From Alphaproteobacteria bacterium (GTDB taxonomy: Bacteria > Pseudomonadota > Alphaproteobacteria > Micavibrionales > Micavibrionaceae): a DNA stretch of 64,000 nt. Shown here piece after piece: positions 1 through 64,000 of this stretch (its first letter is position 1; each line of letters starts with the position of its first letter). The position numbers were made by a program, and so were the translations under genes. The notes under the pieces are model-generated. The model worked only from the letters and a program-made list of their open reading frames with translations, was not told the DNA's origin and ran no database searches. The DNA lies in contig NVTV01000002.1 in the NCBI GenBank assembly GCA_002401695.1, forward strand, positions 248,001 through 312,000, written 5' to 3'.

Positions 1-112
1 TAGATAAGGTGGTTTTGCCCCCTCTAATCAATTGCACATAACTATGAACTATGCGACAAAGGGATATAAAGATATGAGTGTTACGCCGTTACGTAAAAAG
101 AAGGATGATAAT

Positions 113-1192
113 ATGGCTCAGAATAATACTGAGAAGCAAAAGGCTCTTGATGCCGCTTTATCGCAGATTGAACGCGCCTTTGGTAAGGGCTCTATAATGA
201 AGCTGAATGACGGTGCTAATCCGATGGAGGTCGAAACGGTTTCGACAGGCTCGCTTGGTCTTGATATTGGTCTTGGGATTGGCGGTTTACCGCGTGGCCG
301 TGTTATTGAAATTTACGGGCCTGAAAGTTCCGGTAAAACAACACTTGCGCTGCACGTTATTGCCGAGGCGCAAAAGACGGGCGGGATATGTGCTATTGTG
401 GACGCAGAGCATGCCCTTGATCCGGCATATGCGAAAAAGTTGGGCGTTGATGTTGATAATCTTCTGATTTCACAGCCAGATGCGGGGGAACAAGCCCTTG
501 AAATTGTTGATACATTGGTGCGATCCGGTGCACTCGATGTTTTGGTGATTGATTCTGTGGCTGCGCTTGTGCCGCGCGCAGAATTAGAAGGTGAAATGGG
601 GGATAGTCATATGGGCTTGCAGGCACGTTTGATGTCTCAGGCTTTGCGTAAATTGACGGGGTCTATTTCTCGTTCTCGTACAATTGTTATCTTTATTAAT
701 CAGTTGCGGATGAAAATTGGTGTGATGTTTGGTTCGCCTGAAACAACAACAGGTGGCAACGCGTTGAAATTTTATGCCTCGGTTCGTCTTGATATCCGAC
801 GTATTGGTGCGATTAAGAATAAGGATGAGATTATCGGAAATCAAACCCGTGTCAAAGTTGTTAAGAATAAAATGGCACCGCCATTTCGTCAGATCGAGTT
901 TGATATCATGTATGGTCAGGGTATCTCGAAACTTGGTGAATTGATTGATTTGGGCGTGAAGGCCGAATTGGTTGAAAAAGCAGGATCATGGTTCTCCTAT
1001 GATGGACAACGCATTGGACAGGGACGCGAAAATGTTAAAAAATTCTTCAAAGAAAACCCTAAGATGGCAGAGCAGCTGGAACAGCAGATCCGTGTGAATG
1101 CGGGGCTTATTGATGGTGATATGCTCTCCGGTGGTTCTTGCGATGCGAAAAAGGCGGCGGACAGCGCGGCGGAAGATGTCGCAAACGATTAA
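113..1192 (+). CDS. recA: RecA recombinase
   Basis: RecA polymerises on single-stranded DNA, drives ATP-dependent strand exchange and stimulates LexA self-cleavage in the SOS response. The 359-residue protein has the Walker A motif GPESSGKT near residues 69-76, the conserved [10 protein letters not shown] and [12 protein letters not shown] segments and an acidic, Ala-rich tail, all at family length. The reading frame is open upstream to 32, but the ATG at 113 is preceded by AAGGA at a good distance and starts the usual alphaproteobacterial N-terminus. A hairpin terminator follows the stop. The upstream promoter lies mostly outside the window, so SOS control cannot be judged. Confidence 0.98.
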
Positions 1193-1220
1193 GTCTTTTA
1201 AATGTATCTAATGGAATATT

Positions 1221-1252
1221 AAAGGCAGACTTGGTTCTGCCTTTATCTTTTA
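1221..1252 (+). terminator. Rho-independent terminator of recA
   Basis: A perfect 9-bp stem (AAAGGCAGA with TCTGCCTTT, arms 1221-1229 and 1236-1244) with a 6-nt loop is followed by a T-rich tail. It lies between the convergent recA and smpB genes and best serves recA. Confidence 0.85.
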
Positions 1253-1270
1253 GTAGAAGCGTTGTGCGCT

Positions 1271-1765
1271 TTAATCACGCATTTTGAGAAGCCGCTGTTT
1301 TTGCTTGCCCCAGTCGCGTTGCTTTTCGCTTTGGCGTTTATCATGTTGTTTTTTACCTTTGGCCAGTGCGATCTCTAGCTTCACTTTTCCATGCTCATTA
1401 AAGTAAATTTTTGTCGCAACAATGGTCATGCCTTGGCGCACAACCGCGCCCATGATTTTATCAATTTCACGTTTATGCAGCAGTAATTTACGTGGACGCG
1501 TGGTGTTGTGTTGTAAATGTGGACCCGCTTGCGAATATTCAGAAATATTAGCGTTGAAAATCCAAATTTCGGCACCTTTCGGACCAACATAGGATTCTTT
1601 GATGCTGCATTGCCCAAGGCGCAAGGATTTAACCTCTGTCCCTTTCAGCATGATTCCTGCCTCGAACGTATCAAGGATTTCATAGTCAAAGCGTGCTTTC
1701 TTATTCTCAGCAACAGTTTGGCTCGTCGAAATCAGACCAGTCTTAGTTTTCTTTTTCTTTGCCAC
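1271..1765 (-). CDS. smpB: SsrA-binding protein SmpB
   Basis: SmpB binds tmRNA and takes it to stalled ribosomes for trans-translation. The sequence has the family core ([21 protein letters not shown], with a G-T-E-V-K-S-L-R segment following) and a basic C-terminal tail that ends in a K/R-rich helix placed in the mRNA channel. I chose the GTG at 1765, giving an M-A-K-K-K-K start with a GGTGA element about 6 nt upstream. An in-frame TTG at 1771 is the alternative. It lies 25 bp after dapA on the same strand, so both are probably one transcript. Confidence 0.96.
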
Positions 1766-1790
1766 AATCAATCACCATAAATCCCGCGTA

Positions 1791-2669
1791 TTATCGCGCC
1801 TTTAGTCCTGCGAATTTAATCGCTGCATCAACTTTTTCACGTGCCGCCTCGGTCGCAGGCAATATTGGTCTGCGGACATCTTCTTCGCAGATACCTAAAA
1901 CTTTTGCCGCGTATTTTACGGGCGCAGGACTGCTCTCGCAAAAGAGATCGTGTGCCAATGGATCAAGCCTGTCACGTAACGTTTCAAAGGTTTCACGATC
2001 ATTATCCGCCCATGCATTGTGCATTTTTGCGCATTCTTCCGGTGCAATATTGGAAAGCACGGAAATACTACCGACACCGCCCTGCGCCAAAAATGCAGCA
2101 ACAGTCGCATCATCGCCAGTAAGTTGGCAGAAATCATCACCAATGGCCTGACGCGTTTGAATGGGGCGCGATAAATCACTGGTCGCATCTTTTACACCAA
2201 CAATATTGGGCAGTTTTGCAAGGCGTGTCATTGTATCCAAGTTCATATCCACGATGCTTCTGCCCGGAATATTATAAATTACAATCGGCATTTGTACGTC
2301 ATCATGGATGGCGCGGAAATGCTCATACAGCCCGTCTTGGGTTGGCTTGTTGTAATATGGTGTGACAACAAGCGCCGCATCTGCACCTGCTTCTTTTGCG
2401 TGAGATGTCAGGTAAATTGCTTCTCTTGTGGAATTCGACCCCGTTCCCGCAATAATTGGAATTCTTCCCTTGACCACATCGACACAACGCTTAACAATGG
2501 CCATATGCTCATCATGAGATAACGTTGGGGATTCCCCCGTTGTGCCACAGGGAACTAATGCATGCGTGCCTTTTTCAATTTGCCATTCAACAAGATTATC
2601 AAATGCAGGCCAATCGATATCGCCATCTTTAAATGGCGTGATAAGGGCAGTAATAGAGCCATGAAACAT
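1791..2669 (-). CDS. dapA: 4-hydroxy-tetrahydrodipicolinate synthase
   Basis: This cytosolic enzyme condenses pyruvate with aspartate semialdehyde, the first step of the branch to diaminopimelate and lysine, and so supplies a peptidoglycan precursor. The 292-residue TIM barrel is full length. Visible signatures are the GTTGESPTLSHDEH substrate loop near residue 43, a Tyr in VVTPYYNKPTQ and the GVKDATSDL strand that carries the Schiff-base lysine. It precedes smpB on the same strand. Its start codon lies inside the 5' end of the divergent transglycosylase gene, so its promoter must sit within that coding region. Confidence 0.97.
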   Translation of the reverse strand: MFHGSITALITPFKDGDIDWPAFDNLVEWQIEKGTHALVPCGTTGESPTLSHDEHMAIVKRCVDVVKGRIPIIAGTGSNSTREAIYLTSHAKEAGADAALVVTPYYNKPTQDGLYEHFRAIHDDVQMPIVIYNIPGRSIVDMNLDTMTRLAKLPNIVGVKDATSDLSRPIQTRQAIGDDFCQLTGDDATVAAFLAQGGVGSISVLSNIAPEECAKMHNAWADNDRETFETLRDRLDPLAHDLFCESSPAPVKYAAKVLGICEEDVRRPILPATEAAREKVDAAIKFAGLKAR

Positions 2670-4760
2670 AACGTATCTTTCTTTTTCTCTTTTTCGGAAA
2701 CGGATGCCAATCTATCGCGTACCAAGCCTTTTGGCAAGAATGCTCATGCTTTTATTACGGCGGCGCTGTTTTTTATCGGCTTTAGCGTGCTATTTACGCC
2801 GTTTTCTTGTTTTGCGAAGGCAAATCCGGTCAATCGAATACAAAGTGCGCACGCAAAGGCGCTGACAACACAGGCTTTACAAGATATAGAAAAGGGGGAT
2901 TGGGACGCCGCACGTAAGAAAATTGCACAAAGCAAGGATCCTCTGGCGTCAAAAATTTATCATTGGTTGCTTTTGGTGAACACAAAAGAGGCAGACTGGA
3001 CAAACCAGATGTTTATCCGTTTGTCGCATTTTATTCGCCGTAACCCCGAGTGGCCGGAGAGTTCTAAAATGAAAGTACATGCGGAAGGGGTGATGCCTGA
3101 AACGCTGTCCAATGCAGAAGTCTTGGCATGGTATAATGATTTCCCGCCTAAAACGCCTTATGGGATGGGGCGATATATGGATTCTCTTATTATCGAGGGG
3201 AAAAGGGATCAGGCGCGTTTGTTCCTTGTTGATTGGTGGGCCAGCACCTTAACGTCGCGTAAGCAACAAAAAGACATTTTTAAAAAATATGGCAGCTTTT
3301 TGACCTTGGATGCGCATAAAAAGCGTTTTGATATATTGCTTTATAGAGGGTATTACGACAGCGCGCGCGCGATTGCTGCAGTTTTGGGGCAGGGATATCC
3401 CGCCTTGGCGAATGCGCGTATTGCCCTGATGAAAAAGAGAAATAGTGGGCTCGGAGCTTTGATTAATAAGGTGCCGAGTTATTTGCAAGACGACCCCGGA
3501 TTGCTTTATGAACGGTTGCATTGGCGGCGGAAAAAAGGTTTCCATGATGGTGCGTTAGAAATATTGGCAAAATCGCCTAATGCATCGAAAATATCAAACC
3601 CAAAAAAATGGTGGGTGGAGCGCCATATCATGATGCGTTATCTTCTTGGTAAGGGGCAATATAAGGGTGCGTATGCTTTGGCGCGTAAGCATGTGCAAGA
3701 GACAGGATTTTCATATGCGCAGGCGGAATGGTTGACAGGGTGGTTGGCGTTACGCTTTATGCATAAACCAACCGAGGCCTATGAACGTTTTACCGCGCTT
3801 TATCAAAAAGTGAAAACACCGGTTAGTAAAGCGCGTGCGGCCTATTGGGCTGGACGTGCGGCGCAAGGGATGAAGCAAAAGGATCTTGCCCAACGCTGGT
3901 ATAAGAAGGCCGCCGAGTTTCAGACCGTGTTTTATGGGCAGCTCGCCGGCGCGGCACTTTCGCGGAGTAATCAGCTTCCCCAAAGTAAGTTGCCACACTT
4001 ATCGCAGTCCGAGCGGCGCGAATATCGAAAGAATGAACTGGTTCAGGTTTCTGGATTGTTTAAGGCGGCAGGCATGACTGACCGTGCGGATGATTTTCTC
4101 TACGCTTTTCTTAATAATGATGAAACACCAAAATCTTATAGATTTGCTGCGGAATTGGTTGCAGGCCATGGTAATTTTTATAGCGCCGTGAAAATTGCAA
4201 AAAAGGCAACACGTAAGGGATTATTCCTAACAAAACAATCATATCCGACAATTACAAAACAGTTAACTGCGATTGATTCGGTGGAGTGGGCGTTGATTCA
4301 TGCCTTGATCAGGCAGGAAAGTATGTTTGATTACACGGCTAAAAGTCCAGCAGGTGCGCGGGGGTTAATGCAGCTTATGCCTACAACGGCGCGCGAAACA
4401 TCAAAGAAAATAAATGTGGCCTATAAAAAGGGTTGGCTGACCTCGCGCCCCAAATACAATATATTACTGGGCTCTGCATATATGGAACGATTATTAGAGC
4501 GTTATGATGGAAGCTATCCACTTGCTATCGCGGCGTATAACGCGGGGCCGGGGCGTGTGAATTCCTGGTTAAAATCTTATGGGGACCCGAGACGTGAAAA
4601 TATTGATTTGGTCGACTGGATTGAGTTGATTCCGATTTACGAGACCAGAAACTATGTGCAGCGCGTGTTAGAGAATGTATACATCTATAGGTTGAGGCTA
4701 AATAACATACAACGGCAACCAAAAGAAGGGCTTCATGTTGCTATTCATGCCAAAAAGTAG
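2661..4760 (+). CDS. Soluble lytic murein transglycosylase (Slt70-like)
   Basis: This periplasmic enzyme would cleave peptidoglycan glycan strands to 1,6-anhydro-muropeptides. The N-terminal two thirds form an alpha-helical repeat region. The C-terminal SLT domain has the catalytic glutamate in ALIRQESMFD, followed by SPAGARGLMQLMPTTA and the AAYNAGPGRV motif. The frame is open back to 2562, but the ATG at 2661 gives the most sensible N-terminus: a long polar n-region, then a hydrophobic segment ending FTPFSCFAKA that looks like a signal peptide. With this start it overlaps the divergent dapA start by 9 bp. An upstream start is possible. Length is about 700 residues, normal for Slt. Confidence 0.9.
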   Translation: MKHNVSFFFSFSETDANLSRTKPFGKNAHAFITAALFFIGFSVLFTPFSCFAKANPVNRIQSAHAKALTTQALQDIEKGDWDAARKKIAQSKDPLASKIYHWLLLVNTKEADWTNQMFIRLSHFIRRNPEWPESSKMKVHAEGVMPETLSNAEVLAWYNDFPPKTPYGMGRYMDSLIIEGKRDQARLFLVDWWASTLTSRKQQKDIFKKYGSFLTLDAHKKRFDILLYRGYYDSARAIAAVLGQGYPALANARIALMKKRNSGLGALINKVPSYLQDDPGLLYERLHWRRKKGFHDGALEILAKSPNASKISNPKKWWVERHIMMRYLLGKGQYKGAYALARKHVQETGFSYAQAEWLTGWLALRFMHKPTEAYERFTALYQKVKTPVSKARAAYWAGRAAQGMKQKDLAQRWYKKAAEFQTVFYGQLAGAALSRSNQLPQSKLPHLSQSERREYRKNELVQVSGLFKAAGMTDRADDFLYAFLNNDETPKSYRFAAELVAGHGNFYSAVKIAKKATRKGLFLTKQSYPTITKQLTAIDSVEWALIHALIRQESMFDYTAKSPAGARGLMQLMPTTARETSKKINVAYKKGWLTSRPKYNILLGSAYMERLLERYDGSYPLAIAAYNAGPGRVNSWLKSYGDPRRENIDLVDWIELIPIYETRNYVQRVLENVYIYRLRLNNIQRQPKEGLHVAIHAKK

Positions 4761-4811
4761 CAGTATTCCATGGTTGGGCTCTTTTTGGTTTGTAATTTAA
4801 GAGCTTAATTG

Positions 4812-4825
4812 TATACTAAAGTATA
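4812..4825. promoter_or_regulatory. Short inverted repeat upstream of the response regulator gene
   Basis: TATACT-AA-AGTATA is a perfect 6-bp inverted repeat about 30 bp before the response regulator start. It could be an operator or part of a promoter. No function is shown. Confidence 0.3.
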
Positions 4826-4856
4826 AGTAGCGTCTGTGTGTGTGGAGAAAAATAAA

Positions 4857-5543
4857 ATGAAACTGTTGATAGCAGATGATCATGCGTTATTTCGTGATGC
4901 GCTTGTACAATATATAGAGCGTGCAGATCCTATGTCCTCTATTACTCTCGCGAAAGATTTTCACCAAGCTCTTGATATACTGGAACAAAATCCACACCAA
5001 AACTTGGTGCTTTTGGACTTAAGAATGCCGGGAATGGATGGCCTTAATGGATTTAAAATCATGAAGGAACGCTTCCCGAATGTACGAGTTGCATTAATGT
5101 CGGGTTTGGCTGAACCGGAGGATGTCGAGGAGGCACTCAAACTTGGTGCGGTGGGATATTTTCCTAAAACCATGTCCGGTAAGGCATTGTTGAGCGCAAT
5201 TCAGCAAGTGATAGCCGGTAAAGTCTATATTCCGGAGGGAAAGTGCGGCGAGAAATTTATGCCTTCTTATTATGCTGATGATGTGGATATTAAACCAACG
5301 TCGCACAGCAGTAATGTGCGCTCACTTGAAAGTCTGCACTTGACCCCTCGCGAAACTGAGGTCCTATCGTTTCTTGTGGAGGGGGCGTCGAATAAGGATA
5401 TTGCACGTGCGCTGAATTTACAGGTTGTTACAGTCAAGCTGCATGTTCGTGGTATTTGCCGTAAAATGGGTGCAAAAAACAGAACACAAGCGGCGTTGAT
5501 GGGAAAAGATATCGGGGTTGTAGCTGTTTCAGAGGCAGGGTAG
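4857..5543 (+). CDS. NarL/LuxR-family response regulator
   Basis: A two-component response regulator of 228 residues. The receiver domain has the acidic pair in LLIADDHALF, the phospho-acceptor Asp in LLDLRMPGMDG and the conserved Lys in GYFPKTMSG. The C-terminal LuxR-type helix-turn-helix starts at LTPRETEVLSFLVEG and runs through NKDIARALNLQVVTVKLHV. The ATG at 4857 has GGAG about 8 nt upstream, so I prefer it to the in-frame ATG at 4836. It ends 40 bp before a hybrid histidine kinase gene on the same strand, which is probably its partner. The signal and target genes are unknown. Confidence 0.92.
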   Translation: MKLLIADDHALFRDALVQYIERADPMSSITLAKDFHQALDILEQNPHQNLVLLDLRMPGMDGLNGFKIMKERFPNVRVALMSGLAEPEDVEEALKLGAVGYFPKTMSGKALLSAIQQVIAGKVYIPEGKCGEKFMPSYYADDVDIKPTSHSSNVRSLESLHLTPRETEVLSFLVEGASNKDIARALNLQVVTVKLHVRGICRKMGAKNRTQAALMGKDIGVVAVSEAG

Positions 5544-5582
5544 AACTTACCCGGTGCGTTAATTTTACATAAGGTGAGTTGT

Positions 5583-7895
5583 GTGGCTGTAGAGCGTGAA
5601 GAATATTATAGAGTTCTAAATCATTTCCCGGGGATGATTATTCTTATCTTTGGTGTATGTGCCCTGTATTCATTTTTGCTGTTGGCGCAAGCACGCGAAA
5701 ATTTGAATGTCATGCATAACAATTATAGCCGTGATATTATGTCTCTTCAAGATAATGTGGGTGTACTTGAACAAGCCTATATTGAATTTATTGAGGGTAC
5801 AGAGCAACAGAATATTTCCGGTGTTCAGACCTACCTTGATGCCGTCCATGATAGTTTTGTTGCGATACAAAAATATAATTATGTGTCACTGGAAAAAAAT
5901 ACGGAAAGACAAGGTCAATATAAGGTTTTCCAAGATGAAATTTCGCAGAGCATAAAAGGAATTTCGGAGATTCTTGCCGCTGATCAAGATAATATAAATT
6001 TAAAAACAGAAAATACGTCCCTGTATACCGAGATCAAAGGTCTGGAGAAAGCTGTTCACGGCCTACAGCGCGTTGTCTTGACGAGTTTCAAAAAGAAAGG
6101 TTTTTCCGAAGATATAGAAAGAAAAGAAAAATGGCTCTACTGGTCTGTGATTGCTATGGGCTTATCGGGGTTTATTTTGATTGTACTTAATTCTGAAAAA
6201 TTGGGGGAGTTGAAGCGTGTAAATAGTGAAAGAATTCATGCGATGGAGACGTTGAAGAACCGTCTTTCTGCATTGGATATGGCGCAAGATGGTATTTTAA
6301 TTATCGATAAGGAGGATAATCTCTCTTATATCAATAAGTCGTTATGCCGGATTAACGGGATAGATATTGAGAAAAGAAGCCAATTTATAGGGAAATCATG
6401 GCTGGATATTTTTTCTAACTCTGATCGTGAAATTATAGAGGAGGAAATATTACCAGCTCTGATTGAAGAGGGGCACTGGAAGGGGCCTTTTTCATTATAC
6501 AGGTCTGATAATTCTGTTATTTATGCCGATATTTCGTTCACAGAGCTGCCCGATGGTGGTGTGATTGGAACAATACAGGATGTTTCCGATCAGCAAAAAG
6601 CAGAAGATGAAAAGAAGGTTTTGGAGGAGCAATTCTATCAAGCCCAGAAAATGGAAGCGATAGGACGTCTGGCGGGTGGTATTGCCCATGATTTTAACAA
6701 TATTCTTGCCGCTATGAATGGGTATACCGAATTTTTGATAGAGGATTTAGAAAATATGCCGGAACAGCAGGCGTTTGCGCGGAATATACTGCAAGCAGGC
6801 TTACAGGCGCGTAATCTGGTTGACCAAATGTTGGCATTTTCAAGGCGTGGCGATAGCACTTTGGAGCCGTTGGATATTGTTGAATCCGTATCAGAGGCTG
6901 TATCCATGTTGCGCGCAACCTTATCCAAGACAATTGAATTACGCGATAATTTTCAAATATCCGATGTCTGGATTACAGGTAATGCAACGCAAATATCTCA
7001 ATTGGTTATGAATTTATGCGTGAATGCGCGTGATGCGATGGAAGATGAACACGGATATCTTGATATTGAAATTAAGCAGCAAAAGGCAGAAGAAATTGAA
7101 GATTCCGGTACATTGCAAGAGGAATTATCCAACCCTAAAGATACGCCGACATACAGAATTATTGATTTGGAGGCCGGACATTCAAAGTTAATTCTTGGTC
7201 ACCTTGCCAAGCATAAATCCTACGTTAAGTTGAGTGTTCGTGATACAGGCAGTGGTATGAGCCGTGTTATTATGGAGCGTATTTTTGAACCGTTTTTTAC
7301 AACCAAAGCAGTTGATAAAGGAACGGGGTTGGGGCTTGCAACTGTGCTGGGGATTGTTGCAATTCATCAAGGGTTTATGGTGATTGACAGTATTTTGGGA
7401 CAAGGAACCTGTTTTAATTTGTATTTTCCTTTGCCTGATGATGTGGGAAAACGTAAAGCCTCTGAAAAAGAGAGTGTGATAAAGATAGATCCTTCTACGA
7501 AAAATAAATCAGTACATATTTTATTGGTAGAGGATCAGGAAAATGTTCGTGGCGCGATAGAAGAAGTGCTGCGCCGCATAGGATATGATGTTTCTTCTGT
7601 TAATTCGGGATTAGAGGGGTTGGATATAATTCGTGAAAATCCAACGCGCTATGATTTGATTTTAACGGATCATAATATGCCTAAAATGACCGGTCTTGAA
7701 TTGGCGCAACAAGTTCATTTGGACTTTCCGGATTTGCCGTTTATTTTGTTATCGGGATATAGTGAAGATAAATTGACTGAAATCATCAACGGTCATCCGG
7801 CCATCAAGGCTACGCTTCATAAGCCTGTGTCCCGCGAAGGTCTTAAAGATTGTATCCAAAGAGTCTTAGGAAAACGCACTCACTTGGCAGCATGA
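5583..7895 (+). CDS. Membrane hybrid sensor histidine kinase
   Basis: Domain order: a transmembrane helix near residues 18-38, a roughly 140-residue periplasmic helical/coiled region, a second membrane helix (WSVIAMGLSGFILIVL), a PAS domain near 230-340, a HisKA phosphoacceptor segment (GRLAGGIAHDFNNILAAMNG, H in HDF), an ATPase domain with N, G1 (RDTGSGM) and G2 (GTGLGLATVLG) boxes, and a C-terminal receiver domain with Asp in LILTDHNMPKMTG. The GTG at 5583 sits about 6 nt after AAGGTGAG. The GTG at 5574 would overlap that ribosome site, so 5583 is favoured. The layout suggests a phosphorelay, and the neighbouring LuxR-type regulator is a likely output. It resembles the CckA/NtrB-type HDFNN group. 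Confidence 0.92.
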   Translation: MAVEREEYYRVLNHFPGMIILIFGVCALYSFLLLAQARENLNVMHNNYSRDIMSLQDNVGVLEQAYIEFIEGTEQQNISGVQTYLDAVHDSFVAIQKYNYVSLEKNTERQGQYKVFQDEISQSIKGISEILAADQDNINLKTENTSLYTEIKGLEKAVHGLQRVVLTSFKKKGFSEDIERKEKWLYWSVIAMGLSGFILIVLNSEKLGELKRVNSERIHAMETLKNRLSALDMAQDGILIIDKEDNLSYINKSLCRINGIDIEKRSQFIGKSWLDIFSNSDREIIEEEILPALIEEGHWKGPFSLYRSDNSVIYADISFTELPDGGVIGTIQDVSDQQKAEDEKKVLEEQFYQAQKMEAIGRLAGGIAHDFNNILAAMNGYTEFLIEDLENMPEQQAFARNILQAGLQARNLVDQMLAFSRRGDSTLEPLDIVESVSEAVSMLRATLSKTIELRDNFQISDVWITGNATQISQLVMNLCVNARDAMEDEHGYLDIEIKQQKAEEIEDSGTLQEELSNPKDTPTYRIIDLEAGHSKLILGHLAKHKSYVKLSVRDTGSGMSRVIMERIFEPFFTTKAVDKGTGLGLATVLGIVAIHQGFMVIDSILGQGTCFNLYFPLPDDVGKRKASEKESVIKIDPSTKNKSVHILLVEDQENVRGAIEEVLRRIGYDVSSVNSGLEGLDIIRENPTRYDLILTDHNMPKMTGLELAQQVHLDFPDLPFILLSGYSEDKLTEIINGHPAIKATLHKPVSREGLKDCIQRVLGKRTHLAA

Positions 7896-7907
7896 TTATG
7901 GTGGATT

Positions 7908-10013
7908 TTAGCTGTTTTTTCCTTCTCTACGCCATAAAAATAGTAATGCAGCAAGTAAAGAAAACAGAACCATCCATTCAGGCAGGATCGGAATATCCTT
8001 AACGCTTGTCACTGTGTGGTCATTATTTCTTTTTAAGGATAGCCAGTTCGAACCGCCAAACCGACGTGTATGTTTTGATGCGCTTACCTTTGGTGTTGGT
8101 GTCTTACTCAGCCATATTGTTGTGCCGTGTGATACGGTGACAAGGGGGGCTAGCTTTTCTTGCGTTGTTTTAACACCGCGTAGCTCTCGCGGGTTTATAT
8201 CGCCTATAATCGCGAATTTTCGCGCGCCGCTGATATCTTCAAAGGCATAGATACCAAGCTGCTTGGCGTGGTGTTTATATTCCAGAAACCCTTGACCATT
8301 ATCATGCATATCAGCCGTGATATGTTCCCCATTAGGCAAGGTTATGGCGATGGTTTCTTCTGTGGTTTTCATATAATTTTGTTTGCGCACCGTAATATCA
8401 TTTTTATGTATGACGATATTTAATGCACGTTCATCAAGCTCCGGCTCTTTCATTAACCAATGAACAATGCGGCGCAGCAGCTCCGTATGCGGGCCGCCCC
8501 CTTTATAGCCGCGCGACCACAGCCATATATGATCGCTGGATATTTGGGCAACGCGCCCTTTATCAACACGATCCAGCAATAAAAGTGGCCAATCATTGAT
8601 GCTGGTCATCAAGGTATCACCGCGGGTAGGATCAACAATAACCGTGCGCAGCCATGGTCCCCACGGCGGCTGTTTTCCTTGTTCGGATACTGTGTTGTTC
8701 CAAACCAGACTTTTTGTCACGGGATGCGCATGCCCTAATTCCGTTATTTCCGGTGTGAAGGGTTGCTCTAGAATGCGCCCTGTTGCTTTACCCGGCAGAA
8801 TATCACCAATCGCGGTATTATCGATAGAACGCCTTGTTGCAAAAGCAGGGCCGCTGGCCTCAAGAAATGCCCCACCTTCGCGAACATATTTCGCAATATT
8901 TGCAAAATAATGCCGCGGTAGAATCTGGTTCACGCGATAACGATCAAAAATAATCAGATCAAAATCATAGAGCTTAACCTCGAACAGCTCTTTGAACGGA
9001 AATGCAATCAGGGACATCTCTTTTTTCGGGGTATAATCGAACTTTTTAGGCTCTCTTAAAATCGTGAAATGCACCAGATCCACACCCGGATCAGAGGTTA
9101 GCAAATCACGCCAGGTGCGCTCCCCCGTATGTGGAATACCGGAGACGAGCAGTACTCGTAATCGATCCCGTACACCATTAATAATGAGGGCACTTTTATT
9201 ATTGGCCAGTGTGATTTCGTCTTTTACACTCTCAGTTTCCAGTGAAAAAATATTTTGTGAAGGATGTTCAAGAGGCAGGGTAATTGATTGTTCCTGATTA
9301 ACCGGAACATTAAAGCTACGTTGCATACCGTCATGCATAGTTAGCGTGACAGAGGCATAAGCTTGCCCGATATTTTTAGTATCTTCGACGCGGTATTTAA
9401 TGGTTACATTCTTTCCAACCAAACCGTAAGCAGGCGCGTGGGTTATAGCAATTTGCCTGTCTTTTTCACTTCTATGCCCGCTGAGTAGGTTATGAACGGG
9501 GCCGTAAATATTAAAGGTTTCCTCATTTTGCGGCACATCATGGATTTGCCCATCGGTCAGGAAAATAACCCCTGCGCGCCGCCTTTGGGGGACATCACTT
9601 AAATTTTGATCCAGCATCTCGAAAAGATCTGTGCGGTTTGTTAGGGCGTTATCCGTTGGTGCATGCAAAATACGTAAATCAAACATCCCCATATCTTCGA
9701 TTTGTTTTGTGATGGATTTTAGGGCGATGTTGGTGCGTATCTCGCGTTTCCCTATTTTCTGGCTGGGGCTTTGATCGACAACGATAACAGCAACATCCTT
9801 AACGTAGCTGCGCTCCTCCTTCAAAATAGACGGATTGAGCAGGGCAAGCATGAACGCCGCAAACGTCAGCGCGCGCACAATGATCCCGCGCCGATAATAG
9901 AAAACCGACAGAGCCAGTAACAAGCCGCCCAAAATTGCAACCGCCCATAGATAGTGCGGCTCTAAAATCGGGGTGAAATGCAATGTGGTTGAAAGGCTGG
10001 GTTGTTCGCTCAT
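7908..10013 (-). CDS. Membrane protein of the MoxR/DUF58 cluster
   Basis: A 701-residue inner-membrane protein: two N-terminal membrane helices (near 23-43 and 47-66), a large extracytoplasmic part that begins with a von Willebrand A-like strand (DVAVIVVDQSPS), and one C-terminal helix before a short basic tail. A segment near the middle (RVLLVSGIPHTGERTWRDLL, then EGGAFLEASGP) looks like the class I glutamine amidotransferase-like fold often seen in this family. It starts 1 bp after the DUF4159 gene, so the two are translationally close. In this family such proteins accompany MoxR ATPases that remodel envelope or metal-binding proteins. The substrate here is unknown. Confidence 0.78.
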   Translation of the reverse strand: MSEQPSLSTTLHFTPILEPHYLWAVAILGGLLLALSVFYYRRGIIVRALTFAAFMLALLNPSILKEERSYVKDVAVIVVDQSPSQKIGKREIRTNIALKSITKQIEDMGMFDLRILHAPTDNALTNRTDLFEMLDQNLSDVPQRRRAGVIFLTDGQIHDVPQNEETFNIYGPVHNLLSGHRSEKDRQIAITHAPAYGLVGKNVTIKYRVEDTKNIGQAYASVTLTMHDGMQRSFNVPVNQEQSITLPLEHPSQNIFSLETESVKDEITLANNKSALIINGVRDRLRVLLVSGIPHTGERTWRDLLTSDPGVDLVHFTILREPKKFDYTPKKEMSLIAFPFKELFEVKLYDFDLIIFDRYRVNQILPRHYFANIAKYVREGGAFLEASGPAFATRRSIDNTAIGDILPGKATGRILEQPFTPEITELGHAHPVTKSLVWNNTVSEQGKQPPWGPWLRTVIVDPTRGDTLMTSINDWPLLLLDRVDKGRVAQISSDHIWLWSRGYKGGGPHTELLRRIVHWLMKEPELDERALNIVIHKNDITVRKQNYMKTTEETIAITLPNGEHITADMHDNGQGFLEYKHHAKQLGIYAFEDISGARKFAIIGDINPRELRGVKTTQEKLAPLVTVSHGTTIWLSKTPTPKVSASKHTRRFGGSNWLSLKRNNDHTVTSVKDIPILPEWMVLFSLLAALLFLWRREGKNS

Positions 10014-10014
10014 A

Positions 10015-12777
10015 TTATTTTCCCAACCGTTTTAAAATATGGGGGATATGCACCTGATCGGCTTTGTAATTGCCAGTTAAGACGTACATCATCAGGTTTA
10101 CACCAAAACGTAGAGACATTTCTTGTTGCTTGGAATCATAATCATTTTTATAGCGATCATAAGCCTGATTATTCGCTGCGCTGGCCCATGCACTGATCCA
10201 GTTATTACTGCCGATTAAGACAGATGAAACGTTATCGCGCCCACTGGTGCTTTGTTGTTCCACCCATAATGTGCCTGCGGTAAATTGCCCAGGATAGTCT
10301 TTCAGAAGGTAAAATGAACGTCCCAAGACATGGTCATTTGGGATGGGAATAATCGGCGGGATATTGAGTGAAGCGGTGATGGCACGCAAGGCTTGCGCAT
10401 TTGCTGTGTTCACAATGCCGCCTGTTGAACGATTTTGATCGCGTGTGTCGAATAAAATCGTTCCACCATGGTCGAGGTAAAACTGGATATTCTTGATGGC
10501 TTTGCTGGAATAATTATTTTGGCTTTCGCTGATCGGCCAATAGATAAACGGAAAAAAGGCCAGCGGATCACTTTCAGGATTAAGACCAACAACGCCGACA
10601 GGCTCAACGGATGTCCTACGCTTTAATGTTTCGGAGAGAGTTTCCAGTCCGCGTTGGCTTAAGGAATCAAGGCTTGCATCACCTGTTTTGATATAGGCGA
10701 TATATAATCCTTTGGAAAAATGTAAATCCTGCGCGTCAGAGGCTTGTGCGTTATGAAGGGGTATTATGAAGGCACATAAGATCAACAGGCCGAGGGCTTT
10801 CTTGCGCAGAGGAATAAAGCCGCTGCCTGCGATCATCACCATAATCAGCCAGTCCAGACAAAACAAAACCAAGGCACTGTATAAAATATATGGCATGATA
10901 TTGAATTCGTAATCTTTTTCGTAATGGCTGTGGGCAACGCTTAATGGCAAGTTTTTAACAGGCATAAGCGCAGGCAGGTTCGTGCCGATATTCAATGCAT
11001 ATTGCGTTTTCCCGCGTCCATAAAGGCCAGGTGGATGTGCCGCGCTTGGTACAAGCCGATCCAGATTTTCAACAGGAATGGGCAAGACAGAGGCAGACGG
11101 CGAGACTAAAGATCCAAATCCATCCATAATCAGCAGCGGATCAAGCGCGGTATAGGAACGCTCCACAGATAGGTTCGTCAGACCTGACAGCCTGATGATG
11201 CGTTTCAAGACAGAGACGTACAGCCCCGATAATGCAAAGTCAGACCATTGCGTATTTGCGCTGGTGTGGACCAGTACGATCAATCCTTTTCCCTCAGTAT
11301 CGGCGGTGATTAGAGGTGTTCCGTCATTTAACTGCGCCCATATTTTATGCTCCATATCTTGCGCAGGGTCGGCCAAAACTTGTTGTTTTATGGTCACATC
11401 ACTCGGGATTTCCAAACCGTAAAAGGGGCTGCTCTCGGCGAAAGGTTTGATGGTTTGCGGTTCATCCCATGATAATGCCCCTGATAAAGATCGCCCACCC
11501 GCCCGTAACGTAACGGGCAAAAGGAATTGTGCTCCCTGTAATTCAGCCATATTAGGGCCTGAAAAGCGCAAAAGTAAGCCACCTTCACTGACCCATTCCT
11601 CCAATGCATTGAGGGTTTCTGTTGGCATGGCGGCAATATCGGGCAAAACGATGACAGAGACTCCTGCTTTGATCAGCGTTGTAATCTCCCCCGCAGTTAT
11701 ATCGGCATAGGGCTCTAACGCGCGTTTAATGAAATAGCTGGCCTCGATGAGTGGGGCGGAAAGTTCTGCTTGCGCAGGGGCGGCGATACCGACCTTACGT
11801 TTTTTGAATTGATCGTCTAACAGAAACAGGCTGCCTGCGCCTTTATGTCCGCTCAGGCGGAATTTCGTGATTTTACTTTCCATCATCTCAGGCATGTCGA
11901 ACGAGATTGTTTTGGGCAGCTCTGCATTACTCAACATTGTTGTTTGTATATCGATGATGTTTTCACCCTGCGCCACGGCTTGCACCATAATGGGCAGGGC
12001 GGCGGCGATATTACTTGGTGCATCGATATTGATTCTGATGTTGCCGCGTTGTTCTTGGTTTTTCTTCTGCGTTAGTTTTTTGCTGGGGCGCAGGAGGAGC
12101 GGCAATTTTTCGGGCGCAGGCGAGACAAAGCTAAGTCCGCCGTGATTTTGTAGAGTACTTATGACTTTGTAGATTTGCCCCTCATCCAAACCATGAGAAA
12201 GCCACAAACTGTGAATGGATTTTCTTTCTTTCGTGTCATCCAGATACTGCGCCAGTGTCTTATAATCCGCAGGCCACGGGTTAGGGTGCAAACCACGCAG
12301 GATCGACAGTGCAGTCCCCGATGATAATGGCCCAAATTGTTCCAACATTGTTTGTCCGGTATTTATGGTCGTGGGCAGGATGTATATTTCGCGGCTTTCA
12401 CGTCCGGCTTGGGTGATGGCTTCCTCGGCGGCGGTTATCTGCACATCCCAGTTCTGCGCGCTGGCCCAGCTATTATCAATAATCAAACGCAATGCCCCTT
12501 GCCCCGGCAGGCTTTGTGATGGGTTAATAACGGGGCGCGCCAAAGCGATGATAATTAACGTCACCATCAATAAGCGCAACAGAAAAATCCACCATGGTGT
12601 TTTACTTGGTGTTTGTTCATCGGCGACAATCCCTGCCAAAAAACGTGTTGCGGGGAAGATGATTGTTCTTGGCGCGGGCGGGGTGATACGCAACAAATAC
12701 CACAACACAGGCAAGGCCAATAATGCGGAGAGGATAACCGGTTGCATGAATATGATTTGTGAGAAGAACGCGATCAT
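10015..12777 (-). CDS. DUF4159 / BatA-like membrane protein
   Basis: A 920-residue protein with the N-terminal double-membrane-segment region of BatA-type proteins (residues 10-30 and about 62-80, with the RIIFPATRFL-like segment between). A long extracytoplasmic part follows, then a membrane region near 640-700, and a C-terminal DUF4159 domain that starts at LHFSKGLYIAYIKTGDASL and includes LDHGGTILFDTRDQ. It overlaps the upstream DUF58 gene by 4 bp (ATGA), a sign of translational coupling. The role is inferred only from the cluster: MoxR-linked envelope assembly or stress tolerance. Confidence 0.8.
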   Translation of the reverse strand: MIAFFSQIIFMQPVILSALLALPVLWYLLRITPPAPRTIIFPATRFLAGIVADEQTPSKTPWWIFLLRLLMVTLIIIALARPVINPSQSLPGQGALRLIIDNSWASAQNWDVQITAAEEAITQAGRESREIYILPTTINTGQTMLEQFGPLSSGTALSILRGLHPNPWPADYKTLAQYLDDTKERKSIHSLWLSHGLDEGQIYKVISTLQNHGGLSFVSPAPEKLPLLLRPSKKLTQKKNQEQRGNIRINIDAPSNIAAALPIMVQAVAQGENIIDIQTTMLSNAELPKTISFDMPEMMESKITKFRLSGHKGAGSLFLLDDQFKKRKVGIAAPAQAELSAPLIEASYFIKRALEPYADITAGEITTLIKAGVSVIVLPDIAAMPTETLNALEEWVSEGGLLLRFSGPNMAELQGAQFLLPVTLRAGGRSLSGALSWDEPQTIKPFAESSPFYGLEIPSDVTIKQQVLADPAQDMEHKIWAQLNDGTPLITADTEGKGLIVLVHTSANTQWSDFALSGLYVSVLKRIIRLSGLTNLSVERSYTALDPLLIMDGFGSLVSPSASVLPIPVENLDRLVPSAAHPPGLYGRGKTQYALNIGTNLPALMPVKNLPLSVAHSHYEKDYEFNIMPYILYSALVLFCLDWLIMVMIAGSGFIPLRKKALGLLILCAFIIPLHNAQASDAQDLHFSKGLYIAYIKTGDASLDSLSQRGLETLSETLKRRTSVEPVGVVGLNPESDPLAFFPFIYWPISESQNNYSSKAIKNIQFYLDHGGTILFDTRDQNRSTGGIVNTANAQALRAITASLNIPPIIPIPNDHVLGRSFYLLKDYPGQFTAGTLWVEQQSTSGRDNVSSVLIGSNNWISAWASAANNQAYDRYKNDYDSKQQEMSLRFGVNLMMYVLTGNYKADQVHIPHILKRLGK

Positions 12778-13667
12778 GATTGCACCTGCGTGCTATCCAT
12801 AAGCTGCCAAATATTTTTCAATGTATAGGCAATGTCATCATGTGTATTATGCAAGATATACGACCAGTTCTGCTCGTGACACAGAGCTTTTACCTGATCT
12901 GTGTGGTGGTTGATGCGTTGCTGATACTCTTGGCGGATGGATGATACATTATTGACCAGTTCCAATTCTCCATCCTCAATACCTCGGAATCGTACGCGTC
13001 CCTTATAGCTTAAATCAAGCTCCGCAGGGTCGAGAATTTGAATGAGAAGCCCGTTCTCCGCATTGGCCGAAACACTGGCCATAGTGCGCGTGATATCTTC
13101 CATAGGGGAAAGGAAATCTCCTACACCGATAAAAGAAGCATGGCGGGGCAAAGCAAAATGCGTTGTATCGGGCAGCGGTGCATTAATTGCAGATTGTTGC
13201 AGCAATAATTGCCCTATATTTTGTATTTTATCTTCACTGTGCCCTGTTTTAAGGTCGCCGAACAGGCCGATTTGCTCTTCGGATTGGCGCAGTAACAGTG
13301 CAAGCGACAGGGCGATAATATGCGCGGTATCTTGCTTGGTGTAATGTCTTGGGTTTGAGGTGAAATCCATTGACGCGCCGCTGGCACACCATAAATAGGT
13401 GCGCTGCGTGGTTTGCCATTCTCTTTGTTTAACCAGCACTTGGTCGGTCTTTGCGGATTGTCTCCAATCAATATCTTGCGGACGGTCTGTTTCCTGATAC
13501 TCACGGAATTGCCAGAATTTTTCGCCCGATCCGGCTTTTCTTTGCGCGTGCATGCCGTGCATAATATTGGCCGAGATCTTCTCCGCCTTTATCAGAAGGG
13601 CAGGTAAGTCGGAAACATGGTGTTCTGCTTCACGGCGTAAATGCAATATATCGGATAATCGTCCCAA
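12774..13667 (-). CDS. DUF58 domain protein
   Basis: A 297-residue soluble protein of the DUF58 family, which is related to von Willebrand A domains. The signature block is FWQFREYQETDRPQDIDWRQSAKTD near residues 50-75, where a Glu/Asp-rich loop and Trp are conserved. It lies 9 bp after moxR and overlaps the DUF4159 gene by 4 bp. DUF58 proteins are standard partners of MoxR AAA+ ATPases and may act as adaptors. No catalytic site is evident. Confidence 0.88.
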   Translation of the reverse strand: MGRLSDILHLRREAEHHVSDLPALLIKAEKISANIMHGMHAQRKAGSGEKFWQFREYQETDRPQDIDWRQSAKTDQVLVKQREWQTTQRTYLWCASGASMDFTSNPRHYTKQDTAHIIALSLALLLRQSEEQIGLFGDLKTGHSEDKIQNIGQLLLQQSAINAPLPDTTHFALPRHASFIGVGDFLSPMEDITRTMASVSANAENGLLIQILDPAELDLSYKGRVRFRGIEDGELELVNNVSSIRQEYQQRINHHTDQVKALCHEQNWSYILHNTHDDIAYTLKNIWQLMDSTQVQS

Positions 13668-13676
13668 AATTTGCCC

Positions 13677-14654
13677 CTATATATTCTGTACGATTTCTAG
13701 GATCAGCGTATCAACATCGATATTCTGCGCGCGTGCCTTAAAGTTCAACGCCATGCGATGACGCAGGACAGGCGCGGCCAAGGCCAGTACATCGTCTTCC
13801 AATGGAGAGGTGCGTCCCTGCAATAAGGCGCGGGCACGTACAGCAAGGGTAAGCCCTTGCGCACCGCGCGGTCCCGGCGCCCATGTCACATATTCATTAA
13901 CCAGATCGGATGCACTCTCCCCCGGTCTTAAACTGCGCACGAGTGCCAGTATCATATCAACAACGCCGTCACTGATGGGCATATCACGCACGAGATGTTG
14001 GATTTCCAGCAAGGCTTTACCATCCATGATGGTTTGCGTGTTCTGTGTTTTATTTGTCGTGGTGCTGAGGATGATGTCGCGCTCTGCCGCTGCGTCAGGG
14101 TAATCAACATTAATTTGCATCATAAACCGATCAAGCTGCGCTTCGGGTAGGGGATATGTGCCTTCTTGCTCAATCGGGTTTTGTGTCGCCAGAACATGAA
14201 ACGGCGCGGGTAGCGCCCTTGTTTTTCCGGCAATGGAGACTTCTTTTTCCTGCATCGCCTGCAACAGCGCACTTTGCGTACGTGGAGAGGCACGGTTAAT
14301 TTCATCCGCCATAAAGAATTGCGTGAAAATCGGGCCTTCGATAAAGCGGAAAGATCGTTTCCCCTTTGCCCCTTCCTCCAAAACTTCGGAGCCGATAATA
14401 TCCGCAGGCATTAAATCCGGCGTACATTGAACGCGGCTTGAATGCAGCCCCAAAACTTTGGCAACCGTTTCCACCAACAATGTTTTCGCCAATCCAGGGA
14501 CGCCAACCAACAAAACATGACCGCCCGAAATCAGCGTCGTCAGGGTTTGATCAACAACGTCATCCTGCCCGATAATAACTTTCGTTATCTCGTCTCTGGC
14601 AGCGTTTAGGTGCTGGTGCGTATTTTTAAATGTATCCACGGCCTTATCGCTCAT
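13677..14654 (-). CDS. MoxR-family AAA+ ATPase
   Basis: A 325-residue cytoplasmic AAA+ ATPase, first gene of a four-gene minus-strand operon. It has Walker A GVPGLAKT near residues 52-59, Walker B in FMADEINRASPRTQ, the sensor-1 region VLATQNPIEQEGTYPLPEAQLDRF (the longest conserved run in the family) and an arginine-rich lid domain. MoxR proteins act as chaperones for metal insertion or assembly of von Willebrand A partners. The start ATG at 14654 is 86 bp from the divergent CCA enzyme gene, and this gap should hold both promoters. Confidence 0.94.
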   Translation of the reverse strand: MSDKAVDTFKNTHQHLNAARDEITKVIIGQDDVVDQTLTTLISGGHVLLVGVPGLAKTLLVETVAKVLGLHSSRVQCTPDLMPADIIGSEVLEEGAKGKRSFRFIEGPIFTQFFMADEINRASPRTQSALLQAMQEKEVSIAGKTRALPAPFHVLATQNPIEQEGTYPLPEAQLDRFMMQINVDYPDAAAERDIILSTTTNKTQNTQTIMDGKALLEIQHLVRDMPISDGVVDMILALVRSLRPGESASDLVNEYVTWAPGPRGAQGLTLAVRARALLQGRTSPLEDDVLALAAPVLRHRMALNFKARAQNIDVDTLILEIVQNI

Positions 14655-14740
14655 AGCATTTAGTCCTTCTCAAAAGATTCGCGTAAGGTATAATACGAAA
14701 TATCTGCATAAATGCATGCTTTTTAGAGTGAAAATCGAAA

Positions 14741-15958
14741 ATGTCCCTAAATAATATATTAGAAATAAAGCGTCATGTTGTCCGGCCGAATTGGTTGTTG
14801 GCTGATGAAACACTACGGTTATTCAAGGCTTTGCAAGGGCGCGTGCCCGAAGATGAACCGCAAGTTCTGTTCGTTGGCGGCTGTGTTCGTAATGTTTTAC
14901 TGGATAAAGATGTTGATGATTTTGATGTCGCAACGCCACTTCCTCCCGAAGACGTGATGCAAATTTTAGAGGCTGCGGATATAAGAGTGATCCCCACAGG
15001 CATTGATCATGGCACAGTAACGGCGATAATTGGTGATTATGCCTATGAAATTACGACGTTGCGTTATGATAAGGAAACCGATGGTCGCCACGCTGTCGTT
15101 GCTTATACCGATTCGTGGGTTGAGGATGCACGCAGGCGGGATTTTACCATGAATACGTTGCTGATGGATTTGAAGGGCAATGTTTATGACCCTCTGGAAA
15201 ACGGGCTTACTGATCTTGATGCGCAGAGTGTACGTTTCGTTGGAGAGGCCGCGCGCCGCATTGAAGAGGATCATTTACGCATCTTACGGTTCTTCAGGTT
15301 CTCCGCACAATATGGTGGCGCAGAGTTCGATGTGGAAGGCTTAAGTGCTTGTAAGACAGGGGCTGAAAACATTAAAAGCCTGTCAAAAGAGCGCATAACG
15401 CAAGAATTTTTCAAAATTATAGCGTCTGATAAGCCATATGAGACGATTAAGGTGATGTTTGAGCATGAAATCCTTAAAGAATTTATGTTTTCGAATGAAA
15501 ATCCCGCATTTTTTGAACATTTCTGTAATTTTCAGGTTCGTTACCGATTAAGCGCGCTGTCATCACGGCTTTTTGTGTTTGCAGTAATGGATTTTGATAA
15601 CGTAAAGTCTATGGAATCCTTTATCTTGTTTCCTAAAGTGTTCTTAAAGGATATGAAGGCAATTTCTGGTGCATTGAATTTACCTGACCTGTCATGCGAC
15701 CACGCGGTACGTGAGAGTGTCTATAGGTTTGGGCGATCTATAACGGCGCAGGTCCTGATGATTGAACTGGTTCAAGATCGCGTCATGAACGCCTATGCAC
15801 CGAATGCTTTGGAGGTTATCCAGAATTGGGATGTGCCTGATTTCCCTGTGACGGGGAATGATTTGATGGCAGAGGGCATGAAAGCCGGCCCCGAAATGGG
15901 CGTCGCGCTAAAACGTCTTGAAGATGAATGGATAGCAAATGGTTTTAAAGATGTCTAA
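14741..15958 (+). CDS. tRNA nucleotidyltransferase (CCA-adding enzyme / poly(A) polymerase family)
   Basis: The enzyme adds or repairs the 3' CCA of tRNAs in the class II nucleotidyltransferase fold. Visible are the GG motif in [10 protein letters not shown], the metal-binding DFD in [11 protein letters not shown], the RRRDFTMN motif (here [14 protein letters not shown]) and the [15 protein letters not shown] region. At 405 residues it is normal for the alphaproteobacterial version. Several tRNA genes in this window already encode CCA, so repair is a likely role. Its stop overlaps that of hemF by 4 bp, convergently. Family members that only add poly(A) cannot be excluded from sequence. Confidence 0.88.
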
Positions 15959-16836
15959 GGCCATTTGACTTCCGGTGGCATGGACATCAATATTGCATCT
16001 GTATTACCGCCGGTTTTTAAGCCAAATTGTGTGCCGCGATCATAAAGCAAGTTAAACTCCACATAACGTCCGCGTTTGACCAGCTGATGCTCACGTTGTT
16101 CCGGTGTCCAGTCTTTATGCATGGAACGACGAACGAGAGTTGCATATATATCTTTAAAGGTTTTGCCGACATCTTGCGTAAATGCAAAATTATCATCCCA
16201 ATCTTTACGATCCAGATAATCAAAGAATATGCCGCCAACACCGCGTGGCTCGTTCCTGTGGGGGAGGAAAAAATAGCGATCACACCATTCTTTAAACTCG
16301 GGATAATATGCGGGGTCGTGCGTGTCACAGCAGGTTTTGAATGCTGCGTGAAAGTCTTGCGTATCTTGCTCATCAGGGAACATTGGCGTTAAATCCGCGC
16401 CGCCGCCGAACCAGCTTTTGGATGTTGCGATCATCCGCGTATTCATATGAACAGCAGGGACAAGCGGGGAGTGCATATGTGCAACCAGTGAAACGCCTGA
16501 GGCCCAAAATTCGCCATTACTTTCTTCTGCGCCTGGGATTTGCTTTGCAAACTCTTCTGAGAATTTACCGTGAACCAATGAATAATTCACACCAACCTTT
16601 TCAAAAACACGCCCACGCATAACCGCCATACGTCCACCACCATTTAAAACAGAGCCTGATGCGTTTTGCTCGTCTGTATTTTCGCGCTCCCACTCGGTTT
16701 TTTCAAACTTTCCCGCAGGTAAATCGGCTTTTGGCCCGCCTGATAGTTCTTGCTCTATATCTTCAAAAACGTTGCAGATTTGATCTTGCAGGTCTTTAAA
16801 CCATGTGGCAGCGGTTTGTTTCTTCTTATCCATCAT
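15955..16836 (-). CDS. hemF: Oxygen-dependent coproporphyrinogen III oxidase
   Basis: HemF decarboxylates coproporphyrinogen III to protoporphyrinogen IX with O2, a late step of heme synthesis. Family hallmarks are [11 protein letters not shown], the long block around [39 protein letters not shown] and the C-terminal [21 protein letters not shown]. The start is ambiguous: ATGs at 16845, 16836 and 16833 are all in frame. I chose 16836, which makes an ATGA overlap with the trmL stop. The protein is then 293 residues. It probably forms an operon with trmL. Confidence 0.95.
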
Positions 16837-17285
16837 GTTGTCCATTCAGTTTGTCTTATCGCTTCACCCAATATCATGGATGTAGCATTTACTATATTTA
16901 GAGAGCGAAGCCCATGCTTCATTGGAATACAAATGCGGTTATTCACGCTCTCATGCACATTTTCAGGAACGCCTGCGCTTTCTCTTCCTGCCAGCAAAAT
17001 ATCGTTTTGCTGAAATTTAAAGTCGGCATAGGGCGTTTCTGTCTTTGTAGACATCAAAATTATGCGATGTGTGCCTTGATATAAGTCAAAAAAATTATTC
17101 CAGCTATTGTGACGCGTTATTGTTATCTTGTCGTAATAGTCCATTGCGGATTGCCGAATCTTTTTTGTATTCCACAAAAATCCACAGGGCTCTATAATGT
17201 CTAATGAAGCCCCCATGCAGGCGCAAAGACGCATCATGGCGCCCAGATTTTGAGGGATGTCGGGTTGATATAGGGCTATTTTCAA
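16833..17285 (-). CDS. trmL: tRNA (cytidine(34)-2'-O)-methyltransferase TrmL
   Basis: A SPOUT methyltransferase that 2'-O-methylates the wobble base of certain tRNA-Leu species, including the CAA isoacceptor in E. coli. The sequence starts [20 protein letters not shown] and has the C-terminal trefoil-knot motif with [24 protein letters not shown] and the N-A-T-S segment. A TTG at 17285 has AGGAG about 7 nt upstream and gives the typical N-terminus. The frame is open to a GTG at 17312. It overlaps hemF by a few bases. Note that this window also has two tRNA-Leu(CAA) loci, possible substrates. Confidence 0.93.
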
Positions 17286-17451
17286 TTTTTTCTCCTGCGC
17301 AAGATGGCTCACATTTCTTAAACTTTATTGCATAAGATTACAATTTTCTTTTAAGGGCTGGAAAGGTTGGGCTTGATCTATTATAAAGAGGAAGCTAAAA
17401 CACTGTTTCGAATATTAGATTCTACATAAATTTAAAGAGGTTCAGACGAAA

Positions 17452-18024
17452 ATGTCAGCCGATACAGATACTACAAACGATAATACACCCCATTCTGCTC
17501 ATGATGCGGAGGGTGAAACCCGCCGCGATTTTATGCAATTGCTTGCTTCTGCCTTTGGTGTGATTGGTGGTGCGCTTGCTGCGTGGCCACTTATTAATTC
17601 GCTTAATCCTGCGAAGGATACTTTGGCTCTGGCCACGGTGGAGGTGGATATCAGTGGTATCCCGAAGGGTGAAGCCAAAACAATTATGTGGCAGGGAAAG
17701 CCTGTCTTTGTGCGTCACAGAACCGAAGAAGAAATTAAAATGGCTGAGGCCGTGGAAGTACAATCCTTGACGGATAAACAATCCGATAAAGAACGTGTGC
17801 AACGCCCTGAATGGTTGATAACAGTGGGTGTGTGTACACATCTTGGTTGTGTGCCTGTCGGACAGAAAATGACAGATACACGTGGCGATTACGGTGGATG
17901 GTTCTGTCCATGCCATGGATCGCATTATGATACATCCGGTCGTATTCGCAAAGGCCCTGCGCCCAAGAACTTGGCTATACCGCCTTATGAATTTATTAAC
18001 GACACAACAATCAGAATTGGATAA
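17452..18024 (+). CDS. petA: Ubiquinol-cytochrome c reductase, Rieske iron-sulfur subunit
   Basis: The Rieske subunit of the cytochrome bc1 complex passes electrons from ubiquinol to cytochrome c1. The 190-residue protein has a twin-arginine motif (TRRDFMQ, near residues 23-29) followed by a membrane anchor, as expected for a folded Fe-S protein exported by Tat. The 2Fe-2S ligands are in CTHLGC (C128, H130, C133) and CPCHGS (C152, C154, H155). Ribosome site AGAGG lies 10 nt before the ATG. It starts the petABC operon with gaps of 5 and 3 bp. Confidence 0.97.
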
Positions 18025-18029
18025 GAGAG

Positions 18030-19589
18030 ATGGGACACGGACCTCGCGATGGATTTGATAATCCGATCATAGAATGGGTCGACTCACGTCTACCGATTTT
18101 TACAATGATGCAAAAAGAATACGGGGTGTTTCCAACGCCGCGTAATTTTAACTGGTTCTGGAACTTTGGCGCGATTGCCATGTTCATGCTAATCACGATG
18201 ATTGTTACCGGAATCGTTCTGGCGATGCATTATACGGCTGACACAAAGCTTGCCTTTGATAGTGTTGAGCGCATTACGCGTGACGTTAACGGTGGTTGGT
18301 TGTTGCGTAATCTACACATGAACGGTGCGTCGTTCTTCTTTATTGCCGTTTATATTCATATGTTCCGCGGGATATATTATGGTTCCTACAAAGGGCCACG
18401 TGAATTATTGTGGATTTTAGGTGTTGTGATTTTCTTGCTGATGATGGCAACGGCCTTTATCGGTTATGTTCTTCCTTGGGGGCAGATGAGCCTTTGGGGG
18501 GCGACTGTTATCACCAATTTGTTCTCTGCAATTCCCTTCGTTGGTGAAGAATATATCATGCCACTTCTCTTGGGTGGCTTCTCTATTGATAATGCGACTT
18601 TGACCCGTTTCTTCGCGCTGCATTATCTGCTGCCGTTTGTGATTTTTGCCGTTGTGTTTTTGCATATCTGGGCATTGCATGTCACAGGATCAAACAACCC
18701 CTTAGGGATTGAGCCAAAAGGCCCGCAAGATACATTGCCGTTTCATCCTTATTATACGATGAAAGATTTCTTCGGCATGATTGTCTTTATGATCCTGTAT
18801 GCATGGTTCGTGTTTTACGCGCCTGATGCATTGGGACATCCGGATAACTATATTCCGGCCAATCCGCTTGTTACACCGCCGCACATTGTGCCGGAATGGT
18901 ACTTCCTGCCGTTCTATGCGATTTTGCGTGCGATTACGTTTAACTTTAACCTCTTTATGCTGGCTGGCCTTGGTTTATTGGCTGTGTTTATGGTTGAGTT
19001 TATCTGGCGTTACAAGCCAAAATACCTCTCTGGTGCGCAAGGCATATTGTTGCTTGTTGCGGGCGGTGGCTTGGCGGTGTTTGGCCTGTTGGCTGATTTT
19101 AATCAGACTTGGGCGATACCAATGACCGCCTCAACTGACGTGCCGATTTCTGCGAAATTCGGTGGTGTTCTGGCGATGTTTGGATCAATTGGCTTACTGG
19201 TGGTTTTGCCATGGCTGGACAGCCATCCAATCCGCTCTGCGCGTTTCCGCCCATTGTTCCGTGTTGCTGTTTTAGTCTTTACATTATCCGTCTTTGTCCT
19301 TGGGTATGCAGGGTCACAGCCATCAGATAAAGTCTATTTGTCAGCATGTCTAGGTGATGCACAGGCGTGCGAAGCCATTGAGCATGGTAATGCAGATCAT
19401 ATTGAAGCAGGGCATGAACCAACGGTATTGGCGCTTGATAATACAATGATTGCGCAAGCTTTCACGGCACTGTACTTCTCATTCTTCCTTATCATCTTGC
19501 CACTTCTCAGCCGATTTGAAAAAGGGCGGGAACTACCGACCTCTATCCATGAAGCGGTCTTGGCAAAAAAACAAAAAGCAGGAGCATAG
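18030..19589 (+). CDS. petB: Cytochrome b subunit of bc1 complex, extended form
   Basis: The membrane core of bc1, with quinol oxidation and reduction sites and two b hemes. Heme ligands are seen as H96/H110 and H198/H212, and the Qo-site PEWY motif is at 288-291. The 519 residues exceed the roughly 400-440 usual for the family. Two extra stretches explain this: residues about 302-374 between ILRAI and [11 protein letters not shown], which hold two added hydrophobic segments (about 306-326 and 336-356), and a polar loop at about 432-472 with two cysteines (C440, C447) before the last helix. The conserved regions on both sides align without frame breaks, so these look like true insertions. Confidence 0.95.
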
Positions 19590-19592
19590 TCC

Positions 19593-20363
19593 ATGTTTAT
19601 TCGTAATGTCTTAACGACACTTATTATTGGCTTAACATCTGTTTCTGCGGCTTTTGCCAGTGGCGGTGATGGTCCTGCCATTCCCTCACAGGACTGGAGC
19701 TTTAGCGGCGCATTCGGAACATATGATAAAGCTGCAATGCAGCGCGGTTATAAAATATACCGTGAAGTCTGTGCTTCTTGTCATGCGATGAAGCGCGTGT
19801 ATTTCCGTAATTTGGAGGCTTTGGGTTATAACGAAGCGCAAATAAAGAATATCGCGGCGGAATATACAGTTATTAATAAAGAGCCAAACGACGAAGGCGA
19901 TATGTTTGAACGTCCTGCATTGCCAAGTGATGCTTTTATCTCTCCGTTTGCGAATGATAATGCCGCTAAATATGCCAATGGCGGGGCTTTGCCGCCTGAT
20001 TTGTCATTGATTGTAAAAGCACGTGGGAATGGCTCTAATTATATCACTGGGTTATTGACAGGGTATGAGGAACATCCACCGCACGGTCAGGAAGTCGCTG
20101 ACGGACAATATTGGAATACATATTTCCCAGGGCACAAATTGTCCATGGCACCGCCATTGATGGATGGTCAGGTTTCCTACGAAGATGGTACACCTGAAAC
20201 CTTGGATCAATATGCGCATGACGTCGTTCAATTTTTAACATGGGCGTCTGATCCGCATATGGAAATCCGCAAATCCACAGGGTTTAAGGTTATTGTTTTC
20301 TTATTGATGTTTGCCGGCGTTATGTTGTCAGTTAAACGTAAAATATGGTCTGATGTGCATTAA
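19593..20363 (+). CDS. petC: Cytochrome c1
   Basis: The c1 subunit takes electrons from the Rieske protein and hands them to cytochrome c. It has an N-terminal signal peptide ending near AAFASG, the heme c site CASCH (C60, C63, H64), the probable axial methionine in KLSMAPPL, and a C-terminal membrane anchor (VIVFLLMFAGVMLSV). 256 residues, typical. Third gene of petABC, followed by a strong terminator. Confidence 0.97.
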   Translation: MFIRNVLTTLIIGLTSVSAAFASGGDGPAIPSQDWSFSGAFGTYDKAAMQRGYKIYREVCASCHAMKRVYFRNLEALGYNEAQIKNIAAEYTVINKEPNDEGDMFERPALPSDAFISPFANDNAAKYANGGALPPDLSLIVKARGNGSNYITGLLTGYEEHPPHGQEVADGQYWNTYFPGHKLSMAPPLMDGQVSYEDGTPETLDQYAHDVVQFLTWASDPHMEIRKSTGFKVIVFLLMFAGVMLSVKRKIWSDVH

Positions 20364-20389
20364 TTAAAGGCGAAATAAATAAAGTTTTG

Positions 20390-20426
20390 AAATGCGTCTG
20401 TTTGTTTATGCGGGCGCATTTTTTTT
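20390..20426 (+). terminator. Rho-independent terminator of petABC
   Basis: AAATGCG (20390-20396) pairs with CGCATTT (20415-20421), followed by a run of T. It lies 27 bp after the petC stop. Confidence 0.8.
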
Positions 20427-20441
20427 CAGGGGGAGTGACAA

Positions 20442-20993
20442 ATGCGTGACACAAAGCAAGAGGTTCTAAAGTTTTGGTTTGAAGAAATTTCGCCGCAGCA
20501 ATGGTTTCAAAAAAACGTTTCGTTTGACGAAGATATCAAAGAACGCTTTATGGTGACGTATGATATGGCGCGTAAAGGGCTGTGTGCTGATTGGGCGAAT
20601 GATGCGGCGGGGGTGCTTGCGCTTTGTCTGGTGCTGGATCAATTCCCGCGCAATATGTTTCGCGATTCTCCTAAGGCATTTGAAACGGATGATAAAATTC
20701 TTCTTGTCGTCAAAGAGGCTCTCCATAAAGGTTTGGACCAACTTTTATCGCCGGTAAAACGTAGATTTGTTTACATGCCTTTTATGCATAGTGAAAATGT
20801 TATAGAGCAAAGGCGCAGTGTTTCTTTGTTCCAGACCATGAAAGACGATGACCCGCTTAGCTATGATTATGCATTGAAGCACCTTGAGGTTATCGAGAAA
20901 TTCGGCCGTTTTGCCCATAGAAATGAAATTCTAGGCCGTGAAAGTTCCGAAGAGGAGCTTGGTTATCTCGATTTGCCCGGCGCAGGATTTTAG
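20442..20993 (+). CDS. DUF924 family protein
   Basis: A 183-residue soluble protein of the DUF924 family, an all-helical fold with TPR-like character and no assigned reaction. Diagnostic segments are VLKFWFEEISPQQWF near the start, LALCLVLDQFPRNMFRDSP, and VYMPFMHSENVIEQRRSV. GGGAG lies 10 nt before the ATG. It starts just after the petABC terminator, so it is likely a separate unit. Confidence 0.85.
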   Translation: MRDTKQEVLKFWFEEISPQQWFQKNVSFDEDIKERFMVTYDMARKGLCADWANDAAGVLALCLVLDQFPRNMFRDSPKAFETDDKILLVVKEALHKGLDQLLSPVKRRFVYMPFMHSENVIEQRRSVSLFQTMKDDDPLSYDYALKHLEVIEKFGRFAHRNEILGRESSEEELGYLDLPGAGF

Positions 20994-21134
20994 AAAACGA
21001 ATCACTTTTGTGGTGCAGATATAATGCCTGCCGATTTAATCCATTGATTCTAAATGCGCATTCAATAACCTTGTATCTCTTCGAATATTCGTTATATCCT
21101 GAACCTATAACATAAATTTTATAGGAGGATGTGT

Positions 21135-21326
21135 ATGTCTGTATCTGAGGTTTCTGTTAATCCGCGTATTGAGGCTCTTCGTGCAAAGCATAAGGGGTTG
21201 TCTCAAAAAATCGAACAAGCTCACGGCAATCTATCGACAGCAGACTATTATCTTAGTCAGCTTAAAAAACAAAAATTGATTGTTAAGGAGAAACTGGAAA
21301 GCGAAGAAAAACGCATCGCCAGCTAG
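21135..21326 (+). CDS. DUF465 (YdcH-like) small protein
   Basis: A 63-residue helical protein. The pattern RIEALRAKHKGLSQKIEQA and LKKQKLIVKEKLES fits DUF465, small coiled-coil proteins common in Proteobacteria with no firm function. AGGAGG at 21123-21128 is ideally placed for the ATG at 21135. The ATG at 21129 touches it and is rejected. A hairpin terminator follows. Confidence 0.85.
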   Translation: MSVSEVSVNPRIEALRAKHKGLSQKIEQAHGNLSTADYYLSQLKKQKLIVKEKLESEEKRIAS

Positions 21327-21360
21327 TTTTGTTTGGTCTGAAATAGCAATATCCCAAAAT

Positions 21361-21387
21361 AAAAGCCGGAGATATTCCCCGGCTTTT
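21361..21387. terminator. Bidirectional terminator between DUF465 gene and trcR
   Basis: AAAAGCCGG and CCGGCTTTT form a 9-bp stem with A and T flanks on both sides. It lies between convergent genes and can stop transcription either way. Confidence 0.8.
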
Positions 21388-21410
21388 CTAATTCATAATA
21401 TTAGAATCGA

Positions 21411-22103
21411 CTAGTCTGATGAGCTTGATGTATCAGGCATAAAGTTTGAGAAATCAAAGCCACCTGTTGGTGAACTACTGATCTGAGCTTCAGCAGATGC
21501 TGCTAAGTCTTGTTTTTGTTGCTCTTCCAGTGCGGCTTTAACAGCTTCTGGGTCTTTTCCTGCTGCTTTCAATCCTTTGTCATACGCAGCCTCAAATTCT
21601 TGATAAGAACATAAACCCAATTCCGCAGGATGGCGCGGACGCAAATTCGGTGTGTTTGGGTGGGTGCGCTCACGAACAGCCAGAATTGTCGGCTTTGTTG
21701 TTCCAACAAGTTTGCAAATTTGGGCATCTGAAATTTCAGGGTGGTTTTTAACGAGAAAAGAAATTGCATCCGGTTTATCACCACGTTTTGAAACAGGTGT
21801 ATAACGTGGCCCTTTGGAGCGTGCCTTAACCGCGGGAAGGTCTCTTTTTGCAATTTTGAGGTTTGCTGCCGGATCGGATTCGCAACGCTCTAATTCTGTT
21901 TTTGTAAGTTCACCATGGTCAATAGGGGAGCGCCCAACAAGACCTCTGCCAATCTCTTCATTCGCCAGAGCCTCGATTTCGATTTCTGTGATATCTGTGA
22001 AAATTGCGATCTGTTTGAATGTAAGCGCAGTATTCTCAATCAGCCATACAGATGTTGCCTTTGGCATAAGCAGTGTAGGTGTTTGTGCGACGGCCTTGGC
22101 CAT
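21411..22103 (-). CDS. trcR: TrcR-like DUF1013 regulator
   Basis: A DUF1013 protein, the family of the Rhodobacter regulator TrcR, described as a cell-cycle transcriptional regulator in alphaproteobacteria. Domain cues are KATSVWLIENTALTFKQIA and EIEALANEEIGRGLVGRSP near the start, then ISFLVKNHPEISDAQICKLVG and a helix-turn-helix-like TTKPTILAVRERTH. An Ala/Gln/Ser-rich tail ends in SSSSD. I chose the ATG at 22103 (MAKAVAQ) with AGGAG about 8 nt upstream. The frame extends to 22163 but without such a site. Confidence 0.9.
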   Translation of the reverse strand: MAKAVAQTPTLLMPKATSVWLIENTALTFKQIAIFTDITEIEIEALANEEIGRGLVGRSPIDHGELTKTELERCESDPAANLKIAKRDLPAVKARSKGPRYTPVSKRGDKPDAISFLVKNHPEISDAQICKLVGTTKPTILAVRERTHPNTPNLRPRHPAELGLCSYQEFEAAYDKGLKAAGKDPEAVKAALEEQQKQDLAASAEAQISSSPTGGFDFSNFMPDTSSSSD

Positions 22104-22297
22104 TTTTTTCTCCTGAAATAATATTTCAACCATTGTAACATCGAAACCCGTCCCTCGGTTCAATGTGGTGTTTAAACAAAATGTTTAGGGAACGAGCAGA
22201 ATATAAGCGAGTTTTTTCACAAATGCCAGCTTTTTATTAACGAAGAATTGTATATAATCGGTGTATCTTGATGCCTCTACCATGGAGTGATGCCATA

Positions 22298-22480
22298 ATG
22301 TTCAACGATGACCTTCCCAAACCCAAGGCGGAATCAATATTTCCGCGTAATATAGAGTTTTTATCTGTGGCTGATCTGGGCGATTATATTGGTGAATTAG
22401 AGGCGGAAATCGATAGGGTTAGACAGGATATGAAGGTTAAAGAAAAATCTAAAAACGCTGCGGACTCATTTTTTAAATAA
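22298..22480 (+). CDS. DUF1192 small protein
   Basis: A 60-residue protein of the DUF1192 family, found almost only in alphaproteobacteria. The start MFNDDLPKPKAES, the middle LSVADLGDYIGELEAEIDR and the end ADSFFK match the family pattern. It is mostly one coiled helix. GGAG lies about 10 nt before the ATG at 22298. It is 19 bp from guaC and probably cotranscribed. Confidence 0.85.
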   Translation: MFNDDLPKPKAESIFPRNIEFLSVADLGDYIGELEAEIDRVRQDMKVKEKSKNAADSFFK

Positions 22481-22499
22481 GGAATTGTAAAGGAAAAAC

Positions 22500-23543
22500 A
22501 TGCGTATAGAAGAAGATATTAAACTAGACTTTAAAGACGTTTTAATTCGTCCCAAGCGCTCAACGCTGGCCAGTCGTAAGGATGTAGATATTACGCGCGA
22601 TTACCAATTTAAGTGGAGCGGGCGTTCCTACAATGGTGTTCCGATTATTGCGGCGAATATGGACGGGGTTGGTACGTTTGATATGGCCAAATCTTTCCTG
22701 CGTTCTCAAAGTGGTATGAGTGTCGCCCTGCACAAGCATTACCCATTGGAGCAGCTCATAGAGTTTTTTGATGAAAATGACCCGTCTTCGGTTTGGTACA
22801 GCATTGGTATGGTCAAGGCAGATCAAGAAAAATTAAGTGAATTTATAAAACTGCGCCCCTCCAAGATCGATAAGATTTGTCTGGATGTTGCCAATGGGTA
22901 TAGCGAGCATTTCCTTGATTTCGTAAAGCGTGTTCGTGATATGGTGCCTAACATCACCATTATGGCGGGTAACGTTGTGACCGGTGAAATGGTGGAGGAG
23001 TTGATCCTTTCTGGCGTGGATGTTGTGAAGGTTGGCATCGGACCGGGCAGTGTATGCACGACGCGCAAGATGACAGGCGTTGGTTATCCTCAGCTTTCCG
23101 CGATTATTGAGTGTGCGGATGCGGCGCATGGCTTAGGCGGTTTGATCTGCGCGGATGGTGGTTGCACGGTTCCTGGGGATATCGCCAAGGCGTTCGGCGC
23201 GGGTGCGGATTTTATTATGCTGGGCGGTATGCTTGCCGGTCATGATCAGGCGGAACTTGAGTTGATTGAAGAAAATGGCGAAAAATTTATGACATTTTAC
23301 GGGATGAGCAGTGATACCGCTATGACCAAGCATAAGGGCGGCGTTGCGGATTATCGTGCCAGTGAGGGAAAAACGGTAAAAATACCGTATCGCGGGGATG
23401 TTTCAGGAACACTTCAAGATATTTTAGGTGGTGTACGCTCGGCCTGTACCTATGTCGGGGCGCGGCGTTTGAAGGAGCTGCCTAAACGCACGACATTTAT
23501 TCGTGTAACCCAACAAATTAACAATATTTTCGGTAGTAGTTAG
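22500..23543 (+). CDS. guaC: GMP reductase
   Basis: GuaC converts GMP to IMP with NADPH and ammonia release, a purine salvage step. The 347-residue length equals the E. coli protein and long stretches read almost the same, from the first residues [20 protein letters not shown] to [14 protein letters not shown] (catalytic Cys in the loop), [17 protein letters not shown]-like text, and the C-terminal [18 protein letters not shown]. No CBS domains are present, unlike most IMP dehydrogenases. The similarity to enterobacterial GuaC is higher than I expect for an alphaproteobacterium, so transfer is possible. Confidence 0.95.
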
Positions 23544-23667
23544 AAAATTGTAACCAGAAACTATGTCATTGTGATAATAGCGTAATTTTATCCTTTGATT
23601 TACTTGCGTATGATGTGCTTAATGGATATGGTGTGCACGGTATTTAATCTTAGAGGAGCCTTAATAC

Positions 23668-24018
23668 ATGGACGATATTCAAACGCGATTGAAAGAAACG
23701 TCTCAGAACTGTCTTGTTGCCTATGAGTCATGGGATGAAGATAGGCAGGATAAAAAAGCGCAGGAGGCACTGCATGCTGCTATACATGAGCTGCGCAAGG
23801 TGTCTTCCCGTCTCGAAATTGATCTGGCTGTGAGCGAGCGTAACCAATCAACAGCGAAGCCATTGCCTATTCCGGCGCACAAATCCAGCAATAAAAATTC
23901 TGGTGTGGCTATTCTTGATAGTGGTGATGTCAGCAATGTAGATAATGGAGCGCAGAAGCCTATTATCCAAAAATCTGCTCCACGCCGCCGTCGTGCACCG
24001 CGTAAACCGCAGAGCTAA
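23668..24018 (+). CDS. Hypothetical protein, helical N-terminus and basic tail
   Basis: A 116-residue protein I do not recognise. Residues 1-60 look like helices (TRLKETSQNCLVAYESWD, then ELRKVSSRLEIDLAVSE). A polar linker follows, and the end is strongly basic (APRRRRAPRKPQS), which could bind nucleic acid. AGAGGAG lies before the ATG at a fair distance. It converges with gloB, 6 bp away. No function is assigned. Confidence 0.7.
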   Translation: MDDIQTRLKETSQNCLVAYESWDEDRQDKKAQEALHAAIHELRKVSSRLEIDLAVSERNQSTAKPLPIPAHKSSNKNSGVAILDSGDVSNVDNGAQKPIIQKSAPRRRRAPRKPQS

Positions 24019-24024
24019 TAGATT

Positions 24025-24744
24025 TTAGAAATTATCTTTCTTAAGACGAAGCGCGGCAAATTCTTCCGCGCTTTTTGCGCGTATGAAGATGTTTGTTTTC
24101 TTTTCCATCGCTAATGATGTTGGAATTGTTGGCTGGTTATTCGCACGTAGTGCTTTGATTTGCTCTATGCGTTTCTTTAAATCCTCATTGCTGCGATCAT
24201 GGGCAAGGCAGAACCCCGCATTTCCGCGCGTATATTCGTGTCCGCAATAGATCATTGTTTCATCGGGTAAGGCCATTATCTTTTGAAATCCGTTAAACAT
24301 GTCTTGTGCAGTACCTTCAAATAACCGTCCGCACCCTAAGGAAAACAGTGTATCTCCAGTAAATATAGCTGCGCTGTCTTTGAAGTAGAAGCAGATACCG
24401 CCGCGTGTGTGTCCAGGGGTTTCGATGATTTGTGCTCGCTCTGTACCCAATGTGAATATGTCACCTTCTTTTACGGCAATATCAATGTTTTTGATAAGCG
24501 CGCCTTCCTTTTCGGGGGCGACAATTTTTGCGCTGTATTTGCGTTTTAACGCGGCGTTGCCATCTGTGTGATCCCAGTGGTGGTGGGTGTTTAAGATGAA
24601 ATCAAGGTTTAAGCCTTGCGCGTTTAAAACCTCTATAACCGGACCGGCTTCCCCCGGATCAAGAACGGCCACTGTTCCGCAAGATGATTGCAGAAGATAG
24701 GTGTAATTATCTTTTAGAATGGGGATGATTTGAATATCAATCAC
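24025..24744 (-). CDS. gloB: Hydroxyacylglutathione hydrolase (glyoxalase II)
   Basis: GloB hydrolyses S-lactoylglutathione to D-lactate and glutathione, the second step of methylglyoxal detoxification. It is a metallo-beta-lactamase-fold enzyme with the metal site THHHWDHTDGN, the later ligands in ETPGHTRGG, FTGDTLFSLGCGRLFEG and CGHEYTRGNAGF. The GTG at 24744 makes a GTGA overlap with the stop of the upstream gene and gives a 239-residue protein that starts at the family N-terminus (IDIQIIPILKDNY). The longer open frame upstream is Arg-rich and unlike the family. Confidence 0.94.
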   Translation of the reverse strand: MIDIQIIPILKDNYTYLLQSSCGTVAVLDPGEAGPVIEVLNAQGLNLDFILNTHHHWDHTDGNAALKRKYSAKIVAPEKEGALIKNIDIAVKEGDIFTLGTERAQIIETPGHTRGGICFYFKDSAAIFTGDTLFSLGCGRLFEGTAQDMFNGFQKIMALPDETMIYCGHEYTRGNAGFCLAHDRSNEDLKKRIEQIKALRANNQPTIPTSLAMEKKTNIFIRAKSAEEFAALRLKKDNF

Positions 24745-25649
24745 GGCGTTGCTTTCTCTCCGGTTTTTATCTCTGTGGATCCGAGGGCTTCGGCGAGGCT
24801 GTTTTCTGCACTTCCTGGGCGCAACGGCTTTTGCTGCGAACTGTGCGGCGCCCACCCATGCAAGAAGATAATTTCAAAGGAGGCGACAATACGTCCGTCC
24901 TCTTCGGCAAAATCGTCATGATATTTCTGGGCGAGGCGCATAAAGAATTCTTTATTAAGCGGGGCCTTGCTTCTTTCGATTATGGCGTTGCTTTCACCCA
25001 TCCCACGAATATCATGTAATAGTTTAAAAACACTATCATAAGTTACTGTGATAATTTCAGAATCTATAATCGGCAAGTTAAGTTTTGCGCGTTGCAGTAA
25101 GTCACCCATTTGCGGCTTGTCGGCAAAGGGCGCAACGCGGGGACTGATGCCGCCAAACATAGAAAGTTCAATGTCTGCCATGGCCTTTCTGAGTTCATGC
25201 AGGGTTTCACCGCCGAAAATAGAGGCCATAAATAATCCGTCATCCTTAAGGCTGTTACGGATTTGCAGTAAGGCTCCTGGCAAGTCATTTACCGTATGTA
25301 AATTTAGATTACTGAGGATTAAGTCCATGCTTTGGGGGGCAATAGGCAGGAGTTCTTCTGATGCCTGAATATAGGCCGTGCAAGGCTCTACGGGTGTATC
25401 CGGTAAATCGAGCGTGATCATCGTGCCGATTTTATCATGTTGCGCCGATAGGGGGCTGCGCGATCCAATATGCAGCGCCGTATCAAACGTGCGGTTGATG
25501 TCGTGCAAACGATCAGAGAGCTGGTGTTTGCTCCATTGGAATAGGAAATTATGGTCAGAAAAATGATGTGCTGCGCGTTGTCTTTTGTGTTTGACCAATG
25601 TGCGATCAAATATAAGAATATCATTGCCAGTTTGCGGTGATGCTACCAT
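24741..25649 (-). CDS. NDUFAF5/BioC-like SAM-dependent methyltransferase-fold protein
   Basis: A 302-residue protein with a class I methyltransferase fold. The opening ILIFDRTLVKHKRQRAA, the later FMASIFGGETLHELRKA, and the end LHGWAPHSSQQKPLRPGSA are the hallmarks of the NDUFAF5 family rather than of BioC itself. Human NDUFAF5 hydroxylates an arginine of a complex I subunit. A similar complex I assembly role here is an inference. The first SAM-binding motif is weak (ALHIGSRSPLS). It overlaps the upstream large gene by 7 bp and gloB by 4 bp, so all three are one operon. Confidence 0.85.
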   Translation of the reverse strand: MVASPQTGNDILIFDRTLVKHKRQRAAHHFSDHNFLFQWSKHQLSDRLHDINRTFDTALHIGSRSPLSAQHDKIGTMITLDLPDTPVEPCTAYIQASEELLPIAPQSMDLILSNLNLHTVNDLPGALLQIRNSLKDDGLFMASIFGGETLHELRKAMADIELSMFGGISPRVAPFADKPQMGDLLQRAKLNLPIIDSEIITVTYDSVFKLLHDIRGMGESNAIIERSKAPLNKEFFMRLAQKYHDDFAEEDGRIVASFEIIFLHGWAPHSSQQKPLRPGSAENSLAEALGSTEIKTGEKATP

Positions 25650-28351
25650 TTTTCCGGCTTAGGCTCGTTATCTTGCTCTTCTTCCAGAGCTTCCCTGATG
25701 GCGTCTATTTCATTTTCGAAATCTTCGATTAAGCTGATATCCAGATGCTTCGCTGCTTCTCTTTTCTTGTTTTCTTCCTCAAGACTTTCCGGATCACCCG
25801 CTGTTTCTGCGCTGTCCATATCCAAATTATCATCTTTTGCACCGCTGAGGCCGAGCTTCTTTCTTTTACGCTTTTCTTTCTTTTCCTTGTCTTTTTTCTT
25901 CGTGCTTTTCCCTTTGCCTTTGCTTGCGGCTTTTGGTGATGCTTTTGGTTTTAGACTCTCATCATCATCGTTTGTATCCTTCACACGACTGGATTGTGAT
26001 TCTGTCGGTGGGATAGCATCAGGCATCGACCAATCAGGCTGCGCGGTTTTGAAAATATCGTCCAGTATAATTTTAACATCGCGCTTTGCCTGCAACTTCA
26101 TATGTTCCGGTAAATACCGGTAGGCGCGTGCAAGAATTGTCATGAAATGCTGTTCTTTTGAAATAGATTTCCAGAGCAGCATATATTGATAAATCGGAAT
26201 AAAGGTTATTCCCGGTGTTTTGAATATTTCAGGCGGGGAAGTCACCGCAAAAGGGTGGATGCGTTGCGGGGTGATTCCAATGTGGCTGAAATAGCTTTCC
26301 CCCAATTTGATAACCAAATCAGGTGTAACACCAAATTTTTCGGCTATAAATTGTTTTAGCATTTTATAGTTAGTGATCTCTTTTGGTATATTAAATTGCG
26401 GCGCACTGACACTTAGGCCGTTGCCCTCAAAGCGTTGTGGCACGGGCATATGCTTGACCATGAAACCGGCATGAATATCGCCTTTAAGGCTTTTTGTCAG
26501 AGGAAGAACAACTGCGGTATTGATGGTTTTTTCATCAGATAAAGCAAAATCGACAACCTCGGATGAAATGCCGGTTCGCCCGCCTTGGCTTTGGCCTTCT
26601 TCTACGAAAATAGAGTTGATTGTCCGTAATTGTCCGGCAGAGCCTTTAACCTCTTTAAAGCGTTTATCTGAATTGCTTATTTGTTTCAAAAAGTTACGCA
26701 CTTTGAATGTTCGTGTAACCTCACCTGCGGCGATGTTGATGTCTCTGCTGATCCAGTTTTCTGCTTTGACTTTCAAATGTTGCATCAGTGAAAGGATTTG
26801 CAGTTCCAACCGTGAATTTGGAATAAGGCCAACGGCAATCGCGTCCAGAACATTCTGCGCACTTAGTTCGCGAATAACACCTTTTGCTTGAAAGCGATGA
26901 TCTTCAAGAATTTTCCGCTTAGGGGCCAGTTTCTTGTTGATGTCTTGTACGGGCAAGTAAAAGGTGTGAACCCGTTCATCAATATAATTTGGATCGGGGT
27001 AATAGAGTGGTCCTGTTTCAATCAGGCTCTTTTTCTGTGCTTTCAGGCCAATAAATGTTTTGGAAAAGCTCTTTGTATTTTCAAGTGTAATAGCCCCTAA
27101 ATCGAGAATGTCTTCATAGTCGGTTGAGATCGCTTCCAACATATGGCCTGACCATTCGCGTCCATCGATATTAATGCCGCTGCGTCTGACGGCATTGACA
27201 ATGCCGCGGACAACACCATCATGCAAATAGATGAGCAAGCGTTTATCTTCATCAAGGCGATAGGGCAGGATTTCGGCTATCTCTTTGTTACGTGTTATAA
27301 CATCAACCAGTGTACCGTCTTTTTGGTCGCGCAATGTTTTGATGGCCAGTACGCCTGTCTCATCTTGTGTGATACGTCGTTCTTTTATGTTTAGACTGGC
27401 GCGTTCGGGTTGCTTGCGCGCCACTGCTATAAAGCTGGTTGGTGGATCACCCAGCGGATCTCCATCAATTTTAAGCAATCTGAAATGTCCGTCAAAGTTC
27501 TTTTTAACATATTCATCATCCCAATGTGGCGCGGAATATTGTACGCGCGCACCAAGGGCGCGGAGCTCTCTTCTGAATTCCTGTACGGTGAAATATGTGT
27601 ATTCAAAGGGTAGGCGGCTTTCCCAAATCTCGCGATTATCTTTGCGCATAATAAATTCATAAGCCCATTTATAGGGCAGACGGAATAACCGTGTACGCGG
27701 AAAACGCGGGGGCAGTTCTTCTAAAAAGAAACCACCACAGCCCGGGTCTTGCTTTGGGCGGGCATGCTCTGAATACCAGACCAGAAGGTCCGCTTCACAC
27801 AGATCCACAAGATCATCGCTTGTACTTTCTTCATCATGCATTTCCAGCAAGACAAAATCATCCCCATCGGGTTTCGTATAATCACGAATAAACATCGTGC
27901 CGTCATTTTTCAGCATAGTAAATTGTTTGCGCAATGTGTCGGTGATGATGCGTTCGTTATAACGCGCATTGGAAAATACCTGATGCAAAATATAGGAATT
28001 TATGATGGCATCAATGGATTCTGGCTCAAACAGATCACTGGAGACATCGCCAATTTTAAATTCCAAATTATGTGTTTGGTATTTTTCTTTGGCAACGCGG
28101 ATGGTTTTCTTACTTTTATCAATGCCAATAAAACGCATTTTTGGGCTTAAAACGGCCATGGCATACGTTAGTTCGCCATCACCGCATCCCATATCCAGAA
28201 CCTTCGCGCCCTCATCAAGCAACAGATGCGACAGGGTAAACCATGCGCGATGCACAACGTCATAGGGAATATCTTTGAGCATATGATTACGCTCTTCGAT
28301 ATAATCTATTATTTCATCCTTAAATAGGTCGGTGTTATCTGTCTCTGTCAT
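25643..28351 (-). CDS. Methyltransferase fused to two degenerate Nudix-like domains and a charged tail
   Basis: A 902-residue protein. Residues about 30-200 are a class I SAM methyltransferase with motif I VLDMGCGDGE (51-60). Residues about 355-470 and about 608-705 each resemble an ADP-ribose pyrophosphatase-type Nudix fold: EILPYRLDEDKRLLIYLHDG then YYPDPNYIDERVHTFYLPV, and AVVLPLTKSLKGDIHAGFMV then LGESYFSHIGITPQRIHPFAV (shown in part). Neither has an intact Nudix box. In the second, QFIAEKFGV stands where REUXEEXGU is expected. The tail beyond about 785 is Lys-rich then acidic. It heads the operon with the NDUFAF5-like gene and gloB. The substrate is unknown. Confidence 0.75.
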   Translation of the reverse strand: MTETDNTDLFKDEIIDYIEERNHMLKDIPYDVVHRAWFTLSHLLLDEGAKVLDMGCGDGELTYAMAVLSPKMRFIGIDKSKKTIRVAKEKYQTHNLEFKIGDVSSDLFEPESIDAIINSYILHQVFSNARYNERIITDTLRKQFTMLKNDGTMFIRDYTKPDGDDFVLLEMHDEESTSDDLVDLCEADLLVWYSEHARPKQDPGCGGFFLEELPPRFPRTRLFRLPYKWAYEFIMRKDNREIWESRLPFEYTYFTVQEFRRELRALGARVQYSAPHWDDEYVKKNFDGHFRLLKIDGDPLGDPPTSFIAVARKQPERASLNIKERRITQDETGVLAIKTLRDQKDGTLVDVITRNKEIAEILPYRLDEDKRLLIYLHDGVVRGIVNAVRRSGINIDGREWSGHMLEAISTDYEDILDLGAITLENTKSFSKTFIGLKAQKKSLIETGPLYYPDPNYIDERVHTFYLPVQDINKKLAPKRKILEDHRFQAKGVIRELSAQNVLDAIAVGLIPNSRLELQILSLMQHLKVKAENWISRDINIAAGEVTRTFKVRNFLKQISNSDKRFKEVKGSAGQLRTINSIFVEEGQSQGGRTGISSEVVDFALSDEKTINTAVVLPLTKSLKGDIHAGFMVKHMPVPQRFEGNGLSVSAPQFNIPKEITNYKMLKQFIAEKFGVTPDLVIKLGESYFSHIGITPQRIHPFAVTSPPEIFKTPGITFIPIYQYMLLWKSISKEQHFMTILARAYRYLPEHMKLQAKRDVKIILDDIFKTAQPDWSMPDAIPPTESQSSRVKDTNDDDESLKPKASPKAASKGKGKSTKKKDKEKKEKRKRKKLGLSGAKDDNLDMDSAETAGDPESLEEENKKREAAKHLDISLIEDFENEIDAIREALEEEQDNEPKPEKW

Positions 28352-28468
28352 GAGCCTTTAATTCTTTTTGTATCCCGCTTTTATATATGTTTTTTTTGCT
28401 TTCCCAAGCGATGCATCATACAGTTATTGGAATAAAAACGCACGACTTATATATTAAGTTCCTTAAAT

Positions 28469-29227
28469 ATGAAGCACCTATGCGCGCAAGCACAATTATC
28501 ATTGAAGTCCGTTCTTGCGGATGGGCTTAACCTTATCCTGCCGCCGCGTTGTCCGGTGACGGGCGATATGGTCGATGCACAAGGCATGATCTCATCCGAT
28601 GCGTGGCGGGATCTTGTGTTTATTGGTGATCCGTTATGCGCGCATTGTGGTGTGCCTTTGGCGTTCGAAACGGAAGGGAATGCGCGGTGTATGACGTGTC
28701 TGGAAACGCCGCCAATTTACCATTGCGCGCGTGCTGCCCTTCAATATAATGACATTAGCCGCAATCTTATTCTGGGGTTTAAGCACGGTGATAAAACGCA
28801 TGTTATTCAATCATTTCTGCCGTGGCTGAAACAAGCCGGGCGGGAGATGTTAGGGCAGGCCGATTATCTTATCCCCGTACCGCTGCACCCTGCACGTTTA
28901 ATTATGCGGCGTTATAATCAGGCGGCTTTAATCGCCGGCGCGCTTGCAAAATCAGTTGATATTCCGTGCTTACCCACGGCGATGAAGCGTGTGCGTGCAA
29001 CGCCGTCTCAAGGGCATTTAACCAGTGATGAACGCATGAAAAATGTGCAGGAGGCTTTCGATGTTCCTCTTAAATACCAAGAGATGATAAAGGGAAAATC
29101 TATTATCCTGATTGATGATGTTTTGACAACGGGGGCAACGGTGAATGAGTGTGCGAAGGTGTTATATTACCACGGCGCAAGGCAAGTGGATGTCTTGACA
29201 CTGGCACGTGTTGTTTTTGATTCGTGA
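28469..29227 (+). CDS. ComF family phosphoribosyltransferase-like protein
   Basis: A 252-residue ComF-type protein. The N-terminal part has a zinc-ribbon-like Cys pattern (PPRCPVTGD, then CAHCGVP and CMTC). The C-terminal phosphoribosyltransferase domain has the PRPP motif SIILIDDVLTTGATVNE and an upstream VPLHPARLIMRRYNQAALIA loop. ComF relates to DNA uptake in competent bacteria, but most homologues have no proven role. The start ATG at 28469 has no clear ribosome site, so the start is less sure than the frame. Confidence 0.9.
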   Translation: MKHLCAQAQLSLKSVLADGLNLILPPRCPVTGDMVDAQGMISSDAWRDLVFIGDPLCAHCGVPLAFETEGNARCMTCLETPPIYHCARAALQYNDISRNLILGFKHGDKTHVIQSFLPWLKQAGREMLGQADYLIPVPLHPARLIMRRYNQAALIAGALAKSVDIPCLPTAMKRVRATPSQGHLTSDERMKNVQEAFDVPLKYQEMIKGKSIILIDDVLTTGATVNECAKVLYYHGARQVDVLTLARVVFDS

Positions 29228-29310
29228 TATGGATAAGATTAATGACTATATTTTTGTTGTTATGTCGTGTTAAAATCCTCTCCTATTCGTAAGCGTAAGG
29301 AGATATATAA

Positions 29311-29568
29311 ATGGCAAAAATAGAAATCTACACATGGTCGACATGTCCGTATTGTAAGCGCGCAAAGGCATTGCTTGATTCTAAAGGGGTGGCTTATACC
29401 AATTATGATATTACGGGCGATGATGCTGCGCGCGCCAAAATGATAGAACGCACAGGTGGGCCAAAATCTGTGCCTCAAATCTTTGTTGATGATAAGCATT
29501 ACGGTGGTTGCGATGAATTGCATGCTCTGGATGCACAAGGGACGTTGGATGGAATTTTAAATGGCTGA
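29311..29568 (+). CDS. grxC: Glutaredoxin 3
   Basis: An 85-residue dithiol glutaredoxin that reduces disulfides with glutathione. It has the active site CPYC (residues 11-14) after IYTWST, the TGGPKSVPQIFVDDKH cis-proline region and the GGCDEL glutathione-binding motif. AAGGAG precedes the ATG. It overlaps the amidase gene by 8 bp, a pairing that fits glutathione metabolism. Confidence 0.95.
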   Translation: MAKIEIYTWSTCPYCKRAKALLDSKGVAYTNYDITGDDAARAKMIERTGGPKSVPQIFVDDKHYGGCDELHALDAQGTLDGILNG

Positions 29569-30385
29569 TATTTTGAAGGTGGCCTGCGTGCAAATGACAA
29601 GCAGCCCCGACATTCAGGAAAATTTGGAAAAGGCCGCGCATTTCATTCGTGAAGCCGCTGCACACGGGGCGACGTTTATCGTAACGCCTGAAAATACATG
29701 CCATATCCGTACACCATCGGCGCTAAAGCAGGAAAGCGCAAAGTCGCAGGATACTCATGTCGGTGTGCCTTTCTTTGCCGGTTTAGCGCGGGAGCTCGGG
29801 GTTAAATTACTGATCGGCTCTATGGCGATGAAAGAGGAGGGGGAGAAGCTCCTCAACCGTTCGCTTTTATTCGCGCAGGACGGTACAATTCAGGCTGCTT
29901 ACGATAAAATCCACTTGTTTGATGTGGCGCTGATGAACGGCGAAATTCACCGTGAAAGCGATGTTATGGCACCGGGGAATATGGCGGTTACTGCTGCTGT
30001 TGACGAGAGCTTTACTGTAGGTCTGAGCATTTGTTATGATCTTCGTTTTGCCTATCTCTACCGTTCTCTTGCACAAAAGGGAGCAAATATTCTGTGCGTT
30101 CCTGCGGCGTTCACTATCCCTACAGGTCAAGCGCATTGGGAAATATTATTGCGTGCGCGTGCCATTGAAACAGGCAGTTATGTCATGGCTTCTGCGCAAG
30201 TGGGTGAGCATGAAGGCGGGCGCAAAACCTATGGACATTCGATGATTATTGACCCATGGGGCAGTGTTATTGCTCAAGCAGGTGAGGAGGAAGGTATTAT
30301 CCTTGCCGATCTGGACATTGAACTGGTTAACAAAGTGCGCGATGCTATTCCCGCGCTGAATCATGACAGGGATTATACGATTTAA
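29561..30385 (+). CDS. Nitrilase-family amidohydrolase (Nit1-like, probable deaminated glutathione amidase)
   Basis: A 274-residue carbon-nitrogen hydrolase. The Glu-Lys-Cys triad is seen in VTPENTC, AYDKIHLFD and LSICYDLRF. Nit1-type enzymes repair deaminated glutathione, and the 8-bp overlap with grxC supports a glutathione-linked job. The HxE and substrate loops match branch 10 nitrilases, although specificity cannot be proved by eye. It lies 9 bp before the cystathionine beta-lyase gene. Confidence 0.88.
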   Translation: MADILKVACVQMTSSPDIQENLEKAAHFIREAAAHGATFIVTPENTCHIRTPSALKQESAKSQDTHVGVPFFAGLARELGVKLLIGSMAMKEEGEKLLNRSLLFAQDGTIQAAYDKIHLFDVALMNGEIHRESDVMAPGNMAVTAAVDESFTVGLSICYDLRFAYLYRSLAQKGANILCVPAAFTIPTGQAHWEILLRARAIETGSYVMASAQVGEHEGGRKTYGHSMIIDPWGSVIAQAGEEEGIILADLDIELVNKVRDAIPALNHDRDYTI

Positions 30386-30394
30386 GGACATATA

Positions 30395-31561
30395 ATGGGT
30401 AACAAAAATAATTATTATAAAGAAACTAAATTAATGCATGCGGGGCGTAATCCAGATGATTATTTTGGCGTGGTTAATCCGCCGATTTGCCGGACATCGA
30501 CTATTCTTTATAAAGACTTAGACGCGTATTTTGACCCGAATACAAAGTTCCGTTACGGTCGCGTCAGTAACCCGTTGAGCAATGCCTTCGAGGAAGCAAT
30601 ATCTGAACTTGAGGGCGGGTTTCACGCAATTACAGCCTCCAGCGGTATGGCCGCCATATCCACCACATTGCTGTCTTTTGTGAAGGCTGGGGATCATCTC
30701 TTGATGGTTGATAGTTGCTATCCACCGACGCGGTTTTTTGCGAATAAACAGCTCCGCGCATATGGTGTTGAGATTGAATATTACGACCCGATGATCGGCG
30801 CAGGCATTAAAGACCTTATCCGTGATAACACCGCCGTTATTTATTTGGAATCACCCGGTTCTGCAACCTTTGAAGTTCAAGACGTGCCTGCCATTGTTAA
30901 AATTGCGAAAGCGCATGATATTCTTACCATCATGGATAATACCTATTCTGCGGGTGTTTTATTTCGTCCACTTGAACACGGGGTTAATATTTCGGTGCAA
31001 TCAGCGGCCAAATATCTGGGTGGGCATTCTGATGTGAATTTGGGTGTTGCCGTTGCGGATACTGAAACACATTACAAAATTCTAAAATCGTGCGCGATGA
31101 ATCTCGGGACATGCGCAGGGGCAGAGGATTTGTATTTATCGCTGCGCGGTTTCCGTACGTTGGAAATGCGTATGAATTACGCGCAAAAGAATATGCATTC
31201 TATTTTGGCGTGGTTTGAAAAACGTAAAGAGGTGCAGTGCCTCTATTCTCCTATTCTTGAAACTAATCGTGGGTATGATCTCTGGAAACGTGATTTTTCC
31301 GGTGCGAATGGTGTGTTTAGTGTGTTATTCAGGCCTGAATATCAGAGAGAGGATATTACCCGCTTTGTTGATTCGTTAGCGTTATTCCCCGTGGGCAGCA
31401 GTTGGGGCGGGTATGAAAGCCTGATCCAGCCGCAAGATATGAAATCTTATCGTTCTAACTGGACGGAAGAGGGATTCTTTTTGCGCTTTCAAATCGGGAA
31501 CGAGAACAGCAAAGACCTTATCGATGATCTGGAACAAGGTATTTTGAACTTAAAGGCTTAG
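30395..31561 (+). CDS. metC: Cystathionine beta-lyase
   Basis: A PLP enzyme of the Cys/Met metabolism family, 388 residues. It would cleave cystathionine to homocysteine, pyruvate and ammonia in methionine synthesis. Features: FRYGRVSNPLSNAFEEAI near residue 50, TASSGMAAIST, MDNTYSAGVLFRPL and the PLP lysine in VQSAAKYLGGHSDVNLG. The N-terminal ETKLMHAGRNPDDYFGVVNPPI is typical for the MetC branch. Related gamma-lyases and gamma-synthases share the fold, so specificity is by overall resemblance. AAGGA precedes the ATG. Confidence 0.9.
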   Translation: MGNKNNYYKETKLMHAGRNPDDYFGVVNPPICRTSTILYKDLDAYFDPNTKFRYGRVSNPLSNAFEEAISELEGGFHAITASSGMAAISTTLLSFVKAGDHLLMVDSCYPPTRFFANKQLRAYGVEIEYYDPMIGAGIKDLIRDNTAVIYLESPGSATFEVQDVPAIVKIAKAHDILTIMDNTYSAGVLFRPLEHGVNISVQSAAKYLGGHSDVNLGVAVADTETHYKILKSCAMNLGTCAGAEDLYLSLRGFRTLEMRMNYAQKNMHSILAWFEKRKEVQCLYSPILETNRGYDLWKRDFSGANGVFSVLFRPEYQREDITRFVDSLALFPVGSSWGGYESLIQPQDMKSYRSNWTEEGFFLRFQIGNENSKDLIDDLEQGILNLKA

Positions 31562-31887
31562 GTAATATCGCCAACTGTAACGCCTAGTGCCTCGGCCAAA
31601 GCTTTCAAAGCGCGGATCGAGCCATCTTTCTTTCCGGTTTCAATTTCTGTCAAATAAGGGCGGGATATGCCCGATGCTTCTGCTAAATCCGCTTGTGTCA
31701 TTTCACGGAATTTACGAATGATTCTGATCGGATGCGTTTGCTTCGCGGCAATTTCGTCCAGAATATCATTGGGCAGCGCGCTGTCTGTTCCTGCTGAACT
31801 TATTTCACGGTAATCATGTAATGGAACAAGGACGTAGGGTTTTCCTTGGATGTGTAATAAGTCATATTTCATTTTAGAATCATCCAT
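31558..31887 (-). CDS. XRE-family helix-turn-helix regulator with antitoxin-like N-terminus
   Basis: About 109 residues from the ATG at 31887. The frame is open to 31953, and a further ATG lies at 31872, so the start is uncertain. The N-terminal part (YDLLHIQGKPYVLVPLHDYRE) resembles the substrate-exposed strand of Phd/YefM-like antitoxins. The C-terminal XRE domain is clear: FREMTQADLAEASGISRPYLTEIETGKKDGSIRAL, shown here as one block across residues about 60-95. No toxin gene lies beside it. It converges with metC with a 4-bp overlap. Confidence 0.82.
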   Translation of the reverse strand: MDDSKMKYDLLHIQGKPYVLVPLHDYREISSAGTDSALPNDILDEIAAKQTHPIRIIRKFREMTQADLAEASGISRPYLTEIETGKKDGSIRALKALAEALGVTVGDIT

Positions 31888-32122
31888 CTCTTTGCCTGGA
31901 ACATTGTTATACAAAGCAAAACAACGTTTTGTTTGTCTTTTAAAAACGAACAATGCAGACGCATTGCTTCGATCCTAACCTATGAATTATAGGTGTCGTC
32001 ACTCATGCCTTGTCCAGTCAAAGATATGAATGATTCTGTTTTGTGCAATTATTGGAACATATCTGTTCGATTAGGCGACATTGTATCAATATTTTTACAA
32101 AAATCTATGAGAAAATAATGAT

Positions 32123-33130
32123 TTAAAATCGTTTGGTCAAAGTGATAGAGCCGAACACGCTTTCTTCGTCTTGGCCGTCAAATTCTTTGCTGCGCCCGTT
32201 TAGGGTGTAGGACACGCGGTAATCATCATAGGTAAGGGATATGCCGCCGCTGATATCGCCGACAAGGTATTTCTTGTTGACGCTGTGGCTGTCGGAGAAT
32301 GTATTGCCATCCAAAAAGATATCACGCGCGACAATGCGTGCATCGATCCCTGCAAAGACTTGCCAGTTCAGCTTGTTCTTTTCGGTGAAGAATACACCGG
32401 TTCCGGGGATTGCGGGGCGTACGCGTTGCGGTGTGTCTTGATGTTTGGATGAGCCAAGGATAAGCGTTGCGCCTGCGCTGGCATTGGTGCGGATATTGCC
32501 GAGCGTTACAGAAAAATTTGGCTCTATACGGGCGTTAAAGTAATCAAAATCATGGGACACGGCATAGGGGATACGGCGTTGCCATGAAACCATAAAGCCT
32601 GGTTCAAAGTTCAACTGATTCCTCCAGCCGCGCGGTTTCGGAGAGTTTGATACATATTTATGGACAAATTTTTGCGCTTGTTCGCCCAGTGCTTCCGGTC
32701 CAATAATACCAAGGGTGAATTCTAACTCATCAACATGAAAAGGTTTATCGCCATTTTCTGTGATATTGGCGAGGCCGACAGAGCCGTAAAGAAAGGCCGC
32801 CCACGGGCGATCATTGGCTGGTTGGCTTACGATGCTGATATCTTCGGGGCTGTAAATATTATGCCCGATCGTATAGAAGGTCGCGGTTTTATCATTAAAA
32901 TCAAAGGTCGGAATCTTATCGGCCAGTACGTCAATCACAGGGGGGACTTTAATATCAGTATCAAACCACGTCGCACGTATGCCGCTGGTATAATACCGAT
33001 CTGTGCCGCCGCCAAGGCTATCATTTTCCACAGAGAGGCTGAGATAGGAGGTGCTTTCCTTATTCTGTGCAAATGCGTTGCAGGGAATTGTCAGGCAGAG
33101 CGCAGACAGAGCCGCGTATTTTAACCACAT
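32123..33130 (-). CDS. LpxR-like outer-membrane protein (DUF2219)
   Basis: A 335-residue outer-membrane beta-barrel with a signal peptide (ALSALCLTIPCNAFAQ). LpxR removes the 3'-acyloxyacyl group of lipid A in Salmonella. Family landmarks: SVENDSLGGGTDRYYTSGIR near residues 33-52, GHNIYSPEDI, DRPWAAFLYGS, IGPEALGEQAQKFVH and a terminal Phe (LTKRF) typical of barrels inserted by Bam. The END and the later His region fit the LpxR active site. Whether this protein has deacylase activity is not known. Confidence 0.88.
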   Translation of the reverse strand: MWLKYAALSALCLTIPCNAFAQNKESTSYLSLSVENDSLGGGTDRYYTSGIRATWFDTDIKVPPVIDVLADKIPTFDFNDKTATFYTIGHNIYSPEDISIVSQPANDRPWAAFLYGSVGLANITENGDKPFHVDELEFTLGIIGPEALGEQAQKFVHKYVSNSPKPRGWRNQLNFEPGFMVSWQRRIPYAVSHDFDYFNARIEPNFSVTLGNIRTNASAGATLILGSSKHQDTPQRVRPAIPGTGVFFTEKNKLNWQVFAGIDARIVARDIFLDGNTFSDSHSVNKKYLVGDISGGISLTYDDYRVSYTLNGRSKEFDGQDEESVFGSITLTKRF

Positions 33131-33195
33131 CGTATTGTCCTTTTATTACTCTCTTTTACTACCTCATATGAATGTGTTGTGCTACATCTCTTTCT

Positions 33196-33852
33196 ATGAG
33201 TATTTCAAATTTTTATGAACACGCACCGCAAAGCGGTAAAGTCGAGCGCCTTGTTATTTTATTGCACGGTGTTGGGTCAAACGGGCAGGATTTAATATCA
33301 CTTGCCCCGATTCTCTCGCAATATGCGCCCAATACGATGTTCATATCGCCTGATGCTCCATTTGCGTGTGACATGATGCCTGCAGGCTATCCTAACGCAT
33401 ATCAATGGTTTTCTTTGGCTGATCGTGACCCACATGTGATGTTATCAGGAGTGAAAAGCGTTTTCCCTCTGGTCGAGGAGTTCATCGAGGCGCAGTTGGA
33501 ACGCTATGACCTCACTGCGGATAAGCTGGCTTTACTTGGATTTTCGCAAGGCACGATGACCAGTTTGCACGTCGCGCCACGTCTAAAATCAAAAATCGCA
33601 GGTGTTTTAGGGTTCTCCGGTGCTTTGTTGTGGGATGAAACGGCGAAAGACTTACAGACAATACCTATATGCTTGATCCATGGGGAAGCGGATGATGTTG
33701 TGCCCGTGCAGGCATGGTCTATGGCGAAAGAGATGCTTTCGATGCATGGATTTGAGGTTTCAGGCCACACAAGTGCAGGTTTAACGCACTCAATTGATCA
33801 GCAAGGAATCGATGCTGGCGGGGTGTTTTTGAAGAGAATATTCAATTTTTAA
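33196..33852 (+). CDS. Carboxylesterase / phospholipase family alpha/beta hydrolase
   Basis: A 218-residue serine hydrolase of the YpfH/carboxylesterase type. The nucleophile elbow is LLGFSQGTM. The oxyanion region is LLHGVGSNGQD. Asp is in LIHGEADDVVP and His in GLTHSID. I chose the ATG at 33196 (MSISNFYEHAP), since upstream residues in the same frame look non-coding. No signal peptide. The substrate is probably a short acyl ester. Confidence 0.87.
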   Translation: MSISNFYEHAPQSGKVERLVILLHGVGSNGQDLISLAPILSQYAPNTMFISPDAPFACDMMPAGYPNAYQWFSLADRDPHVMLSGVKSVFPLVEEFIEAQLERYDLTADKLALLGFSQGTMTSLHVAPRLKSKIAGVLGFSGALLWDETAKDLQTIPICLIHGEADDVVPVQAWSMAKEMLSMHGFEVSGHTSAGLTHSIDQQGIDAGGVFLKRIFNF

Positions 33853-34159
33853 TGCTCCTTATGCTGCGCCGCAGCAAGCTTCCATTGTTTTCTTTTGTAT
33901 CCCGTAGAGTATTGGAAATAAACAATATATCAACATTATGTAAAGTAAAACATTGCAATAAATTGTGGAGTGCAGCAACAAAAATTACATTTCTTGTAAT
34001 AATGTTACTTAAACTTATGGTACAATAGCGTTATGAGATGCGAAGCCTGCAGGCTATTATAACGCCTTCCTTATGCAGGCTTCCGACATGCATTTTGTCA
34101 TGTGAAGCGTTCTGTTTCTTATTGGCAAAGTCAAAGCGATAAGAGAGGAGAGTCTTCTT
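33853..34159. other. Intergenic region with a 10-bp inverted repeat
   Basis: About 300 bp without a gene. It holds a perfect inverted repeat, GAAGCCTGCA at 34042-34051 and TGCAGGCTTC at 34074-34083, plus ACATG/CATGT close by. GAGAGGAGAG at its end is the ribosome site of the HNH gene. The repeat lies in the presumed 5' leader of that gene and could be a structured leader. Confidence 0.45.
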
Positions 34160-34741
34160 ATGAATACAGCAATAACGCCATTAGATATACCTTTAGAGCG
34201 GTGTCATGCCTTAATTCTGAATGCGGATTTTAGGCCGCTGAGTTATTTCCCTCTATCTGTATGGTCTTGGCAGGATGCTGTTAAGGCCATTTTTCGAGGG
34301 AGTGTGAGCGTTGTTCATGAGTATGAGCGAATCGTGAGATCACCGGAATTAGAGATGAATTTGCCTTCTGTTCTGGCGTTAAAGGAATATGTGCCGACAA
34401 CCAGAAGTCCGGCATTTACGAGATTTAATTTATTTTTGCGCGATCGGTGGCGGTGCCAATATTGCGGCGAGAATTTTAAGACCCATGATTTAACATTTGA
34501 TCATGTGGTACCCCGCTCAAAAGGCGGATTGACGAATTGGGAAAATATCGTGGCGGCATGTCAATGTTGTAACACGAAAAAGGGAAATAAAATGCCGGCT
34601 GATATAGGGATGTACCCATTGGTAAAGCCACGGCAACCTTCAATTTTCGAGCTTCAAGATAGAGGCCGAAGGTTCCCGCCAAACTTTCTACATGAGAGTT
34701 GGGAAGATTTTCTGTATTGGGATGCGGAAATTACAGAATAG
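34160..34741 (+). CDS. HNH endonuclease
   Basis: A 193-residue protein of the HNH family widely conserved in alphaproteobacteria. The zinc/metal site is clear: WRCQYCGENF, then LTFDHVVPRSKGG, then NIVAACQCCNTKKGNK. The N-terminal half (RCHALILNADFRPLSYFPLS, WSWQDAVKAIFRG) matches the chromosomal HNH type that is not part of a phage. It probably cuts DNA, but its role is unknown. A strong ribosome site precedes the ATG. Confidence 0.9.
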   Translation: MNTAITPLDIPLERCHALILNADFRPLSYFPLSVWSWQDAVKAIFRGSVSVVHEYERIVRSPELEMNLPSVLALKEYVPTTRSPAFTRFNLFLRDRWRCQYCGENFKTHDLTFDHVVPRSKGGLTNWENIVAACQCCNTKKGNKMPADIGMYPLVKPRQPSIFELQDRGRRFPPNFLHESWEDFLYWDAEITE

Positions 34742-35003
34742 AAAGAAGCTGCCACCACTTAGCTGTGGACGTTGTTAAATTGCAGCTTACGTATAATAAT
34801 ACGCTTCGCTTTATTTGCCTGGGCACATCTAAGTGATGTTTGCTTTTAGGGCTGCGAAAAAACGTAGGAATAGCGAAGCTAAGCTTTTTGGTATGCAGAG
34901 GGAGCAATCCCGAACGTGCCATTAACCAGCGCACATACCTTTAATACGGACATGGTGTTTGTTGATGAAGGGAATGCGCGAAGTGCAACGAAAGGAGTAC
35001 GTT
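34742..35003 (+). other. Structured intergenic region, possible small RNA or leader
   Basis: About 260 bp without a convincing gene. AAGCTGC (34746-34752) pairs with GCAGCTT (34782-34788), with CCAC/GTGG inside. Further down GGCAC (near 34823) could pair with GTGCC (near 34916), enclosing about 90 nt. AAGGAG at 34992-34996 serves the next gene. A small RNA or a cis-acting leader is possible. I found no match to a known RNA family. Confidence 0.35.
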
Positions 35004-35363
35004 ATGTTTACACATATCACAAATCTTGCACATCTTCGCTCAATCACGCAGGCCCTCGGGTTCTTCCTGTTCTATACGGTCTTGCTGGTAGGGTTATCAA
35101 CCTTCCTTGGCCACTATATGGGTGTGCTTGGCATGGTTGATGGCACAGTTGGAACCTTCTTCGAAGGCAGCCACTGGCATACTTTGATCGGAACAGGCTG
35201 GACGCTTATTATATCCAGTATGATCTTGTCAGGTAAAAAACTGACCAATGATCTTATGGCAGTTATCGTGTCACTTGTTGGCGTATATTTGTCATACAAG
35301 GTTGATATCGTTTTAGGAATGGTTGTGGTGTCATACCTAACCACGCTTGAAAAAGGTAAATAA
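35004..35363 (+). CDS. Small integral membrane protein
   Basis: A 119-residue protein with about four hydrophobic helices (ALGFFLFYTVLLVGLSTFLG, WHTLIGTGWTLIISSMIL, LMAVIVSLVGVYLSY and VLGMVVVSYL). I do not recognise the family. The ATG at 35004 has AAAGGAG about 7 nt upstream, better than the ATG at 34959. The N-terminal motif SITQALGFFLFYxxLxVGxxTxL recurs in the 39-residue ORF about 150 bp downstream. Confidence 0.75.
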   Translation: MFTHITNLAHLRSITQALGFFLFYTVLLVGLSTFLGHYMGVLGMVDGTVGTFFEGSHWHTLIGTGWTLIISSMILSGKKLTNDLMAVIVSLVGVYLSYKVDIVLGMVVVSYLTTLEKGK

Positions 35364-35390
35364 GCCAACATTATATTTAAAATTTAAGAG

Positions 35391-35418
35391 AGCCGGGGTT
35401 TTATGCTCCGGCTTTTTT
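35391..35418 (+). terminator. Rho-independent terminator
   Basis: AGCCGG (35391-35396) pairs with CCGGCT (35408-35413), followed by a T run. It ends the membrane protein transcript. Confidence 0.8.
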
Positions 35419-35517
35419 GTCTAATGTATCTGCATCCCGCAAAAACCTTGACTTTATTGGGTGTTTGGCCTAAGCCTATCTGCATATTGAAAAAATATGT
35501 AGATGGATATGTTCGTT

Positions 35518-35637
35518 ATGTTTGATGATTTATTTGATTTTGGGAAGAAGCGTACATTGAAGCAATCCGTAGGATTCTTCTTGTTTCATGGTGGTTTGGC
35601 TGTTGGTGTTATGACGCTTCTGAGTGTAGCAGTTTAG
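35518..35637 (+). CDS. Small 39-residue membrane ORF related to the upstream gene
   Basis: MFDDLFDFGKKRTLKQSVGF begins a 39-residue ORF with one hydrophobic helix (GFFLFHGGLAVGVMTLLSVAV, residues 19-39). It shares the pattern of S-x-x-Q-x-x-GFFLF-x-x-x-L-x-VG-x-x-T-L with the N-terminus of the membrane protein at 35004-35363. It overlaps the dsbB end by 29 bp antisense. An in-frame ATG at 35509 adds three residues. It could be a functional microprotein or a truncated duplicate. Confidence 0.5.
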   Translation: MFDDLFDFGKKRTLKQSVGFFLFHGGLAVGVMTLLSVAV

Positions 35638-36148
35638 ATTTTGCGACCATCACTGCGCTAACAATACAGAAAATAAACAAGCCAAAACAAAGGGCTATAT
35701 TGTAATTTGCCATGGATAGACCAAGGATAGGGTCTTGCCACGGTATCTTGCTGCAATCGCCCATGGGCGCGCTCATGATGTTTTCAAGAATGCTTTTGGT
35801 GTGGCTATTATCCAAAAACACGACGGAGCAGCCCTCCACCGCGGATTTCCACCAATGTTGCTCAACGCCTGTGTGGTAGGCGGCGATGAGACTGTTGAGT
35901 AGAAAATTTATGCTGCAAATACCGAGCAATGCCACGGCCACGCTCTTATTATTGCGTAAGGCCAAGCCGATTAAGCCAAGCAATAATCCAAGGGCGAAGG
36001 GGTATCGTTGATAAATGCAAAGGATGCACGGTTCCAATTCCAACAGGCCTTCGGCGATAAAGGCGGCGGCCAAAGATGCGAATGATATGAGGGCAATAAG
36101 GGTAAAGACGATCCATGGTGTGCTTAATATTATCTTGATTTTGTTCAT
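35609..36148 (-). CDS. dsbB: Disulfide bond formation protein DsbB family
   Basis: A 179-residue inner-membrane protein with four helices that reoxidises DsbA and passes electrons to quinone. The first periplasmic pair is CILC in LELEPCILCIYQRYPFA. The second pair lies in the loop with EGCSVVF and APMGDCSKIPW. The arrangement and size fit DsbB. It follows exoD by 19 bp on the same strand. Confidence 0.9.
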   Translation of the reverse strand: MNKIKIILSTPWIVFTLIALISFASLAAAFIAEGLLELEPCILCIYQRYPFALGLLLGLIGLALRNNKSVAVALLGICSINFLLNSLIAAYHTGVEQHWWKSAVEGCSVVFLDNSHTKSILENIMSAPMGDCSKIPWQDPILGLSMANYNIALCFGLFIFCIVSAVMVAKSKLLHSEAS

Positions 36149-36167
36149 CGCGATCTCCTCACTTTCT

Positions 36168-36785
36168 TTATAGGTAGGCCTTTATCGTGTCTTTGACAAG
36201 GTCGATGCCTTCTGTGCCCAGAAAGATGACGATCATCGATAGTGCGCCAACCCATACCATGCCAATCACCGCGCCAGATAATACAGCAAGTCCGTCGCGG
36301 GTTATGACGCCGATTGACATAAGGGCAATGCCAAGGCTTGGCACTGTGTTGGTCAGGGGCAGGGGGATGCAAATTGTTAATGCCATGATCAGGCCGAAAA
36401 CGCCGATTAGGTGCGAGAATATGCCAAGTGTTGCGAATTCCAAACGTGGCTTGATGAATTTCTCTATTTTCGCTGCCCAAGGTAGAATGGCTTTTATCAT
36501 TGTGCTCATTCTTGTGCGTTTTATGGTTCTTGTGCGCATCCATTTTGGCAACCATATTGTGTGCCGACCAAGGGCTTGCTGCGCGGTTAGCAGGATAAGC
36601 GGAGAGGCCAGCAATATATTGATGCCCGGTGGTACTGGGACGGGTAAAGCCATGGGAATAGACAGAATAAGCAGAAGCAGGCCAAAGCCGCGCTCATGAA
36701 CGGCTTCCAGTAAATCGTCAATACTAACCGTTTCACCGCTCATATTGGCGTCAATGTCTTTGAATATGTCTGATATACTATGCAT
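36168..36785 (-). CDS. ExoD family membrane protein
   Basis: A 205-residue membrane protein of the ExoD family, named for exopolysaccharide synthesis in Sinorhizobium. Pattern: RGFGLLLLILSIPMALPVPVPP near residue 33, then GINILLASPLILLTAQ, WLPKWM, and a helix set with ICIPLPLTNTVPSLGIALMSIG. The biochemical role of the family is not settled. First gene of a short operon with dsbB. Confidence 0.88.
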   Translation of the reverse strand: MHSISDIFKDIDANMSGETVSIDDLLEAVHERGFGLLLLILSIPMALPVPVPPGINILLASPLILLTAQQALGRHTIWLPKWMRTRTIKRTRMSTMIKAILPWAAKIEKFIKPRLEFATLGIFSHLIGVFGLIMALTICIPLPLTNTVPSLGIALMSIGVITRDGLAVLSGAVIGMVWVGALSMIVIFLGTEGIDLVKDTIKAYL

Positions 36786-36854
36786 ATTAATTGAATAACA
36801 AATATTGGCGTTCTTGACGAGAGCGATTTTTGAGAAGAGAGAGAATTTCTGAAT

Positions 36855-36873
36855 ATTACTTAATGTAAGTAAT
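36855..36873. promoter_or_regulatory. Inverted repeat, possible operator
   Basis: ATTACTTA-ATG-TAAGTAAT is a perfect 8-bp inverted repeat between exoD and the divergent metallopeptidase gene, about 65 bp before the latter. It fits a dimeric repressor site. No regulator is identified. Confidence 0.35.
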
Positions 36874-36939
36874 GGTGTCTCTAAACATAGAAAACCCGCT
36901 CAAGACAATGTGTTCTAGCTATTTGCTAATTTATGCAAT

Positions 36940-38469
36940 ATGCAATATGTTAATACTAATGGGGTATATAAAATTCTGAGGGTGAATATTATTAAAAATA
37001 TTATTATTTCAGAGCAAACACAAGAATCTATTGATGCTATTGCCCCTCATATGGAGCAATGGATACCAAGAGGTATGACTACACTTTTTATCTCTCCGGA
37101 AGATGCTGCCAATCCAGAAATATTAAATGCTTTATATGCGCAATTACCGCAAGATATACAAGATAAGCGATCTATTGACGATCTTGGTGAAAGGGCGGGA
37201 AAAGGCACTGCCGGCGCGGCAACATATGATTTAGACAATGATGGGCAAAATGACTTTGGTATTATCTATACCAGAAGCGTAAGCGATACAAAATTTGATA
37301 TTCTCTCTGAGTATGTTTCCCCCATTGTCGCAGACTCTCATCATCGAAGCCGCACATACGCGCCTGATGTTGATTTACTTTACGGAGGTATAGATAACAC
37401 TCCGGGAGCAGATGGGGAGTGGAGGGCGATTGTTATCGCGCACGAAATAGGTCATCTGGATCAGATATATAACCCATTACTAAGGAGTCGGGAAAATACT
37501 CTTGTTCGAGAGATGGAGGCAGACCAGAATGCGCATGACTGGTTTTCAGAGATTAACCCTGCCGTAGCGGATGCTAAAATTCAATTTAGAGCGATTAACA
37601 GTTTCTATCGTATCGCGGGTATGGAACATAGTACAAGTGCAGGGGTTTCAATTGATGGGGAAGAGCTTCCGCGCTTAGACAGCCCAACGCAAGAAGAGTT
37701 TTTGGATATACGGGACAGGTTTATAGAGGATGCGGAAAGAATATTCTCAGATGCAGACAACATGCATATCACTGCCAATGATTTAGATGTTTTACGCGCA
37801 ATCAATTCTTCATCTGATTTAAGCACCCTGAATGAAAGCTTATCTCCTTCTGGCATGCGGTTATGGGATGCTTATTCTGCAGGACAGAATTTTTCTCAAG
37901 CTATACATGGTATTCAGGAGGCAAAAGACATTGTCTATGAAACCTTAGGCTTGCAAGCATATGAGTGTGTTGATGCTGATTCTAATTATTTGATACCACC
38001 TTCAGTAAAACAAGGGTTTATTACCAATTTCTTAGGAACGGTTAGCAGTGGAGGCTCAAAAGGACAGCGAGCCTTAGAGGGCTTTGAGGAAGAAGATGTT
38101 ACTGTTCTAAGGCAAATATCAGAGGGGATAATGTCACCGTCTGAGGGAGAAAGCCTTTTAACAGAAAGTGCCTTGGAGAATGTTGGAGAGATGTATCAAA
38201 AGAACTTAAGGCTAGAAGGGCGCGGTATCGCCTTTGCATCGCCTGCACTTTACTATCAAGCAACACGCGAATCTTACACAAACGGTAGTTTTGACCATGA
38301 TCCGGTTGTGAAGCAATATGCGGCAAAGTTTTTAAATGCTTGTGAGACTCTTTTTCCTGAGGACTTCCAAACAGGGGGTAATGAAACAAATACATCTTTT
38401 CCAACCCAAGAGGTTTCATCTAATATACCTCAGCTTCAACAGCAAATAGTGACCAATATATCTCTATAA
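36940..38469 (+). CDS. Orphan zinc metallopeptidase-like protein
   Basis: A 509-residue protein I cannot place in a named family. The zinc motif HEIGH is at 168-172 (VIAHEIGHLDQIY) and an E-x-E-A-D segment follows at 191-195, where a third gluzincin ligand would sit. Just before, YDLDNDGQNDFG (96-107) has the spacing of an EF-hand-like or dockerin-type calcium loop. The remaining 300 residues are polar and helical. There is no clear signal peptide or ribosome site, so the start is tentative, and a GTG at 36982 is an alternative. It lies beside the split tRNA, outside the element, and could be an older arrival. Confidence 0.7.
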   Translation: MQYVNTNGVYKILRVNIIKNIIISEQTQESIDAIAPHMEQWIPRGMTTLFISPEDAANPEILNALYAQLPQDIQDKRSIDDLGERAGKGTAGAATYDLDNDGQNDFGIIYTRSVSDTKFDILSEYVSPIVADSHHRSRTYAPDVDLLYGGIDNTPGADGEWRAIVIAHEIGHLDQIYNPLLRSRENTLVREMEADQNAHDWFSEINPAVADAKIQFRAINSFYRIAGMEHSTSAGVSIDGEELPRLDSPTQEEFLDIRDRFIEDAERIFSDADNMHITANDLDVLRAINSSSDLSTLNESLSPSGMRLWDAYSAGQNFSQAIHGIQEAKDIVYETLGLQAYECVDADSNYLIPPSVKQGFITNFLGTVSSGGSKGQRALEGFEEEDVTVLRQISEGIMSPSEGESLLTESALENVGEMYQKNLRLEGRGIAFASPALYYQATRESYTNGSFDHDPVVKQYAAKFLNACETLFPEDFQTGGNETNTSFPTQEVSSNIPQLQQQIVTNISL

Positions 38470-38599
38470 AATTTTTGAAGAACGGATTTGGGAACTGTGT
38501 TTTTGCGGCCTTTGTGCGGCTTAAATCGCGGCGCGGGAAGATTCTGTGCTTTGTTACCATTCCAAATTTCGAATGAAATTTTTGCCATATGAAGAAAAA

Positions 38600-38655
38600 T
38601 GGTGCCCCCAGCCGGACTTGAACCGGCACTCCCGAAGGAACCGGATTTTGAATCC
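38600..38655 (-). pseudogene. 3' half of a split tRNA-Leu(CAA) gene (attL)
   Basis: Reading the minus strand, this holds the anticodon loop TTCAAAA, the 3' anticodon strand, the long variable arm, the T arm (GCCGG with CCGGC), the 3' acceptor strand TGGGGGC, discriminator A and CCA. Similarity to tRNA stops at 38655, where the 5' anticodon strand should continue. No D arm or 5' acceptor strand lies beyond. The missing half is at 49859-49897. Confidence 0.92.
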
Positions 38656-38896
38656 TTTTTGTATACCTGTAAATACTTGATAAATAATAACTAATTCGTA
38701 TTTATTATGTGTATGTGTAACATAATGTGTAAGTATTTAAAAGGCTTTGTTCATAAATAAGCGAACGCCATAGCGTTACGACATATCGCTTAAACAGCTA
38801 ATTTAAGGCTAATTTATGGTTAGATGGTTTATTCAGGTATTTTGAGCATCCGATTTAAGACTTGCTAATCGGCCAATTTACGGATAATTTAAGGCT
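38656..38896. promoter_or_regulatory. Left-end region of the element: repeats before fic
   Basis: Holds two TGTGTAA repeats (38714 and 38726) and a nested hairpin: TAAGCGA (38758-38764) pairs with TCGCTTA (38786-38792), with AACGC/GCGTT inside. A 13-bp direct repeat TAATTTAAGGCTA occurs at 38799-38811 and 38885-38897. The second copy runs into the fic start codon, so it may be an autoregulatory site. Confidence 0.45.
38714..38733. repeat. Candidate integrase arm-type sites, left
   Basis: TGTGTAAC at 38714 and TGTGTAAG at 38726, 12 bp apart. The same octamer occurs twice near the right end. Matching pairs at both ends of the element suggest arm-binding sites for the integrase. Confidence 0.4.
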
Positions 38897-39943
38897 ATGA
38901 CATGGAAACCAAAATATACCATCACGGATAGGCTGCTCTCTACTATGCGTGAGATCGGTGAAGCCATTGGTGAGCTTAAGAGCTTTAACCTAAACCAGAA
39001 AGAACTGGCGAAGCTTGAGGTGAGCGCTAGAGAACTCTCAAGCTATGCTTCTACCAGCATTGAGGGAAACCCACTCCCGCTTACAGATGTAAAACAGCTG
39101 CTTAAAAGCAGTAAAGTACATATACGGGATACTGAGCGCGAAGTGCTGAATTACAATAAAGCACTTGAAGCGCTTTATGCCGCCGTCCATTCAGAAAAAT
39201 TTGATCTAAATATTGGTACATTGGAACAGGTGCAAAAACAGGTTGTTGATGGCTTGATGGATAATCCTGTCGATTGTGGTCGCTTGCGCACAAGAGCTGT
39301 TGTTATCCGCAACCCTCGCAAGGTGGATGAAATTGTGTTTATTCCGCCAGACGTTAAAGATGTTGAAAAACTCATGACAAACCTTCTGGCATTTATAAAT
39401 GAGCATATCGGAAAAATAGACCCGATCATTTTGGCGGGATTATTTCATCGCCAGTGCGTTATTATTCACCCGTTTATGGATGGGAACGGTCGCACAACCC
39501 GTCTGATTACAACGGCTATTTTAGGAAGGGCTGGGCTTGATCTCTTTGAAATTTTCAGTTTCGAAAATTACTATAATCAGAGTATCACCCGATACTTCAA
39601 AGCCGTCGGACTTGAAGGTGACTATTACGATTTAGAAGGTATGGTTGATTTCACTACATGGCTGGAATATTTCGCAGAAGGTATTCTTGATGAACTTGGG
39701 CGCGTACGCAAAGCGATGTCTGATACAATAGAGCCTGCACCACGTTTAGAGCCTCATCACAGAAATATTTTGGAATACCTCGGCGAACATGGCAGCATTA
39801 CGCAGCGCGAATATGCTAACATCTCCTCTCGTAGCCTTGCCTCCAGAAAACTGGATTTTGAGAAACTGCTAAGCCTAGAGCTTATTGAAGTTAAAGGCAC
39901 AGGTCGCGGAACGTATTATGTGAGGAAGGCAAATTCTGCGTAA
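38897..39943 (+). CDS. Fic family protein (probable AMP transferase)
   Basis: A 348-residue Fic protein. The catalytic motif is HPFMDGNGRTTR near residues 192-203. The N-terminal inhibitory helix motif SxxxEG is seen in STSIEGNPLP near residue 54, so this is a class II Fic whose own helix blocks the ATP site. The C-terminal 70 residues form a winged-helix domain (EHGSITQREYANIS, then KLLSLELIEVKGTG), as in many Fic proteins thought to bind DNA. The target is unknown. It is convergent with, and 5 bp from, the DGQHR gene. A short AAGG lies very close to the ATG. Confidence 0.93.
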   Translation: MTWKPKYTITDRLLSTMREIGEAIGELKSFNLNQKELAKLEVSARELSSYASTSIEGNPLPLTDVKQLLKSSKVHIRDTEREVLNYNKALEALYAAVHSEKFDLNIGTLEQVQKQVVDGLMDNPVDCGRLRTRAVVIRNPRKVDEIVFIPPDVKDVEKLMTNLLAFINEHIGKIDPIILAGLFHRQCVIIHPFMDGNGRTTRLITTAILGRAGLDLFEIFSFENYYNQSITRYFKAVGLEGDYYDLEGMVDFTTWLEYFAEGILDELGRVRKAMSDTIEPAPRLEPHHRNILEYLGEHGSITQREYANISSRSLASRKLDFEKLLSLELIEVKGTGRGTYYVRKANSA

Positions 39944-39948
39944 AAAAT

Positions 39949-42303
39949 TTACGAAAAAGAGCCATGTAAATTTTCATGCAGTTTCTTTAAAAATTCAACT
40001 TCATTCTTATTAAGCCCTTTTTCTTTAGTGCCCTCATGAGCCCAATTGTTTCTGTGAGAATTGAAAACTGATAACCATTTTAGCTTTTCTGATTTGCTAT
40101 TAAAGCTATACCCCATATCTAGGGCAAAAATATTCTCAAAGGTTTTGAAATCATCATCGAGTGTTTTAGGTCTTTTGTTCCAGTGCTTTTCAATTATGGT
40201 TTTGTAATCTTTTATAAAGAACTGCTCTCTCCAATCTATAGCTTCTCGCCCTAGCCCTTCTTTATATCTTCGTTCTTCTTCCTCGCTAGCTCTCTTTTCA
40301 CATTCCCTTTTGATAGAAGCAATTTCTAAATCCCAATTCTCACCGTATAAACTTTTTAAATTAGATAAAATTGTGGTTTTTATAAATCGCTCAATATCTA
40401 TTCCTACACCTCTCCCTTCACTCTGCAACGCTTCATCTTGACGTTCCTTCCAGTCGACTAAATCGCTAGGCTCATAATCTGAATATCTCTCATTTACTAA
40501 AAGTTGGAAACGTCTAAACCACTTAATATCAGCACCTGATCCGAGTTTTCCTTTGAGCTCTTCCACTTCATCCTCTGGAAGTTTTTGGATGCCCTCTAAG
40601 AATACTTGCAGATATTTTTCTATCGCATTAAATCTATCCTCAGGTTTAGTTTTTGAAGAGATTTCTTTACTATCGGTTTCGAATTCATTCAAACTTCCTA
40701 TTAGACTGATAAAAGCAAACGTGCCCCGATTTGATAGTATAAAACCTTGCTCCTGTTCAAAAACGTCAGAGAAATTAGTTTCTACGTATTCATAACAGAA
40801 CTTTAGAAACTCAACCAATCTACCACGCGCTTTAAGCATCTCTGATGCATGATCTTGATTGTGTATGTTGTAAAGAGAATATTTGGATAGCTCCTCATCG
40901 TATTGATTGCCTTTTACTTTAGGCAGTAATGTTGCCTTGGTTAAGGCATTATAAAAGGGATTGGCAGAAAGAAGAGCCTTATCTTCACCAATTGATATTT
41001 TATTAAAAAGGGGCCCTTGGTCACCAGCTAGCCTTTGTATGATAGAGGATCTTAACGCTTTAATTCTTGAGGCGGCCAAATCAGAGCCCCAATAAAGATC
41101 TTCTTCAAGGGTTATCCTTAAAGTGGCACTAACGGCTTTCTGATTTTGGTTAATGCTCATGAACATTTCCAATTGCTCTATAGATTCCAACCCCTCAAAA
41201 GCCACGACAGGTATTGTATTAGAGTTTTTATATTCTGTGCCAGCATACCCATAAATACGATGCTGCCCATCAATGATATATGCAATGGCATAAGCATTAG
41301 GGATCTTAAGGGTGCCATATTGCGATATGCTATCCTCTTCACGACCAGATGCTTCAAACTGTAGCCTATTTTTCTTTTTACCAAAATTTAGGATAACGGA
41401 ATTAGGAAAGGAGCCCCCATCATTAATAAATTTTCTAATGCCATTAAGGCGGCTGGGAACAAGAAGCCTTTGATATGTAGGCATTTCACTTTCGTTGGCG
41501 CTTGTGCGGTGCAGTATAAATCCTAGTCTCAGAAGAGTGTGAGGTTCAATTGAGAACATATAGTATTTTTTTCCACCCATTGTACCCTGTATAGCAGGAA
41601 CCTCTATTTTGTTTTTACTGATAGATTGTCCTTTAAACAACAGGGCTGAAAATTGATAATGAGCAGAATCCTTATAAGATTTGATCAGGCTGTTAATATA
41701 CTCATAAGTATTATCATTATAGAAATATGATTTTGTATTTAAAAGCCTTTCTACGTCAGCACTTGTACTACTTAACCTTATATTTCTGCTGGCAAAAATG
41801 TACTTTATTTTTCTGCTTTTACCAAACATCTGTTCTAAAGTTTTAGAAAATCCGGCCAACCTTTTTTGTAATCCTTCAAACTCAGTTTTGTAAGAAGGAG
41901 CTTTTGATGATTTTTTTGCTGACTTGCACTCAATTAAAAGAATGCTTTCATCGTTTATTGCGATGATATCTATTTGTTTTTTTTCGTTTTGGCCTTTGCC
42001 ATATGGCAATCTAAAATCATTGCTAACATTAAAGTGTCTAAAACCTAACTCATAAAGTTGGCACCATACATCATCTTCAAATTTAATACTGTGCTCTTTT
42101 AATTTCCTTAGCTTAGTTTTGGTTTTTAGAGGAGCCGCGTACTCTTCCCAGCCATCCTCAAGCATTTCTTCAACTAAGCTATGGTCAACATTTTTTAAAT
42201 AATAAGGACTACGTTTTGCTTTATGCAGCTTTCCAAGTTGTGACTTGTCTGACGTTAATTTATTTTGTAATTTTTCAATTTCTGCAGGGTCGATGAAAGC
42301 CAT
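39949..42303 (-). CDS. PD-(D/E)XK nuclease-like + DGQHR + HEPN-like multidomain protein
   Basis: A 784-residue protein in three parts. Residues about 70-190: a restriction-endonuclease-like core with E76, D112 and E125-x-K127 (QIDIIAINDESILLIECKSA). Residues about 230-560: a DGQHR domain, with DGQHR at 345-349 and FMSINQNQKAVSATL at 381-395, as in DndB and related phosphorothioation-linked proteins. The last about 90 residues end with SHRNNWAHEG, an R-x4-H motif (R751, H756) as in HEPN RNases and the Swt1-type C-terminal domain. Gene order and a 29-bp gap tie it to the dam gene. The combined architecture is one I do not recognise from described systems. Confidence 0.82.
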   Translation of the reverse strand: MAFIDPAEIEKLQNKLTSDKSQLGKLHKAKRSPYYLKNVDHSLVEEMLEDGWEEYAAPLKTKTKLRKLKEHSIKFEDDVWCQLYELGFRHFNVSNDFRLPYGKGQNEKKQIDIIAINDESILLIECKSAKKSSKAPSYKTEFEGLQKRLAGFSKTLEQMFGKSRKIKYIFASRNIRLSSTSADVERLLNTKSYFYNDNTYEYINSLIKSYKDSAHYQFSALLFKGQSISKNKIEVPAIQGTMGGKKYYMFSIEPHTLLRLGFILHRTSANESEMPTYQRLLVPSRLNGIRKFINDGGSFPNSVILNFGKKKNRLQFEASGREEDSISQYGTLKIPNAYAIAYIIDGQHRIYGYAGTEYKNSNTIPVVAFEGLESIEQLEMFMSINQNQKAVSATLRITLEEDLYWGSDLAASRIKALRSSIIQRLAGDQGPLFNKISIGEDKALLSANPFYNALTKATLLPKVKGNQYDEELSKYSLYNIHNQDHASEMLKARGRLVEFLKFCYEYVETNFSDVFEQEQGFILSNRGTFAFISLIGSLNEFETDSKEISSKTKPEDRFNAIEKYLQVFLEGIQKLPEDEVEELKGKLGSGADIKWFRRFQLLVNERYSDYEPSDLVDWKERQDEALQSEGRGVGIDIERFIKTTILSNLKSLYGENWDLEIASIKRECEKRASEEEERRYKEGLGREAIDWREQFFIKDYKTIIEKHWNKRPKTLDDDFKTFENIFALDMGYSFNSKSEKLKWLSVFNSHRNNWAHEGTKEKGLNKNEVEFLKKLHENLHGSFS

Positions 42304-42332
42304 ATAATATTCCCATTCACTATTTATATATT

Positions 42333-43172
42333 CTACGTTTTATAACACTTGATGATTAATTCTGAATATTTTCCACGCGCACTTGCCTTGCCTGAAATAA
42401 CGCTGGATCTATTTAAACTCATTTTTTCACCTATGTTTTGGTAAAGATCGTGAATAGATTCATGATCAGCATTGGTGAGTAGAACCTTGACTCCCCTAGA
42501 AACAGCATTGTCGATAGCATCTCTTAAGCGAATTTGGTCGTCCCAGCTAAAGAGTTTATTGTTGTATTTTACAAATCCGTTTAAATTATGTTTAACCGTG
42601 TAAGGTGGATCTACAAATAAGAAATCATTTTTTTGCGCATTTTCTATTATGGTTTGAAAATCAGTTGCGTGTAATTCAGTATTATTGAGTTGTTTAGAAA
42701 CAGATTTAAAATCATCTGTGCTAAGTAAAACGTGTTTCTTAGTGCCGATAGGTACGTTAAAATTCCCAGATAAGTTGACTCTATAGAGGCCGTTCCAACA
42801 AGTACGGTTAAGGTATATAAACTTAGCAGCTCTCTCTACAGCTGTATCAAAAACTGAAGTTCTTATCTCATAATAAAAATCTTTAGTATGTTGTTGATGG
42901 TAAGAATTCAGGATTTCTTCTACAGACGACCAATTGTTCTTTATTTGTTGATAGGTTTCAATCAATTCCGCATTGGCATCTCCGAGGATAGCGACTTTAG
43001 GACGCATATGAAAATATACAGCTCCACTGCCTAAAAACGGCTCTAAATAGTTTTTATAGCTACTGGGAAGCAACTCAGGGTGAGCAGATACCAACCAACG
43101 CTTACCACCTGCCCATTTTAGAAATGGTACAATAATAGGGTTTTTATTGAATTTACGATCTATCCCCAACAC
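42333..43172 (-). CDS. dam: Dam-family DNA adenine methyltransferase
   Basis: A 279-residue N6-adenine methyltransferase of the D12/Dam class. It has the opening FLKWAGGKRWL (17-27), motif I EPFLGSGAVYFHM (44-56), LNRTCWNGLYRVN, and motif IV DPPY (188-191). The target may be GATC, but that needs proof. The start is a GTG with AAAAGG 5 nt upstream. It is the first gene of a pair with the nuclease-DGQHR-HEPN gene 29 bp downstream. Together they look like a modification plus effector module. Confidence 0.93.
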   Translation of the reverse strand: MLGIDRKFNKNPIIVPFLKWAGGKRWLVSAHPELLPSSYKNYLEPFLGSGAVYFHMRPKVAILGDANAELIETYQQIKNNWSSVEEILNSYHQQHTKDFYYEIRTSVFDTAVERAAKFIYLNRTCWNGLYRVNLSGNFNVPIGTKKHVLLSTDDFKSVSKQLNNTELHATDFQTIIENAQKNDFLFVDPPYTVKHNLNGFVKYNNKLFSWDDQIRLRDAIDNAVSRGVKVLLTNADHESIHDLYQNIGEKMSLNRSSVISGKASARGKYSELIIKCYKT

Positions 43173-43370
43173 ATATGCCTTTTAATAATTCGTCTATTAT
43201 TTATTGTGTAGTTAAACTACCTTAACTTACAGAAAAAGTGTAGATATAAATAATATGGATTACTCGTAACTTTGCTGGTCGGCGAGAGAATAAACCACCC
43301 TTAGCACATATACATTAACTTGCGATTTATCCTGTAAATCACGCCCATATTTTAAAACCATGACCGTTTT
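43173..43370 (-). promoter_or_regulatory. Presumed promoter region of the dam operon with a palindrome
   Basis: AT-rich 200-bp gap upstream of dam. It contains GTAGTT-A-AACTAC (43208-43220), a perfect 6-bp inverted repeat with one central base, about 36 bp upstream of the dam start. Placement fits an operator over the promoter. Confidence 0.35.
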
Positions 43371-43505
43371 CTAAAACAGAAAAGCATCAATTACGATGCC
43401 AATACCGCCATATAGAATGGACATAAACACATGATAAAAGATCATTGGAGATCGGTTCTCATCCATGGGGTTGGGAAATTCATTTTGGTTTTGTTCGTCA
43501 GACAT
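43371..43505 (-). CDS. Small single-span membrane protein, 44 residues
   Basis: The ORF starts MSDEQNQNEFPNPMDENRSP and ends in a hydrophobic helix (MIFYHVFMSILYGGIGIVIDAFLF, residues 21-44). AAGGGA precedes the ATG by about 7 nt. The acidic head and single membrane span look designed rather than random. I do not recognise it. It lies upstream of dam on the same strand, about 200 bp away. It is antisense to a longer ORF that I reject. Confidence 0.5.
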   Translation of the reverse strand: MSDEQNQNEFPNPMDENRSPMIFYHVFMSILYGGIGIVIDAFLF

Positions 43506-43598
43506 AGCTATCCCTTCTTAAAAAGTTCAGATTTCAAGACAGGGATAGTTCCTCATGGTATTGAGAGGTTTGTAACATCAGAAAACCGATGCGCGGCG

Positions 43599-43665
43599 TA
43601 TTCACGGCAAGCCGCTCTTATATTCCGCCGCCCTCTCAATATAAGAGAGGGCTTTTGCGTGAATA
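43599..43665 (+). terminator. Nested hairpin with an inner Rho-independent terminator
   Basis: The inner stem CCCTCTC/GAGAGGG (43631-43637 with 43645-43651) is followed by CTTTT, like a terminator. An outer 8-bp stem TATTCACG (43599-43606) with CGTGAATA (43658-43665) encloses it. The outer pairing is perfect and could compete with or frame the inner stem. There is no clear gene just upstream on the plus strand. Confidence 0.5.
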
Positions 43666-43788
43666 TCAGCCAATATATGTTTTCTAGGGTTACAACGCCC
43701 TGTCACTAACGACAACTTAGAGATTTTTAACGGAAATGTAAACAAGGAAGAGAATAAGTAGAGTCATGTTATAGTGGCATAGTATTTT

Positions 43789-43820
43789 ATCCGTGAGGCA
43801 GATAAAACTGCCTCACGGAT
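43789..43820. other. Perfect 13-bp hairpin
   Basis: ATCCGTGAGGCAG and CTGCCTCACGGAT pair without mismatch around a 6-nt A-rich loop. No T run follows on either strand. It sits 24 bp beyond the end of a decayed minus-strand ORF, so it may be its terminator remnant or a protein-binding site. Confidence 0.5.
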
Positions 43821-43843
43821 ATGCCCATAATAGGGAGGGAGTA

Positions 43844-43965
43844 TCATATGAACACGTGATCACCTTGTTCTTCTATGTGAATAACACCCGTATTGCCCTG
43901 ATATAAAACAACAATTGATCACACTCAATGTAATGCAATCGTTTGACACCATAAGCATTTAGATG
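43844..43965 (-). pseudogene. Possible gene remnant with a frameshift
   Basis: On the minus strand one frame reads HLNAYGVKRLHYIECDQ and the next frame continues IVVLYQGNTGVIHIEEQGDH to a TGA at 43844. Both stretches look protein-like and they join with a one-base slip. Neither has a normal start codon. It is probably the remains of a small gene. Function unknown. Confidence 0.3.
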
Positions 43966-44037
43966 CTAATCTTAAAGAAGGATATATATATGGCATGGTG
44001 AATTTTACTATGTGGTAAACTTAAGAAAGGAACAAAA

Positions 44038-44076
44038 ATGCGTATTTATCAAGAAGGTGAAGGAGGCGGAGCCTAG
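44038..44076 (+). CDS. 12-codon ORF with strong ribosome site
   Basis: Encodes MRIYQEGEGGGA. AAAGGAA lies 5 nt before the ATG. A strong terminator starts 25 bp after the stop, before the next gene. This could be a leader peptide of an attenuator, a tiny functional peptide, or chance. The Gly/Glu-rich end is unusual. Confidence 0.4.
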   Translation: MRIYQEGEGGGA

Positions 44077-44101
44077 CTCTAGCTAACTTTCAGTTTAAAC
44101 A

Positions 44102-44134
44102 AAAACAGCATATGCATCATATGCTGTTTTTTTT
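44102..44134 (+). terminator. Strong Rho-independent terminator or attenuator
   Basis: AACAGCATATG pairs with CATATGCTGTT around a CAT loop, extended by flanking A and T and followed by a T run. It lies between the 12-codon ORF and the start of the membrane protein gene at 44148, whose leader it would interrupt. Confidence 0.85.
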
Positions 44135-44147
44135 GAGGATTTTATTA

Positions 44148-44970
44148 ATGACAACATCTATACCTGAGATTCCCCCCAGCACTAATGCTCTTTTGTTAAG
44201 CACGGATGTTCTTTTTTTTGTTGGGATATTGGGAGGGTGGAGCGTTTACACAATATTTTACCTGTACCGTAAAAGAAAAAAAGTTGCTTGGAAGAAACAT
44301 AGAGAATTTAATAAAAATTATTTTAGTTTTTTCAAAAACCCACTGAGCTCTGGTTTGGGTATATTAACCTTCTTCCTAATAATCGCATTAGGATTAACCT
44401 ATCAATCAAATCCTGAAAATAAAAATGTTTATGCCATTATTATTTCTGCGGCACTTGCCGCTATGGGATGGATTATACATGTAAAGCACAATACGATTTT
44501 ACAAAGAAGAAGGCAAATTTTTGACCTATTAAAAGATCTGAAAATTAAACACCACGTAGACTTTATGATCATAAATAAATATAAAGCTCCCCATGAAAGA
44601 TTTGCAGACGAAGACATGGACAAACTTTTGACTGGATATAAATGTAAGAATAACTATGAAGATGTAAATTCATATCCCCCACTTTGGGCAATTATAAGAG
44701 TTGCTAACTCATACGAACGCACGCTTAAAAGAAATAGATAAGGTATTTTCAGACCAGTATATAGCAGGATCTCTTGTCTTTTTTTATGTTAGATGTTTGC
44801 CTGTAATTAAGCATTACAATAATAAAAATGAAAAAGTATATCAGGATTTAGTTTGGTTAGTAGAAACAGAATGGAACGATCGTTTCCAAAAAGTTCTTTT
44901 AGGGTTTTTGAATCAAGATAAATATCAATGCGGCTGTAAAAAGTGCAAAGAAGATATTAATATTTCCTAA
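44148..44970 (+). pseudogene. Frameshifted membrane protein gene (DUF4760-like)
   Basis: Frame 1 (44148-44741) has two membrane helices (STDVLFFVGILGGWSVYTIF and a second at about 70-115) and a cytoplasmic part that ends ANSYERTLKRNR. Frame 2 (to 44970) continues RLKEIDKVFSDQYIAGSLVFFYVR. Removing one A from the AAAA run near 44731 joins them as ...SYERTLKEIDKVF. The joined protein, about 273 residues, resembles DUF4760 membrane proteins, by my reading. It may be a true mutation, a phase-variable tract or a sequencing error. GAGGA lies before the ATG at 44148. Confidence 0.65.
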
Positions 44971-44993
44971 ATGATCGCTATGGCTATTTATAA

Positions 44994-45911
44994 TCACATT
45001 TTTTTGACGGTAAGTCCCCGCTCCAGCCGATCAATCCTTAAAGCCGTCGGCGGATGCGTATACATATACTTCTTCAAAAAGCCTGTTGCGCCGCGTACGT
45101 CTTCATCTTCGATGCGTTCGAGTAATTCAATAAGCGCAGGGGCATACCCCAGATCAGCGGCGAACTTGTCAGCGCGATATTCAATTGGCCATGCCGTTGC
45201 AAAATCAACGGAACGCATACCCCAAAGCGCGGCAATACACGGCCATAAAAATACCGCACAAAACGCCATTGATAAGCCATATGCGACCATGATGAGGGTA
45301 TCTGTTAAATCGTCATCTTTGCCGCCACCAATCTTCATATTTGGCTTGGGGCATGCTTCCACAACGCCGCTTAATACGTGATGCACCAAAATAACAGGAC
45401 TGCTCGCGGCAAATAACGTCATGTTCAATACACCATCACGGTTATGCAGGTGTCCAATTTCATGAGAAATTACCGCCGCCAGTTCTTCATCCGTGGCAAC
45501 AGATAACAACCCCTTCGATACCGCAATTGTTTTGCGACCAAGCGCAATACCGTTAATGTTTGGCATATCCATCACCAATAACTTAACGACAATGTCCTCA
45601 CCATGCTTTTCCCGATAGAGCTTTAAGACCTCATCCAACACGGGCTTAATCTGCTCTTCCTCGCGTAAACTTTGCTTGCGAATGGGAAAAAATAACGACG
45701 CAATCCCGTCACTCATCGGAGAGGCGGCAAGCACCACCAGCGGAATGACCACAATAAATCCCATGGAAGCACAGGCCGTAAACAACGCTGGATTCCAAAA
45801 AGTATCCGCCACTGTCATGAAAATAATCGGGAGATACACTAAAAAACCGATCAATAGACAAGAAAAAATCGCCATGGCGATCAGTGCAATAAAACGCGTA
45901 TGAGTAATCAT
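44994..45911 (-). CDS. M48 family membrane metallopeptidase
   Basis: A 305-residue HtpX/Ste24-like zinc protease. Two N-terminal membrane helices, the site ISHEIGHLHNRDG, a further membrane pair, and the third zinc ligand in EYRADKFAADLG. HtpX degrades membrane proteins, but the role on this element is unknown. It overlaps the coupling ATPase gene by 4 bp, so it belongs to the transfer operon. It may process or clear membrane proteins during transfer. Confidence 0.9.
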   Translation of the reverse strand: MITHTRFIALIAMAIFSCLLIGFLVYLPIIFMTVADTFWNPALFTACASMGFIVVIPLVVLAASPMSDGIASLFFPIRKQSLREEEQIKPVLDEVLKLYREKHGEDIVVKLLVMDMPNINGIALGRKTIAVSKGLLSVATDEELAAVISHEIGHLHNRDGVLNMTLFAASSPVILVHHVLSGVVEACPKPNMKIGGGKDDDLTDTLIMVAYGLSMAFCAVFLWPCIAALWGMRSVDFATAWPIEYRADKFAADLGYAPALIELLERIEDEDVRGATGFLKKYMYTHPPTALRIDRLERGLTVKKM

Positions 45912-47290
45912 ATTTTACTTCTCCTTACATTAATTTTTCGAACCTTGTTGTCTTCTTTATAATAGAAAAACGCTTCACCCGTTTTCAGGGCTTTGATGTC
46001 ATCGGGATGAGCAATAAAACCGCGTGATCGGCGAACTGTCCCCATTTGCGTGGGGCCGGCTTCGCTGACTTGCGCGGTGTATTCCAAAGTGTTTCGTGTG
46101 CCCATTAACTCCGCCAGCTTTGCTGCGTCTTCGGGGCTATTCTGCCGATGTAAAATGAAGGTGTTACACGAACCCACCACCTGATTGACGAAGTGATCGG
46201 CATTTTTGCTCCTGCCAACGGCTAAATCAGACAGGCTTTGCGTCGATAGCACTGCATGAACGCCCGCGCTGCGCCCCATATTGATGACATTCAATACCTG
46301 CTGTCCTGCAAACACAGAAAACTCGTCAAACACCACATAGAGCTTTTTCTTTTCACCATGACTAAGCTGCTGCGCCATAGTTGCCTTCAAGTCATTGATA
46401 ATCAAACGCCCAAGCGTTTGCGCCATAGATGAAAATTCCAGCGCAGGCAAACAAAAGTACGCAATGCCGTTTTGTGCCACAACATCCGGCAGCGTTAAAA
46501 CAGGCTTTCCACTATCGACATTGAACAGGTGCCCAATTTCAGAAGCCGTAAAGTTACGAATTTCAGCAACCAAACTCTCGATACTTTTTGCGGCGTGATC
46601 TTGATGGTTCAATTCATCCATCAACCGCTGCGCGTCGGGAAGCTCCGCCTCATGCGTTCGCACCAATGCTTTCAGCCGTTTCAAATCCAAGTGATCGGTT
46701 AAACTGATCATATTGCACGGCACATTGCAGGCTTCCATCACCTTAAACACGCTTTGCAAATAGCCTTCGGCGAGCTTTTTGTAATGCTCTTCTGACCATT
46801 CGCGAAGCTCAATAATCCGATCCTTCTTGGATGTAAATCCGCCAGAGGCAAGGGGGTTGTAAACAACACTTTCGCCATTCATGGCAAATACGGAAACAAG
46901 TCTGCCATGCTTTTCACCGTACTCGGCAACACGCCGCGCTAAGTCATAATCACCTTTGCCATCAATATAAATGAGGGGGAGATCGCGATGAATCGCGCTT
47001 TCAACAATATTGCAAACCGTCACAGTTTTCCCTGATCCTGTTGTCCCCAGCACCAGCGTATGCTGGTTTGCGGCCTTGTCACTAAGTTCGATTTTACGTC
47101 CGTATCGATCCGTTCCAATCAATGAACTCGCCGACTTCTCGTCGTTTTCTTGATGACTATGGATAGGAAGGGCAGCTGCCTTCCTAAGATTTTGATCCCG
47201 CTTCGCTCGTTTAAGAACAAGAAAAGTTACGAAACACGAGACACAATAGACCCCGAACAAAATGACGGCTTGTGTCATATCTATGTCCAT
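45908..47290 (-). CDS. VirD4/TraD-like type IV coupling ATPase
   Basis: A 460-residue ATPase with one N-terminal membrane helix (about 6-26), Walker A GTTGSGKT (82-89), a substrate-loop segment IYIDGKGDYDLARRV, Walker B in YVVFDEFSVF, and LSTQSLSDLA (the TQ motif of TraD/VirD4 and HerA-type ATPases). It would deliver DNA to a type IV secretion channel encoded elsewhere. The ATG at 47290 has AAGGA 10 nt upstream and overlaps the upstream stop as TAATG. Second gene of the transfer operon. Confidence 0.88.
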   Translation of the reverse strand: MDIDMTQAVILFGVYCVSCFVTFLVLKRAKRDQNLRKAAALPIHSHQENDEKSASSLIGTDRYGRKIELSDKAANQHTLVLGTTGSGKTVTVCNIVESAIHRDLPLIYIDGKGDYDLARRVAEYGEKHGRLVSVFAMNGESVVYNPLASGGFTSKKDRIIELREWSEEHYKKLAEGYLQSVFKVMEACNVPCNMISLTDHLDLKRLKALVRTHEAELPDAQRLMDELNHQDHAAKSIESLVAEIRNFTASEIGHLFNVDSGKPVLTLPDVVAQNGIAYFCLPALEFSSMAQTLGRLIINDLKATMAQQLSHGEKKKLYVVFDEFSVFAGQQVLNVINMGRSAGVHAVLSTQSLSDLAVGRSKNADHFVNQVVGSCNTFILHRQNSPEDAAKLAELMGTRNTLEYTAQVSEAGPTQMGTVRRSRGFIAHPDDIKALKTGEAFFYYKEDNKVRKINVRRSKI

Positions 47291-47874
47291 TATTCTGTTT
47301 TCCTTATACTTGAAATCATTTTGATTTTGATAAACGGATAATCCTTCGCAGCTTTGTAAATTGCAGTTGCGACCGTTTGTTGATCCGTGAAATACCAAAC
47401 TTCTTTAACGCTTAAATCACCGCCATATCCATTAATGATGCTGCGTATTCGCGCCCGCGATTTGATTGAAAGCTCCAACTCAATCGCAATCGGCTTATCA
47501 TCGCCAATATATAAATATCCATCTGCGATATGCCCAAGCTGTCCCACGCCACTTAAACCTTCATCATGGCGTATGCGTCGATCTGGATGAAAACGCCCGC
47601 CCGTTTCTGCTTCTAACATCAGCGCAAGATCCACCAATTTAAGATCATGCTTAAACGTTCCCAAATGAATATCTCGCAAGGGGAGGAGCGCATCACCGCT
47701 GGCAATCGTACCCACTTTACTCACTTTATGAATGCGGGCTTGCCCGTGTAAAATACGATCCCGCACGATATATCCCGCATCTACTAATTTCCGTATCCGC
47801 ACATATGCCGCCGTTTGCCCCACCTGCATAAACTGCCGAATCTGCTCCGCCGTTGCACAGCCAAACCCATTCAC
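47290..47874 (-). CDS. Replication-relaxation/MobC-type protein with winged helix and nuclease-like fold
   Basis: A 194-residue protein from the GTG at 47874. The N-terminus is a winged helix (CATAEQIRQFMQVGQTAAYVRIRKLVDAGYIVRDR across residues 6-40). The C-terminal part has an ADGYLYIGD-IAIELELSIKSRARI pattern like the PD-(D/E)XK-type core of the Replic_Relax family. The same frame stays open upstream to 47925 and reads ERDGEILRWVNGFG, which fits a winged-helix start better, but has no ATG, GTG or TTG. An ATT at 47886 may initiate. First gene of the operon with the coupling ATPase and M48 gene. Confidence 0.72.
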   Translation of the reverse strand: MNGFGCATAEQIRQFMQVGQTAAYVRIRKLVDAGYIVRDRILHGQARIHKVSKVGTIASGDALLPLRDIHLGTFKHDLKLVDLALMLEAETGGRFHPDRRIRHDEGLSGVGQLGHIADGYLYIGDDKPIAIELELSIKSRARIRSIINGYGGDLSVKEVWYFTDQQTVATAIYKAAKDYPFIKIKMISSIRKTE

Positions 47875-47925
47875 CCAACGTAAAATCTCTCCATCTCTCT
47901 CTCCTGAAACTCCATCCTTTCCCCC

Positions 47926-48002
47926 TTACTACTAACTTACTACTAACTTACTACTAACTTACTACTAACTTACTACTAACTTACTACTAACTTACCTCTA
48001 CC
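47926..48002. repeat. Six 11-bp tandem repeats (iteron-like) plus one degenerate copy
   Basis: TTACTACTAAC occurs six times without change from 47926 to 47991, followed by a degenerate seventh copy. It lies just upstream of the relaxation-type gene. The 11-bp period matches one DNA helical turn, so a protein could bind the same face each time. Confidence 0.9.
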
Positions 48003-48078
48003 TAACCCAACCAACACACCACCACCCACTAACCAAACACACACACTACCAACTCCCCACACCCAACCGCCACCACTA
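48003..48078. other. Strand-asymmetric C/A-rich tract
   Basis: About 75 bp of nearly only C and A on the plus strand (few T and hardly any G) between the iterons and the large inverted repeat. Such skew is common near nick sites and origins. No ORF is convincing here. Confidence 0.6.
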
Positions 48079-48137
48079 CCACCACACTCCTGACCTCAAT
48101 TGAACATCTTGTTTGGTTGAGGTCAGGAGTGTGGTGG
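48079..48137. repeat. Perfect 21-bp inverted repeat
   Basis: The arms 48079-48099 and 48117-48137 pair without mismatch around a 17-nt loop. With the adjacent iterons and the C/A tract it forms a candidate oriT or replication origin. No T run follows it on either strand, so it is not a simple terminator. Confidence 0.9.
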
Positions 48138-48178
48138 GGGCTTAAACATAAGAATACGCGGGCGCAATCGTCCCTAAA

Positions 48179-48203
48179 GGTATGAAAAACTGTTTTTCAT
48201 ACC
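48179..48203. promoter_or_regulatory. Perfect 12-bp palindrome
   Basis: GGTATGAAAAAC-T-GTTTTTCATACC. Two 12-nt arms with a single central base. It lies between the origin-like region and the tRNA-Leu gene, and could be an operator or part of oriT. Confidence 0.5.
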
Positions 48204-48344
48204 CTGTTTCATAATGGCTTTCTGAAAGTTGGGGATATACTTACATAATTTTAGGCATAAAAAAATCCCTCACACGGCTGTATGAAGGCTTTCTTATTAT
48301 GAAAATAATATACCACAGAGTGCGGAGCAATTTCAATAAAAATA

Positions 48345-48429
48345 TGGTGCGGGCGGTCGGACTTGAACCGACACTCCCTAAGGAACAGCATTTTGAGTGC
48401 TGCGCGTCTACCAATTCCACCACGCCCGC
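48345..48429 (-). tRNA. tRNA-Leu (CAA), element-borne copy
   Basis: An intact 85-nt gene with encoded CCA. Acceptor GCGGGCG/CGCCCGC, the D-arm stretch TGGTGGAATTGGTAGACGCG, anticodon stem CAGCA/TGCTG with loop CTCAAAA (anticodon CAA), long variable arm, T stem GTCGG/CCGAC. It differs from the split chromosomal tRNA in the acceptor, anticodon stem and T stem, yet the D region is identical. In the core, TTTTGAG replaces TTTTGAA, so it no longer matches the attachment site. Strong promoter at 48442-48470. Confidence 0.96.
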
Positions 48430-48441
48430 GTACCGTCATAG

Positions 48442-48470
48442 TGTATAGCTATATATAGCCGTTATGCCAA
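48442..48470 (-). promoter_or_regulatory. Promoter of the element-borne tRNA-Leu
   Basis: On the minus strand TTGGCA, 17-nt spacer, TATACA. The tRNA 5' end is 12 nt after the -10. Good sigma-70 match. Confidence 0.7.
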
Positions 48471-48485
48471 GCAAATTATTTCATT

Positions 48486-49709
48486 TTAGGTGATTTTTTT
48501 ACGCCGTACCTTCTTCACATTGATTGCAGAGGCGTCCAAGTTTGTTCTGATATGAGAGGCATAGTATTTTTCAATCATCTCAACGCTTGTGCGGCAGTTT
48601 TTGGCAATCTGATAGATATCTGCGCCTTCCATTAAGTGAAAGCAAATATAAGTATGGCGTAAGCTATATGCCGTTCTGGTATTTCCATCACGATCCACCT
48701 TTAACTGCGTTTCATTCAGCACGGCATTTAACAATTCGCGCGGACTTGTCGGGAAAATTAAGTCGGTTGCTTCTGGCTTGCACATCTCCTTATGGTTACG
48801 TCCTGTCTGGCGATACCCATCAACGCCTTCTTCAACAACAGGTCTTAAACGTGCTGCTAATCGCTCAAAGGGACGAACTGCACCAGTGGTGCTTTTACAA
48901 TAGCCAATGCCTCGTTTACCGCGTACTTCAATTTCAAGGATTGTTTCTTCGCTATCGTAATCATCCACAACGGCAACATCGCGAAACTCAAGCCGCTTTA
49001 CCTCATCTGGGCGTAAACCTGTATTAGCCATGAACAATACATAGTCGTGTAGTTGCTCGCACGCCCATTTCCATCTCGGCTTAGGAGGTATTTGTGCGCG
49101 ACTGCGCGTTGCTTCATAGAGCTTTTTATATTCTTCGGGTGAAAACCACCCACGGTGCGAAATTTTGCCTGATGATTTGTACGGCGCAGAAAGATCGGGT
49201 ACGGCTTGTATCCAGCCATGCCGTGCGGCGGTTTTTAAAACCTGCCTTAAAGCGACAATTTCACTATGGAGGGTGCTGCGCGCAGGCGGCTTGCCTGTTT
49301 TTTCTGTATCCTGCATCCGCTTAATTCGATATTCATGCGCTAAGCCAGATGTAATATCGCTCAAATACTTATTACCAAAGAAGGGCAGTAGATATAGCCG
49401 TAGCTTCTGTTCCTTACTGGCAACGTACTCTTCATTACGTTCACCTGCTGTCATAACATGATATTCTTCAAGAAACTTCTTCGCAGCTTGTTTAAACGTC
49501 TTGCCTTGCTTTAATTCTCCAGAGCGAGCTTTGCCGCGTAATACAAGATACCAATCCTCGGCAATTTCCTTTGCGTGCGAAAGGCTGTCTTCCTTTGTAC
49601 TTGTTCTCCAGTTTCTGCCTGCAAAATACGCGGAACATTGCCAATATTGGCTATTATCACGTTTATATACGTGCAGCTTACCACCCATAAGAATGTGTTT
49701 TTCGGCCAT
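48486..49709 (-). CDS. int: Tyrosine recombinase / integrase
   Basis: A 407-residue site-specific recombinase. The arm-binding and SAM-like N-terminus is followed by a catalytic domain with Arg in NTGLRPDEVKR, the H/Y-x-x-R-H block as AYSLRHTYICF (the first His is Tyr), and the nucleophile in MIEKYYASHI. It lies 149 bp from the right attachment core and reads away from it. The upstream promoter of the split tRNA reads in the same direction. It would cut within the tRNA-Leu anticodon loop. Confidence 0.95.
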   Translation of the reverse strand: MAEKHILMGGKLHVYKRDNSQYWQCSAYFAGRNWRTSTKEDSLSHAKEIAEDWYLVLRGKARSGELKQGKTFKQAAKKFLEEYHVMTAGERNEEYVASKEQKLRLYLLPFFGNKYLSDITSGLAHEYRIKRMQDTEKTGKPPARSTLHSEIVALRQVLKTAARHGWIQAVPDLSAPYKSSGKISHRGWFSPEEYKKLYEATRSRAQIPPKPRWKWACEQLHDYVLFMANTGLRPDEVKRLEFRDVAVVDDYDSEETILEIEVRGKRGIGYCKSTTGAVRPFERLAARLRPVVEEGVDGYRQTGRNHKEMCKPEATDLIFPTSPRELLNAVLNETQLKVDRDGNTRTAYSLRHTYICFHLMEGADIYQIAKNCRTSVEMIEKYYASHIRTNLDASAINVKKVRRKKIT

Positions 49710-49748
49710 TTTACTTACCTCCCCACATGCGATTATAGCAAATAAAAC

Positions 49749-49767
49749 TGTGTAAGGGTTGTGTAAG
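49749..49767. repeat. Candidate integrase arm-type sites, right
   Basis: TGTGTAAG twice, at 49749 and 49760, 11 bp apart, between the integrase start and the right core. The same octamer pair occurs at the left end (38714-38733). Confidence 0.4.
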
Positions 49768-49858
49768 TGAAAATTTAGTCTGATTTTTAAAATATTTGAG
49801 AAATAATCTGTTATTTTTCAAATGGTTATGATTGTTTTTGTGGAACGCCATTGTGTGG

Positions 49859-49897
49859 TTTTGAATCCGGCGCGTCTACCAATTCCACCACAGGGGC
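49859..49897 (-). pseudogene. 5' half of the split tRNA-Leu(CAA) gene (attR)
   Basis: On the minus strand: acceptor strand GCCCCTG, D region TGGTGGAATTGGTAGACGCG, 5' anticodon strand CCGGA and loop TTCAAAA. The next bases do not pair with the stem. Joined to 38600-38645 it gives a tRNA with 5-bp anticodon stem CCGGA/TCCGG and a 7-pair acceptor (two G-U). The element therefore disrupts this gene. Confidence 0.93.
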
Positions 49898-49903
49898 AAT
49901 GTC

Positions 49904-49931
49904 ATAATAGGCGTGGAGGGGATCATAGCAA
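49904..49931 (-). promoter_or_regulatory. Promoter of the split tRNA-Leu
   Basis: On the minus strand TTGCTA, 16-nt spacer, TATTAT, with the tRNA 5' end 6 nt after the -10. It now transcribes the orphan 5' half and runs on toward int at 49709. Confidence 0.6.
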
Positions 49932-50236
49932 TCTTTTAGAAATCTTCAACTTAAAAATAATGATTTTTTAAGGTGGATTTTCTCGGGTGAATATTTCTAT
50001 TCAAATGACTAAACATACAAACTTTATTTGTGCTTAGGGGTGGACGCCCCCCTTGTGTGTGGGTAAGAGGGGCGCCCGAAAGAAACAACATGTTGTTAAT
50101 GTGGTTTATCACATATTTTTATAGTGTCGTCAATGGGAATTTTCACCCGCTGTGGTTGTATGTAAATGCAAGGGGGAATCGCACGGCAACCTTGTGTCTA
50201 GGGCTGTATAAAAACAGGAGGATGAGTTTTGTTCTG
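49932..50236. other. Intergenic region right of the element
   Basis: About 300 bp without a convincing gene. A GC-rich hairpin (near 50038-50078, with GCCCCCCT and AGAGGGGCG arms, imperfect) stands out. A possible 9-codon ORF after AGGAGG near 50223 has no spacing and is not counted. Confidence 0.4.
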
Positions 50237-50602
50237 CTAGTTCTTGTTTGAGCGTGCTTTGGCGGCTTTGCGCAAATCATCCATACTGGAGAATTCTTGA
50301 TCGGCAACCTCTCTTAACAAGGCGTTCTCTTCCTTGAGGGTTGCCAGTTCTTCGTAGGATTGGTCGATCATTGACGGGATAAGGCGGTAAACGGGAATAT
50401 TTAAGCCTTTGGCAATTTTCTCTATTGTTTCTAATTTTGGGCTAGCTGATCTGTTTTGCAGAATATCGCGTATCGCGGTTTCGCCTAGCCCTGATGCTTT
50501 CGAGAGTTTCTTCGGGTTTGTCTTGCCCTTGCGCTCTTTTAGGATTGCCTCTAGGTTCCGTTTGAACTCTGCTGTGAGTTTGTCTGTTAGCTCTTTTGTC
50601 AT
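50237..50602 (-). CDS. XRE-family transcriptional regulator
   Basis: A 121-residue protein with an XRE-type helix-turn-helix: NPKKLSKASGLGETAIRDILQ at about residues 29-49, then SPKLETIEKIAKGLNIPVYRLIP. The C-terminal 40 residues form a likely coiled coil (ATLKEENALLREVADQ) for oligomers. No clear ribosome site. A -10-like ATTATA just before the ATG suggests a leaderless start. It is outside the element boundary. Its target may be the small gene 131 bp upstream. Confidence 0.85.
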   Translation of the reverse strand: MTKELTDKLTAEFKRNLEAILKERKGKTNPKKLSKASGLGETAIRDILQNRSASPKLETIEKIAKGLNIPVYRLIPSMIDQSYEELATLKEENALLREVADQEFSSMDDLRKAAKARSNKN

Positions 50603-50680
50603 GTTGGTATAATGACGGGTTTCTGGGGAATTTTAAAGAGGGTATGTTTCACAATTGTTGTTTGGGTGTGTTTCAGACAA

Positions 50681-50708
50681 AATAAAACACCTCGAACGGG
50701 AGGTGTTT
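50681..50708 (-). terminator. Terminator of the small Ala-rich gene
   Basis: AAACACCTC pairs with GAGGTGTTT (9 bp) around 6 nt, and the minus strand then reads TTTTATTTTG. Confidence 0.8.
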
Positions 50709-50732
50709 GTAACTTGGTTTTGTGGTTTTTTG

Positions 50733-51014
50733 TTATGGTGCTACAGGCACTGGCAGGGCTGCCGCTGCAGTGCCGAGTTTTCCTGATACCCAGGCTGTCG
50801 CGCCTGTAAGATCGCTTACTGCTTCTGTTAGCCCGACAACAGCTTCGCCGGCTAACTCTGCAAATGCAGACGTGCCGCCTGTTGCAAAGGCTCCGTAAAG
50901 TCTTAGTGCTCCATATGCTGTTGCTGCTATTTTTGCGCCAGTCCATGCCTTGCTCATAATTGAGCTACCCACGTTTTTGACTGTATTTGCAGTATCGGCT
51001 ATTGCGTCTGCCAT
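50733..51014 (-). CDS. Small Ala/Gly/Thr-rich protein, unknown
   Basis: 93 residues. It opens MADAIADTANTVKNVGSSIM and has amphipathic and weakly hydrophobic stretches (AKIAATAYGALRLYGAF, GEAVVGLTEAVSDL) and a tail ending PVPVAP. No cysteine and no signal peptide. AGAGGA lies 8 nt before the ATG and a clear terminator follows, so it is well formed as a gene. It could be a phasin-like, pore-forming or bacteriocin-like protein. None can be shown. Confidence 0.7.
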   Translation of the reverse strand: MADAIADTANTVKNVGSSIMSKAWTGAKIAATAYGALRLYGAFATGGTSAFAELAGEAVVGLTEAVSDLTGATAWVSGKLGTAAAALPVPVAP

Positions 51015-51095
51015 AATTGATTCCTCTGATTATCACCAAATCATTTTTTTAATTACCGTAATTCTAACACATGTATTTCGCGTAATACAAGAAAT

Positions 51096-53957
51096 TTATT
51101 CGGCTGCGATTTTTTCTTGTTTATAAAGGATGTCCTTAAGATATTGCCCTGTATAGCTCTCCTTTACCGTGCAGATATCTTCCGGTGTTCCTGTTGCGAT
51201 AATTTTGCCGCCTTTATCACCACCTTGGGGGCCAATATCAATGATATAATCGGCGGTTTTAATGACATCCAGATTATGCTCGATAACAACAATGGTGTTG
51301 CCTTGTTCGACCAGCCTGTGCAAAACCTCCAGCAATTTACGGACATCTTCAAAATGCAGGCCTGTGGTCGGTTCATCCAGAATATACAGCGTTTGCCCCG
51401 TGGAGCGCTTTGACAGCTCTTTAGCCAGCTTCACACGCTGCGCTTCACCGCCTGAAAGGGTTGTCGCTTGCTGCCCAACCTTGATGTAGGTCAGGCCAAC
51501 TTCCTTCAAAGTCTGCATTTTGTCGCGAATCGGTGGGATTGCATCGAAAAACTCAACCGCATCTTCAACGGTCATGTCCAATACATCGGCGATAGATTTC
51601 CCCTTGTATTTGACCTCTAGCGTCTCGCGGCTGTAACGTTTGCCTTTGCAGGTCTCGCACTCAACATAAACATCAGGCAGGAAATGCATCTCAATCTTGA
51701 TAACGCCATCACCTGCGCACGCTTCGCAGCGCCCACCTTTCACATTGAAGGAAAAACGCCCTGCTTTATATCCGCGTGCTTTAGATTCTGGTAATCCTGC
51801 AAACCATTCACGAATATGGGAGAATGCGCCTGTGTAGGTCGCGGGGTTGGATCGTGGTGTCCGTCCGATAGGGGATTGATTAATGTCGATGACTTTATCA
51901 ACATGCTCAAACCCTTTTATTTCTTTGTGGGGCAGAGGCTGTTCTTTTGACCTCATTAGAGTTTTACTGGCCGCGCGATAAAGCGTGTCGATCGTCAGTG
52001 TTGACTTCCCCGATCCTGAAACTCCCGTAATGCATGTAAACGTACCAAGGGGGATCTTCGCGCTGATGTTTTTCAGGTTGTTGCCGCTTGCACCGATAAT
52101 TTCGATATGTTTCTTACCTTTGCGGCGTTTCGTTGGGATGGGGATTTCTCTCTCTCCGCGCATATATTGAGCGGTGATGCTGTCTTTGCATTGGAAAACC
52201 TCTTCGGGCGTGCCTTGCGCCACGATTTCCCCGCCATGTATGCCTGCACCAGGGCCCATGTCAATTAAGTGGTCTGCACTGCGAATGGCATCTTCGTCAT
52301 GTTCGACTACAATCACAGTATTGCCGATGTCGCGTAGTCGTTTCAGCGTTTTAAGCAGCCTGTTATTGTCTCTTTGATGCAGGCCGATAGAGGGTTCGTC
52401 CAAAACATAAAGAACCCCCGTTAAGCCGGAGCCAATTTGTGACGCCAATCTGATACGTTGCGATTCGCCGCCCGATAATGTGCCTGACGCACGAGAGAGG
52501 TTCAGGTACTCCAGTCCGACATTCACGAGAAAGGTAAGGCGATCTTCGATTTCCTTCAAAATTTTCTCGGCGATTTGCTGTTGTTGCTTGGTAAGCTTGT
52601 TAGAGATTTCGCTGAACCATTGATGTGCCTCTTGGATGCCTAATGCGCTGATTTCAGATATGGTTTTCATATCGATTTTAACGGCGAGGCTTTCAGGCTT
52701 TAGGCGTGCGCCATGACATGCGTCACAATGCGCGCTGGATTGATATTTTGATAGGGCTTCGCGCACACCATTGGACTCGGTTTCGATTAATCGGCGTTCC
52801 ATATTGCCGATCACCCCTTCAAATGGCTTGGTATTTTTCCATGTGTTCTGTTTGCTCTCGAAGATCAATGGCACCTTTTCTTTGCCTGACCCATAAAGGA
52901 TAATGTCTTTGTTTGCCTGTGATAGGTCGGCCCATGACACGTTCAAGTCAAAGTCAAAATGCTTCGCGACGCAGCGCAGGGTCTGCATATAGTACCCCGA
53001 AAATGCGCCGGCCTTTGACCATGATACAATTGCGCCATCTGAAACCAGAACCGATGGATCGGGAATGATAAGGTCAAGATCCATATTCAGCTTCACGCCC
53101 AGTCCGTCACATTGTGGGCATGCGCCGTGCGGGGAGTTGAAGGAGAAGAGGCGAGGCTCTATCTCGGGAATTGTAAACCCTGAAACAGGGCAGGAGAAAT
53201 TCTCGGAAAATAATGTCTGATCACCTGACTTTGCGTCTTCGGCGATGACGAGGCCGTTTGCAAGGTTCAATGCTGTCTCAACAGAGTCGGCAAGGCGCTT
53301 TTGCAAGCCATCTTCCGAGTTGACCCGTATCACAAGTCGGTCAATAACCACTTCTATATCATGTTTGAGCTTTTTATTAAGTTCCGGTATCTCATCAATT
53401 TCATAAAGCGTGCCGTCAACCTTTACTCGTCCGAAACCTTTTGCCTGTAACTCTTTGAATTCTCTTTTATATTCGCCTTTACGCCCGCGCACGATGGGGG
53501 CAAGGATATAGAGCCTCGTCCCGTCCTCCATATCCAATATACGGTCAACAATTTCACTAACGGTTTGGCTGGTGATCGGTAAGCCGGTGGCCGGAGAATA
53601 GGGCACACCCACACGCGCCCACAATAAACGCATATAATCATAAATCTCCGTCACTGTCCCAACGGTGGAGCGTGGATTCTTGCTGGTGGTTTTCTGTTCG
53701 ATTGAGATGGCGGGGGAAAGGCCTTCGATGCTATCAAGGTCAGGCTTTTGCATCATCTCCAGAAATTGACGCGCATAAGCGGACAAGCTCTCGACATAGC
53801 GACGCTGTCCTTCCGCATAGATTGTATCAAACGCGAGCGACGATTTTCCAGAGCCAGACAGCCCCGTAATCACCACAAGTTTATCCCGCGGTATATCAAC
53901 ATCAATGTTCTTTAAATTATGTTCCCGCGCACCGCGCACACTTATTTTTGTCAGCAT
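51096..53957 (-). CDS. uvrA: Excinuclease ABC subunit A
   Basis: UvrA finds DNA lesions in nucleotide excision repair and loads UvrB. The 953-residue protein has two ABC modules (Walker [15 protein letters not shown] near 33 and [14 protein letters not shown] in the second half), [14 protein letters not shown] and [14 protein letters not shown] signatures, and zinc-finger cysteines ([26 protein letters not shown]). Family length. No LexA-like site is obvious upstream. Confidence 0.98.
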
Positions 53958-53995
53958 GCGCTATTTATGACGCAAAATTTAGGGCGGGGCAATGG

Positions 53996-54817
53996 TTATT
54001 CTGGAGCCGGAGATGCGTGTTCTTTTTCTCTTTCTAACTCTTTATGCCGTATTTGTTTTGCTTCGTACATTAAATGATCGGCTCTTTTTATGGCAGCTTC
54101 TGCGGTTTCTCCTTCGGCTACAATGGCGAGGCCAATATCTCCGCCAATGGGGTAATCACCATGTTCCGTATCTTGATAGACGATATTTCCATCGAAAAGC
54201 TCGGTGAGTTTTTGTTTTTCGGCCAAGAAATCGTGTGTTGGCTCTGTATTGGACATGACAATAACGAATTCATCACCGCCAATGCGCCCGACAATATCAC
54301 CATCACGCACAGTCTCTAGAATTTCCTTGGCAACAAGCTGTAGGGCTTCGTCACCTTGCTGATGCCCTAGCTTATCGTTGATTGGCTTGAATTTCGTGAG
54401 GTCGACAAATAACACGGCCACGGAACTTCCGTCACGGGTGCTTCTTGCAATCATGTCTTTTGTCGCGGCGAGCGTCCCTGCTTTGTTGGCGAGCTGGGTT
54501 AGGCTGTCAATGCGCGCGAGTTCTTGATTTCTTTCAGCCAGTTTTTTTTGTGTATCTTTGTTAGCCAAGCGCATTCCGGAAACACCTTTGGTTTGAGCAT
54601 AAGACTTAAACAGGTCGGTCATGCTCTGTGCTGCGAATATGTTGCTTTCTGTGGGGTCTTCGTACGCGCGATTTATTGCTATGCGGGTGGTGTCTATGTG
54701 GCGTTTAACAGCTGGTATTCCCCATTTTCTGCCTTTAACATCGTCTAGTTTCAGGATGTTTTCTGCGAGACAATTAAAATGCTCTTCTGCGCTTCGTAAC
54801 TTATCAATACTTGCCAT
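53996..54817 (-). CDS. GGDEF diguanylate cyclase
   Basis: A 273-residue soluble protein. The N-terminal about 110 residues are helical and unknown (DKLRSAEEHFNCLAENILKL). The GGDEF domain begins at RIDSLTQLANKAG and has RIGGDEFVIVM. RDGD five residues before GGDEF is the inhibitory I-site, so product feedback is likely. It should make cyclic di-GMP from two GTP. I chose the ATG at 54817 with GGAG 8 nt upstream. The GTG at 54826 overlaps that site. It separates uvrA from ssb, which often are adjacent in this class. Confidence 0.92.
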   Translation of the reverse strand: MASIDKLRSAEEHFNCLAENILKLDDVKGRKWGIPAVKRHIDTTRIAINRAYEDPTESNIFAAQSMTDLFKSYAQTKGVSGMRLANKDTQKKLAERNQELARIDSLTQLANKAGTLAATKDMIARSTRDGSSVAVLFVDLTKFKPINDKLGHQQGDEALQLVAKEILETVRDGDIVGRIGGDEFVIVMSNTEPTHDFLAEKQKLTELFDGNIVYQDTEHGDYPIGGDIGLAIVAEGETAEAAIKRADHLMYEAKQIRHKELEREKEHASPAPE

Positions 54818-55051
54818 TTTTATCACTCCGTAATTTTTTTATGATACTTACTAAGGCATAATGAAACACCTTGTCAAATATTTGACTATTATAGATGAAT
54901 TTGAATTATTTTTCAAAAGGTAAGGGGGCTTATAGTTTTCTTATCAAGAATTCCACATTATTTGCATAAATAATATGATTAAGGGCTTTAGAAATCTGTG
55001 GGTGGAGGCTATACTCCGATTCTTTATGAAATTTGTATATGGAGTGCGCTT

Positions 55052-55534
55052 GTGGCTGGTAGTGTTAATAAAGTGATTTTGATTGGTAATTTGGGCGCAG
55101 ACCCTGATGTTCGTACAATGCAGTCGGGCGATAAGGTGTGCAATTTATCAATCGCAACATCTGAAAGCTGGAAAGATAAAGCAACGGGAGAGCGTCGTGA
55201 GAAGACGGAATGGCATCGCGTTGTTATCTTTAACAAGGGGCTTGTCACTGTTTGTGAGAATTATCTTAAAAAAGGCGCTAAGGTTTATATTGAGGGTCAG
55301 GTTGAAACCCGTAAATGGCAAGATCAAGCGACGGGGCAGGATAAATACACAACTGAAATCGTTTTGCGTCCTTTCCGTGGAGAGCTAACCATGCTGGATT
55401 CCCGTAATTCAGGCGGCGGTCAATCCTTTAATGATGGCGGTTCCAGTAATTATGGCGGCGGCGCACCGGCACAGTCGCAACAACAATCATCGCCCGCGCC
55501 TGTTGACGCTATGGATGATGAAATTCCATTCTAG
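55052..55534 (+). CDS. ssb: Single-stranded DNA-binding protein
   Basis: SSB coats ssDNA in replication and repair. A 160-residue OB-fold protein: [17 protein letters not shown], then [11 protein letters not shown], then [18 protein letters not shown] and a flexible Gly/Gln tail that ends MDDEIPF, the conserved partner-binding tip. The start is the GTG at 55052, preceded by GGAG at 55041. The frame is open to 54998 but those residues are unlike SSB. Confidence 0.96.
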
Positions 55535-55563
55535 GCGGATATGAAAAAATAAGGAGATATAGA

Positions 55564-56154
55564 ATGATCTATTTTAAAAAAATTATAACATTTTTACTTG
55601 TTGTTTGTGGGGGGACGCTCCTCATGTCGTCTCATGTTTCTGCTCAAGGTGAAGCGGTGGATGCGGATGAGTTCTTGAAAAAACAAGGACAAGCGGATAC
55701 CGCGCCGGCGGCGCAAAGCGAAGTCGTCGCAGAACAACCAAAAGAATTGACTGCTGTCGAGAAAGGCATTGCCGAAGCCAAGGCCGAGTTGAAAGACAAG
55801 GATGTGTTGGCAAAGAAAATTTCTTTGGCAAGGGAAATGCATAAGATACGCCCAACACGTACGCAAATTGATTCTGCCATTCAACGTGCGTCATTGGCCT
55901 TGCCGGCACATTCGCGTCGGGCATTTGTCGGTGCCATGAAGGGGATGTTGAACTATAATGCGATAGAGCGAATTTCAGTTGATGCGATGATCGAGACCTA
56001 TACTCTGAAAGAGCTGGATTCTATGGTTAAATATTATAGTAAGCCTGAGGCGAAAAGTGCTTCGGATAAAGTTATGAGTTGGGCAAGCATTGTTCAGCCT
56101 GAAATTGTGAATATGATTGATAAGGCGATGATGCGGATCAGAACCGGACAATAA
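55564..56154 (+). CDS. DUF2059 exported protein
   Basis: A 196-residue protein with an N-terminal signal peptide (FLLVVCGGTLLMSSHVSAQG, cut likely after SAQ). An acidic linker is followed by a DUF2059-like domain (SLAREMHKIRPTRTQIDSAI and the ETYTLKELDSMVKYYSKPE block). Probably periplasmic. Family function unknown. AAGGAG precedes the ATG. Confidence 0.8.
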   Translation: MIYFKKIITFLLVVCGGTLLMSSHVSAQGEAVDADEFLKKQGQADTAPAAQSEVVAEQPKELTAVEKGIAEAKAELKDKDVLAKKISLAREMHKIRPTRTQIDSAIQRASLALPAHSRRAFVGAMKGMLNYNAIERISVDAMIETYTLKELDSMVKYYSKPEAKSASDKVMSWASIVQPEIVNMIDKAMMRIRTGQ

Positions 56155-56215
56155 TATGGGTGCCTTTACGCGTCTTGTTGAATAAATAGAATTGAAATAG
56201 AACCAAAGTAGAAAT

Positions 56216-59014
56216 ATGAGCGAAGACATTACATCAGATAATACAGGCGAAACGTTCCCCAAAATTGCGTTAGAAGAGGAGATGAAACAATCTTACCTCG
56301 ATTATGCGATGAGCGTGATTGTCTCGCGTGCTTTGCCTGATGTTCGTGATGGGCTGAAGCCCGTGCATCGCCGTATCCTGTATGCGATGAAAGTTGGTGG
56401 CTATACCTCTGATAAATCCTATAAGAAATCTGCCCGCGTGGTTGGCGATGTGATGGGTAAATATCACCCACATGGCGATCAGGCGATTTATGATTCTCTT
56501 GTGCGTATGGCGCAACCTTGGTCTCTTCGTTTGCCGTTGATTGACGGGCAGGGGAACTTTGGCTCTATGGATGGGGATTCGCCCGCTGCGATGCGTTATA
56601 CGGAAGCACGCCTTGAAAAAGCTGCCGAATCTGTCTTGGCTGACCTTGATAAAGGAACTGTCGACTTTCAGCCTAACTATGATGAAAGCGAAACCGAACC
56701 AACTGTTCTTCCATCCCGTATTCCGAATCTCTTGGTTAATGGCGCGGGTGGTATTGCCGTTGGTATGGCAACCAATATTCCGCCGCATAATTTGATTGAA
56801 GTCGTTGATGCATGTTGTGCGTTCGTTGAAAACCCGGATATGACAACAGAAGAGTTGATGGCAATTATACCGGGGCCGGACTTCCCGACAGGCGCACAAA
56901 TTCTGGGTCGCGCAGGTATTCACTCGGCGTATCACACGGGCAATGGCTCTGTGAAGATGCGGGCGAAAACATCATTTGAAACAATAGGCAAGCGTGAGGC
57001 GATTATCGTTCATGAAGTGCCATATCAGGTTAATAAAAGTAAACTGATGGAGCGTTTGGGCGAAGTTGCACGTGAGAAAATCGTTGAAGATATTCACGAA
57101 GTGCGCGACGAATCTGACCGTGATGGTGTGCGCGTTGTTATTGAACTGAAAATCAGTGCAAATGCAGATGTTGTTTTAAATCGATTGTTTAAATATACGG
57201 CTCTACAAACGAATTTTGCCTGTAATATGGTTGCGCTTCATAATGGTAAGCCGCAGACTATGCTGATTTTGGATATGGTGAAGGCGTTTGTGAAATTCCG
57301 TGAGGAAGTCATCACCCGCCGTACAATATTCGAATTAGGCAAAGCGCGGGATCGTGCGCATCTTTTGGCTGGTTTGGCTGTCGCTGTTGCGAATATTGAC
57401 GAGATTATCGCCCTTATCCGTAATGCCGCTAATCCCACAGAAGCACGCGAAAAATTGATGGCTAAACGCTGGGATACCCATGATATTGCGCCATTAATCG
57501 CGCTGATTGACGATCCGGAGCATCAAGTTGATGACGCCGGCACTTATCAAATGTCCGAGTTACAGGCTAAAGCGATCCTTGATTTACGCTTGCATAAATT
57601 AACAGGGCTAGAGCGCGGTAAAATCAGTGATGAACTGAAAGAAATTACTAACTTGATCGCAGAGTTGCTTATTATCTTGGGTGATCGCGATCGCTTGCTT
57701 GAAGTTCTTGTTGAAGAACTGGAAGACGTTAAGGAACGCTTTGGTACGCCGCGCCGCAGTGAGCTGATTGAAGGTGAATTCGAAGTTGATATGGAAGACC
57801 TGATCCAGCGTGAGGACATGGTTGTGACCATTACCCACGGTGGCTACGTGAAGCGTGTGCCTCTGGATACGTATCGTGCGCAACGTCGCGGTGGTAAAGG
57901 ACGCTCTGGCATGTCGATGAAGGATGATGACTTTATCTCTGATTTGTTCGTGGCTTCTACCCATACACCGATCCTGTTTTTCACATCTCGCGGGATTGTG
58001 CACCGTATGAAGGTGTATCAAATTCCTCTCGCGACACCGCAAAGTCGCGGTAAGGCTTTGGTGAACCTGCTTCCTTTGGAAAAAGAAGAGAACGTGAATG
58101 TATATTTACGCATGCCGGAAGATGAAACGCTCTGGGATGATTTGGATATTATGTTCGCGACCAGCCATGGTTCTGTTCGCCGTAATAAGCTCTCCGACTT
58201 TAAGAATATCCGCTCTAACGGTTTAATCGCGATGAAACTGGGCGAGGGCGAAAGCCTTGTCTCTGTTGCTGTTTGTAAGGAAGATGATGATATTATGCTG
58301 GCCACTCGTCTGGGTAAAGCGATCCGCTTCCCTGTGACGGATATTCGCGTTTTTGCCGGTCGTACCTCAACAGGTGTGCGCGGTGTTAAAATGAAGGAAA
58401 AGAGCGACGAAGTTATCTCTATGTCCGTTCTGAAGCATATTGACGTCACACCAGACGAGCGTAATGCCTATCTGAAAATGGCCAGCCAAATGATTGGCGT
58501 TGAAGATGCCGAGGGTATGGATATCGAAGAAACAAGCTATCAACTTTCTCAAGAGCGTTTCACAGAAATGCTGGAGAAAGAGCAAATTGTTCTGACCGTG
58601 TCTAACAAAGGCTTTGGTAAGCGTACCTCTGCTTATGAATATCGCGTATCAGGGCGCGGCGGCATGGGCGTTGCGAATATGTCTTTGACGTCTAAGAATG
58701 GCGGCGAAGTTGTTGCCACTTTCCCTGTGACGGATTCTCATCAAATTATGTTGGTGACCGATGGTGGGCAGTTAATTCGCACACCCGTTGAAAATGTCCG
58801 CACAACAGGACGCAGCGCACAAGGCGTAACCATCTTTAAGGTTGGTAAGGACGAGAATGTAGTCTCCGTTGCTTGGCTGGTTCAGGAGGATGATGACGAG
58901 GCAGACGAGATTGCTGCTGCCGACGCTGATCCTGTGTCCGATGATGTGAGCGCAGATGCTGCCCCCGCAACCGAGGTAGGCGCAGAAGATACGCCTTCGT
59001 CTGAAGAAGAGTAA
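56216..59014 (+). CDS. gyrA: DNA gyrase subunit A
   Basis: GyrA cuts and rejoins DNA for ATP-driven negative supercoiling together with GyrB. The 932-residue protein has the catalytic tyrosine in [10 protein letters not shown], the quinolone-region [24 protein letters not shown] (residues about 82-105), the [11 protein letters not shown] GyrA box and six beta-pinwheel repeats. The C-terminal tail is acidic and Ala-rich ([17 protein letters not shown]), as usual. The quinolone-region residues look wild type (S83-equivalent is H-G-D-Q-A flanked without obvious known change), but this needs alignment. Confidence 0.97.
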
Positions 59015-59112
59015 ATCGCGTTTAGATAAAAAGTTGATTCTACGCCCAATGTGACGGGCGCGGTTAAAGGGCTTTCGGATGGTATTTTTAAGTAGTAGGG
59101 ATGTGATTTAGA

Positions 59113-59622
59113 ATGTCGCGTAATGGAAAATTTATCACCGGTATTTATCCTGGCACTTTCGATCCTGTAACAAAGGGGCATTTGCACCTGATACGTCGCG
59201 CGAGCCGTATGGTTGATCGGCTCATTGTTGCCGTTGCGGATAGCCCGAAGAAAGAGCCCTTATTTACTGATGAACAACGCCTTGAAATGCTTCGTGCCGA
59301 TATTGAAAATCTACCGGAAAAAGGGTGCGAGATAGAGATCCATTCCTTTAATAAACTGCTGGTGCACTTTGCTCGTGATATGGATGCTTCATTTATTTTC
59401 AGGGGGTTGCGCGCTGTTTCTGATTTTGAATATGAATTCCAAATGACGGGCATGAATGCAAAGCTAGATCCTGATATCGAGACCGTGTTTCTAATGGCCG
59501 CCGATAAATGGCAGTTTGTATCTTCTTCCTTTGTGAAGGAGATTGCCGCCCTTGATGGAGTGGTTGATGAGTTCGTTACCCCCCAAGTTGCACGTGAATT
59601 ACAGAAAAAATTTGAAAAATAA
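59113..59622 (+). CDS. coaD: Phosphopantetheine adenylyltransferase
   Basis: CoaD transfers AMP to 4'-phosphopantetheine, the fourth step of coenzyme A synthesis. The 169-residue protein has the nucleotidyltransferase HxGH-type motif GTFDPVTKGHLHL, the RGLRAVSDFEYEFQM substrate region and the VSSSFVKEIA motif (usual ISSS/VSSS). Full length. It follows gyrA, as in many alphaproteobacteria. Confidence 0.97.
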   Translation: MSRNGKFITGIYPGTFDPVTKGHLHLIRRASRMVDRLIVAVADSPKKEPLFTDEQRLEMLRADIENLPEKGCEIEIHSFNKLLVHFARDMDASFIFRGLRAVSDFEYEFQMTGMNAKLDPDIETVFLMAADKWQFVSSSFVKEIAALDGVVDEFVTPQVARELQKKFEK

Positions 59623-59632
59623 GATTGAATGC

Positions 59633-59661
59633 TTGACGTGGGAGTATGAAATACATACTGT
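59633..59661 (+). promoter_or_regulatory. Candidate promoter of tRNA-Lys
   Basis: TTGACG, 17-nt spacer, TACTGT. The tRNA begins about 50 bp downstream, so a 5' leader would be trimmed. The -10 is weak. Confidence 0.45.
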
Positions 59662-59712
59662 GCAGCAATTCAAACGGTATAGGCCTTTTTGCCGCCGTTA
59701 TCGACATGGTAA

Positions 59713-59788
59713 GATCGCTTAGCTCAGCCGGTAGAGCAACTGACTTTTAATCAGTAGGTCGAGGGTTCGAATCCCTCAGCGATCACCA
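59713..59788 (+). tRNA. tRNA-Lys (TTT)
   Basis: 76 nt with encoded CCA. Acceptor GATCGCT/AGCGATC, D loop AGCTCAGCCGGTAGAGC, anticodon loop CTTTTAA (TTT), T arm GAGGGTTCGAATCCCTC. All stems pair. Confidence 0.98.
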
Positions 59789-60162
59789 CTTACAGCCGAA
59801 ACGTTCACCTTTCAAAAAGGTAAACGTTCACCTTTTCAAGGTTTCAGGATTTTCATTCTTGCCGTTCCGATCTTCGTTTTCATTCTATGGTTGCGTTCAT
59901 CGGTAAAGTCAACGGGTATGCCGTTAACCCTATAAACGCTACGGGCAGAGACGTCATCCACTGTTTTTCCACATATCCAGAAACCGTCCCATCCAGTGAA
60001 CTTTATGCGTCTAATTATTCCAATGGTTTATTCAGAAAACGGGTAGTGAGATTCCCTGTGGTTACGCACTGAGCTACGTAACAAGAATTGATGTGGTTTA
60101 ATAGATTCGGGCACTTAGAAAGCTGAGTACTTTTAATAAATCACGTACGGAATTCACCCAAA
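59789..60162. other. Intergenic region between two tRNAs with a direct repeat and an ORF remnant
   Basis: AACGTTCACCTTT is repeated at 59800-59812 and 59823-59835, 23 bp apart. On the minus strand the frame 59836-60027 reads like protein (FTGWDGFWICGKTVDDVSAR, then VYRVNGIPVDFTDERNH), yet has no proper start codon. It may be the tail of a lost gene. The plus-strand ORF here looks like its shadow. Confidence 0.35.
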
Positions 60163-60253
60163 TGGCGGAGAGACAGGGATTCGAACCCTGGATGGGCTAT
60201 AAACCCATGCCGGTTTTCAAGACCGGTGCATTCAACCGCTCTGCCATCTCTCC
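60163..60253 (-). tRNA. tRNA-Ser (TGA)
   Basis: 91 nt with encoded CCA. Acceptor GGAGAGA/TCTCTCC, long variable arm ATGGGTTTATAGCCCAT, anticodon stem CCGGT/ACCGG with loop CTTGAAA (TGA), T arm CAGGGTTCGAATCCCTG. A TATAAT lies about 12 nt upstream on the minus strand. Confidence 0.98.
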
Positions 60254-60348
60254 AGATTTGCGCGATTATACATTCGAGGTTCATTTTTTAGCCATTTTTG
60301 TGTATGTATGTCTAGTGTTAAATTAAATTTCTTCAGGTTTTATTCGTA

Positions 60349-60786
60349 ATGTTTGTCTCTCAACTTTTTATTGGCTCGCTATTAATCTGTGTAACCGTTG
60401 TTATACATGCCGTTTTCCTTGATCACTTAATTGGTTGGATGGAAAGGTCGCGTAATCGCGCCCGTTTGATTCTGCGACGTTATTGGAAAGTGCCTCTTCT
60501 TGTTCTTGTGGTTTTGGGGATTTTTACGGCTCATATTGTAGAAATATGGGTTTGGGCGGTGTTTTACTTATACATAGAGGTTTTGCCTGATTTAGAATCT
60601 GCTCTATATTTCTCTACAACAACGTTCACAACAGTTGGTTACGGTGATGTGTTTTTGGATAAAGACTGGAGACTTGTGAGTGCTTTTCAATCTGCCAATG
60701 GTTTTATCTTGTTTGGTTGGAGTACAGCCTTTATCTTCGAGATCATGTCCAAACTATATGAGAATGATTCCCGCGATGAAAATTAA
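60349..60786 (+). CDS. Two-pore-domain-type potassium channel protein
   Basis: A 145-residue ion channel subunit. Membrane segments lie near residues 5-30, 48-70 and 112-135, with a pore loop that has the selectivity filter TTVGYGD (FTTVGYGDVFL). Filter and size fit an Ion_trans_2 K+ channel without a large regulatory domain. A basic stretch (MERSRNRARLILRRYW) separates the first two segments. It overlaps the MltB-like gene by 11 bp. Confidence 0.88.
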   Translation: MFVSQLFIGSLLICVTVVIHAVFLDHLIGWMERSRNRARLILRRYWKVPLLVLVVLGIFTAHIVEIWVWAVFYLYIEVLPDLESALYFSTTTFTTVGYGDVFLDKDWRLVSAFQSANGFILFGWSTAFIFEIMSKLYENDSRDEN

Positions 60787-61747
60787 CTTTAAAGTTCTGG
60801 CTCTGACGGCCACCATGATATTCACGCCTGTTATGGCGCAGGCAGATGATAAATTCGATGCTTGGGTTGTCGATTTTAAAAAAGATGCCGCGCGCAAAGG
60901 TATTTCTGAAAAGACAGTTAACCAAGCCATGGCAGGGGTTAGACCTATCCCACGTATTATAGAGCTGGATCGTAAACAGCCTGAGGGCACAATGACCTTC
61001 GCCAAATATCAAAAACGGGTGATCAATGATGCGCGTGTGGCGCAAGGGCGCAGATTATATAAACAGCACCGCACATTGCTGGATGCGACGGCAAAGAAGT
61101 ATGGCGTTCCCGCGCAATATATTGTTTCTCTTTGGGGTATAGAGACTAGCTACGGCAATAATACGGGCGGTTTTGGTGTTGTACCTGCTTTGGCGACGCT
61201 GGCCTATGACGGGCGACGCAGCAGCTATTTTCGCAAAGAACTTATCAATGCGTTGAAAATCATTGATGCCGGGCATATATCCCACAGTAAAATGAAGGGC
61301 TCATGGGCGGGGGCAATGGGGCAGAACCAGTTTATGCCCTCCAGCTTTCATGCCTATGCTGTTGATGGCAATAACGATGGAAAGCGCAATATCTGGACGA
61401 GCCTGCCCGATGTCTTTGCCTCAACGGCCAATTACCTCAGTAAGAGCGGTTGGAAGGAAGATCAAAAATGGGGGCGTCGTGTGCGAATTCCTGCGCATTT
61501 CACAAAAAATATGATTGGCTTGAAAGTTAAGCATGATTTGAAAACGTGGAAAAAACTGGGCGTAACCTTGCTTGGCGGTCAGGATATTCCTGTTGTTGCG
61601 GGGATGAAAGCCTCCATCGTTGCGCCGGATGGTGTAAAGGGATCAACGTATTTGGTTTACGGGAATTACCGCGTGATTATGAAATGGAATAAATCAACGT
61701 ACTTCGCCACTTCCGTTGGTTTGCTGGCCGATCAAATAGCGCAATAA
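60776..61747 (+). CDS. MltB-like lytic murein transglycosylase
   Basis: About 323 residues with a signal peptide (KVLALTATMIFTPVMAQA). The catalytic glutamate is in SLWGIETSYGNNTGGF, and GSWAGAMGQNQFMPSSF follows, both typical for the MltB / GH103 family. It cleaves glycan strands in the periplasm. The open frame starts at 60680 inside the ion channel gene. I chose the ATG at 60776, which gives a clean signal peptide. Neighbours rlpA and dacA point to cell wall remodelling. No lipobox, so it is soluble. Confidence 0.92.
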   Translation: MKINFKVLALTATMIFTPVMAQADDKFDAWVVDFKKDAARKGISEKTVNQAMAGVRPIPRIIELDRKQPEGTMTFAKYQKRVINDARVAQGRRLYKQHRTLLDATAKKYGVPAQYIVSLWGIETSYGNNTGGFGVVPALATLAYDGRRSSYFRKELINALKIIDAGHISHSKMKGSWAGAMGQNQFMPSSFHAYAVDGNNDGKRNIWTSLPDVFASTANYLSKSGWKEDQKWGRRVRIPAHFTKNMIGLKVKHDLKTWKKLGVTLLGGQDIPVVAGMKASIVAPDGVKGSTYLVYGNYRVIMKWNKSTYFATSVGLLADQIAQ

Positions 61748-61758
61748 GGGGTAAAAGA

Positions 61759-62724
61759 ATGAGTGTCTTGAAATCTATTAGAATTTTTCGCTATTTTACT
61801 GTTATTGCGTGTTTATTTACGATTTCCGTTACCATGACAGGGTGTGCAAAAATTGAGTTAATGTCGCATTTCGGTAAAAAACTTGCCGGCACGACAGGGC
61901 AGAGCAAAGGCCGTTATAAAGTTGGGTCGCCCTACACTATAAAAGGGCGCAGATATTATCCCGCCGTAAATTATAACTATAATAAAACCGGTGTCGCATC
62001 GTGGTATGGCCCCAATTTCCATGGTAAAAAAACGGCGAATGGTGAGATATTCTATCAAAACGAACTTACTGCCGCGCATAAAACTTTGCCTTTGCCCAGT
62101 ATTGTACGGGTAACAAACTTAGAGAACGGTCGATCACTCATTGTTCGCGTGAATGACCGTGGCCCATACGCGCATAGCCGCATTATCGATATGTCCAAAC
62201 GCTCGGCAGAGCTGTTGGGCTTTAAAAATAAAGGGGTCGCAAAAGTGCGTGTTCAGGTTATGGAAGCTGAAAGCCGCATGGTGGCAGAGGCTGCGCGCAG
62301 GGGGCAAGATACACGCGGCATGGAAGTTCCGATGAATAAGGCGGGCTATAAGACGCCGGCCGTTATTGAACAACGCCAACCTTATCCACCACAAGCTGTT
62401 GATCGCGAAATACTTATGGCGAAGCCTAATATTCCGGGGCATATAAAAGATGGCGTATTCTATCCTGATCCCATGATCGCAGAATACCCCATAAAGGGGC
62501 ACCGTATCTTTGTTCAAATGGGGTCTTTTACCTCTCGTGAGGGTGCTATGAAATATGCAAGCTCTCTGGGGAAATATGGCCGCGCGCAAGTGCATACGGT
62601 AACCATAGACGGCGCAAAATATTACCGCGTGCGCTTGCCAAACAAAACCATTTCCGCTGCGGATGCGTTGCTGGAAAAAGTCAGCGTGGACGGGCATCAA
62701 TCGGCACTTATCGTTATTGATTAA
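61759..62724 (+). CDS. rlpA: RlpA-like septal ring lipoprotein with SPOR domain
   Basis: RlpA is a transglycosylase active on stem-less (denuded) glycan at the septum. The 321-residue protein has a lipobox (TMTGC, Cys about residue 31), a double-psi beta barrel (GVASWYGPNFHGKKTANGE, then VRVNDRGPYAHSRIIDMS) and a C-terminal SPOR domain (RIFVQMGSFTSREGAMKYA to the end), which binds denuded peptidoglycan. It lies 11 bp after the MltB-like gene. Confidence 0.95.
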   Translation: MSVLKSIRIFRYFTVIACLFTISVTMTGCAKIELMSHFGKKLAGTTGQSKGRYKVGSPYTIKGRRYYPAVNYNYNKTGVASWYGPNFHGKKTANGEIFYQNELTAAHKTLPLPSIVRVTNLENGRSLIVRVNDRGPYAHSRIIDMSKRSAELLGFKNKGVAKVRVQVMEAESRMVAEAARRGQDTRGMEVPMNKAGYKTPAVIEQRQPYPPQAVDREILMAKPNIPGHIKDGVFYPDPMIAEYPIKGHRIFVQMGSFTSREGAMKYASSLGKYGRAQVHTVTIDGAKYYRVRLPNKTISAADALLEKVSVDGHQSALIVID

Positions 62725-62804
62725 TCCGTAAGGGAATAAGTGATAGCTTAAAAATCTCTCTCGTGTTTGAATGGGGATATATAGAAAATTATGAGGCTTG
62801 AACC

Positions 62805-63950
62805 ATGAAAAACCGTCTGTCTTTTGCATTTATAGCGTTCTTTTTTGTGTTCTCCACTTTTACGTCACCTGTTCTTGCGATCACAACCGAGGCCAAACAA
62901 GCGATTATTATTGATTATAATACAGGCACTGTTTTATTTGAGAAAAATGCCGATGCGCAAATGCCGACCTCTTCGATGAGTAAGGTTATAACCATGTATA
63001 TGGTTTTCGAGGCCTTGAAAAAAGGGACACTATCCCTTGATGATACGATGTTGGTCAGTGAAAAAGCATGGAAGAAAAAAGGCTCAAAGATGTTTGTCCC
63101 TGTGGGGAAACAGGTGAAAGTCGAGGATCTGATCCGCGGCGTGATTGTACAATCGGGTAATGATGCCACGATTGTTCTGGCAGAGGGGCTGGCCGGCGAT
63201 GAGGATTCTTTTGCGGCGGCTTTGAACAGAAAAGCCCAAAACCTTGGCATGATGAACTCTCACTTCATGAATGCAAGTGGGTGGCCTGATCCTGATCATT
63301 ATTCAACGGCGCGCGATTTATCCATTCTTGCCAGCGCAGTGATTAAAAATTTCCCTGAATATTATCGCTATTACGGGGAAAAAGAATTTACCTATAGTAA
63401 AATTCGTCAAGAAAATCGCAATCCTTTGCTCTATCGGGGTATTGGTGCAGATGGTTTGAAAACTGGACATACGGATATCGGTGGCTATGGCTTGATCGGA
63501 ACAGGGGTGAAGGATAATCGCCGTGTTATTATCGTTATTAACGGCCTTGAGAGTAGCAAAGCGCGCGCCAATGAGGCAACACGCCTTTTGGCATGGGGGC
63601 TTAATGCTTTTCGCGTACTCTCTCTTTTTGCCGATAAAAAAGATTTGGAGCGCGCGCCTGTCTATCTCGGTGCAAAAACCACGGTTGGATTACAGGCGAA
63701 AGAACCCCTCAGTTTTGTTGTTCCCAAGTTATTGGAAAATGATCTGGACGTTAAAATTCGTTATAATGCACCCTTGAAAGCACCGATTGAAAAAGGGCAA
63801 GAGGTCGGAATGATTACAATTTCCGTTCCTCAGGGGGAGGTTATCGAAATTCCACTGGTCACGACGGAGGCTGTCGATTCATTGGGCACTTTTGCAGAAA
63901 TCATTGCAAAAGCACGTTTATTGACCACAGGGCAAGGACGTTTTGATTGA
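62805..63950 (+). CDS. dacA: D-alanyl-D-alanine carboxypeptidase (PBP5/6 type)
   Basis: A serine DD-carboxypeptidase that removes the terminal D-Ala of peptidoglycan stem peptides. Active-site motifs are SSMSK (SxxK, near residue 58), SGN in IVQSGNDATIVLAEG and KTG in GLKTGHTDIGGYG. A signal peptide ends near VLA. The C-terminal about 100 residues form the PBP5-associated beta domain. The stop overlaps the tmk start by one base (TGATG). Confidence 0.95.
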   Translation: MKNRLSFAFIAFFFVFSTFTSPVLAITTEAKQAIIIDYNTGTVLFEKNADAQMPTSSMSKVITMYMVFEALKKGTLSLDDTMLVSEKAWKKKGSKMFVPVGKQVKVEDLIRGVIVQSGNDATIVLAEGLAGDEDSFAAALNRKAQNLGMMNSHFMNASGWPDPDHYSTARDLSILASAVIKNFPEYYRYYGEKEFTYSKIRQENRNPLLYRGIGADGLKTGHTDIGGYGLIGTGVKDNRRVIIVINGLESSKARANEATRLLAWGLNAFRVLSLFADKKDLERAPVYLGAKTTVGLQAKEPLSFVVPKLLENDLDVKIRYNAPLKAPIEKGQEVGMITISVPQGEVIEIPLVTTEAVDSLGTFAEIIAKARLLTTGQGRFD

Positions 63951-64000
63951 TGAGTACCGACTTACCAAAATCAATGGATAGAGGGTTTTTTATCTCGTTA
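63950..64000 (+). CDS. tmk: Thymidylate kinase, 5' end only
   Basis: Seventeen codons (MSTDLPKSMDRGFFISL) up to the window edge. RGFFISL fits the strand before the P-loop of dTMP kinase, and the order rlpA-dacA-tmk is common in alphaproteobacteria. The rest of the gene is outside, so the call rests on context. Confidence 0.6.
   Translation, partial: MSTDLPKSMDRGFFISL

Follow-up and report, generated by a model that had tools for sequence, protein, structure and literature searches.

Few relaxase families are as poorly understood as MOBC, and to our knowledge no covalent relaxase-DNA pilot has been detected in any MOBC system. MOBC relaxases are placed among the PD-(D/E)XK enzymes in passages of two papers (PMC12857230, PMC9299015). 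For TraX of plasmid pAD1, the former describes in one such passage a winged helix that binds five direct repeats located about 70-120 bp from the nick (PMC12857230). According to a section of PMC5704250, a MobC relaxase is likewise encoded by the few mobilizable plasmids known to have a VirD4 protein of their own. Putative streptococcal integrative mobilizable elements (IMEs) that encode MobC together with their own VirD4 protein, two in number, are described there and in part of PMC5357655. Here we analyzed a 64,000-nucleotide stretch of an alphaproteobacterial (Micavibrionaceae) contig, termed the window, to which all positions refer unless a locus is named. The non-coding region at 47907-48203, between a mobC-like gene and a carried tRNA-Leu(CAA) gene, very probably serves as origin of transfer (oriT) for an integrative mobilizable element. 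This element has its own genes for a MOBC relaxase and a coupling protein, and we found no mating pore in it.

The region carries several features of unusual regularity. An array of 6.5 copies of an 11-bp unit (TTAGTAGTAAG on the sense strand) extends over 47925..47995 on the minus strand, with six identical units at 47926-47991 (Tandem Repeats Finder, 100% matches); these are candidate relaxase-binding repeats. The array begins about 88 nt past a hairpin, spanning 88-153 nt from it. This hairpin (48079..48137, minus strand), which we presume to direct the nick, has arms at 48079-48099 and 48117-48137 that pair perfectly over 21 bp around a 17-nt loop starting with CCAAACAAGATG, and it contains the core TCCTGACC/GGTCAGGA; inward extension yields 28-nt arms (89%). 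Further out, a palindrome, GGTATGAAAAAC-n-GTTTTTCATACC, at 48179..48203 (minus strand) is probably a protein site. Its arms, 48179-48190 and 48192-48203, are perfect and separated by a 1-nt spacer, and nothing was found that ties it to nicking. On the mobC-sense strand, 47907..48068 (minus strand) is free of C, that is, 162 nt without G on the plus strand, the next-longest C-free or G-free run of the 64-kb window being 40 nt. Additionally, TGTTTGGTT at 48031..48039 (minus strand) is an inverted copy of part of the left arm and loop of the hairpin. Inverted repeats in the 1,100 nt that precede the relaxase gene scored 21 at best, against a maximum of 11 in 100 dinucleotide shuffles, a control that bears on the inverted repeat. 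These shuffles and the run-length comparison in the window ruled out chance as the origin of the repeats. BLAST matched the region once in the 3.06-Mb assembly, two extra matches being self-matches of the hairpin and of the palindrome on the other strand, and in an Rfam scan only the tRNA was matched, with no family for the hairpin region. An earlier sequence-only reading had picked out the six 11-bp repeats, a strand-skewed C/A tract, the 21-bp perfect inverted repeat and the 12-bp palindrome, and all of them stand up to these measurements.

The gene that follows, at 47290..47874 (minus strand), encodes 194 aa from a GTG and is, by profile comparison and conserved residues, a homologue of the MOBC/PD-(D/E)XK relaxases, so that its previous description as "relaxation-type" proved apt. 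The window protein matches the NCBIfam model NF041423 (MobC family replication-relaxation protein) with an E-value of 3.5e-7, and its relatives in loci L009 and L011 reach 2.5e-11 and 1.8e-10, all three under the curated cut-off. Pfam gave no match at 0.001 for the window protein, and the relative in genome G134 matched Replic_Relax at E 2.6e-4, below the cut-off. By hhalign, an alignment of six members of the MobC family matched one of 13 plasmid homologues, six of them from plasmids typed MOBC by MOB-suite (pAM373 included), with a probability of 99.9 and an E-value of 6.8e-32 over 203 columns. Besides the start Met, six residues are invariant among the 13 plasmid proteins (H88, D129, E142, E144, K148 and R152), and the window protein keeps them all as H76, D118, E132, E134, K138 and R142. 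By motif, we take D118, E132, E134 and K138 to be the catalytic PD-(D/E)XK residues. Helix-turn-helix matches of the window protein are weak, and the window copy is without the first codons of its relatives in frame. The profile of the plasmid family matches MarR-type winged helices, and a low-confidence AlphaFold2 model of MobC (six sequences, pLDDT 48) has a topology in keeping with a winged helix plus a PD-(D/E)XK domain. In the relatives mobC starts about a dozen codons earlier, and the same stretch is out of frame in the window (by eye). Between 47860 and 47910, this frame shift at the mobC start looks by eye like either a slip in a GA-rich stretch or an assembly error. No MobC relative was confirmed in viral contigs by single-protein or alignment searches.

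The region had also been placed directly upstream of a mobility operon, and this location is confirmed by the gene order: mobC is followed by a VirD4/TraD-type coupling protein (ORF listed at 45908..47398, minus strand), whose likely ATG at 47290 overlaps the mobC stop (by eye), and then by a third operon gene encoding an M48 (HtpX-like) metallopeptidase (44994..45911, minus strand). An M48 gene is also present downstream in L009. The coupling protein matches TrwB_AAD_bind at 4e-14, above the Pfam cut-off, and SXT_TraD at 1.5e-36, below the cut-off of that model; its N terminus is shorter than in the 591-aa ORFs of L009, L011 and L012. Because both mobC and the coupling protein are N-terminally shorter than those of the relatives, the window copy of the element may be decayed.

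The element itself covers 11.2 kb (38646-49868) and has an integrase and attachment sites. Its tyrosine integrase gene lies at 48486..49709 (minus strand). The element is bordered by the two parts of a split host tRNA-Leu(CAA) gene, the 5' part at 49859..49897 and the 3' part at 38600..38655 (both minus strand), which share GGATTCAAAA of the anticodon stem-loop in a direct-repeat comparison and contain the 10-bp att core at 49859-49868 and 38646-38655, respectively. Joined across this core, the two halves are letter for letter the intact gene of the same-genus genome G075 (by eye). When the tRNA flanks were searched in 12 same-genus genomes, seven others matched, and ARAGORN detected an intact tRNA-Leu(CAA) in four of the five loci scanned (G072, G075, G077 and G079), the fifth, G078, having a broken copy. 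In G075 the uvrA side of tRNA-Leu(CAA) is inverted relative to the window (L074, 1062-3105). The element carries its own intact tRNA-Leu(CAA) at 48345..48429 (minus strand), presumably a substitute for the split host gene; no second intact copy was found in the assembly, which is 93.8% complete. The tRNA-Leu pattern matches in this assembly comprise GAG twice, TAG, CAA on the element, the broken CAA and two weak non-tRNA matches; given this completeness, and as neither UAA nor CAG is among them, further genes may have been missed. That the carried tRNA is an ordinary att reconstruction was ruled out, both host halves having been found. The element has split the host tRNA-Leu(CAA) and carries an intact gene of the same isotype, matching the arrangement of tRNA-dependent integration. 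At the right end, two TGTGTAAG sites 11 bp apart (49749..49767, plus strand) could be integrase arm sites, and a GTGTAAC/TGTGTAAG pair is found at the left end (38715-38733).

Pfam identified no mating-pore protein among seven element proteins (a set that leaves aside the ORFs at 43431-43709, 44112-44741 and 44701-44970), and a VirB4 model applied to the element matched the coupling-protein gene only, with no VirB4. The rest of the genome contains two VirB4-class genes whose scores, 506 and 491 bits, fall short of the 643 required by the family cut-off, in a search that also matches in 8 of 14 control genomes. TrbI is encoded near both of them, and homologues of CagX, TrbL and VirD4 near one. 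Two type IV secretion clusters are accordingly delimited in this genome at L072 5963-17623 and L073 8450-19342, one with a full VirD4-like gene, and such host clusters are possible candidate helpers. As for cargo, positions 39949-43172 (34-38% G+C) encode a DndB/DpdB-like protein with a NERD domain beside a Dam-type adenine methyltransferase, possibly a defence module. A Fic-domain gene is present in three elements (window 38897-39943, L011 5103-6146 and L012 3572-4621).

The MobC protein was detected in 6/142 genomes of the order and 5/104 of the family, own genome included, and the hairpin pattern in seven of the 142. A second hairpin pattern matched six contigs, all titled as alphaproteobacterial MAGs, in a collection of 84,980 species from which the genome of the window may have been excluded. 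Both mobC and the hairpin are intact in five genomes. The contig of G134 begins inside the hairpin, just before mobC, and that of G099, taken as L013 from identical position and letters, ends in it. G078, taken as L018, keeps the palindrome and the hairpin and is followed by a shortened abiE-like gene (by eye); mobC is missing there, probably through deletion. In all seven alphaproteobacterial loci holding both, the palindrome lies upstream of the hairpin core at a spacing of 72-74 bp, perfect in the window and G023 and imperfect in the other five. A TGTTTG(G/A)TT copy (TGTTTGATT in G134) is likewise found 60-73 nt past the start of the right arm in 7/7 loci containing the stretch. Downstream of mobC, L009 (9157-13178, genome G004) encodes AbiEi/AbiEii, an AbiJ-like Abi_C protein and an ArdA-like antirestriction protein, and in G134 (L019, 136-1975) mobC is followed by a gene for a 401-aa putative nucleotide-binding/TIR-like protein (by eye) and not by a coupling protein. 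In G023 (L006, 960-1200) the palindrome is beside an apparent guaA 3' end (..IEWE stop; by eye), and the guaA 3' end is a known island insertion site.

The hairpin core TCCTGACC/GGTCAGGA is identical in all 11 tabulated hairpins save for one C-A mismatch in L018. Beyond it, the six alphaproteobacterial rows show two or more Watson-Crick types at 8 of the 12 outer stem pairs, a number that rises to 11 of 12 once the Staphylococcus and pAM373 rows are added. The table leaves out G093, whose stem equals that of G094, and several plasmid hairpins (variants, pUA140, the Paenibacillus polymyxa locus L041 and others), and a MAFFT alignment that misplaced the outer stems was excluded from the counts. 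None of the 11 hairpins contains a G-T pair, and their absence from a stem that varies suggests selection on the structure as DNA. Relatives retain the C-free tract too, with 0-5% C in 160 nt at the five loci measured and, for G134, 5% over 152 nt. No relative shares the 11-bp array, which is specific to the window. A 12-bp array of different sequence exists in G093, AGTAAG being common to it and to the window repeats; by eye, direct repeats were not seen in G004, G023 and G134 and only loosely in G094. Retention of the region in related elements, a point raised by the sequence-only reading, therefore holds for the hairpin, the palindrome spacing and the C-free tract and fails for the 11-bp repeats, G093 having a different 12-bp array.

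We extended the comparison to 20 plasmid regions, 19 of them hand-chosen for taxon spread, not at random, from 22 + 823 matching records and the pAM373 region added by accession as the twentieth. Two pairs of rows are near-duplicates (L031/L041 from P. polymyxa and L032/L045 from Streptomyces), and for L033 and L027 the region was taken upstream of the coupling-protein gene because mobC comes second there. The core CTGACC..GGTCAG was found upstream of mobC in 6/20 regions, all from Bacillota: a Carboxydocella plasmid, two of P. polymyxa, one of P. xylanexedens, the Enterococcus plasmid pAM373 and a Staphylococcus plasmid. On these plasmids of another phylum it lies 211-768 nt from the start used, and the pAM373 stretch is presumably its experimentally mapped oriT. 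The exact core was not found in the other 14 regions, among them those of enterobacterial mobC plasmids, which have a different gene order; two of the 14 (Peribacillus and Pseudalkalibacillus) have the variant GAAGACCTC..GAGGTCTTC, and one is incomplete. In the Carboxydocella and two Paenibacillus rows the stem ends at the core with no outward extension, and several hairpin loops contain CAACGT or CAACAT. Upstream of 2501 in L035, a Sporomusa MobC plasmid has several successive similar hairpins, in which loops of the type TCTTTTATGGGGA take the place of the shared core.

The core was located throughout the window and the loci, 355.5 kb in total. Its 26 rows, a figure that includes overlapping loci, reduce to 13 distinct sites: 11 precede mobC, L013 has one where its contig ends, L018 has one although mobC is missing, and there are none elsewhere; as most loci were chosen for mobC or the hairpin, it is the absence of the core elsewhere that counts. 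A C-poor tract (≤11% C in 160 nt on the mobC-sense strand) follows the hairpin in all five alphaproteobacterial loci measured and the best inverted repeat in 10/19 plasmid regions, 19 being the number used since L040 begins at the record start and has no inverted repeat. The tract is absent from the other nine, including pAM373 (18% C) and Carboxydocella (29% C). A test of the 18-base core for generality, run on viral contigs, failed: the motif matched 32 loci against 14 for a scrambled core, and no MobC relative was present in the stretches examined for either, five positive controls (members of the MobC profile itself) being recovered in the same test. The core alone thus does not predict MobC in phage DNA. 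The hairpin pattern had no match in viral contigs.

Could the region instead act as RNA? A leader or attenuator of the mobC operon, whose transcript would fold the hairpin with the downstream loop copy as an alternative pairing, would fit the position of the region in front of this operon, the conserved TGTTTGGTT copy complementary to the left arm and loop, and the strong folding of the hairpin as RNA (-42.8 kcal/mol in the window). A small RNA of the IME SGI1 is moreover described in a passage of PMC9299015 as needed for transfer. Against this, the stem has no G-T pair even though most outer pairs vary, which is unusual for an RNA helix. Furthermore, no Rfam family matches, a scan showed no promoter-like site between the palindrome and the hairpin, and the Bacillota plasmids have this core at a distance of 211-768 nt from the start used. 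We consider this reading quite unlikely.

The sequence-only reading had left origin of transfer and origin of replication side by side. The first is best supported, by the MOBC homologue, the coupling protein and the kept hairpin. The second, in which iterons and hairpin would replicate the excised element, appears very unlikely to us: the iteron-like array and strand-skewed tract would suit it, MobC matches a replication initiation protein in PHROG, though very weakly (E 0.18), and relaxase nicking can also prime rolling-circle copying, but Pfam revealed no initiator among the seven element proteins, the iterons are private to the window, and some core-sharing plasmids have a separate replication or primase gene. 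That the palindrome and hairpin are integrase or excisionase sites of the attachment region is likewise very improbable, for although G093, G094, G099 and G078 have a tRNA-Leu fragment no more than a few hundred bases from both (3' parts beside the palindrome, by eye), separate GTGTAA-type pairs exist near the att cores at both ends, an integrase gene stands between the att end and the palindrome in the window and one also precedes the palindrome in G004, and the core is common to mobC plasmids.

Read as an oriT, the region suggests the following course of events, in which binding, the position and strand of the nick, transfer and the helper are those we infer from sequence. The integrase would cut the element out of the split tRNA-Leu. 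The MobC-like relaxase would then bind the tract between the hairpin and its gene, here through the AGTAAG-type repeats, by means of its N-terminal winged helix, and its PD-(D/E)XK domain would nick at or near the hairpin. Finally, the VirD4-like protein of the element would pass the single-stranded DNA on to the channel of a type IV secretion system provided by another element. A broader proposal, which we regard as doubtful, is that MOBC oriTs follow one design across phyla, a near-perfect hairpin whose core TCCTGACC/GGTCAGGA is fixed and, after it on the relaxase-sense strand, about 160 nt nearly free of C, the C-free tract being selected to remain unfolded and to be threaded bare. Such a strand entering the coupling protein would explain how MOBC transfer proceeds without a covalent pilot; the unstructured leader is deduced from base composition.

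It is to be noted that the shared core and the C-poor tract are not described in the MOBC relaxase and origin literature that was searched. They may be partly known, as the primary CloDF13, pAD1 and TraX papers of 2001, 2002 and 2013 were outside the scope of that search. The main text of the 2024 oriTDB paper has no occurrence of MOBC, and a literature search with the core letters gave no MOBC-origin paper by title among the matches listed. A core common to Bacillota plasmids and alphaproteobacterial islands designates a place to look for the nick and a lead for finding MOBC origins beside relaxase genes, and the C-free tract makes the unstructured leader a testable idea.

Among known systems, the MOBC plasmids pAD1, pAM373 and CloDF13 share with the window a relaxase homologue of the PD-(D/E)XK class, whereas here it belongs to an integrated element in Alphaproteobacteria. 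For CloDF13, the gene table of the record names no mobB or mobC. The TraX sites of pAD1 lie about 70-120 bp from the nick (PMC12857230), and the window repeats begin about 88 nt past the hairpin. A further likeness to pAM373 is that this plasmid has the hairpin core ahead of its own relaxase gene; its relaxase, however, has 261 aa, compared with 194-232 aa in the alphaproteobacterial elements, and the repeats found here are of another sequence. The streptococcal Class_IME_8 is similar as an IME with MobC and its own VirD4-type coupling protein, as parts of PMC5357655 and PMC5704250 describe it, and differs in that its members, two of 144 IMEs, use serine integrases, in contrast to the tyrosine integrase, tRNA-Leu target and alphaproteobacterial host found here. 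With regard to integration, ICEMh1-like elements of Pasteurellaceae also target the anticodon loop of a tRNA-Leu, that of UUG, with a repeat, GATTCAAAATC, close to the GGATTCAAAA of our element. In the account given in a portion of PMC6861422, one end mostly keeps a full tRNA, whereas our element has tRNA fragments at its two ends and brings a separate tRNA gene with it. A parallel in this respect is offered by phages with tRNA-dependent lysogeny such as Fionnbharth, which, as a section of PMC10865867 reports, have an att core of about 10 bp, do not rebuild the tRNA and carry one of the same isotype. By analogy, the tRNA of the element may be a needed substitute for the host gene, and the element suggests that islands of the conjugation type can render a host dependent, as some phages do, by breaking a tRNA gene and supplying its replacement; the difference is that here the carrier is an element of conjugation type.
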